Shown in pieces: positions 1 through 51,353 of a DNA stretch of 51,353 bases. Numbering within the stretch: the first letter of the stretch is position 1; each line of letters starts with the position of its first letter. The stretch lies in NCBI GenBank assembly GCA_022767075.1, contig JALEPP010000052.1, forward strand, positions 1 to 51,353, read 5' to 3'. This DNA is from Agathobacter sp. (lineage in GTDB: Bacteria; Bacillota; Clostridia; Lachnospirales; Lachnospiraceae). The translations under genes and the position numbers were made by a program. Below the pieces are notes generated by a model. It did no database searches, was not told where the DNA came from, and saw only the letters and a list, made by a program, of their open reading frames with translations.

Positions 1-320
1 CAGCGACGAGTCGTTGCTACTCTCGGAGCCGTCCTGAACGATAGAACGGGGGCGGTTCTGTTTGCGGCTCGAAGAACGACAAACAGAGAGCCCCCGTAAT
101 AAAATTCGTGAAGGCGGCTCCTTAGAGTAGCAGACGAGGAGTGGCTAGCGCGCATTTTGTCAGACAATTTTTGCCCCTTGTTCAAACCGTTGGCGTACAG
201 GAAATTAAAGTTCGAGTGCCACTTTGGAAAATTCTAAGCAATCTTGTAAAAGCACTGTGATTTCCTAAGCAGAGGGGGAGCGGGAACCGGGCAGTCCACA
301 AAAGGCCGGGGAATTGCTCC
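1..320. ncRNA. candidate structured non-coding RNA, family not recognised (strand uncertain, probably truncated by window edge)
   Basis: No supported ORF. Nested complementary segments: 11-23/124-137, 25-33/113-121, 46-53/90-97 (acgggggc/gcccccgt), 56-63/81-88, then 199-205/260-266 (aggaaat/atttcct) and 215-219/252-256 (agtgc/gcact). Confidence 0.45.
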
Positions 321-323
321 TTG

Positions 324-383
324 CATATCACAAAAAAGCCGACACCCGAGGAGAGGCCCCAGGTGACGGCAGTTGTGATATGG
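324..383 (-). terminator. intrinsic terminator of the spoVA-side minus-strand genes, enclosed by an extra 10-bp inverted repeat
   Basis: Minus strand GCCGTCACC-15nt-GGTGTCGGC followed by TTTTTT (338-370); flanked by perfect catatcacaa (324-333) / ttgtgatatg (373-382). Confidence 0.75.
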
Positions 384-407
384 ATATGGAGTTATACGAA
401 GCGAAGA

Positions 408-749
408 CTAATGGTAGGCGTCGTGAGAGGTGTTCATAATCCAGAGGTCCTGTTCGTTGGCGCCCCAGTGAAAGAGTTCTTTCATCTGGTCATCGTACTG
501 TTCCAGGGGAAGATAGGTTCTTAGCATGTTCAAGAGATGGGTTTCTCTTGCATCCTTGGGATGCAGGGTGTCGATGGCCGGCAGGATGATGTCCATCAGC
601 TCCTGGGGTGTCTGGTCTTCTGATAGGGGCAGATCAAAGAGCTTTTTCATAAGTCCTGCCGCATAGTACAGCTCATAATTTCCAAGTAAAACAGCCTGCT
701 GCCCATTACATTTTATTATGATACTCTGTCTTGCAATGGAAGTAATCAT
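408..749 (-). CDS. hypothetical protein, 113 aa, downstream of spoVAB
   Basis: ORF track; same strand as spoVAA/AB and followed by a terminator. Confidence 0.6.
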   Translation of the reverse strand: MITSIARQSIIIKCNGQQAVLLGNYELYYAAGLMKKLFDLPLSEDQTPQELMDIILPAIDTLHPKDARETHLLNMLRTYLPLEQYDDQMKELFHWGANEQDLWIMNTSHDAYH

Positions 750-834
750 AGTATTCCTTCTTTCTTTTCATTGTTTCTTTGAAAAGAGTACCACACTCCC
801 GGGAGATTTGCACTACAGATTTCCGAAAGAGTTT

Positions 835-1278
835 CTAGAAGTAACCATTTAAGAAATAAAAAAAGGAGCCTGCAACCTTCCCCAACGCCATTGCCCAAAG
901 TACATAGCATAAGCCTTTTTTTAATCTCGCTCTTCGAAACATGATCGGCAGGGTCTTTACGATTTCTGCCAATGCCGCTGCCACACATCCCACAAATATT
1001 CCTGCTCCTAATCCGTATAAAAGCAAAAGCCCTTGGGCAAGGATAGACGGAACCGGAGCTTTATATAAGGCTAACCACGGGGAAACGGACAAAAACCCCA
1101 TGGTTACTACCGATATGGAAATAACGGTTTCCTGCATACGAGTCTTGTCTGCCATCTGGGTTTTGGCAATCATTCTTGGCACCACTCCTATCACAAGAAT
1201 AAAGGCAAATACTCCTGTAGCTACAGCGATTCCGGCAGTAAACCCAAACATGCCCAATCCAAGCTGTCTAATCCACAT
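835..1278 (-). CDS. spoVAB: stage V sporulation protein AB-like membrane protein
   Basis: 147-aa multi-TM protein directly downstream of and overlapping a SpoVAA-like gene; SpoVAB-like sequence character. Confidence 0.75.
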   Translation of the reverse strand: MWIRQLGLGMFGFTAGIAVATGVFAFILVIGVVPRMIAKTQMADKTRMQETVISISVVTMGFLSVSPWLALYKAPVPSILAQGLLLLYGLGAGIFVGCVAAALAEIVKTLPIMFRRARLKKGLCYVLWAMALGKVAGSFFYFLNGYF

Positions 1279-1906
1279 CCTTGCTACACCCCTTCCGACT
1301 GCTGTTTTCGATTAGGGTATCGTCCATCTCTTTTTCCGTCTTTCGAAGCTCCACCTGAATCGGGGTAGCATCCCTTGTGAGCTTCCGATTGCCGAAGTGA
1401 TTGAAGAAGACAATGATCCCAACCCCAAGTCCAATGGAATATCCTATTTCCAGCACAGACAAATCCGGTTTTTTCGTTCCCAGGAACTGCTGATATAATT
1501 GGTCAAACACCCCCACTATGGAGATGTCATTATTGAATGCCATAATGGTAAATGCCGCCCCAAAAAAGATTAGGATACAAAGGAATACAAGCTTCACCAT
1601 ATCCCATATAGGATGTGGCATCTGCTCTCCGGAGTACTGGAGTACAAAGTCTGTCTCCCCTACATTCACCAGCTCGTAATCCGGATATTCCTTGTGAATG
1701 ATTTGAAATACCTTTAATATTCCAAATATCTCCAGCTGATTTTTCTCCTGAAAACGAATAATTTTTAGGTTCTTAAGTGCTGGCAGTATCTGAGGATTGG
1801 CACATTCCAGCTTTGCAATATCCCCTAATGTCACCAAGGGATTGGGACACTGGACATTCCTATCGATCTTCACATAAACTGTCTGCAACCTGTTCCCCCA
1901 TATCAT
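1268..1906 (-). CDS. spoVAA: stage V sporulation protein AA-like (start codon uncertain)
   Basis: N-terminal 'TVYVKIDRNVQ..VTLGDIAKLECANP' and two C-terminal TM segments typical of SpoVAA; overlaps spoVAB. Confidence 0.8.
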   Translation of the reverse strand: MIWGNRLQTVYVKIDRNVQCPNPLVTLGDIAKLECANPQILPALKNLKIIRFQEKNQLEIFGILKVFQIIHKEYPDYELVNVGETDFVLQYSGEQMPHPIWDMVKLVFLCILIFFGAAFTIMAFNNDISIVGVFDQLYQQFLGTKKPDLSVLEIGYSIGLGVGIIVFFNHFGNRKLTRDATPIQVELRKTEKEMDDTLIENSSRKGCSKDVD

Positions 1907-2270
1907 TCATAAAATCACTGCCATCTGCCATCAAATCTGCTACCTTTTCAGTACCTTCTTCCACCACATCAGCAACTTTTTTCTTACCGTTTGCCACCAG
2001 CTCTTCCACTTTTTCAGTTCCTTCTTCCACTGCATCTGTCACTTTCCTCTTTCCACTTACTACAATGTCCTTTGCCACCTTGTCGCACTGATTCTTCATT
2101 CCCTTCAAATCCTTTACCAGGGTTCCATCACTTGGAATGTCATCGTTGGAATAGCATTTCATGCAATATACAACGCCCGCTACCACCAATGCAACCAGCA
2201 CGGCTACCAGTGCCATTCGATATTTCTTGCACTCTTTTTCGCATATCCATTTCTTACCATAATTCCACAT
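1860..2270 (-). CDS. small membrane-anchored protein with amphipathic tandem repeats
   Basis: N-terminal TM (ALVAVLVALVVAGVVYCM) then repeats GKRKVTDAVEEGTEKVEELVAN / GKKKVADVVEEGTEKVADLMAD; same-strand overlap with spoVAA start. Confidence 0.55.
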   Translation of the reverse strand: MWNYGKKWICEKECKKYRMALVAVLVALVVAGVVYCMKCYSNDDIPSDGTLVKDLKGMKNQCDKVAKDIVVSGKRKVTDAVEEGTEKVEELVANGKKKVADVVEEGTEKVADLMADGSDFMNDMGEQVADSLCEDR

Positions 2271-2377
2271 GAATCATATCTCCTTTCTTTTTTGATAGTA
2301 TCTTTCCTCTTGTTTTTTTTATTCATTTACAGAACAAAGAGTTGCGATCCCGCGGAGCGTTTTTATGTAATAAAAAA

Positions 2378-2409
2378 CAGCTCTTATCCTCTCTCAAGGA
2401 TAAAAGCTG
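2378..2409 (-). terminator. intrinsic terminator after the threonine/serine exporter genes
   Basis: cagctcttatcc...ggataaaagctg with T-run on minus strand. Confidence 0.75.
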
Positions 2410-2418
2410 CAATACCGG

Positions 2419-2871
2419 TTATTCTTTTCTAAGCTTCGCTAACTGATTGAGCCATGCCTGAGGCAGACCCATGGTAAAAATAATACCGATAACGATGGCT
2501 CCTGCCATTTCCACAGTCTCTCTTCCCTTTGATGCAAACATCTCCATGTTTCCGCTAATCAGGTAATAGGCGGTGTAATAGATTCCCGCTCCCGGAACCA
2601 GGGGAAAGATTCCTGCCAAGAGATATACCGTTGCAGGCTGTTTTCGTAACACTGCAAATATTCTGGAGAACAGAGTCAAGGCTATTGTGGCTACGATTAC
2701 AGAAATCATCAGATGGTTCCCCCGCATCAGCAGGGACTCATATACACTCCAGCCAATTCCACCGGAGATTCCGCATAGAATCCATTCCGACTTTGGCGCT
2801 TGAAAGAGCACCGCAAAAGCCATGGTTGCAACAATTGCTACCAGAAAGTGAAAAATAATCGTTCCCATCAT
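2419..2871 (-). CDS. threonine/serine exporter family protein, C-terminal-type (ThrE_2-like) subunit
   Basis: Start re-called to MMGTIIFHFL...; multi-TM; ATGA overlap with upstream ThrE-like gene. Confidence 0.75.
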   Translation of the reverse strand: MMGTIIFHFLVAIVATMAFAVLFQAPKSEWILCGISGGIGWSVYESLLMRGNHLMISVIVATIALTLFSRIFAVLRKQPATVYLLAGIFPLVPGAGIYYTAYYLISGNMEMFASKGRETVEMAGAIVIGIIFTMGLPQAWLNQLAKLRKE

Positions 2872-3641
2872 CTCATGACACCTCCCATATTCTGATAGAC
2901 ATAGATAGTCAGACCCACTCCAACCGAAATCAGAAGTGCCGTCAAAAGGGCATCCAAAAGATGAATCACTCCAGAAAGGTAATCCCCGTTGTAGATATCC
3001 CGGATGGATGTGGTAAAGGCAATTCCCGGCACCAGTGGCATAATACAACCGATTACGATCTTGTCCTGTAATACGGGCCATCCCATACTCATAGGGATAA
3101 GACTCAGTGCTGTGACAAAGATGCTACTAAAAAGGAGAGTGGCAAATCTTCCAACCTTGTGCTTTTCACATCCAAGCATCAAAAATGTCAGCATACATCC
3201 TATAAAGGTTGCCACAATTCCGTCCAAAATATTAGCACCAAATAAAATAGCAAATCCACCGGAACCGATTCCCGTGCTAAGAACACGAATCCACAGAGGA
3301 TCCTTTTTGTGATTGCGAATTCGTTCCAGTCTCTCCCAGGCTTCCTCCTCGGTGCATCTCTTCTCGCAGATATCTCTTGCAAGCTGATTCAGTTTTGAGA
3401 TTTTAAGCAAATTAACACTGCCAAGTGGTGCATGACGAATCATACTTCTGGCATCTGCTCCTCCTTCATTGGCGCTGGCAAATAAACCGTTGGACAACAC
3501 ATACACATCGTGGTCTTCCAGTTCATACGCCTCCATAATCTTCATTACCGTATCTTCTACACGATAGATTTCCCCGCCATTTTGGAGCATAACATAGCCT
3601 ATTTCCACGGCTAATGTCAAGGCATCCTTCGACTTGCTCAT
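2868..3641 (-). CDS. threonine/serine exporter family protein, N-terminal-type subunit
   Basis: 'EIGYVMLQNGGEIYRVEDTVMKI...' then TM segments; ThrE family pattern. Confidence 0.8.
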   Translation of the reverse strand: MSKSKDALTLAVEIGYVMLQNGGEIYRVEDTVMKIMEAYELEDHDVYVLSNGLFASANEGGADARSMIRHAPLGSVNLLKISKLNQLARDICEKRCTEEEAWERLERIRNHKKDPLWIRVLSTGIGSGGFAILFGANILDGIVATFIGCMLTFLMLGCEKHKVGRFATLLFSSIFVTALSLIPMSMGWPVLQDKIVIGCIMPLVPGIAFTTSIRDIYNGDYLSGVIHLLDALLTALLISVGVGLTIYVYQNMGGVMR

Positions 3642-3687
3642 GTCATCCTCCTCGTCACCTGTGACATTTCTAACAGATTCCCTCAGT

Positions 3688-5526
3688 TTACTGGTTTTCT
3701 ATCTGCATTGCAAGATCTTCTAAATATTCCCACCTCTGCATTTTTTCTTCCAGCAGGCTTTCCGTCTGTTCCTTTTCCTTGGTGAGTTCATTGAGCTTTA
3801 CAAAATCCCTTGCAAAGCGGACCATATCTGCGTCCAGCTCCTCAAGCTTTTCTTCCAGGCTCTCGATTTCCTGCTCAATGACTTCATAATCCTTTTGCTC
3901 CTGGTACGTAAATTTAAGCTTCTTGGCATGTCCCCAGGTAGCCTTAGAGTCCACCTTTTTCTGCCATAAGTCTCCTTCTTCTATATCAGCCTTTCCCGTT
4001 CTTTCGGCTACGATACTTCCCAGGGAATCCCCATCGTCCGGTTCTGTCTCCCTGGCATGAAGGTAATCGGTGTAACCCCCTTCGTACTGTTTCAAGGTTC
4101 CATCCGTCCGGAAGGCAAAAATACGGTTCATGGTACGGTCCAGGAAATAGCGGTCATGAGATACCGAAATCACGATTCCCTGATACCCATCCAGGTAATC
4201 CTCTAAAATTGCCATGGTTTCCGTATCCAGATCATTGGTGGGCTCATCCAGAATCAAAACGTTGGGCGCCTCCATAAGCACCTTCAACAGATTCAGTCTT
4301 CTCTGCTCTCCACCGGAAAGCTTTCCAATGGCGCTGTACTGCTGACTTGCCGGGAAAAGAAAACGCTCCAGCATGGCAGAAGCAGATATCAATCCATCCT
4401 CCGTGCGAACGTATTCCGCAGTATCCTTGATATAATCAATCACTCTCTGATTGGGGTCCATGTAGGAAAGCTCCTGGGCATAGTATCCAAGCTTAACCGT
4501 CTGGCCAATCACAACTTCCCCGGAATCCGCCTGTACCATACCACCGATCATCTTCATCAGAGTCGTTTTGCCACAACCATTTTTCCCAACAAATGCCACG
4601 CGATCGTTTTTCAGGAAAATATAGGTAAAATCCTTGATTAACGTCTTGTCCCCATATGCCTTGTTCAAATCTAAAACCTCTACGGTAGTACGCCCCAATC
4701 TCTGGGACATGGAGCTCAATGCAAGCTTTTCCTCCACCTGAATGCCCTTTTGATCCCGAAGTGCCTCGTAGCGCTGTATGTGGGCTTTTTGCTTGGTAGA
4801 TCTGGCTCTTGCCCCTCGCTGCATCCAGGCAATTTCTTTTCTCAAAACCGACTGGCGCTTGCGCTCGGATGCCACCAGGCTTTCTTCCCTGGCTGCCTTT
4901 CTCTCGAGGAAGCCGGAATAATTGCATTCATAGCTGTAGATATTTCCCTTATCAATCTCCACAATTCGATTGCAGACACTATCCAGAAAATAGCGATCAT
5001 GGGTTACCATTATGATGGCTCCCTTAAAGCTTCTCAGATAGTCCTCCAGCCACTCTACCATTGGATAATCCAAATGGTTGGTAGGCTCGTCCAAAAGAAG
5101 CACATCGCAGGGAGGAATCAGCGCCGCCACCAAGGCCAGACGCTTTCTCTGTCCCCCGGACAGTTCCCCGGTCTTTTGATGAAAATCCGTAATCTCCAGT
5201 TTCATGAGCATGGATTTCGCCTCGCTCTCCAGAGTCCACCTCTGAGACTCAGGGATTTTGCTCATTACTGCATCAAGAATCCCCTCCTCTGGATCAAAAT
5301 CCGGGTTCTGGGACAGATAATTACACACAATATGATTGGCAAAGGTCACCGTACCTGAATCAGGCTCACTGGCTCCTGCCAATATCCGAAGAAGGGTAGA
5401 CTTGCCGGTTCCATTGATGCCCACAATTCCTATTTTTTCTCGTTCTTGCACATAAAAGGAAGCTTCCGAAAAAAGCTCCCTTTCTGTATAAGTCTTTGTA
5501 ATATTTTCTACATTGATAATGTTCAT
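3688..5526 (-). CDS. ABC-F family ATP-binding cassette protein
   Basis: Two ABC domains with GINGTGKST / GKNGCGKTT, two LSGGQ-type signatures, linker; start re-called to MNIINVENITKTY; ATGA overlap with next gene. Confidence 0.9.
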   Translation of the reverse strand: MNIINVENITKTYTERELFSEASFYVQEREKIGIVGINGTGKSTLLRILAGASEPDSGTVTFANHIVCNYLSQNPDFDPEEGILDAVMSKIPESQRWTLESEAKSMLMKLEITDFHQKTGELSGGQRKRLALVAALIPPCDVLLLDEPTNHLDYPMVEWLEDYLRSFKGAIIMVTHDRYFLDSVCNRIVEIDKGNIYSYECNYSGFLERKAAREESLVASERKRQSVLRKEIAWMQRGARARSTKQKAHIQRYEALRDQKGIQVEEKLALSSMSQRLGRTTVEVLDLNKAYGDKTLIKDFTYIFLKNDRVAFVGKNGCGKTTLMKMIGGMVQADSGEVVIGQTVKLGYYAQELSYMDPNQRVIDYIKDTAEYVRTEDGLISASAMLERFLFPASQQYSAIGKLSGGEQRRLNLLKVLMEAPNVLILDEPTNDLDTETMAILEDYLDGYQGIVISVSHDRYFLDRTMNRIFAFRTDGTLKQYEGGYTDYLHARETEPDDGDSLGSIVAERTGKADIEEGDLWQKKVDSKATWGHAKKLKFTYQEQKDYEVIEQEIESLEEKLEELDADMVRFARDFVKLNELTKEKEQTESLLEEKMQRWEYLEDLAMQIENQ

Positions 5527-6170
5527 GAATCCTCCTGGGTTGCCTTTGCTTCCAGAATTGCTTCGTTCAAAGAAAGCATCTTGGCATCCAGCATTCCAAC
5601 AATTTCTGCACACTCCTGCAAATCATGACTGATGTACGCAGGCGCATGACCTTCAAACTTATAGTAAATCTTATGCTCCAGACTGGCCCAGAAGTCCATA
5701 GCAATGGTACGAATCTGAATCTCCACAGTGGTATCTACCACGCGGTCCGTAAGGAAAATAGGTACGCTGACTATCATATGATAGCTTCGGTATCCACTTT
5801 CTTTTGGATTCTTAATATAGTCCTTCACGGACACAACCGTAAGGTCATTCTGCCGGCCAATCATCTCAGCCAGACGATAAATATCGGAGGTAAAGGAACA
5901 TACCAGACGGATTCCCGCAATATCCTTCACGTGCTCCACCATGTTGTCAATTGTAACCTCATAGCCGTTTCTCTTTAGCTTCTTTACTATACTCTCAGGT
6001 GATTTTATTCTTGACTTAATATATTCAATTGGATTGTACTGATGTACATGCTGAAATTCATCATTTAGAATCTCCAGCTTTGTCTCTACCTGCTTTAGTG
6101 CAGAGTTATACAAGAACATCACAGTCTGCCAACTGTCAACGCCCTCATCATAAAGAAAAGGTTGATCCAT
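5523..6170 (-). CDS. GTP pyrophosphokinase family protein (RelA/SpoT synthetase domain, small alarmone synthetase-like)
   Basis: 'YIKSRIKSPESIVKKLKR', 'DIAGIRLVCSF', 'YRSYHMIVSVPIF', 'EIQIRTIAMDFWASLEHKIYYK'. Confidence 0.9.
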   Translation of the reverse strand: MDQPFLYDEGVDSWQTVMFLYNSALKQVETKLEILNDEFQHVHQYNPIEYIKSRIKSPESIVKKLKRNGYEVTIDNMVEHVKDIAGIRLVCSFTSDIYRLAEMIGRQNDLTVVSVKDYIKNPKESGYRSYHMIVSVPIFLTDRVVDTTVEIQIRTIAMDFWASLEHKIYYKFEGHAPAYISHDLQECAEIVGMLDAKMLSLNEAILEAKATQEDS

Positions 6171-6265
6171 TCCTATTTCTCGTCTCCTTTATTCTAAAAA
6201 TCACGCTTCTCCCTGGAAAGGGTCTTCTCTTTTGTCGATTTGTCCTCTCTATTATAGCACAGATT

Positions 6266-6538
6266 CTAAAAGAATTCATCTTCTTCCAGAATCTGCATCT
6301 CTAAATAATCAAAATCAATTTCCTCGATAAAATTGTCTTTTCCAAATCGTGTCTTTCCCCGTCTTTGAAACTCCGAGACATTTTTGTCCAGCCAGATCGG
6401 CACACTTAAATCAAACATATGGCAAACCTTATCCAGGGCTCCAAAAATCTTATGTGTCCTTGTATCCTCTGAGCAATCCTCGATGGTCTCTGTCTTTATC
6501 AACCTCGAGTCTTCCCATATCTTAAACCAGATTCTCAA
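6266..6538 (-). CDS. conserved-looking hypothetical protein, 90 aa
   Basis: ORF track; co-directional and tightly spaced with the next gene. Confidence 0.6.
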   Translation of the reverse strand: MRIWFKIWEDSRLIKTETIEDCSEDTRTHKIFGALDKVCHMFDLSVPIWLDKNVSEFQRRGKTRFGKDNFIEEIDFDYLEMQILEEDEFF

Positions 6539-6540
6539 GT

Positions 6541-7320
6541 CTAGTTACTCCTTCTTTGTCTATTGGTTTCGTACATTAAAATAGTGGCGGCAATGGCAGC
6601 ATTTAGGGATTCCACCTCCCCTTCCATGGGAATGCGGATGTAAGTATCTGCCAGGTCTGCAATTTCTTTGGATAATCCGTTGCCCTCGTTTCCGATAAAA
6701 AATGCAGTGGGTTCTGCATAATTCATCCGGTCATAGGAGGCGTTACCCTTTAAATGGGCTGCATAACAGTGTACGCCCTGCTCCTTGATTTTATGAATAG
6801 TTCCTGTCAAATCATCGGTCACAAAAAATGGAACACGGTAAATGCTTCCCATGGTGGAGCGAATGGTCTTGGAATTAAACAAATCCACTGTGGTACCATT
6901 CATAATAATCCCTGTAATTCCAGCCCCTTCTCCGGTGCGCATCATCGTTCCAAGGTTGCCGGGATCTTGAATACTCTCCAGAACTAAGAGGTGGGTTTTA
7001 TCCCCCTGTAACAGATCCGACAGCTGGTAGGACGGTTGTTTCACAATGGCCAGAATCCCCTGTGGAGTCTGGGTATCTGAGACAGACTTAAACACAGAGT
7101 CCGAAAGCACCTCATAAGAAAAGCGAGACAGCAGGTTTCTGTGCTCCTCCTCCCCTTCAAAGGTCTCGGATACATATACCTGCACCAGACTCTCAATCGG
7201 TGCCTCTGCTACCATTTTACGTCCTTCCACCACAAAGGTTCCGGTAGCCCTACGCTCCTTGGCTTTTTTCTGCAGCTGTATGAGATTTTTTATCTTTGGA
7301 TTACTTGTACTTGAAATCAT
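6541..7320 (-). CDS. TrmH/SpoU family RNA methyltransferase
   Basis: 'QDPGNLGTMMRTGEGAGITGIIM', 'FIGNEGNGLSKEI', 'IPMEGEVESLNAAIAATILMYE'; start re-called to MISSTSNPKIK. Confidence 0.9.
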   Translation of the reverse strand: MISSTSNPKIKNLIQLQKKAKERRATGTFVVEGRKMVAEAPIESLVQVYVSETFEGEEEHRNLLSRFSYEVLSDSVFKSVSDTQTPQGILAIVKQPSYQLSDLLQGDKTHLLVLESIQDPGNLGTMMRTGEGAGITGIIMNGTTVDLFNSKTIRSTMGSIYRVPFFVTDDLTGTIHKIKEQGVHCYAAHLKGNASYDRMNYAEPTAFFIGNEGNGLSKEIADLADTYIRIPMEGEVESLNAAIAATILMYETNRQRRSN

Positions 7321-7484
7321 ATCTCTTGTCCTATCTATCCGTCTGACACGATTGTCTGACGTCATCTGTCTTCTATATGGGTCTGCTCTATCATCATATA
7401 CTATAACGTAGGGATACACAATCCATTTGTGGAAAATGGCACTTCCTTCCCCTATGAGCATTTATGAGCCTTAGCAAAAAAAGA

Positions 7485-7513
7485 AAAGGGCTGTTATGTC
7501 CTAACAACCCTTT
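7485..7513 (-). terminator. intrinsic terminator of pfkA
   Basis: aaagggctgtta / taacaacccttt with minus-strand T-run. Confidence 0.8.
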
Positions 7514-7555
7514 CTCATGTTCGAATTACTCGTATTGTCTGCTATCGCTTTGCTC

Positions 7556-8527
7556 TTAGACTAGGTCCTGAGCAACCTGATACTGGTACTCGTCAATATC
7601 CTTCTTCATTGCAAGTGCTTCATCGATGTCGAAATCTACAAACTCTCCATTTTTGTGCGCTACAACACGGTTGCTCTTGCCCTGTAAAAGAAGATCTACT
7701 GCCATAGCCCCCATAACAGATGCATACATACGGTCTTTACAGGTTGGACTTCCACCGCGCTGCATATGACCAAGAATGGTGGCACGAGTCTCGATTCCGG
7801 TAGCTGCCTCGATACGCTTTGCCATACCCTGAGAATCACCGATTCCCTCAGCGTTGATAATGATATGATGCTGTTTTCCTTTTGCATGAGTTTCTTTGAT
7901 GTGTTCAATAAGCTTAGCCTCATCTCCATCGTAACGCTCCGGAAGAAGAATATCCTCTGCTCCGTTTGCGATACCACACCATAATGCAATGTAACCAGCT
8001 CTACGACCCATTACCTCGATAATCGAACAGCGAACGTGAGAAGTGGAGGTATCACGAACTTTATCAATGGCCTCCATTGCAGTGTTCACTGCAGTATCAA
8101 ATCCGATGGTGTAATCCGTACAAGCGATATCCAAATCGATGGTTCCTGGAACACCGATTGTATTGATTCCCAGTCCTGCAAGCTTCTGTGCACCCTGGAA
8201 CGATCCGTCACCACCGATAACAATCACTCCGTCGATACCATGTTTCTTACAGATTTCAGCGCCCTTTTTCTGTCCTTCCGGTGTAGTGAACTCCTTACAA
8301 CGAGCAGTCTGTAAAATAGTACCACCACGTGATATCGTATCTGATACACTCTTTTCGTTCATATCAAAAATCTCTTCGTTCAAGAGACCTGCATATCCCC
8401 TTTTTATACCTTTTACTTTTAACCCTTTATGGATAGCCTTACGTACAATCGCACGGGTTGCTGCATTCATTCCTGGTGCATCTCCTCCACTGGTAAGCAC
8501 ACCGATGGTCTTAATCTCATTTGCCAT
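7556..8527 (-). CDS. pfkA: ATP-dependent 6-phosphofructokinase
   Basis: 'GVLTSGGDAPGMNAATRAIVR', 'GGDGSFQGAQKL', 'TIDLDIACTDYTIGFDTAVNTAMEAID'. Confidence 0.95.
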   Translation of the reverse strand: MANEIKTIGVLTSGGDAPGMNAATRAIVRKAIHKGLKVKGIKRGYAGLLNEEIFDMNEKSVSDTISRGGTILQTARCKEFTTPEGQKKGAEICKKHGIDGVIVIGGDGSFQGAQKLAGLGINTIGVPGTIDLDIACTDYTIGFDTAVNTAMEAIDKVRDTSTSHVRCSIIEVMGRRAGYIALWCGIANGAEDILLPERYDGDEAKLIEHIKETHAKGKQHHIIINAEGIGDSQGMAKRIEAATGIETRATILGHMQRGGSPTCKDRMYASVMGAMAVDLLLQGKSNRVVAHKNGEFVDFDIDEALAMKKDIDEYQYQVAQDLV

Positions 8528-8575
8528 GGTCTTTTCCTCCTAAATACCTAAACTACTAGTATTTTAAACTGTTTG

Positions 8576-11500
8576 TTATCGCTTTTCAATGTTCTTTTCC
8601 ACAACTTTTACGTTTTTTTCGCCCATAAAGTTCGTCAAATTGTTCACAAGGTTTTCGTCTGCACATACGGTAAGGTTCTTTCCCATTCTTTTGATGGCTT
8701 TTGGATTCGCCACGTAGATGACCACCTCGTCCTTTCCATCGGAATCCCGAAGAAGCTCAAGAAGTTCCTTTTCTCTTGATTCGTACTGTTCTTTATCCGG
8801 GAACTGAAGCCATAGCTCTCTTGCGGTATCCGAAAACGGAATAATCCTCTGGCACACCAATTTACCTTCCTTTTCTTCATCCACCGAGGCCCTTCCTGAG
8901 ACAAAAATCTTCTCGTCCTGAGCAAGGAACATACGATAGGCCTCATAGTCCCGCGGGAAGACAATCACCTCCACAGTTCCCGTAAGATCCTCCAAGGTCA
9001 CAAATGCCATCTGCTGATTATTCTTGGTGAACTTCACTGTCACATCCGATACCAGACCGCCAACAATTACGCTTTCGTTATCCGCAACCTTTGCCACCTG
9101 GGTATCCGGATCCAGGGTAAAATCATTGGCGGTGTTGGTGATATTTTTCTTCCATTTTTCCATATACTGTTCCAAAGGATGTCCGCTTAGGTATATGCCC
9201 AATACTTCCTTTTCCATGTGGAGCAGCTCTTCCTTTTGATACTCCGGAATCGGTGGATACTGAATTTCAAAATCCTTTTTCTCCTCCGGTGCAACCAGAT
9301 CAAAAAGGCTCATCTGACCCGCAAGATTGTTCTTTTTGCCCGATACCACCTGATCGATAATCTGCGCAAACACAGACATCATCTGATGTCTGTTTCCATC
9401 CAGACTGTCGCAGGCTCCTGCCTTGATGAGATTCTCAACCGCACGCTTATTCACATCCTTATCGCTGGTTCTTTGGATAAAATCCTGAAGGGTTGTATAA
9501 GGTCCGTTGGCCTTTCTCTCCCCCACAATTCGATCGATTACCGGTCGTCCCAGACTCTTAATGGCATACAAGCCGTAGCGGATGTGGTCTCCCTCCGGTG
9601 TGAACTCCCCTTCTCCCACATTGATGTCCGGAGAAAGTACGGAAATGCCAAGCTCCTTACAGTGATAGAGGTACTCACTTGCCTTGGTAGAATTGTCGAT
9701 TACAGAGGTCATAAGAGCCGCCATAAACTCTACCGGATAATAATATTTGAGCCATGCGGTCTGCACACTGATCATGGCATATGCTGCCGCATGGGATTTG
9801 TTAAAGGCATACTTTGCAAAATCCACCATGGAATCGTAAATCTTGTTGGCTGCCTCCTCCGAAATACCATTTGCCACACAGCCCTTGATTCCCTGCTCTT
9901 TGTCGCCGTATACAAAGCTTTGACGACCTGCATCGATGACATACTGTTTCTTCTTACTCATGGCACGGCGAATATTGTCCGCCTGGCCCATGGTGTAGCC
10001 TGCAAGCTTTTGTACAATCTGCATGACCTGTTCCTGGTATACGATACATCCGTAGGTAGGCTCTAAGATACTCTCCAGCTCCGGAGTCAGATAGCTGATG
10101 GACTCTCTATTATTCTTTCCCTTGATATAGTCCGGGATAAAGTCCATTGGGCCCGGTCGATAGAGAGAAATACCGGCGATGATATCCTCAAAGCTCTGAG
10201 GCTTCAGCTCTGTCATAAAGCTTTGCATACCCGCAGACTCAAGCTGGAACACACCCTCCGTCTTACCGCTTCCGATAAACCCAAGAACCTTTGGATCATT
10301 GTAATCAATGTGATCGATATCTATCTCAATGCCTCTGGCAGCCTTGATATTTTTTACAGAGTCCTTTAACACGGTCAGGGTTCTAAGTCCCAAAAAGTCC
10401 ATCTTCAAAAGGCCAAGCTCTTCCAACTGGACCATGTTATACTCCGCCGTTGGACTGCCATCGTTTGCTCTGCCAAGGGGCACGTAATCACTGGCTACAC
10501 CGGGATATATAACCACTCCTGCCGCATGAACGGAGGTATGGTTTGGAAGTCCCTCCAGCTTTTTGGCCATATCAATCAAGGCATGCATCTCGCGGTCTCC
10601 CTCATACAAAGCTCTAAATTCCGGATTCTTCGTAAGGGCATCCTCTATGGTAATATTTAATTCCATGGGAATCATCTTTGCCACACGATCCATCTGGGCA
10701 TAAGGAAAATCCAAGGCTTTTCCAACGGCTTTAATGACACCTCTTGCAGCCATGGTTCCAAAGGTAACAATCTGGGTAACGGAATCCGCTCCGTACTTTT
10801 GTGAGACATACTCAATGGCACGATATCTCTCTGCGTACTCGAAATCCACGTCGATATCGGGCATGGATACACGCTCCGGATTCAAGAAGCGCTCAAAGAG
10901 AAGCTGGTACTTTACCGGGTCAATGTTGGTAATTCCGGTACAATAACACACACGGCTACCTGCCGCAGAGCCTCGTCCCGGTCCCACCCAGCAATCGTGG
11001 GTTCTGCTCCAGTTGATGTAATCCCATACAATGAGGATATACTCCACAAATCCCATCTTCTGAATAATGCCAAGTTCATACTGCATAGCTTCATAGATTT
11101 CATCCAATACTCTCTGTCGCTCTGCAAGTTCCTCCGGTGAAAGTTCCCTGCCTGCCACCTTAGGGTCCATGGAATACTCCGGCATATTGCGATATTTCTG
11201 CTCAAAGCCTCTGTCACAAAGGTCACTTAGGAAGGCATAGGCACTTTCATAGCCCTGTGGCACCTCATATTTTGGAATCTTGTAATTGCCGAACTCCAAC
11301 TCCACATGACAACGGTCTGCAATTTTCTGGGTATTCTCCAGTGCCTCCGGCGCATATGGAAAGAGGCTTCGCATCTCTTCCTCACTTTTCACATAGAACT
11401 GACCGCCCTCGTAACGCATACGATCCTCGTCGGTAATCTTCTTTCCCGTCTGGATACATAACAGTACATCGTGGGCCTCCACGTCAGTGTCATAGGTATA

Positions 11501-12124
11501 GTGGATATCGTTGGTGCATACCAGTTCAATTCCAAGCTCCTGTCCCATGCGGTAAAGCTGTTGATTCACGTACTTCTGATCCGCAATCCCGTGGTCCTGA
11601 AGCTCGAAAAAGAAATTGTCCTTGCCAAAACAGTTCTGGTATTTCAAAGCAAGCTTTTTGGCTTCCTCATACTGGCCTCTTACAAGGGCTCTAGGAATCT
11701 CTCCCGCCAGACAGGCTGTCAGACAAATCAGACCCTCATGGTACTTTTCCAGGGTTTCAAAGTCCACACGTGGTCTGTAATAATATCCTTCTGTGTATCC
11801 GATGGATACAATCTTCATAAGGTTGTCATAGCCCTTGTTGTTCTCTGCCAGCAAAATCAGATGGTAGTAGCGGTCCTCTCCGTGACTCATCTCTCTGTCA
11901 AATCTGGAAGCTGGAGCCACATACACCTCACAGCCTATGATGGGATTGATTTCATTTGCCTTGCAGGTCTTATAGAACTCTACCACACCGTACATATTGC
12001 CATGGTCTGTGATAGCGGCACTATTCATGCCAAGCTCCTTCACTTTGGCCACATAGTTTTTTATTTTGTTGGATCCATCCAACAGCGAATATTCTGTATG
12101 AGTATGAAGATGACAAAAAGCCAT
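8576..12124 (-). CDS. dnaE: DNA polymerase III subunit alpha
   Basis: PHP start 'FCHLHTHTEYSLLDGSNKI', 'MPDIDVDFEYAERYRAIEYV', 'YRPGPMDFIPDYIKGK', 1182 aa. Confidence 0.97.
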   Translation of the reverse strand: MAFCHLHTHTEYSLLDGSNKIKNYVAKVKELGMNSAAITDHGNMYGVVEFYKTCKANEINPIIGCEVYVAPASRFDREMSHGEDRYYHLILLAENNKGYDNLMKIVSIGYTEGYYYRPRVDFETLEKYHEGLICLTACLAGEIPRALVRGQYEEAKKLALKYQNCFGKDNFFFELQDHGIADQKYVNQQLYRMGQELGIELVCTNDIHYTYDTDVEAHDVLLCIQTGKKITDEDRMRYEGGQFYVKSEEEMRSLFPYAPEALENTQKIADRCHVELEFGNYKIPKYEVPQGYESAYAFLSDLCDRGFEQKYRNMPEYSMDPKVAGRELSPEELAERQRVLDEIYEAMQYELGIIQKMGFVEYILIVWDYINWSRTHDCWVGPGRGSAAGSRVCYCTGITNIDPVKYQLLFERFLNPERVSMPDIDVDFEYAERYRAIEYVSQKYGADSVTQIVTFGTMAARGVIKAVGKALDFPYAQMDRVAKMIPMELNITIEDALTKNPEFRALYEGDREMHALIDMAKKLEGLPNHTSVHAAGVVIYPGVASDYVPLGRANDGSPTAEYNMVQLEELGLLKMDFLGLRTLTVLKDSVKNIKAARGIEIDIDHIDYNDPKVLGFIGSGKTEGVFQLESAGMQSFMTELKPQSFEDIIAGISLYRPGPMDFIPDYIKGKNNRESISYLTPELESILEPTYGCIVYQEQVMQIVQKLAGYTMGQADNIRRAMSKKKQYVIDAGRQSFVYGDKEQGIKGCVANGISEEAANKIYDSMVDFAKYAFNKSHAAAYAMISVQTAWLKYYYPVEFMAALMTSVIDNSTKASEYLYHCKELGISVLSPDINVGEGEFTPEGDHIRYGLYAIKSLGRPVIDRIVGERKANGPYTTLQDFIQRTSDKDVNKRAVENLIKAGACDSLDGNRHQMMSVFAQIIDQVVSGKKNNLAGQMSLFDLVAPEEKKDFEIQYPPIPEYQKEELLHMEKEVLGIYLSGHPLEQYMEKWKKNITNTANDFTLDPDTQVAKVADNESVIVGGLVSDVTVKFTKNNQQMAFVTLEDLTGTVEVIVFPRDYEAYRMFLAQDEKIFVSGRASVDEEKEGKLVCQRIIPFSDTARELWLQFPDKEQYESREKELLELLRDSDGKDEVVIYVANPKAIKRMGKNLTVCADENLVNNLTNFMGEKNVKVVEKNIEKR

Positions 12125-12164
12125 GTTACAACAATCTCCTTTTCTACTACCCGAATAATGTCAA

Positions 12165-13004
12165 TTAAATCCCAAGTCCCAAATAATAGCACCCCAAAGC
12201 TAATAATAACAAATGTACCGGATAAAAGGCATAGAAGAAGTATTTCATTCCTACACTGCTCTTTCCCCTTGTACCATTGTAGTAATAGATTGGAATCAAC
12301 ATGAAAAATGCTACCCATTCGATGGTTCCACACATAAGTCCTAGTATCAATACTGCCACCCCGAACCCAAGCATTCTGTGATTTCGCAGCAAATAAAACA
12401 CTGCAATGGCGGCTACTCCTCCGGCAGAATAGTCTGTGTGAAGCAAATTCGCAAGCTCCATAGAACCAAGGATCACAACTGCCATCAACACACACTTAAC
12501 AAAAATCTGTGGGATGGTTGGTTGTTCCTTCCGAAGTCTCTTATCCAGCCAGTCCAATATTCCCACCATCACAAGACCAATGAGGAGTGTGACAAATACA
12601 CTGTTGGAGCTCATATCAAAGAAGCTCCTCTGGAAGGCCATGTCAAATGGAATCTCTGATAAAATTACAAAAATCCCCATATTTCTTACGTACTTCCAGT
12701 AGCTTCTGGTGTGCATAAAGCCCTCAATCAACAAAAAGCAATAGATTGGAAAGGCCATTCGCCCCACACAACGAAGAGCAATATAGATGTCAAACCATAA
12801 ATCATAATTCGCCTCCGTAATCCAAAGACTTCCGGCCATACCAAACTGGCGCTCAATAATTGTAGCCGCAAAATGATCGATAAACATGGTAACAACCGCT
12901 ATCATCTTTAGCGTAAAACCACTGCATCCCCTTAATCTCCCCTCATAACTGCCCTGATTTCCTACAGCAGTTGTCAAACTTCCTGATTCCATGTAATACC
13001 TCAT
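12165..13004 (-). CDS. TraX-family membrane protein
   Basis: 'FTLKMIAVVTMFIDHFAATI', 'CVGRMAFPIYCFLLIEGFMHTRS' then multi-TM. Confidence 0.75.
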   Translation of the reverse strand: MRYYMESGSLTTAVGNQGSYEGRLRGCSGFTLKMIAVVTMFIDHFAATIIERQFGMAGSLWITEANYDLWFDIYIALRCVGRMAFPIYCFLLIEGFMHTRSYWKYVRNMGIFVILSEIPFDMAFQRSFFDMSSNSVFVTLLIGLVMVGILDWLDKRLRKEQPTIPQIFVKCVLMAVVILGSMELANLLHTDYSAGGVAAIAVFYLLRNHRMLGFGVAVLILGLMCGTIEWVAFFMLIPIYYYNGTRGKSSVGMKYFFYAFYPVHLLLLALGCYYLGLGI

Positions 13005-13134
13005 TCTTTCTCTTTCCTATTTCTCCCTAATATTTTAATAATAGTTTCTCTCTCTGTAAAGAGAATACCACCTACAGATTTTTGAGTTTTTCATTTTTCA
13101 ATATCCCATCTTCGGTTATATCCCCACAAGAAAA

Positions 13135-13165
13135 GGGAAGGATCCATTATAAACGGTTCCTTCCC
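13135..13165 (-). terminator. intrinsic terminator of glycogen phosphorylase gene
   Basis: gggaaggatcc / ggttccttccc hairpin, minus-strand T-rich tail. Confidence 0.7.
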
Positions 13166-13197
13166 TCAAAATAAGTCCCTATATTTTTCCAACCGGA

Positions 13198-15666
13198 TTA
13201 TTTGATTAAATCCAGCTTCCAGATATCATCTACGTACTCCTGAATGGTACGGTCTGATGAGAATTTGCCTACGTGCGCTACGTTAAGAAGTGCCACGCGG
13301 TTCCATGCATCCTGGTCTGCATAAAGCTTAGCTACCCGCTTCTGAGTCTCTGCATAAGAGCGGAAGTCTCCAAGAATAAAGTAGCGGTCTGCACTTGCTC
13401 CATCCTGACTGTTGAGAAGCGCATTGTACAGTTCTCGGAATAATTCCTTATCGTTAAAGGAATACGTTCCATCTACCAGCTGATTTAATACGCGCCGGAT
13501 TCCCGGATCATTGTTGTAGATATCCTTTGCATGATAATCCTTGTTTTTTTCATGAGCAATAATCTCGTCAGAGCTCATACCAAAGATAAAGATATTATCT
13601 GCACCAACTTCTTCGTACATTTCTACGTTAGCTCCATCCATGGTTCCGATGGTAACAGCACCATTTAACATGAATTTCATATTTCCGGTACCGGAAGCTT
13701 CCTTGCTGGCAGTAGAAATCTGCTCGCTCACATCTGCTGCCGCAAAAATCATTTCCGCATTGCTGACCTTGTAATCTTCAATGAATACCACCTTGATTTT
13801 TCCGTCGATGGATTTGTCGTTGTTGATGATTTCCGCTACACTGTTGATGAGCTTAATTGAAAGCTTTGCATTGCGGTAGCCTGCTGCTGCCTTTGCCCCA
13901 AAAATAAAGGTTCTTGGGATAAATTCCATATCCGGATGTTCCAAAAGCTCATTGTACAAATACATCACATGGAGAATATTCATGAGCTGTCTCTTATACT
14001 CGTGAAGTCTCTTGACCTGAACATCGAAAATGGAATCCGGATTTACCTCGATGCCATTGTGCTTTTTGATATACTCAGCCAGTCGAACCTTGTTGGCACG
14101 TTTGATGGCTGCAAACTCATCCCTTGCCTTCTTCTTTTCCGCAAGAGGAATCAGCTTCTCCATCTGGGACAAATCTGTAATCCATCCATCCCCAATCTGC
14201 TGGGTTACCCAGTTTGCAAGCATTGGGTTTCCATGGGCTAAGAATCTTCTCTGGGTAATTCCATTGGTCTTGTTGTTAAACTTCTCCGGGAACATCTCGT
14301 AGAAGTCATGCAATTCCTGATTCTTTAAAATCTCTGTGTGAAGTCTTGCAACACCGTTAACCGAATAACCTGCTGCAATGGCAAGATGCGCCATCTTAAC
14401 CTGTCCATCATAGAGAATCGCCATTTTCTTAACCTTTTCCTCGTCCCCAGGGAAGCGGTCTCTGATGTCCTGCTCAAATCTGCGGTTAATCTCATCTACA
14501 ATCTGATAGATTCTTGGGAGCAGTCTGCGGAAGATCTCGATTGGCCATTTTTCCAAAGCTTCCGCCATGATCGTGTGGTTGGTGTATGCCACGGTTCTTG
14601 TGGTAATATCCCATGCATCCTCCCAGGTCAGACCTTCCTCGTCCAAAAGGATACGCATAAGCTCTGCCACCGCTACCGTTGGGTGGGTATCATTCATCTG
14701 GAAGGTTACCTTCTCCGGAAGCAGATGAATATCATCGTGGGATTTATGGAATCGCTCCAGAGCTCTTTGAATACTTGCTGACACAAAGAAATACTGCTGT
14801 TTTAGGCGCAACTCTTTTCCTGCAACATGGTTATCGTTTGGATACAGCACCTCTACCAGATTTCTTGCAAGGTTCTCCTGGGCCACAGCCTTGTCGTAAA
14901 GCCCCTTATCGAAGGAGTCCAAAGAAAAAATCTCCTTTGGCTGTGCATCCCAAATCATCAGGGTATCCACGATACCGTTGTTGTATCCAAGAATCGGCAT
15001 ATCATATGGCACCGCAAGAACTGACTGATAGTTCTCATGTACAAAGGTCAGGGAGCCATCCTCCTTGTTGTCCACACGCACATTTCCACCAAACTTCACC
15101 TCGTAACAGTACTCCGGGCGCTTCATCTCAAATGGATATCCATCCTTTAACCAGTTGTCCGGGACCTCCACCTGAAATCCGTCAGAAATTCTCTGCTTAA
15201 ACATCCCATAGCGGTAACGAATTCCACAGCCGTAAGCTCCATATCCAAGAGTGGCAAGGGAATCCATAAAGCAGGCGGCCAGTCGTCCAAGGCCTCCGTT
15301 TCCAAGGGCCGGATCCGGCTCCTGATCCTCGATTTCGTTTAAATCAAGTCCCAGCTCCTTCATAGCCTCCTGTGCTGCTTCATAGGCACACAGATTTATC
15401 AGGTTGTTGCCAAGGGCACGTCCCATCAAAAATTCCATGGACATGTAGTACACAACCTTTGGATCCTGCTTGTCCATCTCTCTTTGGGTATTGTACCACT
15501 GGTCCATCACCACTTCTTTTACCGTAAGGGCAAGCGCCTGGTAAATCTCCTGCTGTGAAGCCTCCTCTACACTCTTTCTGTAGTTGTTCTTGAGAGCCTC
15601 TTTTACTCCTTTGACAATATCATCCTTGCTTGGCATAGTCTTACTCTGCATAGCATTTTTTCTCAT
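13198..15666 (-). CDS. glgP: glycogen/starch/alpha-glucan phosphorylase
   Basis: 'EDQEPDPALGNGGLGRLAACFMDSLATLGYGAYGCGIRY', 'KEASGTGNMKFMLNGAVTIGTMDGANVEM'; start re-called to MRKNAMQSK. Confidence 0.95.
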   Translation of the reverse strand: MRKNAMQSKTMPSKDDIVKGVKEALKNNYRKSVEEASQQEIYQALALTVKEVVMDQWYNTQREMDKQDPKVVYYMSMEFLMGRALGNNLINLCAYEAAQEAMKELGLDLNEIEDQEPDPALGNGGLGRLAACFMDSLATLGYGAYGCGIRYRYGMFKQRISDGFQVEVPDNWLKDGYPFEMKRPEYCYEVKFGGNVRVDNKEDGSLTFVHENYQSVLAVPYDMPILGYNNGIVDTLMIWDAQPKEIFSLDSFDKGLYDKAVAQENLARNLVEVLYPNDNHVAGKELRLKQQYFFVSASIQRALERFHKSHDDIHLLPEKVTFQMNDTHPTVAVAELMRILLDEEGLTWEDAWDITTRTVAYTNHTIMAEALEKWPIEIFRRLLPRIYQIVDEINRRFEQDIRDRFPGDEEKVKKMAILYDGQVKMAHLAIAAGYSVNGVARLHTEILKNQELHDFYEMFPEKFNNKTNGITQRRFLAHGNPMLANWVTQQIGDGWITDLSQMEKLIPLAEKKKARDEFAAIKRANKVRLAEYIKKHNGIEVNPDSIFDVQVKRLHEYKRQLMNILHVMYLYNELLEHPDMEFIPRTFIFGAKAAAGYRNAKLSIKLINSVAEIINNDKSIDGKIKVVFIEDYKVSNAEMIFAAADVSEQISTASKEASGTGNMKFMLNGAVTIGTMDGANVEMYEEVGADNIFIFGMSSDEIIAHEKNKDYHAKDIYNNDPGIRRVLNQLVDGTYSFNDKELFRELYNALLNSQDGASADRYFILGDFRSYAETQKRVAKLYADQDAWNRVALLNVAHVGKFSSDRTIQEYVDDIWKLDLIK

Positions 15667-15753
15667 GATGCTTTCCTCCTTATTTCCATAGGCATCTTTT
15701 TTCCGTATCATAAGCCTCCTTACGACAGAAATTATGAAAAATATGTTCAAAAA

Positions 15754-15782
15754 GGGAGCATGACCCTTCTTGGTCAGCTCCC
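15754..15782 (-). terminator. intrinsic terminator of ileS
   Basis: gggagc-a-tgacc...ggtca-gctccc with minus-strand T-run. Confidence 0.75.
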
Positions 15783-15818
15783 TCCTATTTTTATACATAG
15801 CGGTGGATATCCGGATAC

Positions 15819-18800
15819 TTAAGCAAGCTTTTCAACTGAAAGTGTAACTGTTTCTCCATTGATACTCCACTCCTTCTGATATCCTGACAACTGATTTGAA
15901 ACAATCTGGTCTGCAAGTACTTCGCCTTGAATCTCCTGGCCATATTTCTCGAAGATATCAGATACCTTTTGATCTGCTACGTATGAGACTTTGATATGGT
16001 CCATTACCTCAAAGTCTGCCTCTTTACGCATGGTCTGGATTTTACTGATCAGCTCTCTTACAAAGCCCTCTTCCACAAGCTCAGGAGTAAGGTTGGTATC
16101 CATAACTACCGTTACGGTGTTGTCTCCCTCTGTTACATAACCTTCCATCTGAGTCATGGTAATCAGTAAATCCTCTTCTAATAATACAACTTCGTCATTT
16201 ACACTGTCAAGCTTCAGACAGCCGTTTGCCTTGAGCTCAGCCATTGCTTTATTGCCATCTAATTCAGCAAGGGCGGACTGAATCTGTTTCAGATATTTGC
16301 CGTATTTTGGACCAACGGTACGAAGCTGTGGTTTGAACTGATAGCTTGTGTAAGAAGACACATCCTCCGTGAATTCAACCTTCTTTACATTGAGCTCGTC
16401 TGCGATAATATCCGTGTAGAAGCTGTCCAATACCTGTGGTGCTTTTACAAACATCTGTCCCATTGGCTGACGGTTCTTAATGTTGGCATTATTTCTGCAG
16501 GCGCGACCCATAACAACGATCTTTAGCACTTCATCCATAGCGGTCTCAAGCTCGGTATCAATCCATGCCTCATTTGCAACCGGGAAGTCACAAAGATGGA
16601 TGGATTCCGGTGCAGACGGGTCAATCTCGCATACCAGGTTGCGATAGATTTCCTCCGTCATAAATGGAATCATTGGTGCTGCAGTCTTTGAAATGGTTAC
16701 CAGTGCTGTGTAAAGGGTCATGTAGGCATTGATCTTATCCTGCTCCATTCCCTTTGCCCAGAAGCGTTCACGGGAACGACGAACATACCAGTTACTCATA
16801 TCATCTACAAATTCCTCTAAGAAGCGAGCTGCCTCCGGGATTCTGTAGTTGCTTAAGTTCTCATCTACTCCTTTTACTGCGGTATTCAATTTGGAAAGTA
16901 ACCACTTGTCCATCACAGCTAGCTTGTCATATTCCAAGGTGTATTTTGTTGCATCGAAGTCATCGATATTTGCGTAAAGTACAAAGAATGCATAGGTGTT
17001 CCAGAGAGTACCCATAAGCTTTCTCTGTCCTTCCTGCACCAATTTTCCGGAGAATCTCTTTGGAATCCATGGTGCAGACGCGGTGTAGAAGTACCAGCGA
17101 ATTGCATCAGCGCCGTAGGTCTGTAATGCATCAAATGGGTCCACTGCATTTCCTTTTGATTTGGACATCTTCTGTCCGTTCTCGTCCTGTACATGTCCAA
17201 GTACGATTACGTTCTCATATGGAGCCTTGTTGAACAGGAGAGTTGATTCCGCCATAAGGGAATGGAACCATCCACGGGTCTGGTCAACCGCCTCTGAGAT
17301 AAATTTTGCAGGGAACTGTTGCTCAAATAATTCCTTGTTTTCAAATGGATAATGGTGCTGTGCAAACGGCATAGCTCCTGAGTCAAACCAGCAGTCCAGC
17401 ACCTCCGGTACGCGGTGCATGGTTTTACCACACTTCTCACACTTAATGGTCACGGCATCAATGTATGGTCTGTGAAGCTCTACTTCCGCAGCCTTTGGAT
17501 CCCCGGCTTTTTGGGCAAGCTCTGCACGGCTTCCGATACACTCTCTGTGTCCACATTCACACTCCCAGATATTGAGAGGGGTTCCCCAATAACGGTTGCG
17601 GGAAATTGCCCAGTCCTGAATGTTCTCAAGCCAGTTTCCAAAACGTCCGGATCCGATAGATTCCGGAATCCAGTTCACGGTGTTGTTGTTGCGAATCAAA
17701 TCGTCTTTTACTGCAGTTTCCTTGATGTACCAAGACTCTCTTGCATAGTAGATAAGAGGTCTGTCACATCTCCAGCAATGTGGATATTCATGCTCAAACT
17801 TTGGAGCATCAAAAAGCTGTTTTCTTCCACTTAAATCTTTTAATACTTCCGGATCCGCATCCTTTACGAAGAGTCCTGCAAACGGAGTCTCCTCGGTAAG
17901 CTCTCCCTTTCCGTTTACAAACTGTACAAACGGAAGGTCATAGTTACGTCCTACATTGGCGTCATCCTCACCAAATGCCGGTGCAATGTGTACAATACCG
18001 GTACCATCTGACATGGTTACATAGTTGTCACAGGTTACAAAGAAGCCTTTCTTTCCCTGTCTGTCAGCAACTTCCTTTGCACATGCAAAAAGTGGCTCAT
18101 ACTCCTTGTACTCAAGGTCTTTTCCTTTGTAGGTCTCTAAGACTTCGTAGGCTGCCTGACCTTCCTCTTTTGCAAGTGGAGACAGAACCTTGTCTGCTAG
18201 TGCCTCAGCCAGGTAATAGGTGTATCCATCTACCGCTTTTACCTTGATATAGGTATCGCTTGGGTTCATACAAAGAGCTACGTTACTTGGAAGCGTCCAT
18301 GGAGTGGTGGTCCATGCTAAAAAGTATGCATCCTCTCCTACTACTTTAAAACGAACGATTGCGGATTTCTCTTTTACGGTCTTGTAACCCTGAGCTACTT
18401 CCTGGGCCGAAAGAGGGGTTCCACAGCGTGGGCAGTATGGCACAATCTTGAAGCCCTTGTAAAGGAGCCCCTTGTTCCAGATTTCCTTTAATGCCCACCA
18501 CTCAGACTCGATGAAATTGTCGTCGTAGGTTACATATGGGTCGTCCATATCCGCCCAGAAACCAACGGTTCCTGAGAAGTCTTCCCACATTCCTTTGTAT
18601 TTCCATACAGACTCTTTACACTTGTCGATAAATGGCTCAAGACCGTATGCTTCGATCTGATCCTTACCGTCTAAGCCTAAAAGCTTCTCAACTTCGATTT
18701 CAACAGGAAGACCGTGAGTATCCCATCCCGCCTTACGAGGAACATATTTGCCCTTCATGGTCTGGAATCTTGGAATCATATCCTTGATGGTTCTGGTCTC

Positions 18801-18977
18801 TACGTGACCAATATGTGGTTTTCCATTTGCGGTTGGTGGTCCATCGTAAAAGGTGTAGGTTTCACCCTCTTTACGGTTTTCCATGGATTTGCGGAAAATG
18901 TCATTCTCTTTCCAGAATTTTTCAATTTCTTTTTCGCGATCTACGAAGTTTAAGTTCGTATCCACTTTCTTGTACAT
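15819..18977 (-). CDS. ileS: isoleucyl-tRNA synthetase
   Basis: 'YDGPPTANGKPHIGH', 'GWDTHGLPVE', 'KMSKSKGNAVDPF', 1052 aa. Confidence 0.97.
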   Translation of the reverse strand: MYKKVDTNLNFVDREKEIEKFWKENDIFRKSMENRKEGETYTFYDGPPTANGKPHIGHVETRTIKDMIPRFQTMKGKYVPRKAGWDTHGLPVEIEVEKLLGLDGKDQIEAYGLEPFIDKCKESVWKYKGMWEDFSGTVGFWADMDDPYVTYDDNFIESEWWALKEIWNKGLLYKGFKIVPYCPRCGTPLSAQEVAQGYKTVKEKSAIVRFKVVGEDAYFLAWTTTPWTLPSNVALCMNPSDTYIKVKAVDGYTYYLAEALADKVLSPLAKEEGQAAYEVLETYKGKDLEYKEYEPLFACAKEVADRQGKKGFFVTCDNYVTMSDGTGIVHIAPAFGEDDANVGRNYDLPFVQFVNGKGELTEETPFAGLFVKDADPEVLKDLSGRKQLFDAPKFEHEYPHCWRCDRPLIYYARESWYIKETAVKDDLIRNNNTVNWIPESIGSGRFGNWLENIQDWAISRNRYWGTPLNIWECECGHRECIGSRAELAQKAGDPKAAEVELHRPYIDAVTIKCEKCGKTMHRVPEVLDCWFDSGAMPFAQHHYPFENKELFEQQFPAKFISEAVDQTRGWFHSLMAESTLLFNKAPYENVIVLGHVQDENGQKMSKSKGNAVDPFDALQTYGADAIRWYFYTASAPWIPKRFSGKLVQEGQRKLMGTLWNTYAFFVLYANIDDFDATKYTLEYDKLAVMDKWLLSKLNTAVKGVDENLSNYRIPEAARFLEEFVDDMSNWYVRRSRERFWAKGMEQDKINAYMTLYTALVTISKTAAPMIPFMTEEIYRNLVCEIDPSAPESIHLCDFPVANEAWIDTELETAMDEVLKIVVMGRACRNNANIKNRQPMGQMFVKAPQVLDSFYTDIIADELNVKKVEFTEDVSSYTSYQFKPQLRTVGPKYGKYLKQIQSALAELDGNKAMAELKANGCLKLDSVNDEVVLLEEDLLITMTQMEGYVTEGDNTVTVVMDTNLTPELVEEGFVRELISKIQTMRKEADFEVMDHIKVSYVADQKVSDIFEKYGQEIQGEVLADQIVSNQLSGYQKEWSINGETVTLSVEKLA

Positions 18978-19065
18978 GGGAATTTCTCTCCTTTTCGAAT
19001 ATGATAGATTACTGCGATACTACGACCTGCCATGCACTTAGTACGTCTGCAAGTCTATACGTCGC

Positions 19066-19345
19066 TAAAAAGGCCCATGTCCTGTAATAAGGACATGGGC
19101 CTGCATGTTATACCACCTTGTTACAATGTACTTTGAGCTTGCATCTTCCGATGGACTCAGCATACTTCGTTCCCGATAACGCTGGAAATGCGGCGTCTGT
19201 TACTCTCTCTTCCTATGGAAAAATTTCACTTTGCAACTCAGAAGTGATGTTCACCACCTGTTCTACTAATATCCGGATCGCACCATCCCGAACTCTCTGA
19301 AACGTTCCTACAAGGGCTACTGTCTTCGTCATCGTTTTTATCTCG
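19066..19345 (-). promoter_or_regulatory. T-box leader of ileS (Ile specifier)
   Basis: Minus strand: AACAAGGTGGTATAAC T-box (19107-19122); terminator aggcccatgtcc/ggacatgggcct + T-run (19071-19102); specifier loop GAACATCACTTCTGAG with ATC at 19246-19248. Confidence 0.9.
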
Positions 19346-19384
19346 TATGATTATAGCCCCTGACCTTTCCCGTTGTCAAGAACC

Positions 19385-19645
19385 TTAAGCATCAAAATCC
19401 ATGGCAAACTCCCCTTCAGGACATTTGATGCGCATGATTCCAAGATTGAACTGGTCATCCATAATTGTGATGGTGTATTCAAACACTACATCCTCATCAA
19501 ATTTTGATAGAAGGACATAGGTTCCATTCTCTTTTCCCTCAATCTGCTCGCAGATATCATCATACACTGCTTCCCCTGATATCTCTCCCTGGTAACCGGA
19601 TTCTTTTATTTTCTCCTCAATTGCCTGAAAGTACTGTTCCATCAT
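19385..19645 (-). CDS. hypothetical protein, 86 aa
   Basis: ORF track; abuts next gene. Confidence 0.6.
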   Translation of the reverse strand: MMEQYFQAIEEKIKESGYQGEISGEAVYDDICEQIEGKENGTYVLLSKFDEDVVFEYTITIMDDQFNLGIMRIKCPEGEFAMDFDA

Positions 19646-20226
19646 TACAGCTCCTGTCCGAATTCATAATCCATATCAGCGTTGCCTTCCTCGAGCTGGT
19701 TGTACATTTCGTCGTACACCTCATTATAGATTTCATCATAGAAGAGTTCATACTGATCCTGGAACGCCGGATCATTCATTCCAATAATCATCTCTACCAG
19801 AAACCAGATTCCTACCAAAAGAGAAATACCACTACATACGATTCCTGCAATTGCAAGTCCCTTCTGCTGATTCTTTACTAATTGGATAATACCAAAAATA
19901 ATAGAAAGAATTGCAAGAATATAGTTAATGCAGCAGCAGCTGGTGACAAGTGCAAGAATACCAAGTACTAAAGAGGCAATTCCCATTCCTGTACCCGTTC
20001 CCTTTTCTCCCGGAACCTGTCCGTATGCCGGCTGACCATATTGTGCATTGTCATAGCCGCTATTTCCATAGTTCGTGTCGCCGTAGTCTGTGTTTCCATA
20101 GCTGGTATTTCCGTAGCTGGTATCACCATAGCTAGTGTTACCATAGGTCTGCTGATCTACCCCATTTTGATTTGATGGGTTTTCCGTAGTCTGCTGTCCG
20201 TACTGGTTTTCGTTATTATTATCCAT
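19645..20226 (-). CDS. DUF4190-like two-TM protein with N-terminal YGN/YGD tandem repeats
   Basis: 'GMGIASLVLGILALVTSCCCINYILAILSIIFGIIQLVKNQQKGLAIAGIVCSGISLLVG'; repeats YGNTSYGDTSYGNTSYGNTDYGDTNYGNSG. Confidence 0.75.
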   Translation of the reverse strand: MDNNNENQYGQQTTENPSNQNGVDQQTYGNTSYGDTSYGNTSYGNTDYGDTNYGNSGYDNAQYGQPAYGQVPGEKGTGTGMGIASLVLGILALVTSCCCINYILAILSIIFGIIQLVKNQQKGLAIAGIVCSGISLLVGIWFLVEMIIGMNDPAFQDQYELFYDEIYNEVYDEMYNQLEEGNADMDYEFGQEL

Positions 20227-20503
20227 ATGATTCCCCTTTCCATGCCACATTACGTGCCATCACACCTATTACTGTAAGTAATGGATTGAATATTTCATAG
20301 CTAGTTACATCTTTACAGTTTACTGGATTCCGAAGAAAAGTCAATAAACCAGCAGTGTAACTTTTTTAAGATTCTCTTAAAATTGTATGTTTTGTATGTT
20401 GCTTACAAAAATAATATTTTTTCTCCCCAAATACTTTTTAAAATGGTAGAATAAACTAAAAAGCAAACTGAAAGGACTGTTTTAGCCCAAAAGGAGAATA
20501 TGT

Positions 20504-21961
20504 ATGAGTACATTAAATCTGTCTCTGCTTACGGATCTCTATGAGATGACTATGATGCAGGGCTATTTTAAAACCGGCAAAAATGAACTGGCTATCTTTG
20601 ATGCCTTCTACCGCAACAATCCTTGCGATGGCGGTTATAGTATCTGTGCCGGACTCGAACAGGTCATTGACTATATAGAAAATCTTCACTTTGATGAGGA
20701 AGATATTGCATATCTTAAAGGCCTTGGAATCTTTGAAGAAGACTTTTTGGATTATCTTGCTAACTTCCATTTCTCCGGAGATATCTATGCAATTCCAGAA
20801 GGAAGTGTGATGTTCCCTAGAGAGCCTATGCTAAAGGTTGTGGCTCCCATTATGGAGGCCCAGCTCATTGAGACTGCGGTGTTAAACATCATTAACCATC
20901 AAAGTCTCATTGCCACCAAAGCTGCCAGAGTCTGCTATGCGGCAAAGGGCGACGGCGTTATGGAGTTTGGCCTTCGCCGTGCCCAGGGTCCTGATTCCGG
21001 GACCTATGGCGCTAGAGCCGCTGTAATTGGTGGTTGCAAGGGGACCTCTAACGTCCTGTGTGGCCAGCTTTTCGACGTTCCCGTCCTTGGAACTCATGCC
21101 CACAGCTGGATTATGAGCTTCCCGGATGAGTACACCGCCTTTAAAGAATATGCAAAGCTTTATCCAAATGCCTGCATTCTTTTAGTGGACACCTATGACA
21201 CATTAAGATCAGGTATGCCAAATGCCATCCGAGTATTTAAGGAGATGCGCGAACAGGGCATCCATTCCAGCTATTATGGAATCCGTATGGACAGCGGAGA
21301 TTTGGCTTACCTTTCTAAGAAGGTACGAAAAATGCTGGACGAGGCAGGTTTCCCGGATGCCGTTATCTCTGCTTCCAACGACTTAGACGAATATCTCATT
21401 GAAACCTTAAAGCAGCAGGGTGCTACCATCACCTCCTGGGGTGTCGGAACCAACCTTATCACCTCAAAGGACAACCCTTCCTTTGGCGGTGTGTACAAGC
21501 TTGCTGCCATTGAAGATGAGAACCACAACTTTGTTCCAAAGATTAAGCTTTCCGAGAACATTGAAAAAATGACCAATCCGGGCAACAAGACCATCTATCG
21601 TATTTACGACAAGGAAACCGGTAAAATCAAGGCTGATCTTATCTGTCTGGTGGACGAGGTCTTTGATGAATCTCAGGATTTGAAGCTCTTTGATCCAAAC
21701 GCACCTTGGAAAAAGACTCGCCTCTCTGGGGGAAGCTACACTATGAAGGAAATGCTGATTCCTGTGATTAAAAACGGAAAAGCGGTTTATCACTCACCAA
21801 AGGTTATGGAAATTCGAGATTTCTGCAACCGGGAAAAGGAAACTCTCTGGGAAGAGAACCTGCGTTTCTCCAACCCACAGGAGGTTTATGTAGATCTTTC
21901 CCAGAAGCTCTACGATCTTAAGACAGAGCTTCTAAACCGCATGCATGCTATTGAAGAGTAA
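20504..21961 (+). CDS. pncB: nicotinate phosphoribosyltransferase
   Basis: 'LLTDLYEMTMMQGYFKTGKNE', 'FGLRRAQGPDSG', 'GTHAHSWIMSFPDE', 'GIRMDSGDLAYLSKK'. Confidence 0.95.
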   Translation: MSTLNLSLLTDLYEMTMMQGYFKTGKNELAIFDAFYRNNPCDGGYSICAGLEQVIDYIENLHFDEEDIAYLKGLGIFEEDFLDYLANFHFSGDIYAIPEGSVMFPREPMLKVVAPIMEAQLIETAVLNIINHQSLIATKAARVCYAAKGDGVMEFGLRRAQGPDSGTYGARAAVIGGCKGTSNVLCGQLFDVPVLGTHAHSWIMSFPDEYTAFKEYAKLYPNACILLVDTYDTLRSGMPNAIRVFKEMREQGIHSSYYGIRMDSGDLAYLSKKVRKMLDEAGFPDAVISASNDLDEYLIETLKQQGATITSWGVGTNLITSKDNPSFGGVYKLAAIEDENHNFVPKIKLSENIEKMTNPGNKTIYRIYDKETGKIKADLICLVDEVFDESQDLKLFDPNAPWKKTRLSGGSYTMKEMLIPVIKNGKAVYHSPKVMEIRDFCNREKETLWEENLRFSNPQEVYVDLSQKLYDLKTELLNRMHAIEE

Positions 21962-21967
21962 AAAACA

Positions 21968-21999
21968 CCCCTCAGCTGTGATTCTCCACAACTGAGGGG
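21968..21999 (+). terminator. intrinsic terminator of pncB
   Basis: cccctcagctgtg attct ccacaactgagggg, T-rich tail. Confidence 0.75.
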
Positions 22000-22076
22000 C
22001 TTTGCTTTGCAGGAGTCAGACTGCAAAGATTTGAGGAATTCTTTTGTTGGCGTTTATCAAATTGGGCAAGGTATTG

Positions 22077-22961
22077 TCAGGATACCTTCTCGCCTACCCT
22101 TATGGTATGGAAGCCTTCACCATGTACTTCATTTGATTCCAGCACAATCATGAATGACTTCGGATCAACTTTTTTCACTGCCTGCTGCACAAGGTACATC
22201 TCCTTTGTGCTGCATGCACACATGACCACATCTCTCTCATCCTGTTTGTATCCGCCTCTGGCGTTTAGAATGGTGGAGCCTCTGGCCACACAGTCATCAA
22301 TGGCATCACAGACCTCTTTTCCATGGTCCGTTACAATAAGTGACATCTTGCCGGCGTTCATACCGTACATAACCTTATCGATTACCACAGAAAGAAGGAA
22401 GGATACGATAAATCCATAAATCAGGCCATCCACTTCCTTGAAATAAAGTCCTCCAAGCAAGGTAACAACAGCGTCAAGTGCAAAGGAGATTTTACCAAGT
22501 GGAAAATGTGGCCTGTAGGCCTTTACTATCATAATGATAAAGTCTACACCACCGGTTGAGGAATTCACCATGTAAATCATGGCGTATCCAAGTCCCGCAA
22601 ACACACCGGTACAAAGTGCTGCCAAAAGTCTGCTTCCCTCATAGGTAGGGAATAGAGGTGCCACATAATCGATTAACAGGGAGGAAATAATGGTACATCT
22701 CACGGAGTTCCAAAAGAACTTCTTCCCAAGTATCTTATAAGACAAAAACATCAGCGGCAGGTTCATAACCACGGTAGATACACCGATTGGACAATGAATC
22801 CAATCATAAAGAATCAGTGAAATACCGGAAAAACCTGTCATGGGGAATTTTGCATTAACTGCAAAATTATAAATGCCAATTGCAATGAGCATGCTTCCCA
22901 CGATTTCGCAGAAAAGCTGCTTACACAGATTTTTAATGTTTTCTTTTTTTGCGTCAGTCAT
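22077..22961 (-). CDS. YitT family membrane protein with C-terminal DUF2179 domain
   Basis: 'IGSMLIAIGIYNFAVNAKFPMTGFSGISLIL', 'NSSTGGVDFIIMIV', C-terminal 'GSTILNARGGYKQDERDVVMCACS'. Confidence 0.9.
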   Translation of the reverse strand: MTDAKKENIKNLCKQLFCEIVGSMLIAIGIYNFAVNAKFPMTGFSGISLILYDWIHCPIGVSTVVMNLPLMFLSYKILGKKFFWNSVRCTIISSLLIDYVAPLFPTYEGSRLLAALCTGVFAGLGYAMIYMVNSSTGGVDFIIMIVKAYRPHFPLGKISFALDAVVTLLGGLYFKEVDGLIYGFIVSFLLSVVIDKVMYGMNAGKMSLIVTDHGKEVCDAIDDCVARGSTILNARGGYKQDERDVVMCACSTKEMYLVQQAVKKVDPKSFMIVLESNEVHGEGFHTIRVGEKVS

Positions 22962-22984
22962 TTATGTCTTCCTCCTGTACTATT

Positions 22985-23093
22985 ATAGCCCGTTTCTCAA
23001 CCTTTTAGTCCCGGAGGCGCAAAAAAGAAAAGAGCCTCCGGTATTATAATATGAGAAAACTATAATACGCATCTGCTCTTTTCCACGGGCTAT
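22985..23093 (-). promoter_or_regulatory. candidate structured leader with intrinsic terminator upstream of yitT-like gene
   Basis: Minus strand GAAAAGAGC...GCTCTTTTC + TTTTTT (23083-23021) with nested GTATTATA/TATAATAC; alternative CCGGAGGC/GCCTCCGG (23011-23041); outer 9-bp repeat 22985-22993/23085-23093. Confidence 0.55.
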
Positions 23094-23121
23094 GTTAACA
23101 CGTCAGCTCCTGTCATGTCAA
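23092..23121 (-). promoter_or_regulatory. sigma-A-like promoter for yitT leader
   Basis: TTGACA - 18 nt - TAACAT on minus strand. Confidence 0.6.
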
Positions 23122-23167
23122 CCCTTAATATAATTATTTCTTATCGGTAATATTCCTTTTGTTTATG

Positions 23168-24181
23168 TTAGTTGAATCCTACCACTTTCTGTGAAATTCG
23201 ATATGCTGCCACGGAAATCTTTCTTCCCGTTTTTCCCGGAAGGTTCATAGACACCCCAAGAATCCCTCTTCTCAGATGATGGAACAGGCGAATATCCTTT
23301 TTCTTGATGTAAGTCCAGAGCTCCCTCTTCTTCTGAAGATTCTCTTCTGTTCCGGAGCGAATCAACATAATCGTAGATACAACCGTAATAATCTCCAAAT
23401 AGTTGAACATGTACTGACGGCATTTTGGATTGGAAACCTTATAAAGGTCCACATCGTCAATCATGATTTTATTTACCTTAATCTGCTGGTCAATACGGCT
23501 AATCATAACCTTCTCGTTTACAGACTGGTCATCTCTACCAATAAAATAACGGTAGAAGTCTACATCCATATAGTACATAGTTCTTACATTTGGAAGTGGT
23601 TTGTACACATAGATGTTATCTACATAGAAGGTATGCTTTGGAAGCTCCAGTCCACACTCTCTCAAAAGCTTCGTGCGGTAGATGACAGAGTGCATCAAAA
23701 TGTAGTGACCCTTGTGAAAATGTCTGACATCACTCCATGTAAAAAGTCGGTCAGTGGGAACTCCTGCCTGGCGCATTACCTTTTTATGCTTTGCTCCTTC
23801 TTTTTCATAGACGTAGTTTGCAAGAAGCATATCAAGCTGTGTCTCTCCACCAGCCAGTTCTCGAAGCTTGTTTAAAATCTGCATATACGCTTCCTGATCT
23901 ACCCAATCATCAGAATCTACCACCTTGAAATAAAGTCCTGTGGCATTGCGAATACCGGCGTTTACCGCCTCACCATGTCCGCCGTTTTCCTGATGGATTG
24001 CTCTGCAGATAGTCGGATACTCTCTCTCATATCGATCTGCGATTTCCGCAGTGCGATCCTTTGAGCCGTCATCTACGATCAAAATCTCTACATCCTCTCC
24101 ACCCGGCAAAATGGATTCGATACATTTTTCCATGTAAGCTTCTGAATTATAGCATGGAATTGCAAATGTTAATAATTTCAT
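23168..24181 (-). CDS. family 2 glycosyltransferase
   Basis: 'TFAIPCYNSEAYMEKCIESIL', 'ILIVDDGSKDRTAEIA', 'VVDSDDWVD'. Confidence 0.9.
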   Translation of the reverse strand: MKLLTFAIPCYNSEAYMEKCIESILPGGEDVEILIVDDGSKDRTAEIADRYEREYPTICRAIHQENGGHGEAVNAGIRNATGLYFKVVDSDDWVDQEAYMQILNKLRELAGGETQLDMLLANYVYEKEGAKHKKVMRQAGVPTDRLFTWSDVRHFHKGHYILMHSVIYRTKLLRECGLELPKHTFYVDNIYVYKPLPNVRTMYYMDVDFYRYFIGRDDQSVNEKVMISRIDQQIKVNKIMIDDVDLYKVSNPKCRQYMFNYLEIITVVSTIMLIRSGTEENLQKKRELWTYIKKKDIRLFHHLRRGILGVSMNLPGKTGRKISVAAYRISQKVVGFN

Positions 24182-24199
24182 GTTCCTTCTTCCCCTTTT

Positions 24200-25345
24200 C
24201 TACATAAGCTTGTCTGCAAGCTCCATGGCTTTCGCAGTCATAGCATCAATGTTGTAATATTTGTACTCCGCAAGACGTCCCAGCAGATGAAAATTCTCAT
24301 ACTCCTTAGCAATTGCTTGGTACTGCTCGTAAAGAGCCTGATTCTTTGGTTCAAGAATCGCATAGTAAGGTGTCTCTCCCTTGGCTCCGGTATAGGCAAA
24401 CGGATACTCCCTTACAATGGTAGTGCCCTTACAATCCTTCTGGCCTGTAAGATACTTAAACTCTGTGATACGAGTGAACTCCTCGCTTACGGTATAGTTT
24501 ACCACACTGTGTCCCTGGAAGGAATCCTGTTCCAAATGCTCGAATTTGAAATCCAGGGAGCGATACGGAAGTCTTCCAAACCTGCACTGGAAAAGCTCAT
24601 CAATGGCCCCTGTAAAAATGAACTGTCCTTCAAATGGTTTTCCCTCAAAGTAGATTACCCCATTTTCAAAGGACATCACATCTGCGCAGTCTGTACCCAG
24701 TCTCACCTCAATGTTTTTGTGATCTAACATCTTTTCAAACATTGGAGTGAAGCCATCCAACGGCATTCCCTGGTATTTATCTCCAAAATAGCGATTGTCA
24801 TAGGAAATGACTACAGGCACACGTCCTGTTACCTCCGGGCTGATTTCCTCCGGAGTCTGTCCCCACTGCTTCATAGTGTAACGAAGGAATACGTTCTGAT
24901 ATACATACTCTGCAATTTCCTGAATCTGAGGATCCTCGTTCTCCCGAAGCTTCATGATTGGCACGCGAGAGCCTTCCCCATAGGTATCAATAAGCTTCTT
25001 CTCAAGCGTATCCGCTTTTTCTTTCTCATACACCATATGTAAGGTATTCAGGTTAAACGGTACCGGAATTAACTGATCTCCAACCTTTGCTACCACCTCA
25101 TGGCCAAAATCGTACCAATCGGTAAAACGCGACAAGAACTCTCTCACAGGCTCTAGGCTGGTATGGAAAATATGTGGACCGTATTGATGAATCAATACTC
25201 CATATTCGTCCTGCACATCGTAGCAGTTTCCACCAATATGGTTTCTCCGCTCCACAACCAGTACCTTCTTATTGCCCTCTTCTGCTAGCTTTCTGGCAGC
25301 AACAGACCCTGCAATTCCTGCTCCTGCGATGATTACATCATACAT
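24200..25345 (-). CDS. glf: UDP-galactopyranose mutase
   Basis: 'YDVIIAGAGIAGSVAARKLAE', 'RRNHIGGNCYD', 'HQYGPHIFHT', 'GTTIVREYPFAY'; start re-called. Confidence 0.95.
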   Translation of the reverse strand: MYDVIIAGAGIAGSVAARKLAEEGNKKVLVVERRNHIGGNCYDVQDEYGVLIHQYGPHIFHTSLEPVREFLSRFTDWYDFGHEVVAKVGDQLIPVPFNLNTLHMVYEKEKADTLEKKLIDTYGEGSRVPIMKLRENEDPQIQEIAEYVYQNVFLRYTMKQWGQTPEEISPEVTGRVPVVISYDNRYFGDKYQGMPLDGFTPMFEKMLDHKNIEVRLGTDCADVMSFENGVIYFEGKPFEGQFIFTGAIDELFQCRFGRLPYRSLDFKFEHLEQDSFQGHSVVNYTVSEEFTRITEFKYLTGQKDCKGTTIVREYPFAYTGAKGETPYYAILEPKNQALYEQYQAIAKEYENFHLLGRLAEYKYYNIDAMTAKAMELADKLM

Positions 25346-25566
25346 AATCCAACCCTTTCTATTCACATTTATTCATAATTTATTCTTTACCTTTTTATGG
25401 AAAAGTTTCCCTCTTCCCGTTTCCAGTTTATTATACACGAAAAAGACGCATATCCCATCAATTTTTTCTTAAAAAGTAATGAATATTTCTTAATCTGTAT
25501 ATCTCTAGTACTATAGTCACAACATTTTGTTCATAATTTATTTACAGAATTCTCACAAAGAAAACA

Positions 25567-25594
25567 TTACAAGGTCACAAATGATGGATATACT
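25567..25594 (+). promoter_or_regulatory. possible promoter for small RNA
   Basis: TTACAA - 16 nt - TATACT, plus strand. Confidence 0.35.
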
Positions 25595-25600
25595 ACAATC

Positions 25601-25740
25601 ATACAAGAGATAATTAACATTTTCTTTTTCATACCCCCTGCATCTTCGGACGCAGGGTCCTCCCAAATATCAGTGTGCGAACACTTTTCATAAATCTTTT
25701 TCATATGAATGGCCGGCAATTAGTTGCCGGCTTCCTCTTT
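25601..25740 (+). ncRNA. candidate small RNA or attenuated leader
   Basis: Three hairpins: ccctgc/gcaggg (25636-25657), agtgt-GCGA-acact (25672-25685), terminator gccggcaa-ttag-ttgccggc (25712-25731) with T-rich tail. Confidence 0.4.
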
Positions 25741-25847
25741 TTGTCGCTCCTTCTGATTTCCTCCGATTTACAAGACGTTTTATTTCGAATAAAATAGTGT
25801 TAATACATAATAATAATGCTAACAGACGATTTCATGGGAGTCATAAC

Positions 25848-26939
25848 ATGTCTAACAATAACACAATGACCAACTACATACAACTTCGAGGAGATCTCTC
25901 CTTTTTCTTTCATCCGTTTCAGGAGGTGGATTCCATGGTACTTACCCAGCTGTCCTATCTGGATTTTGCTGACTATGTACCCGGTGCAGATACGGTATCC
26001 CATTTATCCCATATCCCCTACGGTCAAATGCCTACCCTTTCTCTCATCGCAATCCAGTTTGAACACAATCACCCTGATAGAGATGAAGAGCTTGAGAAAA
26101 CATACCAGTTTTTAAAGCTGGTGGGAGAAAGCAAACGCTACGGCTCCATCCGGGTTGGTTACTACGTGAATGACGTGGATTTTGCCAAGGAAAAACAGTT
26201 CAGTGCCGTGACCTTCTTTTTCCATCCCTTTCATGCTTTTGTTGCATTTAGGGGAACCGACCAGCACATGGTCTCCTGGAAGGAGAACTTTGGCCTAACC
26301 TATGCCGCCACCATCGGTGCCGAAGAGGATGCCGCCACCTATTTGCAATTCATTGGGAAACACTTTCCCCTGTTGCTGAAGGTTGGAGGACATTCCAAGG
26401 GTGGCGCCCTGGCTCTCTATGCGTGTCGCATGGTTTCCAACCGTTTGTTTCATAAGATTACAGATGTGTTTTTGTTCGATGCTCCCGGCACCTTAGAGGA
26501 TCCCACCCTTGACCCTAAGGTTACCAGATACGCATCCAAAATTCACGCTTATGTACCGGAGGGCTCCATTGTGGGGCAGATGATGATTCCATACACGCCT
26601 CAGACTGTGGTAAAAAGCAACGGACATCGCATCTATCAGCACAGCATGGCTACCTGGCTTGTAGCCTCCAACAGCTTTGACTATGCCCCGGACCGCAATG
26701 ATTTCAGCTATCAGATGTCCGAACAGATCAATCAATGGATTTATGGTCTCCCCTTGGAAAATCGTAAGGACAATGTCAATCAATTCTTTGATCTGTTAGA
26801 TTCCAATGGCATTAAGACCTTTTATGAGGCCACTCATATGGATATCAAAAAGCTTCTGGGACTTTTGGTTAAGACCACAAAAATGTCCAAGGAGAATCGA
26901 GACCTCCTTGGACTGATTATCAAAAACCTATTCTTCTAA
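25848..26939 (+). CDS. Mbeg1-like/DUF2974 alpha/beta-hydrolase (lipase-like) protein
   Basis: 'LTQLSYLDFADYVPG', 'AFVAFRGTD', nucleophile elbow 'VGGHSKGGALALYAC'; start uncertain within ORF 25797..26939. Confidence 0.8.
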   Translation: MSNNNTMTNYIQLRGDLSFFFHPFQEVDSMVLTQLSYLDFADYVPGADTVSHLSHIPYGQMPTLSLIAIQFEHNHPDRDEELEKTYQFLKLVGESKRYGSIRVGYYVNDVDFAKEKQFSAVTFFFHPFHAFVAFRGTDQHMVSWKENFGLTYAATIGAEEDAATYLQFIGKHFPLLLKVGGHSKGGALALYACRMVSNRLFHKITDVFLFDAPGTLEDPTLDPKVTRYASKIHAYVPEGSIVGQMMIPYTPQTVVKSNGHRIYQHSMATWLVASNSFDYAPDRNDFSYQMSEQINQWIYGLPLENRKDNVNQFFDLLDSNGIKTFYEATHMDIKKLLGLLVKTTKMSKENRDLLGLIIKNLFF

Positions 26940-26966
26940 ACTAATTTTTGCATAAATGGAAACGTA

Positions 26967-28064
26967 TTACTCATCTATCTTTTTAAAATAGGAAGCATAT
27001 GCCAAAAAAGCACTTGGGATTGCATATTTTTCTGTGGCGGTAACCGCATCTACAAAGATATGCTTTTCCGGGGCTTTTTTTATCTCTGTATCCTCAATCT
27101 TTATGAGGTATCCTGTCATATGCCACTCTATGTGCGAAAAAATATGCTTACTGTCCGGCAATTTCTTGATATAAAGGGGACCATATCCCTGTTCCTTTAC
27201 CCACTCAAGTGCTTCCTGCTCGGATAGGGAGCCCTCTGCACCGGGAAGCTCGTATAGCCCCGCCAGAAGCCCTTTATTGGGTCTTTTCTGGATTGCAACT
27301 GTATCTCCCTGTCTGATAATAAAGATGGTTCTGTTTTCAATTCTTCTCTTTTTGGCTTTGGTCTTGACCGGAATCTGATCAATCAGCTGTTCTTTTTTTG
27401 CCACACACAGCTCCTGCCATGGACACTCTTCACAATGAGGCGCTCCATTTGGCACGCACACCATGGCTCCAAGCTCCATTAGAGCCTGATTCAGAGTAGA
27501 AGGATTACATTTTGTCTCCTCCATCACCGCACGAAGCTTATCCTCCATGTGCCTCTTCACCTGAGGCTTCATAATGTCAGAGGTATCCCCTGTGAGTCTT
27601 GAAATCACGCGGAGTACGTTGCCGTCTACTGCGGGCTCCGGTTTCCCATATGCAATGGATGAGATGGCTCCTGCGGTGTAGGAGCCAATACCCTTTAATT
27701 TCAAAAGTTCCTGATAGTCATCCGGAATCATGCCGCCATACTCCTCCATAATCTGTACGGCAGCCACATGAAGATTTCTCACGCGGTTATAATATCCTAG
27801 TCCCTCCCAGAGCTTTAGGTACTCCTCTTCCGTGGCATTTGCCAGAGCCTCCACATCTCCAAGCTTTCTGATAAACCGATCAAAATATGGTTTCACCGCT
27901 TCTACTCTGGTCTGCTGCAGCATGATTTCAGAAATCCACACATAATAAGGCAAGGGTTCCTCACGCCATGGAAGGACCCTTGCATTTTCCAGAAACCACT
28001 GTTCCAGTGGCTTTACCATCTGATTTAACTCAAAACAATCAATTCCTGTCCTACTGTGCGTCAT
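26967..28064 (-). CDS. mutY: A/G-specific adenine glycosylase
   Basis: 'LPWREEPLPYYVWISEIMLQQTRVEAVKPYF', 'LKGIGSYTAGAISSIAYGKPEPAVDGNVLRV', FeS motif CPNGAPHCEECPWQELC. Confidence 0.95.
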   Translation of the reverse strand: MTHSRTGIDCFELNQMVKPLEQWFLENARVLPWREEPLPYYVWISEIMLQQTRVEAVKPYFDRFIRKLGDVEALANATEEEYLKLWEGLGYYNRVRNLHVAAVQIMEEYGGMIPDDYQELLKLKGIGSYTAGAISSIAYGKPEPAVDGNVLRVISRLTGDTSDIMKPQVKRHMEDKLRAVMEETKCNPSTLNQALMELGAMVCVPNGAPHCEECPWQELCVAKKEQLIDQIPVKTKAKKRRIENRTIFIIRQGDTVAIQKRPNKGLLAGLYELPGAEGSLSEQEALEWVKEQGYGPLYIKKLPDSKHIFSHIEWHMTGYLIKIEDTEIKKAPEKHIFVDAVTATEKYAIPSAFLAYASYFKKIDE

Positions 28065-28956
28065 AATCTGCTCTCTTTACAATGGAAACCCCAAGCGGAT
28101 ATGGTCCCGTGTGCACACTGATGGTTGCACCAATCTGATATAGGGGGATCTCATCAATTCCCAGTCTGGTGCGAATCATATCTGCAAGCATCTCACGAAA
28201 TACCTTTGGTTCCTCCATATCATATCCATAACCGATACAAAATGCGTACTCTCCCGGTTTTGCTTTTACCTCATCCAGATATGCTGCGGTCATGTCCACA
28301 ACCTTCTGCATTGCCTTCCTGCGATTTCTGGTAATGCCGGAAGGGAAGATTTCTCCCTCTCTTAACGTAATCAATGGCTGAATTTTTAATGCACCACCCG
28401 CCAGAGACGCAAGCTTTCCGATGCGTCCGCCATGAGCAAGGTAATCAATACTTCCAACCGTAAAGAAAATACGTCCGGACTCACGAATCTCAAGAAGTCT
28501 TGCCACACTCCGGTCAAAATCCCAGCCCAAATCTCTTGCTCTGCAAGCCTCCTGTACATACAACCCCTGCAATACCGTATCCTGAATACTGTCAATCACT
28601 TCGATTTTTGCATCAGGGTACTCCTCAAGAATCATGGTTCTTGCATTTAAAGCAGCTTCCTGAGAGCCACTGAATTTTCTGGTAATACAGATACAGATCA
28701 TTGGGATATTCTGCTTGGCGTACTCCTCAAACACATCATAGTAATCCTGAATCGCCGGAAGTGATGATTTTGGAAACGTCTTAGGATCATCTACCATTCT
28801 CTGATAGAAATCCCTGATACCAATCTCTTCGATTTCCTTATAGTAATGCTCTCCATCAAAGGATACATAAAAAGGAACTACACGAATGTCCTTCTCCTTG
28901 CAAAGCTCCGGAGATAAATCCAGTGCTCCATCGCTGATAATCTGAATGTTACTCAT
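28051..28956 (-). CDS. DegV family protein
   Basis: 'IISDGALDLSPELCKEKDIRVVPFYVSFDGEHY', 'CICITRKFSGS'. Confidence 0.9.
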   Translation of the reverse strand: MSNIQIISDGALDLSPELCKEKDIRVVPFYVSFDGEHYYKEIEEIGIRDFYQRMVDDPKTFPKSSLPAIQDYYDVFEEYAKQNIPMICICITRKFSGSQEAALNARTMILEEYPDAKIEVIDSIQDTVLQGLYVQEACRARDLGWDFDRSVARLLEIRESGRIFFTVGSIDYLAHGGRIGKLASLAGGALKIQPLITLREGEIFPSGITRNRRKAMQKVVDMTAAYLDEVKAKPGEYAFCIGYGYDMEEPKVFREMLADMIRTRLGIDEIPLYQIGATISVHTGPYPLGVSIVKRADYDAQ

Positions 28957-28980
28957 GTTACTTTCATACCTTTCTTATTC

Positions 28981-29096
28981 TATGGGGACGTTCCTTTTTC
29001 CACGGGGAGCGTCCCTTTCCACGGGGACAGGTCCTTTCCATGGGGAGTGTCCCTTCCCATGGGGAACGTCCCTTTCCATGGGGAACGTCCCCATGG
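28981..29096. repeat. tandem array of six ~19-bp imperfect units (ca[c/t]gggga..gtccctttc)
   Basis: Direct read: ggggacgttccttttt|ccacggggagcgtcccttt|ccacggggacaggtccttt|ccatggggagtgtcccttc|ccatggggaacgtcccttt|ccatggggaacgtcccca. Confidence 0.9.
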
Positions 29097-29246
29097 ATAT
29101 AGTTTTTAATACTACATCATAGGTTTTATATGTCCTTATCATAATACAAATAATACGAAATGAAATGGTTTTTATTATTTTTTTATAATTTGTGGTGATT
29201 CTCCTGACTTTGGTAGAATTTTGGTATATTTTTTTATGCCAACAGA

Positions 29247-29275
29247 TTGACAATTTTTTATCAAAGTGGTAGAAT
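29247..29275 (+). promoter_or_regulatory. consensus sigma-A promoter of crotonase gene
   Basis: TTGACA - 17 nt - TAGAAT. Confidence 0.8.
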
Positions 29276-29319
29276 CTGTTTATCTGTTAAAAGATTAACT
29301 ATTAGGAGGACGATAGGAA

Positions 29320-30123
29320 ATGGCTGAATTTAAAAATTTAACATTGGAAGTCGCTGACGGAATTGCTACACTTGCAATCTCACGTCCAGCAGCATTAAAC
29401 GCTTTGAACAGCGAGACATTAGACGAGCTCAACGTTTGCTTAAGCGAAATCGAGAAAAATGACGACATTAAGGTTGTTATTTTAACCGGTGGTCCGGACA
29501 AGAAGGACAACGCATTTAAGTCATTCGTAGCAGGAGCTGATATCGCTGAGATGGTGAACTTCACTGCACCAGAAGCAAGAGCTTTCGGTATCAAAGCCAG
29601 TGAGCCTTTCTTCAAATTGAACAACATGCGTCAGGTTACTATCGCTGCTGTTAACGGATTTGCACTTGGCGGTGGATGCGAAATCGCTATGGCATGTGAT
29701 ATCCGTATCGCAAGCGACAATGCTATCTTCGGACAGCCAGAGACTGGTCTTGGAATCATCCCTGGATTCGGCGGAACTCAGAGACTTGCTCGTCTTGTTG
29801 GAATGGGACGTGCAAAAGAATTGATTTTCACCTGTGACAACATCGACGCCAACGAAGCTTACCGCATCGGCCTTGTAAATAAAGTAGTTGCAAAAGAAGA
29901 GCTTATGCCAACCGCTAAAGCTATGGCAGCTAAGATTATTTCAAAAGGTAGCTACGCTATATCTGTTGCAAAAGCAGCAATCAACAACGGCTACGACATG
30001 GACATCAAGAACGCAGTTGAGATGGAAGCTAACCTCTTCGGCGTAGTAAACGATACCCATGACAAGAAGGAAGGTATGGGCGCATTCTTAGAGAAGCGTG
30101 CTGCTAACCTTACTGATTTCTAA
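29320..30123 (+). CDS. crt: enoyl-CoA hydratase/crotonase
   Basis: 'AVNGFALGGGCEIAMACDIRIAS', 'FGQPETGLGIIPGFGGTQRLARLVG'. Confidence 0.92.
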   Translation: MAEFKNLTLEVADGIATLAISRPAALNALNSETLDELNVCLSEIEKNDDIKVVILTGGPDKKDNAFKSFVAGADIAEMVNFTAPEARAFGIKASEPFFKLNNMRQVTIAAVNGFALGGGCEIAMACDIRIASDNAIFGQPETGLGIIPGFGGTQRLARLVGMGRAKELIFTCDNIDANEAYRIGLVNKVVAKEELMPTAKAMAAKIISKGSYAISVAKAAINNGYDMDIKNAVEMEANLFGVVNDTHDKKEGMGAFLEKRAANLTDF

Positions 30124-30173
30124 TTCGCTTTTCCATATTAATTCACTATAGAAAAGATTTTTCCACTAAAAAA

Positions 30174-30194
30174 GACGCGTGTTTTACACGCGTC
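30174..30194 (+). terminator. bidirectional-looking intrinsic terminator
   Basis: gacgcgtgt ttt acacgcgtc flanked by A-run and T-run; lies between convergent crt and serS. Confidence 0.85.
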
Positions 30195-30213
30195 TTTTTC
30201 TATCTGTAATTGT

Positions 30214-31503
30214 CTATTTAGTCGGAATCAATTTTTCCTGACCGCCCATGTATGGCTGTAATGCTTTTGGAATATTCACAGAGCCATCTGCATTGAGGTT
30301 ATTCTCAAGGAAAGCAATGAGCATACGTGGTGGTGCCACTACGGTGTTGTTTAAGGTGTGTGCAAAGTATTTGCTTCCGTCTTCCCCTTTTACACGAATT
30401 TTGAGACGTCTTGCCTGAGCATCTCCAAGGTTCGAACAGCTTCCTACCTCGAAATACTTCTTCTGACGAGGTGACCATGCCTCTACGTCACAGGATTTTA
30501 CTTTAAGGTCTGCAAGGTCACCGGAGCAGCACTCTAAGGTACGTACCGGAATATCCAGACTTCTGAACAAATCTACCGTATTCTGCCAGAGCTTCTCATA
30601 CCACATCTTTGATTCTTCCGGTTTACATACTACTACCATTTCCTGTTTCTCGAACTGATGGATACGGTAAACACCACGCTCCTCAATACCATGAGCTCCT
30701 TTTTCCTTACGGAAGCATGGAGAATAGCTGGTAAGGGTGTATGGAAGCTTGGCTTCATCGTTGATGGTGTCAATGAATTTACCAATCATTGAGTGCTCTG
30801 AGGTACCGATCAAATAGAGGTCCTCTCCCTCAATTTTGTACATCATGGCATCCATCTCTTCGAAGCTCATAACACCGGTTACAACGTTAGAACGAATCAT
30901 AAATGGTGGAATTACGTAGGTGAATCCACGGTTAATCATAAAGTCCCTTGCATAGGAGATGACAGATGAATGTAATCTGGCAATGTCTCCCATCAGATAG
31001 TAGAAGCCGTTTCCTGCCACTCTTCCTGCGGCATCTAGGTCGATACCATCGAAGCGCTCCATAATCTCGGTATGGTATGGTACCTCGAAATCCGGAACAA
31101 CCGGCTCACCGTATTTCTGAATCTCAACGTTGCAGCTGTCGTCCGGTCCAATCGGAACAGAAGGATCAATGATGTTTGGAATGCTCATCATGATGTTGGT
31201 TACTTTCTCTGAAAGCTCCTTTTCCATTGGTTCAAGCTCTGCAAGTCTCTTAGAAATCTGAGCCACCTCTGCTTTTACAGCTTCCGCTTCTTCCTTTTTG
31301 CCCTGTGCCATCAAAGCTCCAATCTGCTTTGATATCTGATTCTTTTTGGCGCGCAGCTCATCGGCTTCCTGCTGAGCAGCTCTGGACTGCTTGTCTAACT
31401 CTATTACCTCATCCACAAGTGGAAGCTTGTGATCCTGAAATTTCTTTTTGATGTTCTCTTTTACCGCATCTGGGTTTTCACGTAAAAATTTTAAATCAAT
31501 CAT
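30214..31503 (-). CDS. serS: seryl-tRNA synthetase
   Basis: 'MIDLKFLRENPDAVKENIKKKF', 'GTSEHSMIG', 'CFRKEKGAHGIEERGVYRIHQFEKQEM'. Confidence 0.97.
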   Translation of the reverse strand: MIDLKFLRENPDAVKENIKKKFQDHKLPLVDEVIELDKQSRAAQQEADELRAKKNQISKQIGALMAQGKKEEAEAVKAEVAQISKRLAELEPMEKELSEKVTNIMMSIPNIIDPSVPIGPDDSCNVEIQKYGEPVVPDFEVPYHTEIMERFDGIDLDAAGRVAGNGFYYLMGDIARLHSSVISYARDFMINRGFTYVIPPFMIRSNVVTGVMSFEEMDAMMYKIEGEDLYLIGTSEHSMIGKFIDTINDEAKLPYTLTSYSPCFRKEKGAHGIEERGVYRIHQFEKQEMVVVCKPEESKMWYEKLWQNTVDLFRSLDIPVRTLECCSGDLADLKVKSCDVEAWSPRQKKYFEVGSCSNLGDAQARRLKIRVKGEDGSKYFAHTLNNTVVAPPRMLIAFLENNLNADGSVNIPKALQPYMGGQEKLIPTK

Positions 31504-31604
31504 GGTTATGCCCTTCCTACTTTTATTTCACTTTTGACATTGTACTCTGAAATGGCTCAAAATACAAGTGTTTCCAACATATCTAAGGCTATTTGCCGGC
31601 AAAA

Positions 31605-32837
31605 TCAACAATCGCGAATTAATTGCTCCGCCCTGTTTTCCCAGGTATGTTTCCTGCTAACCTTTCGATATCCATTTTCTCTCCCCTGAGCTATTTTGAT
31701 ACCCCCAAAAACCGCTCTGCTGATATCAGAGGACTCTATCAGTTCCTTTACAAGGCCGGTTATCTCCTCTTCCCTGCCCGGTACAAAATAGCAGATTCCC
31801 TCTCCAGCCTGCAGTTCTTCCCTTAAGTAATCACTGGCATCGCTGATACAGATTGTACCATGCAGTAAGGCTGTAAAGACCCTGTCATGGGCGCCATCCC
31901 GAAACAATGGCATAATATTGAGAGCGAGCTTGCTTTCTGCAATTGCTTTTACACAGGCTTTTGAATCTCCGGACGCAAGGGTGGTTACGTTATCCGGAAT
32001 TTGTTCCCATAGCTCCTCCCATCCACTTCCCATAAGCTGAAGCGGTAAGCCTGCTCCTGCCAGGTTGCGGATAACCGAACCTCTGATTTCATTGCGAAAA
32101 TAAAAATCCAAAAAAATACTTCTCTTTAATTCCTGAAGCATTTGCTCCCGATTTCCGTCACAGACATCCAACAGGGCCTGTTCCAGGGTAAGCCCCGGAT
32201 TTGTTTGCATGTGCTTTATGATATGGTGATAGAAGCTCTGCCTTCTGGAATCCAAGGAATTCAGATAGGTCTTAACATGCCTCTGGGGGGTATAATTTCC
32301 CGTAAAGACAATATGACTTTTCTTCTTCTCCCACAATTCCTGCTGTTCATAAGTCCCATCCAAAAAGCCGTTTCCCGCCAACGGGAAAAATTGATTCTCC
32401 CTCATCCAAGGGTACTTTTCGTTCAAATGCTCATCTATGAACCTTTTGTGGTTTCTGTCCACCGATAAATGAACATAAGAAAAATCCCCATAACGGTTTC
32501 TATCCTCTTCCAACTTTTGGAATCTCCCAAAGAAGTGATACGGATGATCGCAAAGAAGGTGATATACCTTTGCATGGCTTTTTTCTCCTTGCCAGATATA
32601 ACCCGTTTTACGATCGTACACTGCGGTCTCCCTCTTAAGCCCCCGAAAGCTAAAAAGGAATACTAAGGTGGGAGTCTTAAGGTATTGAATCAGGGCTTTT
32701 CTCTCCTCCTCCCCTGCATCCAAGTCTCCATAACGAACCAAAAGGCCACGCATTCGAAATGCCTGGCCCATTTGCTTTGCAAAATAATTGAGGGTTTCAT
32801 CATCCCCATTCAGAAACAAAATTTGTTGTATGTTCAC
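31605..32837 (-). CDS. CgeB-like/DUF3880-type glycosyltransferase
   Basis: 'GSGWEELWEQIPDNV', 'SKLALNIMPLFRDGAHDRVFTALLHGTICISDASDYL'. Confidence 0.65.
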   Translation of the reverse strand: MNIQQILFLNGDDETLNYFAKQMGQAFRMRGLLVRYGDLDAGEEERKALIQYLKTPTLVFLFSFRGLKRETAVYDRKTGYIWQGEKSHAKVYHLLCDHPYHFFGRFQKLEEDRNRYGDFSYVHLSVDRNHKRFIDEHLNEKYPWMRENQFFPLAGNGFLDGTYEQQELWEKKKSHIVFTGNYTPQRHVKTYLNSLDSRRQSFYHHIIKHMQTNPGLTLEQALLDVCDGNREQMLQELKRSIFLDFYFRNEIRGSVIRNLAGAGLPLQLMGSGWEELWEQIPDNVTTLASGDSKACVKAIAESKLALNIMPLFRDGAHDRVFTALLHGTICISDASDYLREELQAGEGICYFVPGREEEITGLVKELIESSDISRAVFGGIKIAQGRENGYRKVSRKHTWENRAEQLIRDC

Positions 32838-32884
32838 ACGACACTCCTTTTGTCTTATCTTGCACTCATTTCACTTCTATGTCA

Positions 32885-34132
32885 TTACTGGAAGTTCTGA
32901 AGAGGATACTTGTCCGTTAATGTCTTCACGATTGCACACGCCTTCTCGATGGCTGCATCACCCTCTTTTATCAGAAGAGCGATTGCCTCTGCAACCTGAT
33001 CAAAGTCATCCTCCTTTAATCCTCTTGATGTGGCAGCCGGGGTTCCAAGGCGTACACCACTGGTTACAAACGGAGACTGTGGATCATTTGGAATGGTGTT
33101 CTTATTTGCAGTGATATGTGCTTCATCCAGAAGCTTCTCTACTGCTTTTCCTGTTAATCCAAATGGAGTTAAATCCACCAGCATTAAGTGGTTGTCGGTT
33201 CCATCTGATACAATCTTGATACCACGGTTCTTAAGACCATTGCAAAGAGCCTGTGCATTTTTTACTACCTGCTCCTGGTAGGCTTTAAATTCCGGCTGCA
33301 ATGCTTCCTTAAAGCATACCGCTTTTGCAGCAATGACATGCATCAAAGGTCCACCCTGGGTTCCCGGGAAGATTGCCTTGTTGAAATTGTATTTATCCTG
33401 CATTACCTGACTGCAAAGAATCATACCTCCACGAGGTCCTCTTAAGGTCTTGTGTGTGGTGGTTGTTACCACATGGGCATATGGAATTGGGCTTGGATGA
33501 AGCCCTGCCGCTACAAGACCTGCAATGTGAGCCATATCTACCATAAGAACTGCATCTACACTGTCTGCAATTTCACGGAAGCGCTTGAAGTCGATGGTTC
33601 TGGCATAAGCAGAGGCTCCGGCGATAATCATCTTTGGCTGGCACTCTTTTGCAATGCGCTCCACCTCATCGTAATCAATAAAGCCTTCGTCATTGACACC
33701 ATAAGGAACGATATTAAAATAGCTTCCTGAGAAGTTAACCTTTGATCCATGGGTTAAGTGTCCGCCGTGATCTAAGTTCATTCCCATTACCGTATCACCC
33801 GGTTTTAAAATAGCAAACTGAACTGCCATATTGGCCTGTGCTCCTGAGTGTGGCTGTACGTTTACATACTCACATCCAAAGAGCTCCTTGGCACGTTCTC
33901 TTGCAAGCTCTTCCACCACATCCACGCACTGGCACCCGCCGTAATATCTCTTTCCAGGGTACCCTTCCGCATACTTGTTGGTAAGGATACTTCCCATTGT
34001 GGACATGACAGCCGGACTTACCCAGTTCTCTGATGCGATAAGCTCGATGTGGCTGTTTTGTCTGTCGAACTCGTCAACGATAGCCTGTGATACTTCAGGG
34101 TCTACTGATTTGATGTCTGATAACGAATACAT
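32885..34132 (-). CDS. glyA: serine hydroxymethyltransferase
   Basis: '[15 protein letters not shown]', '[13 protein letters not shown]', '[19 protein letters not shown]'. Confidence 0.97.
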
Positions 34133-34226
34133 ATTTTTCTCCTCTTCTTTTCCTCTTGTCCTGTTCGTGCAGTAAAGACAATTATCTTCCCTTAAAGGAC
34201 ATTTTGATTATTATAACTTTCTGCCT

Positions 34227-34565
34227 TTAGAAATTCAAGCCAAAAACAAGAAATTTTCCAGAAATAGACAAATACACAACTATGGCCACCTGAATGATAA
34301 GAATAAGCGGCATTCCCACCACAAAATACCAGTGCTTCGTCTTATGCCGGAAGAGATACATTCCCGTTAGGGTGCCGATGCTCCCTCCTAATAAGCTCAC
34401 AAGGAACAACTGCTTTTCCGGGATTCTCCATTTTTTCTTAACGGCCCTTCTTTTATCTACAGCCATAACCAATATGCCAAGGATGTTCATCACAAGAATA
34501 TAACCGATAACGATACGCAAGTTGTTGTCTCCCTCCTTTATTCGCCTGTAAGTGTGCAGATACAC
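34227..34565 (-). CDS. DUF1294-like small membrane protein
   Basis: 'MAVDKRRAVKKKWRIPEKQLFLVSLLGGSIGTLTGMYLFRHKTKHW'. Confidence 0.8.
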   Translation of the reverse strand: MYLHTYRRIKEGDNNLRIVIGYILVMNILGILVMAVDKRRAVKKKWRIPEKQLFLVSLLGGSIGTLTGMYLFRHKTKHWYFVVGMPLILIIQVAIVVYLSISGKFLVFGLNF

Positions 34566-34602
34566 ATCTTTTGTGTGTAACGGGTTTCTCCCTGCTTAAG
34601 AA

Positions 34603-34638
34603 AAACCCCCAGAAGAACAACTCTCCTGAGGGTTTCCC
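34603..34638 (-). terminator. probable intrinsic terminator after secDF
   Basis: Minus strand AAACCCTCAGGAGAG...CTTCTGGGGGTTTTT. Confidence 0.6.
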
Positions 34639-34674
34639 CGTTTTATCCTATTGGTGGAGTCGGACTCCATCACA

Positions 34675-36924
34675 TTATTTTGCGGCTTTCTTCAATGCGC
34701 GAACCTTCATCATGTACCAAAGCTCGGTTGCGATAAAGATCGATGAGTATGCTCCTGAGATTAAGCCTACCATAAGTGGCAATGCGAACTCACGGATAGA
34801 AGCGATACCGAGGATGTAGAGAACCACTACAGTAATAAAGGTTGTGATAGAAGTATTGATACTTCTTGAGAGTGTCTGAGTAAGGGAACGGTTTGCAATC
34901 TCCGCAACCTCCTCGGCACTCTTAATCTCACGTCCATGAAGGTTCTCACGAATACGGTCAAAGATAACAATGGTATCGTTGACTGAGTATCCTACGATAG
35001 TAAGCATACATGCAATAAAGGTGTTACCCACAGAAATACGAATCAAAGCGTAGGTTGCAAGTACAATCAATACATCATGGGCAAGTGCCACAACAGCTGA
35101 TGTTGCAAACTTGAAGTCCTTGAATCGGAATCTGATGTAAATCAGAATAAACAATACTGCTACAATTACCGCTACGATAGCGCTTGAACGCATTTCGTTT
35201 GAAATCGTTGCACTGATTGACTGGGTCGTAATAGAATCCTCTGCTACTCCATATACTTCAACAATTTTGTCTGCCATTGCCTGTCTCTCTTCCTGAGATA
35301 GGGTTCTGGTCTTGATGGTAATATCAGTAGAGTTGTCTACTGCATTAATCTGAACAGCAGAATCTCCTGTGATCTTCTCTACCCAGGCCATAACCTCTGC
35401 TTCATTCTCATCCGGAGAATAGTTTTGGCCAAAATCAAAGGTGGTAGAGGTTCCGCCTACGAACTCTAAGCTGTAGTTTAAAGCTTTTCCTGAGGTTGCA
35501 CCATGGATTCCCATAGATACGATTCCTGCAAGAATCACAACAAGGGAAATTGCCATATATACGAAGCGATGCTTCATAAAGTCAATGGTCTTATTATCTT
35601 TTGCACGTCCATAGAATTTCTCATTCTTAAGACCAACTGCAAAAAGAGCACGTAAAACAAACTTTGCTACCACTAATGCGGTGAACATTGAGATGACAAT
35701 AGAAATCATCAGGGTGTAAGCAAATCCTTTTACGGTACCGGATCCAAGGAGCATCAAGATCAATGCTACGATGAAGGTTGTGATGTTACCATCTAAGATT
35801 GCAGATAATGCCTTGTGGTATCCATTGTTGATAGATGCCCATACGGTATTGCCCGCTGCAATTTCCTCACGGATACGGGCGAAGGTGATTACGTTGGCAT
35901 CTACCGCCATACCGATACCTAAGATGACACCGGCGATACCCGGCAGGGTTAACGTCACCTCAAACATATGAATAAATGCAACAGTCATGGTGATGTAGAT
36001 AGCAAGAGCAACGTCTGCTGCCACACCAGGAACTCCGTACATTACCACCATGAAAATCATCACCAAAATCAAACCGATGATTGCGGCCTTGATACTGGTG
36101 GAGATTGCTGCGCTACCAAGCTGCGCTCCTACTACATTGGATTCCAGCTCTGTAAGCTTTAAGTTAATGGCACCGACACGGATAAAGGTGGCAATCTCTT
36201 GACACTCTTCGTATGTATCGATACCGGTGATTACACATTTGCCATCGCCAATTACCTGACTTACTGTGGCAACGCTGATAAAATGTCCATCGTAGTAGAT
36301 ACCAATTGAATCACCACTTTCTTTTGCTTCCTTTGTAGCCTCTGCAAAAATATCAGTAGCTTCATCGTTGAATACTAAGCTGACAACAGGCTCATTGGTT
36401 CCATAGGTCTGATTCTGCTGGTAAGTAGCTTCTGCGTTTTTCACGCCGTTTCCATCAAAAATCACAGAGCCATTTTCAATGAGGGTCTCAATATCTGTTG
36501 TAAGGACACTGTTACCCACTTGTGCATCATACTGATAGTTTAAGTTTCCTTCGCTGTCCTTCTGCTTGATGAAGTACAAAGAACCCGGACTTCCCAGCCC
36601 TTCTAATACTGCATTTGCATCACTAACACCCGGAATCTCTACCGCGATACGATCGGTACCTACCTGATATACCGCATACTCGGTGCTGTAGCTTTCTGCA
36701 CGTTCTTCCAATTTTGCAATGGTGTCATTGATATCTGTCTGGGACGGGTTATCGTCTTCAATCTGATAGGTAATGGAAACTCCACCAGACAAATCCAATC
36801 CAAGTTTGATTCCGTCATCACTCTTTTTGCTGGTCTTACCGGTAATATCAAACGCATACCATCCCAGTAATACCATGAAAACCAGAGTGATGGAAAGGAT
36901 GACATATCCTTTACTCTTTTTCAT
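34675..36924 (-). CDS. secDF: SecD-SecF fusion protein translocase subunit
   Basis: 'KLGLDLSGGVSITYQI', 'GMAVDANVITFARIREE', 'EFVGGTSTTFDF', 'GYSVNDTIVIFDRIREN'; 749 aa. Confidence 0.95.
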   Translation of the reverse strand: MKKSKGYVILSITLVFMVLLGWYAFDITGKTSKKSDDGIKLGLDLSGGVSITYQIEDDNPSQTDINDTIAKLEERAESYSTEYAVYQVGTDRIAVEIPGVSDANAVLEGLGSPGSLYFIKQKDSEGNLNYQYDAQVGNSVLTTDIETLIENGSVIFDGNGVKNAEATYQQNQTYGTNEPVVSLVFNDEATDIFAEATKEAKESGDSIGIYYDGHFISVATVSQVIGDGKCVITGIDTYEECQEIATFIRVGAINLKLTELESNVVGAQLGSAAISTSIKAAIIGLILVMIFMVVMYGVPGVAADVALAIYITMTVAFIHMFEVTLTLPGIAGVILGIGMAVDANVITFARIREEIAAGNTVWASINNGYHKALSAILDGNITTFIVALILMLLGSGTVKGFAYTLMISIVISMFTALVVAKFVLRALFAVGLKNEKFYGRAKDNKTIDFMKHRFVYMAISLVVILAGIVSMGIHGATSGKALNYSLEFVGGTSTTFDFGQNYSPDENEAEVMAWVEKITGDSAVQINAVDNSTDITIKTRTLSQEERQAMADKIVEVYGVAEDSITTQSISATISNEMRSSAIVAVIVAVLFILIYIRFRFKDFKFATSAVVALAHDVLIVLATYALIRISVGNTFIACMLTIVGYSVNDTIVIFDRIRENLHGREIKSAEEVAEIANRSLTQTLSRSINTSITTFITVVVLYILGIASIREFALPLMVGLISGAYSSIFIATELWYMMKVRALKKAAK

Positions 36925-36946
36925 TGTTAATTACCTCTTCCTTTAT

Positions 36947-38308
36947 TTATTCTTCCATCTCTGCTTCTGCAGCTTTGATCATAATTGCACACTCCACTCG
37001 TTTCTTCTGAAGCTCGCATCCGATATCGTATGCGTTTAAAATGCTTCCGTGGAAATTGTAAGAGTTTGCCGCACAACCACCGGAGCAGTAGAATCTGGCA
37101 AAGCAGTTACGGCATTTTTCTTTGGCGTATACATTACAGCATTTGAACTCGTCCTGAATATCCGTACGCTTGATGCCGTTCCATACATCACCCATCAGGA
37201 AATCCTCGTTTCCTACAAACTGGTGACATGGATATAAATCTCCCCAAGGAGTTACTGCCAAATATTCGGTTCCCGATCCGCATCCTGACAGACGCTTGGC
37301 CACACAAGGACCGCCCTCCAGGTCAATCATAAAGTGGAAGAAGTTAAAGTCCTCTCCCGCTTTCTTTCTGCGAATCATTTCCTTTGCAAGACGATCGTAC
37401 TCTTCACAGATAACCGGAATATCTTCCTCTGTAATTGCGTACGGGTCCTCCGGCTGAGCCACAACCGGCTCCACAGAAATCTGCTTAAAGCCAAGGTCTG
37501 CCAGGTGAAGTACGTCATTTGAGAAATCGGTATTATAGTGGGTGAAGGTACCTCTTACATAGTAGCGCTCCTGATTGCGGCTCTCCGCAAGCTTCTGAAA
37601 CTTCGGAACAATCAGGTCATAGCTTCCTGCTCCCTTTCTAAATGGGCGCATACGATCGTGGACTTCCTTACGTCCATCGATACTAAGTACCACGTTATCC
37701 ATTTCCTTGTTGGCAAATTCCATGATGTCATCATTTAAAAGAACACCATTGGTGGTAAGGGTAAAACGGAAGTGCTTGTCGTGAAGCTTCTCCTGCTCTC
37801 TTCCGTATGCAACCAGCTGTTTTACTACATCAAAATTCATAAGAGGCTCACCACCGAAGAAGTCCACCTCCAGGTTGCGTCTCTGACCGGAGTTTGCAAT
37901 CAGGAAATCCAAAGCCTGTTTTCCGGTCTCATAGCTCATAAGAGCTCTTCTGCCATGGTACTCTCCCTCCTCTGCGAAGCAGTACTGACAGGCTAAGTTA
38001 CAGTCATGGGCAATATGTAAGCAAAGGGCTTTTACCACAGTTGGACGCTTTTTAAAGTCCATGATGTAGTTTTCATAAGCGTCCTTTGTGAACAGCTCCT
38101 CATCATCCTTTAAGCTTTGAACCTCATCCAAAGCCTCCTTAATCTCCGACTCCGGATAAGTTCCCTTCAAGGCTTCGATAATCTCTTCTCCGGATTTCTC
38201 CTCAAACATTGCAATCACATCGTATGTGACATCGTCCACCACATGGATGGCACCACTATTTACATCTAAGACAATATTATAGCCGTTGTTCTTATACTGA
38301 TGAACCAC
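36947..38308 (-). CDS. scfB: SCIFF (ranthipeptide) radical SAM/SPASM maturase
   Basis: 'CLHIAHDCNLACQYCFAEEGEYHG' (CxxxCxxC), SPASM Cys cluster 'CNVYAKEKCRNCFARFYCSGGC'; directly follows a SCIFF precursor. Confidence 0.93.
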   Translation of the reverse strand: MVHQYKNNGYNIVLDVNSGAIHVVDDVTYDVIAMFEEKSGEEIIEALKGTYPESEIKEALDEVQSLKDDEELFTKDAYENYIMDFKKRPTVVKALCLHIAHDCNLACQYCFAEEGEYHGRRALMSYETGKQALDFLIANSGQRRNLEVDFFGGEPLMNFDVVKQLVAYGREQEKLHDKHFRFTLTTNGVLLNDDIMEFANKEMDNVVLSIDGRKEVHDRMRPFRKGAGSYDLIVPKFQKLAESRNQERYYVRGTFTHYNTDFSNDVLHLADLGFKQISVEPVVAQPEDPYAITEEDIPVICEEYDRLAKEMIRRKKAGEDFNFFHFMIDLEGGPCVAKRLSGCGSGTEYLAVTPWGDLYPCHQFVGNEDFLMGDVWNGIKRTDIQDEFKCCNVYAKEKCRNCFARFYCSGGCAANSYNFHGSILNAYDIGCELQKKRVECAIMIKAAEAEMEE

Positions 38309-38390
38309 TACAATAGTCCTCTCTTTCTATCTATAATTTATCCAAAGAGCTGTCTTTTCGCTCTTTTGTATGCATGCTGCACATTTAAGC

Positions 38391-38419
38391 AAAAAAAGAC
38401 CGCCCGATACCGAACGGTC
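38391..38419 (-). terminator. intrinsic terminator between scfA and its maturase gene
   Basis: Minus strand GACCGTTCG-GTAT-CGGGCGGTC-TTTTTTT, 14 nt past the scfA stop. Confidence 0.85.
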
Positions 38420-38433
38420 CGTTTGAACACAAA

Positions 38434-38577
38434 TTATTTGTTCTGCTCGCAGGTCTGGTTTCCTACTGTACAAGAAGTTTTGCAAGCTGACTGGCAAGAA
38501 GTCTGGCACTCACCACATCCGCCTTTTTTGATAGTGTTCTGTAATTTCTTTGTATTTAAGGTCTTTACATGTTTCAT
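38434..38577 (-). CDS. scfA: SCIFF family precursor peptide (six Cys in forty-five residues)
   Basis: MKHVKTLNTKKLQNTIKKGGCGECQTSCQSACKTSCTVGNQTCEQNK; six Cys; start re-called inside ORF 38434..38655. Confidence 0.95.
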   Translation of the reverse strand: MKHVKTLNTKKLQNTIKKGGCGECQTSCQSACKTSCTVGNQTCEQNK

Positions 38578-38632
38578 GGTTTTTCTCCTTTTCGATCTTA
38601 TTGACAGAGCCTCTGCCCTGTCTATCTTGAAC

Positions 38633-38662
38633 ATTATAGCATAGCAATCTGCCATTATTCAA
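38633..38662 (-). promoter_or_regulatory. promoter of scfA
   Basis: Minus strand TTGAAT - 18 nt - TATAAT with TGc extended -10. Confidence 0.75.
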
Positions 38663-39128
38663 GCTTTTTCTTAATATCTGACACAACACGCTCCACCATG
38701 TTGTCTACATACTTCTCCTTAATCTCGTCAATCCGGTCCACCACATTCTGCTGCTGTCCCAAAGAAACGATATACCCTCTTGTGGGAGTCTCGGATCCCT
38801 CCAGAGAAATCAGACAGCCTCCCAGGTCGCTGATTATGGTATCCAGCTCACCGGCAAAATAGTCCGTGACATTTTCCACGGTAGGCATAGTAACATCAAA
38901 AGGAGCAACTTCATTCATAATACGATTCTGATAGGTTGATAAAAACCGGTCTACTGCCTTCTCAAACACACTAAACTCAATGAACTCATCTCCCGGCATT
39001 ATGATAACCGTCACAAATTCCCACGTGTGGGGATGTACCTGTCCCGGCTTTCCGTTGAAAATAATATAGTGGTTCATATTCAAATAGGATTTTAATCGAT
39101 ATTCCCGATAAATATTTCCCTTTCTCAC
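38655..39128 (-). CDS. 6-pyruvoyl-tetrahydropterin synthase-like protein (XrtG-system associated), copy B
   Basis: 'VHPHTWEFVTV' (HxH), 'EFSVFEKAVDRFLSTYQNRIMNEVAPF', 'PTVENVTDYF', 'ISLEGSETPTRGYIV' follow the PTPS motif order. Confidence 0.7.
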   Translation of the reverse strand: MRKGNIYREYRLKSYLNMNHYIIFNGKPGQVHPHTWEFVTVIIMPGDEFIEFSVFEKAVDRFLSTYQNRIMNEVAPFDVTMPTVENVTDYFAGELDTIISDLGGCLISLEGSETPTRGYIVSLGQQQNVVDRIDEIKEKYVDNMVERVVSDIKKKLE

Positions 39129-40183
39129 TGGGTCTCCTCTCTATCAATCCCATGATACTGCGAATAATAGCTGCCATTTTCCAGACGGAGCTCTCTTTGA
39201 GACACCGGAATGACATCCTTGGTCTCAATCATTCCTTCATATTTCTTTCCCTCTCCCAGGTCTGCGCCTACACAGATTAAAAGAAGCCTGGTATCCGAAA
39301 GAGCAAACCTTAAGACGGTTTCATCCATGACAACCAGAGTCTTTCTCCAAAAACGCTCTACGGCTCTTTGGTTCATGGCATGATAATCCAACAGGGTGAT
39401 ACACTCTATCTCCTTGCTTGTAAGCTCATCCAGAAAGTTATCCAGAATCTCACCGGAAAATACATGATTTCTGCTGGAGTAAAGCTGCTGGGTTCGAAGC
39501 AGATAGTCCAGCTTGTTAACCCGGTTGGTGGAAAGCTCCAGCTTCTGCCTGTACTCTTCCAACAGCATATTCTTCTCATCAATCTTTTTACCACAGACCA
39601 TGAGGCAAATCATGTAAATCACCAGCACCACAATGGTCATAACCAGCATGGCGTATTTGGATGCAAGAAGGACATTCTGCTCCAGAATCACCTTGTCATA
39701 GGTCAGAAGGCATACCCGATACTCATTTCCTCTCCAGGAAAACGTACCGCCCGAAGCCACATAGCGATCGTTTTTCAGGTAAATGATTCTATGGATGACC
39801 TTCTTATCATTGAGAGAATCTATGAACTCTCTGGAGGTCTCCGAATCGTAATAGGAGTCCGAGGACAAATTCTTGTAGCGGTTTGTCTCGGTAACGGATT
39901 TGATAAAAAGGATATTATCCCCCGTAGACAAGGTCCAGTATTTACTGGAATCCGAATCCAGAGAGCTGATAATATCTGTAATCTTTTCCTCTGTGGCATC
40001 CTCCCCCAATCTTCCTATCTGATCCAGGGTAACCTTAACATAGCCATCCTGTTCCACTCCGTAGATATCCAGAAAAGCCTTCTCGTAATTATTCAATTGA
40101 AAAAGAAAGATTGCTGCCATCAGCACGGCAGATACTACCGCAACCACCGATAGTACCCCAAAATACTTCTTCTTTTTTTTCAT
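39125..40183 (-). CDS. membrane protein with extracytoplasmic sensor-like region and coiled-coil cytoplasmic part
   Basis: TM1 (FGVLSVVAVVSAVLMAAIFLF), ~150-aa external region, TM2 (LASKYAMLVMTIVVLVIYMICLMVCG), coiled coil; ATGA overlaps both sides. Confidence 0.65.
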   Translation of the reverse strand: MKKKKKYFGVLSVVAVVSAVLMAAIFLFQLNNYEKAFLDIYGVEQDGYVKVTLDQIGRLGEDATEEKITDIISSLDSDSSKYWTLSTGDNILFIKSVTETNRYKNLSSDSYYDSETSREFIDSLNDKKVIHRIIYLKNDRYVASGGTFSWRGNEYRVCLLTYDKVILEQNVLLASKYAMLVMTIVVLVIYMICLMVCGKKIDEKNMLLEEYRQKLELSTNRVNKLDYLLRTQQLYSSRNHVFSGEILDNFLDELTSKEIECITLLDYHAMNQRAVERFWRKTLVVMDETVLRFALSDTRLLLICVGADLGEGKKYEGMIETKDVIPVSQRELRLENGSYYSQYHGIDREETQ

Positions 40184-41556
40184 ATCTCCTCTACTTCTGG
40201 CTCATTTACCTTGCTGCGAAGCCATTCCAACATATCCTTAGGTTTTCGCAATTCTCTGAAAACCTCCTCTGTAAAGCTTTCCCTCTCCTGGGTCAGATTC
40301 TTGGTCTTCCATGCTCCATCAGTTCCGATACTATTGACAATTCCTGCCAGTCGAATAAAGAATACCACCAAGTTAAAAAGCGGTAGAAACGGAACGATAT
40401 ACCATTTTTTGGCATAGTATTTCCTGAGCTTGGGGAACTCCCTCAAAAAACCAACTGTAGATATATAATACAGATATCCTACGATAATGTAAAATACCAT
40501 AATCATCCCTGTGGACAGGACGATCATTTTGGATGAAAAATGCATAGCCATCAGGCAAATCAATGCCAGATACCAGATTACTCGTGGAAAAGCAAAGGTA
40601 TGGTCATACATCAGCGTACGCACGGTCACATCTGTGAACGCATTTTTTACCGTAAGCTTATCCTTCAAAAACTGGTGGGAAACCTCCAGTGAGCCTCGCT
40701 GCCAGCGTTGTCTCTGGGTATATAGTTTATTGACATCCTCAATAGGATCCACCATAAATAGGGCGTTTTCGCAGATACAGATTCGAACCCCTTGTAAAAA
40801 CCTCATCTGGAAGGTAATGTGAGTATCTTCACAAATGGTATCGGTATTGTACATCTGAGATTTCAATACGGCTGATTTGCGGAAGGCGGAAAAGGCCCCG
40901 GAAAGCGTATAGATATTGTTTCTGTCATCTGCATAGTTGCGGCCTGCAAGAAAGGCCTGGGCATACTCCATGAACTCCATCTCTCGAAAGATTTTTCCGA
41001 ATCCATGATACTCCTCTATCATCTCCGGCACAATGAGAATTGCTCCTGTCATACACCCGATATCCGGTTCTGCTTCAAACTTACGGACCAGATTGCAAAG
41101 AGCATGGGGCTCAAACACTCCGTCAGAGTCCACATGAACGATATATTTGCCATCCGAGTTAAAGAGCGCCAGATTCAGAGCTCTGGACTTGCCCTGCTTT
41201 GCATTGAGCCACTGCATCAAAAGACCTGGATATTTCTCCTGACACTTGGTATATATTTGGAAGGAATTGTCCTTGCCCTGATTGTTTACCAGGAAAATTC
41301 GAATTTTGTCATTGGGATAGGTGCTCTCCTCAATGGAGCGAATACACGCCTCCAGGGAATCCTGTGAATTATACACCGGGATAATCAGCGTGATTTCCGG
41401 CCATATCTGCGGATCCTCATAGTGCTTCTTCTTTATGAATTTCTTCAACAGCACAAAGGCACTACCAATAGCCGGGACAATCTCCATAATCAGTGGAATG
41501 ATAATCCAGGCAGCCCAAAACATAATGGAATTCACAAATTCATTTAGGATTGTCAT
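40180..41556 (-). CDS. family 2 glycosyltransferase, exosortase G system-associated type
   Basis: 'ITLIIPVYNSQDSLEACIRSIEES', 'VHVDSDGVF', 'EDTHITFQMRF', 'QRQRWQRGSLEV', TM helices; overlaps xrtG. Confidence 0.85.
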   Translation of the reverse strand: MTILNEFVNSIMFWAAWIIIPLIMEIVPAIGSAFVLLKKFIKKKHYEDPQIWPEITLIIPVYNSQDSLEACIRSIEESTYPNDKIRIFLVNNQGKDNSFQIYTKCQEKYPGLLMQWLNAKQGKSRALNLALFNSDGKYIVHVDSDGVFEPHALCNLVRKFEAEPDIGCMTGAILIVPEMIEEYHGFGKIFREMEFMEYAQAFLAGRNYADDRNNIYTLSGAFSAFRKSAVLKSQMYNTDTICEDTHITFQMRFLQGVRICICENALFMVDPIEDVNKLYTQRQRWQRGSLEVSHQFLKDKLTVKNAFTDVTVRTLMYDHTFAFPRVIWYLALICLMAMHFSSKMIVLSTGMIMVFYIIVGYLYYISTVGFLREFPKLRKYYAKKWYIVPFLPLFNLVVFFIRLAGIVNSIGTDGAWKTKNLTQERESFTEEVFRELRKPKDMLEWLRSKVNEPEVEEI

Positions 41557-42172
41557 AATGGAACGAGCCCACCTTCTGCTTAATAATCTGAGGTTTCGTA
41601 AACACGTAAAAATATAAAGCTACGGATAATCCGTAGAACACCAGTCGACCCACTATGGTGTGAGCCAGATAATACTGCTCTACTCCACCAAAATAAATCA
41701 TGGTACAAATCACGGTAAGTCGAATGGCATTGGACACAATAATCACCAGAGTTCCCACGATTCCCACCAGCACACGCTCCGCTACGGTATACACCTTGAA
41801 AAAGGCAAGGAGCGAAAGAAAGGCCAGAATCTCTATAATCCCGGAGCATTCAAAATCTATCTTAAGGGAAAGTGCTCCGGATACCGAATCGATAAAAATG
41901 GTTCCATATTTGTAGTAAGTGCTGTACATCCCGGTAATCTGTCCCACAAGGGAATTAAACAAAGCAACCACTCTTGCCAACGGCTCTGTTAACACCGGCC
42001 GAAGGAGCACAAAGCTCATGACAAAGGTTCCTGCACCTCCCACCACAAAATGCCAGAAGTCCAGCTTGGTCTTCTTCAACACATGTAGGATAAATAGCCA
42101 GACCACCAATATTGTGACGAGCAAGATGCCCTTTCCGATATTTTCTGCACTTAGCAAACTATTCCAACTCAT
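41540..42172 (-). CDS. xrtG: exosortase family protein, XrtG type
   Basis: Start re-called to MSWNSLLSAENIG; polytopic; Cys in 'DFECSGIIEILAFL', Arg in 'SNAIRLTVIC', His in 'LAHTIVGRLVFYGL'. Confidence 0.9.
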   Translation of the reverse strand: MSWNSLLSAENIGKGILLVTILVVWLFILHVLKKTKLDFWHFVVGGAGTFVMSFVLLRPVLTEPLARVVALFNSLVGQITGMYSTYYKYGTIFIDSVSGALSLKIDFECSGIIEILAFLSLLAFFKVYTVAERVLVGIVGTLVIIVSNAIRLTVICTMIYFGGVEQYYLAHTIVGRLVFYGLSVALYFYVFTKPQIIKQKVGSFHYDNPK

Positions 42173-44679
42173 TACTGTTCTCCTGCAACCGACCTCTCTT
42201 GTAAAGCCATCTGCTTTTCCTCTTCCGTTTTCTTTACAAATCCTGCTCTTTTTCTGAGATAACCAAGATAGAGAATCCACAAAACCAAGGCTATGGCTGA
42301 TACCATGGCTCCCTTTTCCCATCCCCTCAGATAATAGCGGATTGTGGTAGTTCCCTTCTGAACAATCAGCATATGATTCTTTTCTGATATGGAATCCTCC
42401 GTATCAAATATCTCATGGAAGGAACGGGTGGTATTGACATTATCATAGTCACTTTCAATCACCATCCCTCTGGAATCCTCGGTGATTGTCAAAGGCACAA
42501 GCTTTCTTTCAGGCAACGCGCGGCTGCTCATATCAATGGCACGTTCCAAAAGCTTCTCTACCCCCTCATCACCTGTCAGTCCCCAATAATAGCTGAGATT
42601 GAGACCTACAAATATAATATTATCATTTTTCACAGTTCCGAAAAAGGGGATATCGTAGCTTTCGTCCGCCACTCTTCCCCAGATTTCGTCCAGACCATCC
42701 ACATATTTGGTTTCCCACTCCCGGTGTCCATCCGGGAACAAATCGGTGTCCAGTTCCCCGTCTATGGTTTCCAGCAAAGGGTATCCCTGGGAAAAAGTAA
42801 TCGTATTACATACCACTCCCAAAAAGCTCTGAGCCTTACTCTCTCTGTCCTCCGGTACACCATCCGCTGATATGACAATTCGAACCCCCGCTTCGCTAAG
42901 CCTGGTCACCAGATCCTCCGCCACTGCTGTGTCCTCGTAGGCAATGCCTGCCAGATAAATCATATCGTACTGGCTCAGCTCCTCAAAGCTGTAGTGATCC
43001 AGATAGGGATCCGCGGTCTCTTCCATACCCGGAAAACCCAGAGCAAAGGAATGATTTCCTGTTCCAATTCCAATGGCATGATATTGGGTGATTATTCCAA
43101 AGGTTCCGGTGACATCCTCAAGATGGTAAAACCGATAGTCGTTATTGGCATCCACCAGCTCATACCCGCTTGCAGCCGCCTCTTCATCCAGCTGCTGCAC
43201 TGTGCAATGCTTAGATAAGCTGGAGAGTTTTACCACCACAGAATCATTTCCCATTTCCTTACACCGGTCAAACAGATAGGTAAGATTGCCACCGGAAACA
43301 GCCCTGTTCAGCTGTGAGATATTGGACGAGGTAACCGCAGCCTCCCAGCCGGCACCAAAGCTGCTCTTCACCCCATCTCTCCAGGCAGTGGTAAGAAATG
43401 CCCCGGTGGCTCCAAGACTGCTTTCGTCAATTAGTGCAAGCCTCTGAACCGTCATTTCCTGAGCCTTCTCAAGAAATGAATATTCCCACAGCTCATCCAG
43501 ACGTTCCTCAGGCTGTTTTTCCGATTGGTTTCCATATACCAGGTAACCTGAGGGAATACAATCTGCAACAATCAGCACACAAAAAAGCACCAAAAAACGT
43601 TTTTTGAGCTGCCTCCAATTCAAAAAGGAATAGAGCACAAAACAGATTGCGATAGAGAAGAAGCGTAGCATCCATAGGTAACCGCTGCCGGGCAAAGCAC
43701 ATACCACTCCATACATGGTCTTTGTAGACAGCAATACAAGGACAATTGCCACCCAGAACGCAGGCCTGTTATTTTTCGTAGAAAGGAAAGCGCCAAACAC
43801 CGCCAGCAAAAACAGGGATAAACCAAAATAAAAAAAGGTGTCTCGATTGTCCGTCAGTCGAATAAACGGATTCAGGGATATGGACAGCTGCTGGAAAAAC
43901 AGCTTCATGGTCTCTGATGCATCCATGGATACAATTCCGCCCCCCAGGGAAGGCAGCAGCCACACTCCCGTAAGCAGAAATCCAAACAGAATTGCAAGCA
44001 CTGCACGGACTCCGGCAACATATTCCTTCATAGACACACAGTATATTCCCAAAAACAACAGCGTCGCCAAAGCCAGCATTCCTGCATATCCCAGATGGCA
44101 CAATATCATAAGGACAAAGCTTATGGTAATCCCCATAAAATCCGTCACCCTTTTTTCCTCCAGGTATCGGTACAGGTACATTACGAAAACCGGCAGGAAA
44201 ATCATACTAAGACTTCTGGCAAGATTTCCCTCAATAAATAATGCACACAGATTGTTGGGAATAAAAAACCAAAGGATTCCGATAAAGGTTCCCATCCAAA
44301 ACCTGTGGATTTTCTGACCGATAAACGACCAGGATATCCCTCCAAAGAAGAAAACTACTCCACAAAAAAAGAGATACCCCAAAAACAAGTCTCCCCCTGC
44401 AAGATACTGAAAAAAAGCCATGGCATACGCAGTAAGAGGAGCCCAGTATCGAAGAAGCTCCACACCATTATACCAATCCTGGTTGATAAGAGGATACCAA
44501 TTCCCCTCCTCCAATATGGAGTGGTACAGATAATCCCCCCTGTAAATGTGATAATAGGTATCACTACCGGTAGGGTAAACCCCGTTTCTTCCAAGGATTT
44601 CCATCAATAAAAAAGAAAGCAGGGTATAAAGAACCAGGACCCCGATCCATCTTGCGATGGTCAATGTCTGTTTCTTCAT
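42172..44679 (-). CDS. PTPS-related domain polytopic membrane protein
   Basis: 'PTGSDTYYHIYRGDYLYHSILEEGNWYPLINQDWYNGVELLRYWAPLTAYAMAFFQYLAGGD' then many TMs and a C-terminal soluble domain; TAATG 1-nt overlap with xrtG. Confidence 0.85.
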   Translation of the reverse strand: MKKQTLTIARWIGVLVLYTLLSFLLMEILGRNGVYPTGSDTYYHIYRGDYLYHSILEEGNWYPLINQDWYNGVELLRYWAPLTAYAMAFFQYLAGGDLFLGYLFFCGVVFFFGGISWSFIGQKIHRFWMGTFIGILWFFIPNNLCALFIEGNLARSLSMIFLPVFVMYLYRYLEEKRVTDFMGITISFVLMILCHLGYAGMLALATLLFLGIYCVSMKEYVAGVRAVLAILFGFLLTGVWLLPSLGGGIVSMDASETMKLFFQQLSISLNPFIRLTDNRDTFFYFGLSLFLLAVFGAFLSTKNNRPAFWVAIVLVLLSTKTMYGVVCALPGSGYLWMLRFFSIAICFVLYSFLNWRQLKKRFLVLFCVLIVADCIPSGYLVYGNQSEKQPEERLDELWEYSFLEKAQEMTVQRLALIDESSLGATGAFLTTAWRDGVKSSFGAGWEAAVTSSNISQLNRAVSGGNLTYLFDRCKEMGNDSVVVKLSSLSKHCTVQQLDEEAAASGYELVDANNDYRFYHLEDVTGTFGIITQYHAIGIGTGNHSFALGFPGMEETADPYLDHYSFEELSQYDMIYLAGIAYEDTAVAEDLVTRLSEAGVRIVISADGVPEDRESKAQSFLGVVCNTITFSQGYPLLETIDGELDTDLFPDGHREWETKYVDGLDEIWGRVADESYDIPFFGTVKNDNIIFVGLNLSYYWGLTGDEGVEKLLERAIDMSSRALPERKLVPLTITEDSRGMVIESDYDNVNTTRSFHEIFDTEDSISEKNHMLIVQKGTTTIRYYLRGWEKGAMVSAIALVLWILYLGYLRKRAGFVKKTEEEKQMALQERSVAGEQ

Positions 44680-44700
44680 ACCCTTACCTCCTTCTATGTC

Positions 44701-46521
44701 TTACATTATTTTTCTTCTCTTTTTCAGTCCATAAGCGGCCACTACCACACCTAGAGATAATGCTAAGCCCACAATTGGTCCCGTGGAGGTACCTGCGCAA
44801 GAAACCCACTGTCCTCCGATTCTTCCAAACTGTGCGTGTATCGTCTTCAGACTACTTTGATCACAGCCAAATTTTTCAGCCAGATCCGCAAGGTACAGCT
44901 GGAACTCCATCTCATCCCTGCCATTTTGTCCGATGGTCATAATCATTTTTCCATAAATATGATCCCCCGGTGTCAGCTCATTGATGTTCTTGGAGTTGCC
45001 CCAGGCATCCAGAGACATCACGTAGAACTCATAGGTACCAGGCTCATAATGGTTTGGCTTAACATTCCAGTCAATATTGCCATTTGCGTCCACCGTAACA
45101 AAGCGTGGTCCAAATTCGTATCCATCGGATTTGGTCTTTGGATCAGACACATTAAACTTTACGGTAATGGCAGATAAAAACTCGCCTCCTGCCTCCTTCA
45201 AATGGTCCGGATGCTCTGTCACCACATGACCGTACAAGGATTCTCCGTCCGAATAGAGGGCAGCCTTACCGTCCTGCTTGAACTCATGGGTTCCCGCAGT
45301 ATCATATTGAATCACAGCATGTGGCAGACTGTTCCACTCCTCATAGCTTCCGTCACAGCTCATCTCCCCCACAGGGGTGGAATTTTCCTGGCTGTTCTGT
45401 AAATCCGTGATTCCTGTGATAAATGGATCTGACAAATACAGACCAAACTGGAAGGACTCCTTCCATTTACAATTCTCAAACTGACTTTTCGGGATTGCAA
45501 TCTCCCACTGGGTTCCCACGTGAGAAACCTGAGCTCCATCCACGCCGGAAATTGAGCTGTCCCAGCCAAGCTGGAACAATACATTATCTCCCAGATCCGA
45601 TGAAATGGAATACTTTCCGTTGGAATGGGTTCCCGCTCCCGCTGCGGATTGGCCCTCTCCTTCTTCTATGTACAGGTACATCCAGTCTCCGTCCCACACT
45701 GCTGCGACTTTAGAAAGACAATCCGGATGTCCCTGATTCGGACATTTTGCATCCTCCTTTGCCACGGCATTCCAGTCTCCAAAGGAACCGTCTATCTGAA
45801 TCCCTTTGTAATCCTCCAGCTTCTCTCCGGAATCCTCCGGTGTATCTACAGGTTCCTGACCGCCCTCTGGCTCTGTGGAGGTCTCAGTATCCACAGCTTC
45901 CTCCGTGTCTACGGGCTCTTCAGGTTCCGATGGATGATCGGTCTGAATCGTAGCCTCCGGGATATCCGAAAACGAAATAACGTTGGCCGCATCATTTCCA
46001 AGATAGAGTCCTGTCAGTCCCTCCGGGAAATAGCTGAGCGGAACCGCAAACTCTACCACATATGGACCCGGGGTATTCAAATTAGCGCCATTGGAAATTG
46101 AGCCTAAGGCTCCTTCCACCACTCCATAACTGCTGTTTCTCACCACTGCCCCATCATTCTCTTTGGTAACACTAAGGGCTGTCGCCGTATTCTCCGGCCA
46201 TCCAAGCTCTCTGTCATACTGGCAATGAAGTACCACCTGCCCAGCATAGGAAAAATCCCACTGATTGGCTGAGGTACCACAATACATCACATACAGATAG
46301 TCCTGACCCTTTACTGTCTTCCATTGTTCTACTTCTGAGGAACTTCCCTGTATGGCACCTAATCCTTCCCATTCCGAAGCGTCCCCATCCACAACCGGCA
46401 GCTTTGCAACCACCTCACTGGCGTATGTGGTGCTACGTTCACCGGGCACCATGACGGTTGCCATAACAAGCATCAAGGACATGGTCAATGCTATTCTCTT
46501 TTTTGGAAGTATTCTTTTCAT
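44701..46521 (-). CDS. secreted surface protein with C-terminal sorting-like tail (Firmicu-CTERM-like)
   Basis: Signal peptide 'RIALTMSLMLVMATVMVPGERSTTYASE'; three 'DG..xxW' modules; C-term 'WVSCAGTSTGPIVGLALSLGVVVAAYGLKKRRKIM'. Confidence 0.75.
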   Translation of the reverse strand: MKRILPKKRIALTMSLMLVMATVMVPGERSTTYASEVVAKLPVVDGDASEWEGLGAIQGSSSEVEQWKTVKGQDYLYVMYCGTSANQWDFSYAGQVVLHCQYDRELGWPENTATALSVTKENDGAVVRNSSYGVVEGALGSISNGANLNTPGPYVVEFAVPLSYFPEGLTGLYLGNDAANVISFSDIPEATIQTDHPSEPEEPVDTEEAVDTETSTEPEGGQEPVDTPEDSGEKLEDYKGIQIDGSFGDWNAVAKEDAKCPNQGHPDCLSKVAAVWDGDWMYLYIEEGEGQSAAGAGTHSNGKYSISSDLGDNVLFQLGWDSSISGVDGAQVSHVGTQWEIAIPKSQFENCKWKESFQFGLYLSDPFITGITDLQNSQENSTPVGEMSCDGSYEEWNSLPHAVIQYDTAGTHEFKQDGKAALYSDGESLYGHVVTEHPDHLKEAGGEFLSAITVKFNVSDPKTKSDGYEFGPRFVTVDANGNIDWNVKPNHYEPGTYEFYVMSLDAWGNSKNINELTPGDHIYGKMIMTIGQNGRDEMEFQLYLADLAEKFGCDQSSLKTIHAQFGRIGGQWVSCAGTSTGPIVGLALSLGVVVAAYGLKKRRKIM

Positions 46522-46558
46522 TCTTCTCCCTCTCTCAGACCTTACGTTAACTTGTTCT

Positions 46559-46930
46559 CTATTCATGGGATCCCTCTACAATGGCATACACCCTAAGAGG
46601 AGTCTCACTAATTTCAAATCTCTGTAAACTCCAGCCACTCTTTTCATATTCAGGCCACAGCCTTTCGTAAATAACCTCTCCAATATTTTCAATGGAAAGG
46701 TCTCCGTGGAACTCCGGATAATCGTTGAGATATTGAAACTGATATGGTTCCAGAATCTGTTCCATAAGCATCTCCATTTTTCTCACTTCTCCAAAGTCAT
46801 CCTCACTATCCGAAAAGCCGCTGACCGTACCAATCTCTATAACATGATTGTGCTTATGCTCTTTTTTGTTGTCGAAGCTGTGCTGCATACACAGTCTATG
46901 TTTCAAGCGATAATATCTCACTACAAACAC
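46559..46930 (-). CDS. 6-pyruvoyl-tetrahydropterin synthase/QueD-like protein, copy A
   Basis: 'EHKHNHVIEIG' (HxHN), 'FGEVRKMEMLMEQILEPYQFQYLNDYPEF', 'LSIENIGEVIYERL', 'FEISETPLRVYAIV'. Confidence 0.75.
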   Translation of the reverse strand: MFVVRYYRLKHRLCMQHSFDNKKEHKHNHVIEIGTVSGFSDSEDDFGEVRKMEMLMEQILEPYQFQYLNDYPEFHGDLSIENIGEVIYERLWPEYEKSGWSLQRFEISETPLRVYAIVEGSHE

Positions 46931-46963
46931 CTAATCATTTCTTACAGCTATCTATACCTATTT

Positions 46964-46992
46964 ATTTTAACGCAAACTTTATCCGTGTTCAA
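46964..46992 (-). promoter_or_regulatory. promoter of the XrtG operon
   Basis: Minus strand TTGAAC - 17 nt - TAAAAT, 34 nt upstream of the first operon gene. Confidence 0.65.
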
Positions 46993-47010
46993 CGTTTTTA
47001 CACGTGTTTT

Positions 47011-48093
47011 TCAGTTTTTTCCTGTTTTGAACACAATACATCTCTGAATCTGGTAGCTAAGGAAGAAAATACCAACATCGACCGGTATTTTAATGACACT
47101 TTCCGGAAGATGGGTTATGGTATAGATTCCCCATACGCACCCCGCCGACAAAAGCAATTGGGTCACACACAAGAGATAATATTTCGCCAAGGTCCTCCAT
47201 AGCTGCCCCTTTGCCCCAAACACCAATTTCTTGTTGAGGGTAAAATTCACAAGGGAGGAACAGGCTCTGCTTCCAAGGGTTGCAAGGAATATGCGTGCCT
47301 TTGGATCCTTCAACGCCAAGAGCCAGATAAACAGCTGAAATAACCCAATATCCACCGCAGAGGAAGCCAGGGAAGCAGCCACAAAGGAAAAGAAGTTCTG
47401 AAACATCAATCCATATATTCGCAGAGAATCCTTCACAGGATGGAAATGAGACTGCGGGTTTCCCTCCTCATACACGGTGGCTATGGTGCACTCTCTTATT
47501 TTGTCTCCGTGTCTCACCACATCCATCAACATATTCATTTCCAGCTCATATCCCTCGCCCTTAAGCTCTAACACTCGACTGCATAATGACCTGCCCATGG
47601 CTCTAAGCCCCGTCTGGGTATCCTTCAAGTACCTTCCAAACAAGAGGAAGAAGACTCTGGACGTAATACGATTTCCCATCTTACTTTTCCATGGGATATC
47701 CGGATTCTTCCCGGAAAAATCCCGCACCCCAAGGATCAAGGCCTCTGTCTCTTCCACAAGGCATTTTGCCACGGCTACCACGTCCTCTGCCAGGTGCTGT
47801 CCGTCAGCATCTGCTGTTACCACTCCGGGAATTCCTTTCTCCTGCAAAACGGATGCTATCGCCGTCTTCATGGCTCTGCCCTTCCCTCGGTTTTCCCGGT
47901 GGCGGATGACCCTACAGGCTTCCAACTCGTCAACCCTTGAAAATATGCTCTGACAGGTCTCATCACTTCCATCATCTACCACTACAATATGCAAAAAACC
48001 ATACTGTTGCAATTGCTCCACATAGGCAACTAACTCCTCCTTCGGATTCAGTGCCGGAATCACCACCGCTACCTCTTTCCAACTACATTCCAT
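47011..48093 (-). CDS. dolichyl-phosphate-mannose-synthase-like GT2 fused to a GtrA-like membrane domain
   Basis: 'VAVVIPALNPKEELVAYVEQL', 'VVDDGSDETCQSIF', 'GVVTADADGQH', C-terminal 'SAVDIGLFQLFIWLL...SSLVNFTLNKKLVF'. Confidence 0.9.
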   Translation of the reverse strand: MECSWKEVAVVIPALNPKEELVAYVEQLQQYGFLHIVVVDDGSDETCQSIFSRVDELEACRVIRHRENRGKGRAMKTAIASVLQEKGIPGVVTADADGQHLAEDVVAVAKCLVEETEALILGVRDFSGKNPDIPWKSKMGNRITSRVFFLLFGRYLKDTQTGLRAMGRSLCSRVLELKGEGYELEMNMLMDVVRHGDKIRECTIATVYEEGNPQSHFHPVKDSLRIYGLMFQNFFSFVAASLASSAVDIGLFQLFIWLLALKDPKARIFLATLGSRACSSLVNFTLNKKLVFGAKGQLWRTLAKYYLLCVTQLLLSAGCVWGIYTITHLPESVIKIPVDVGIFFLSYQIQRCIVFKTGKN

Positions 48094-48139
48094 ACATTCT
48101 CCCCTAACCGGCTTTCCTCAGAGAAATCTCTCTGCCAAA

Positions 48140-48172
48140 AAATTCCGGGACACTTTGAAAAGCTCCCGGAAT
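48140..48172 (-). terminator. intrinsic terminator of asnS
   Basis: aattccggga / tcccggaatt with minus-strand T-run. Confidence 0.8.
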
Positions 48173-48202
48173 TCCCTGCCTATTACACAATACTTCTATA
48201 TT

Positions 48203-49600
48203 TTATAGCTCGCAGTTATTTACCGTTCTTGGGAATGGAATGACATCACGGATATTGCCCATACCGGTTAAGTACATCACACAGCGCTCAAAGCCAAGTC
48301 CAAAGCCTGCATGTCTTGCAGAACCGTATTTACGTAAATCAAGATAGAAGCCGTAGTCCTCCTCATTGAGTCCCAACTCCTTGATTCTTGCAAGAAGCTT
48401 ATCGTAATCGTCCTCACGCTGACTTCCTCCGATGATTTCTCCGATTCCCGGCACCAAGCAGTCTACTGCTGCAACTGTCTTTCCGTCCTCGTTGAGCTTC
48501 ATGTAGAAGGCTTTAATCTCCTTTGGATAGTCCGTTACGAAAACCGGACGTTTGAATACCTGTTCGGTAAGATAGCGCTCATGCTCGGTCTGAAGGTCAC
48601 AGCCCCAGGATACCTTGTAATCAAACTCATCATTGTGTTTTGAGAGAAGCTCAATTGCTTCCGTGTAGGTAATTCTGGCAAAATCATTGCTTACAACGTT
48701 CTCAAGGCGATCTAAAAGACCTTTGTCTACGAAATTGTTGAAGAAGGCCATCTCCTCAGGAGCATTCTCTAAAACATAGTTAATCACGTATTTTAACATG
48801 CTCTCTGCAAGCATCATATCGTCTCCCAAATCTGCAAATGCGATTTCCGGCTCAATCATCCAGAACTCTGCCGCATGGCGAGTGGTGTTAGAGTTCTCTG
48901 CTCTAAAGGTCGGTCCAAAGGTGTAGATATTCTTAAACGCCATGGCGTAGGTCTCACCGTTCAACTGTCCTGATACCGTAAGGTTGGTTGGCTTATTGAA
49001 GAAATCCTTTGAGAAATCTACTTTGCCATCCTCAGTCATTGGCACGTTGCTTAGGTCCATTGTGGTAACCTGGAACATCTCTCCTGCACCCTCACAGTCA
49101 CTTCCTGTAATCAATGGAGTGTGAACATAGACAAAATCCCTCTCCTGGAAGAATTTGTGAATCGCATAGGCGCAAAGGGAACGCACACGGAACACAGCCT
49201 CAAAGGTGTTGGTACGTGGTCTGAGGTGTGAGATGGTGCGCAGGTATTCAAAGGTGTGACGCTTTTTCTGAAGTGGGTAATCCGGTGTCGATGCCCCTTC
49301 TATCTCTACCGTCTTTGCCTGAATCTCAAATGGCTGCTTAGATTCCGGTGTCGGAATCAGAGTACCTGTTACGATGACAGCGGCACCAACATTGATTTTC
49401 TGAAGTGCATCAAAATTCTCAATGCCATCTGCATATACCACCTGAATCGGTTCAAAAAAGGTTCCGTCATTTACAACAAGGAAGCCAAAATTCTTGGATG
49501 CACGGTTGCTTCTAACCCATCCTCCGATGGTGATTTCCTTGTTTTCATATTCTCCCTGATTGCGAAAAATATCTCTTACATTTACAAGCTTCATCTTCAT
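48203..49600 (-). CDS. asnS: asparaginyl-tRNA synthetase
   Basis: '[34 protein letters not shown]', '[25 protein letters not shown]', '[28 protein letters not shown]'. Confidence 0.97.
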
Positions 49601-49634
49601 TCCTCTTTTCTATTTCATCTTACATTTTCTGTTC

Positions 49635-50864
49635 TTACTCCGTGACCTCGGTTCCCTCTTCTACCGATTCAGAACCTTCTGAGGTATTGCCGTTTTCTAT
49701 GGTAACCACTGCCGACTCTGCCACAAGAGTCATAGCCTTACGGATACGAAACAGATTCTCTACATAGGCCTTGCCACCTTCCTTGTTTCCATTGCCAAAC
49801 TCCTCGTAGATATCATCCTCTGTATTGTACTCTTGGTTTGCAGTAATCTGACCCTCGATAAATTCCTGGTACTCATCAGGATCCATCTCAACATTTTCTT
49901 TCTTTGCAATAAGAAGGAAAATCTGCTCTAAGCGAATCTGCTCCTCCAAAGAAGTCTTCCACTGACCGATTACTTCATCCTTGGAATATCCTCCAGACTC
50001 AAAATAGCTATCCATGGTCTCGGTTCCGGTGATATACTGCTTCTCAAATTTGTCGATGTATTCATTTAATCGTGCTTCTAAGTACTCTTCCGGCACCTCT
50101 ACCTTACTATTGTCAAGCAAATACTGCTCACACACGTCTAAGGTATCACTGAGCTTACTGTTGGTGGCTGTGAAGGTCAGGTACTCTCTCATATAATCCT
50201 TTAACTCCTGCACCGTTTTTAACTCATATTTTGAGAAATTCTCTGATACAAATTCATCGGTCAGAGTATCCACTGATACCTTTTTGTAAATGGCATTTAC
50301 CGTAATCTGAAAGGTTACATCCTGTCCTGCAAGCTCCGCATTTCCATAATTCTCAGGAAAGGTAAGCGGTTGATCTACCGTCTCTCCAACCTTTGCCCCA
50401 AATAAATTGTCACAGAAATTAGATACATATGGCATATTGTGGGTTGCATCCAGATTATTGTCGATGTCCATCACCACTTCGCTGGTGGTAGAGCCACCTT
50501 CAAAGGCTTCCCCGTTCTGATCTAGGCCCACGTACTCGATTCCTACAAAATCTCCGGCCTGTACCACATCACGATCCGTCACCTTCTCAAACTGTATGCC
50601 AAAGTTTGCAAGAACCGTCTCGATCTGCTCCGCTACATCCTCATCCGTCACATCGTAATCGCCACCGATGGTCACCTGGATATTCTTGTAATCAGCAAGC
50701 TCTTTTACTACCTTTTCCGGATCAATTTCAATATCCGCACTGCTTACCTTATTGACGCTTTCCTCTGCCTGTGTACTCTCCGTGTTATCCTTCTCATTTC
50801 CGCACGCAGAAAATGACAAAACTGTTGCAAGGCAAAGAGCCATTGCTAAAAATTTCTTCTTCAT
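49635..50864 (-). CDS. trigger-factor-like peptidyl-prolyl isomerase lipoprotein
   Basis: Lipobox 'LSFSACGNEKD'; FKBP-like 'GDFVGIEYVGLDQNGEAFEGGSTTSEVV'; trigger-factor-like C-terminal helices. Confidence 0.85.
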   Translation of the reverse strand: MKKKFLAMALCLATVLSFSACGNEKDNTESTQAEESVNKVSSADIEIDPEKVVKELADYKNIQVTIGGDYDVTDEDVAEQIETVLANFGIQFEKVTDRDVVQAGDFVGIEYVGLDQNGEAFEGGSTTSEVVMDIDNNLDATHNMPYVSNFCDNLFGAKVGETVDQPLTFPENYGNAELAGQDVTFQITVNAIYKKVSVDTLTDEFVSENFSKYELKTVQELKDYMREYLTFTATNSKLSDTLDVCEQYLLDNSKVEVPEEYLEARLNEYIDKFEKQYITGTETMDSYFESGGYSKDEVIGQWKTSLEEQIRLEQIFLLIAKKENVEMDPDEYQEFIEGQITANQEYNTEDDIYEEFGNGNKEGGKAYVENLFRIRKAMTLVAESAVVTIENGNTSEGSESVEEGTEVTE

Positions 50865-50918
50865 AATTCCTATTTCCTTTGAAAAATGTTGTTAACCTTG
50901 ATAATATATCACAAAAAA

Positions 50919-50953
50919 GAGCGGTAATCAACCTTCTGGTCCATTTCCCGCTC
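50919..50953 (-). terminator. probable intrinsic terminator
   Basis: Minus strand GAGCGG...CCGCTC TTTTTT. Confidence 0.6.
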
Positions 50954-50990
50954 CCATTTAATCAGCTTTCGCCCACATATCCTTGGTATT

Positions 50991-51329
50991 TTATTTCTTT
51001 TTCTTATCCTTTGCGGACTCCGCTTTCTGTTCCTTCAGCTCTGCATTAAGCTTATTGTACTTCTCCTGCATCTTTGCTCTAAAGCTCTTCTTTCCTTCCG
51101 GTTTCTCAAGACGTCCACGAAGACCTTTTACACCGGTTATGTAAAGTCCGGATACGGTTGCTTTCACTTCCTTCTTAACCGGAATCTCTGCAATAATCTG
51201 CTCATCTGCAAAAAGTGTCATAACCCTTGGTCCAACCTTCGCCTTTACAATCGGAAGCTTTGAGCCTCTGAGATACTTAGGGGTCTGATCAATAACAGCC
51301 TGTGGCAATCCGGATTCTTGTAATTTCAT
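50991..51329 (-). CDS. DUF6465-like small basic protein
   Basis: 112 aa ending in Lys-rich tail KAESAKDKKKK; ORF track. Confidence 0.6.
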   Translation of the reverse strand: MKLQESGLPQAVIDQTPKYLRGSKLPIVKAKVGPRVMTLFADEQIIAEIPVKKEVKATVSGLYITGVKGLRGRLEKPEGKKSFRAKMQEKYNKLNAELKEQKAESAKDKKKK

Positions 51330-51353
51330 CTTCTTTATATAGATAATGTTGGG

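Follow-up and report, generated by a model that had tools for sequence, protein, structure and literature searches.

A probable surface-polysaccharide operon of Agathobacter with an exosortase G and a single dedicated substrate

A cluster of genes in Agathobacter sp., a member of the Lachnospiraceae, brings together an exosortase G (XrtG), a glycosyltransferase (GT), a polytopic PTPS-related protein, two small PTPS-like proteins, a sensor-like membrane protein and one secreted protein, raising the question of what an exosortase accomplishes in this company. XrtG, its GT and the Firmicu-CTERM substrate are already curated families; the kind of locus is thus known. A literature search for the XrtG/Firmicu-CTERM system returned one expression report, in which a complete XrtG system is over-expressed in some interferon-inducing Lactiplantibacillus plantarum strains (PMC12854382), and found no demonstrated function for any XrtG system, no XrtG biochemistry and no mechanism paper. 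Here, we describe a computational analysis of the window, the whole 51,353-nucleotide stretch under study (assembly GCA_022767075.1, contig JALEPP010000052.1), and of related loci. We propose that a surface polysaccharide is the probable product of the operon and that XrtG places one sugar-binding-like protein there. Specifically, we assign a probability of about 0.6 to the reading that the XrtG/Firmicu-CTERM system is a polysaccharide machine under signal control, in which the substrate docks at XrtG and is usually cut by it.

Seven co-directional genes occupy positions 38655-46930, all on the minus strand, and a check of the open reading frames placed every one of them where the initial annotation had drawn a seven-gene operon (Table 1). 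Four of the six junctions overlap by 1-17 nt: the polytopic protein and XrtG genes by 1 nt (TAATG at 42172), the XrtG and GT genes by 17 nt, the GT and sensor genes by 4 nt (ATGA at 40180-40183) and the sensor and PTPS-A genes by 4 nt. This agrees with the overlaps first described, except that the last of them, at 39125-39128, reads GTGA rather than ATGA and the start codon is GTG. The two remaining junctions are gaps, of 37 nt between the PTPS-B and secreted protein genes and of 21 nt between the secreted protein and polytopic protein genes. A GT2-GtrA gene that had gone unmentioned lies 80 nt upstream of the operon on the same strand; it is a possible donor supplier, and its membership in the operon is uncertain. 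Farther upstream lies an asnS-like gene (48203-49600, called from sequence), and the downstream flank is scfA-scfB-secDF.

Table 1. Genes of the XrtG operon and the adjoining GT2-GtrA gene
Product	Position	Strand	Basis
PTPS-like A, small cytoplasmic PTPS-fold protein	38655..39128	-	TIGR03112 113 bits, over cut-off; PF01242
Sensor-like membrane protein, no named family	39125..40183	-	structure model; Foldseek; conserved in 72 loci
XrtG-associated GT2, synthase-like	40180..41556	-	TIGR03111 590 bits
Exosortase XrtG	41540..42172	-	TIGR03110 181 bits; Cys/Arg/His conservation
PTPS_related polytopic protein, probable GT-C-type transferase	42172..44679	-	PF10131 453 bits; YfhO profile match
Firmicu-CTERM substrate	44701..46521	-	TIGR04145 96.5 bits against 50; tail motif; model
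PTPS-like B, second PTPS-fold protein, His ligands	46559..46930	-	PF01242 43.9 against 22.4 bits
GT2-GtrA fusion, polyprenyl-phosphate sugar synthase type	47011..48093	-	PF00535 and PF04138

Directly after the PTPS-A gene, scfA (38434-38577, minus strand) encodes a SCIFF peptide, MKHVKTLNTKKLQNTIKKGGCGECQTSCQSACKTSCTVGNQTCEQNK, and precedes the maturase gene scfB (36947-38308) and secDF. Promoter and terminator scans came out near chance (28 against 21.8 and 17 against 10.8, respectively), the exception being a good hairpin with a T-run at 38397-38420, after scfA. An Rfam search of the window found no riboswitch and no other RNA.

Curated NCBIfam and Pfam models bear out the identities proposed earlier for the exosortase G, its associated GT, the PTPS-related protein and a dedicated secreted substrate, the matches of the core genes ranging from E 1e-177 to 1e-27, far beyond chance. 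XrtG itself matches TIGR03110 with 181.1 bits against a cut-off of 102.75. Its catalytic residues, Cys108, Arg150 and His170, stand in ECSGI, SNAIRL and LAHTIVG just as the initial annotation had quoted them, and are identical in 90/90 unfused homologues examined. The pattern scan was run on a set of closer homologues. The XrtG of the window thus has an intact Cys-Arg-His triad. Sequence searches of the PDB with XrtG, the substrate, the PF10131 protein and the sensor returned nothing credible.

The secreted protein is of the curated XrtG substrate type, Firmicu-CTERM, a sorting-tail model (TIGR04145) that had been overlooked. It consists of a signal peptide, three beta-sandwich domains and a C-terminus of the form GTSTGP-TM-KKRRK. 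This tail motif occurs in 79/80 clostridial homologues; the one exception (L094) has the exosortase itself as its C-terminal end. The production and anchoring of a surface protein, as suggested earlier, is consistent with the tail motif and with the active site of XrtG being intact, and the protein may be glycosylated or glycan-linked, as was also put forward there. With residues and motif intact, cleavage of the window substrate by XrtG appears most likely. An AlphaFold2 model built with 50 homologues (pLDDT 87.6) predicts the three beta-sandwich domains followed by a C-terminal helix. Foldseek matches to this model include CBM9 (E 0.005, prob 1.00, TM to target 0.45) alongside many immunoglobulin-type folds, and a CBM9 profile found no match by sequence in the substrate or its family members, nor did any Pfam family match the window protein; the weak fold resemblance to CBM9 suggests that the substrate may bind sugar. 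Sequence conservation is poor beyond the domains (the alignment has a mean column identity of 19%), and the linker between domains 1 and 2 is acidic and contains Thr.

The GT scores 589.9 bits against the TIGR03111 cut-off of 363.95 and carries the motifs DSDG, CEDT and QRQRW of a processive, synthase-type GT2; Q[QR]xRW is present in 79 of the 102 ORFs hit. In this it resembles synthases of the PgaC/IcaA and BcsA types, which are membrane GT2 proteins with DxD, ED and Q(Q/R)xRW, but PgaC/IcaA, its second-best curated match, reaches 126 bits, far below the cut-off of 422. The PF10131 profile aligned with that of YfhO, which we take to be a GT-C-type family, over 315 columns (prob 93, E 3e-7), whereas control comparisons of PF10131 and of YfhO with the exosortase family gave prob <1. 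The PF10131 protein is therefore a probable GT-C-type transferase, as judged from this alignment. PTPS-like A has distant PDB matches to PTPS/QueD and keeps the His ligand triad (H20, H32 and H34) and the pterin-site Glu, as seen across 45 aligned members. PTPS/QueD enzymes have a catalytic Cys upstream of the HxH motif, and no conserved Cys was found near this motif among the 45 members; we therefore assign the family to the PTPS fold and do not file it as a PTPS or QueD enzyme. PTPS-like B falls just below the TIGR03112 cut-off (63.9 against 69.35 bits) and exceeds that of Pfam PTPS. At one locus, the cassette GT is apparently broken: the ORF at L093:8043-11126 begins GT-like and continues as a PTPS domain, and no full GT was found there.

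The gene that the initial annotation had called a sensor-like membrane protein is a conserved cassette member, present in 72 loci, and matches no Pfam or NCBIfam family over cut-off. That description can be sharpened: the model (pLDDT 86) predicts a TM helix, an extracellular PAS/Cache-like domain, a second TM helix, a long coiled coil and an alpha/beta domain, and a PAS/Cache-like ectodomain with a degenerate GGDEF fold is the more apt description. In Foldseek, the alpha/beta domain matched the GGDEF proteins DgcB, WspR, SiaD, PleD and a Marinobacter cyclase, and PAS/Cache proteins were also found; the GGDEF likeness is one of fold only, with E about 1e-3 for single-domain matches and TM to target about 0.5. 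The GG[DE]EF motif is present in 0/72 homologues, so that the sensor should make no c-di-GMP. PelD and BcsE are degenerate GGDEF regulators of polysaccharide synthesis, and the sensor resembles them in being a GGDEF fold without the cyclase motif beside a polysaccharide synthase; it differs in its extracellular PAS/Cache-like domain and shows no sequence match to them. Its fold and tight linkage to the cassette suggest a regulatory role. No sensor gene was found in non-clostridial loci, and the sensor is thus not essential to the core.

To place the operon among its relatives, one genome per species was scanned, yielding 80 loci, in which the cassette was mapped with iterated profiles built from the window's own proteins. 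The common order, [PTPS]-substrate-XrtG-GT-sensor-PTPS-PF10131, occurs in most of the 80 loci and in nearly all that are long enough. In the clade of the window (L031-L040), the PF10131 gene lies between those of the substrate and XrtG. The flanking scfB, asnS and secDF genes are not common to other loci, indicating a cassette without a fixed site. Among 250 Lachnospiraceae genera, XrtG is present in 16, each of which also has a Firmicu-CTERM gene at the same locus; with one further genus, Firmicu-CTERM reaches 17. Strong PF10131 scores were obtained in 15 of the 16 XrtG genera and in one other genome, and the sensor (E<1e-8) was confined to 12 of the 16. XrtG and Firmicu-CTERM are each encoded once in the source genome of the window, and about 3% of genomes in order-wide and phylum-wide samples carry XrtG. 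Two outlying cases were recorded. A strong PF10131 match (315 bits) lies at G224:C2:167860-169635, in a genome that belongs to the same family but lacks XrtG, and a Coriobacteriaceae MAG labelled Actinomycetota (L063) has XrtG and a substrate on a 6 kb contig, near the clostridial forms, which may reflect transfer or a binning error.

The sequences carry the operon, its families, the one-to-one pairing of XrtG with its substrate, the Cys-Arg-His triad and the tail motif. On this basis, the reading that we favour would proceed as follows. The GT would polymerise and extrude a glycan, and the GT-C-like PF10131 protein, together with the cytoplasmic PTPS-like zinc-type proteins, would add or transfer sugar from a polyprenyl-phosphate donor. 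The substrate, exported by Sec and then held by its C-terminal helix, would dock at XrtG, where Cys108 would cut it near GTSTGP and the product would be handed to an acceptor, either lipid or glycan. At the cell surface, the beta-sandwich domains would then act on the glycan or keep it in place. Finally, the TM protein with the dead GGDEF fold would sense an outside cue and switch the synthase without making c-di-GMP.

Fusions of the substrate with XrtG into a single chain bear on the docking step. They occur in two lineages, both outside the window. A Syntrophomonas-like clade has ten fused genes of about 400 residues (L021, L022, L024, L025, L124, L128, L129, L130, L131 and L132; one genome has two copies, and L131 is cut by a contig end), in which the ectodomain runs directly into exosortase TM1. 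These ectodomains are 35-38% identical to the separate substrate and keep its QWxPxP end; in L113 and L127, the separate substrate has ~230 residues, with DIQWSPIPI followed by a helix and a basic tail at its C-terminus, and the adjoining exosortase has its Cys. Their link to the clostridial substrates is weaker (profile prob 75, E 3e-5, 47 columns; TIGR04145 E about 0.001-0.009 on the non-clostridial ectodomain) and is backed by position and a common DGxxxDW motif. The second, independent fusion is a 623-residue protein of a Lachnospiraceae assembly (L094:8448-10319), a single MAG, in which GASTGP is followed at once by exosortase TM1. Such Rosetta-stone links are strong evidence that the ectodomain is the partner of XrtG, and they put the helix of the substrate in the position usually taken by TM1. 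Fusions of the substrate to PF10131 and PTPS in other lineages add further links of this type.

The two fusions differ at the active site. In all ten Syntrophomonas-like proteins, the catalytic Cys is replaced, by Asn in nine and Ser in one, while Arg is kept in 10/10 and His in all nine that extend that far; the GT and PF10131 genes remain in place alongside. The L094 protein keeps its Cys. The residue is thus found in every unfused homologue, in none of one fused clade and in the single other fusion. On a tree, the Cys-less fusions group as a single clade (support 93/84) that nests next to unfused forms with Cys, which indicates one event, not ten, and repeated independent loss of the Cys was rejected for this reason. 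A machine whose ectodomain is tethered can therefore, as these fusions show, persist in the absence of the nucleophile, and cleavage is dispensable in this one clade.

These observations make docking, as the deeper role of XrtG, a serious rival to cleavage. XrtG may be mainly a scaffold that keeps the beta-sandwich ectodomain beside the synthase, with cleavage secondary or regulatory, as both kinds of fusion suggest, and as does the finding that other, non-clostridial lineages (L111, L115 and L116) carry the substrate domain at the C-terminal end of a PTPS-PF10131 protein of 1300 residues. However, the invariant Cys of unfused exosortases and the nearly universal cleavage-type motif of clostridial substrates suggest that cleavage is under selection in unfused systems, the loss of Cys is a single event and L094 is one MAG; we consider the scaffold reading the less likely of the two. 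A wider formulation, which we advance tentatively, is that XrtG is a docking device with an optional protease step, that fusion at the same point in two lineages put exosortase TM1 in place of the substrate tail helix, that in one of them the enzyme became a Cys-less pseudo-exosortase still serving the polysaccharide machine, and that in Clostridia a new family of dead-GGDEF receptors controls this machine. It is improbable that PF10131 instead glycosylates protein with sugar supplied through GT2-GtrA and that XrtG anchors a glycoprotein of the sort envisaged in the initial annotation, as the relation of PF10131 to YfhO, the neighbouring GT2-GtrA gene and the Thr-containing acidic linker might suggest, since the synthase-type GT points to a polymer, GT2-GtrA relatives lie near or inside the cassette at only about 18 of some 80 loci (e.g. 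L102, L108 and L110) and the substrate is poorly conserved outside its domains.

Every component of the XrtG/Firmicu-CTERM system (TIGR03110, TIGR03111, TIGR03112, TIGR04145 and PF10131) is present in the window, with one dedicated substrate at the locus, and all curated cut-offs are passed except that of TIGR03112 by PTPS-B; the window differs in its sensor-like gene of no named family and in the position of PF10131 between substrate and exosortase. Like exosortase A/PEP-CTERM (EpsH; PMC1569441), the system has a polytopic enzyme with conserved Cys, Arg and His, a motif-TM-basic tail and polysaccharide genes nearby, but the host belongs to the Bacillota, the enzyme is of about 210 residues and there is a single substrate, with GTSTGP rather than PEP as its motif. 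New here are the conserved degenerate-GGDEF sensor family, the PF10131-YfhO alignment and processive-synthase motifs of the GT, the predicted three-beta-sandwich substrate, and the substrate-XrtG fusions, with one clade lacking Cys. In a search that covered part of the exosortase literature, we found no prior description of the degenerate GGDEF family or of fused Cys-less exosortases. XrtG systems occur in gut Clostridia and in L. plantarum, and the definition of the cassette (substrate, motif, regulator and GT-C partner), together with its natural Cys-less fusions, offers a handle on the purpose of the exosortase cysteine.

DivIVA-like stretches accompany the PTPS-PF10131 protein at two loci. 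At L120:1302-4811 (minus strand), one is fused before it (Pfam E 6e-4), and at L112:13837-14355 (minus strand), a separate gene that is DivIVA-like by sequence resemblance only adjoins it; these stretches hint that the machine may be placed at a pole or septum.
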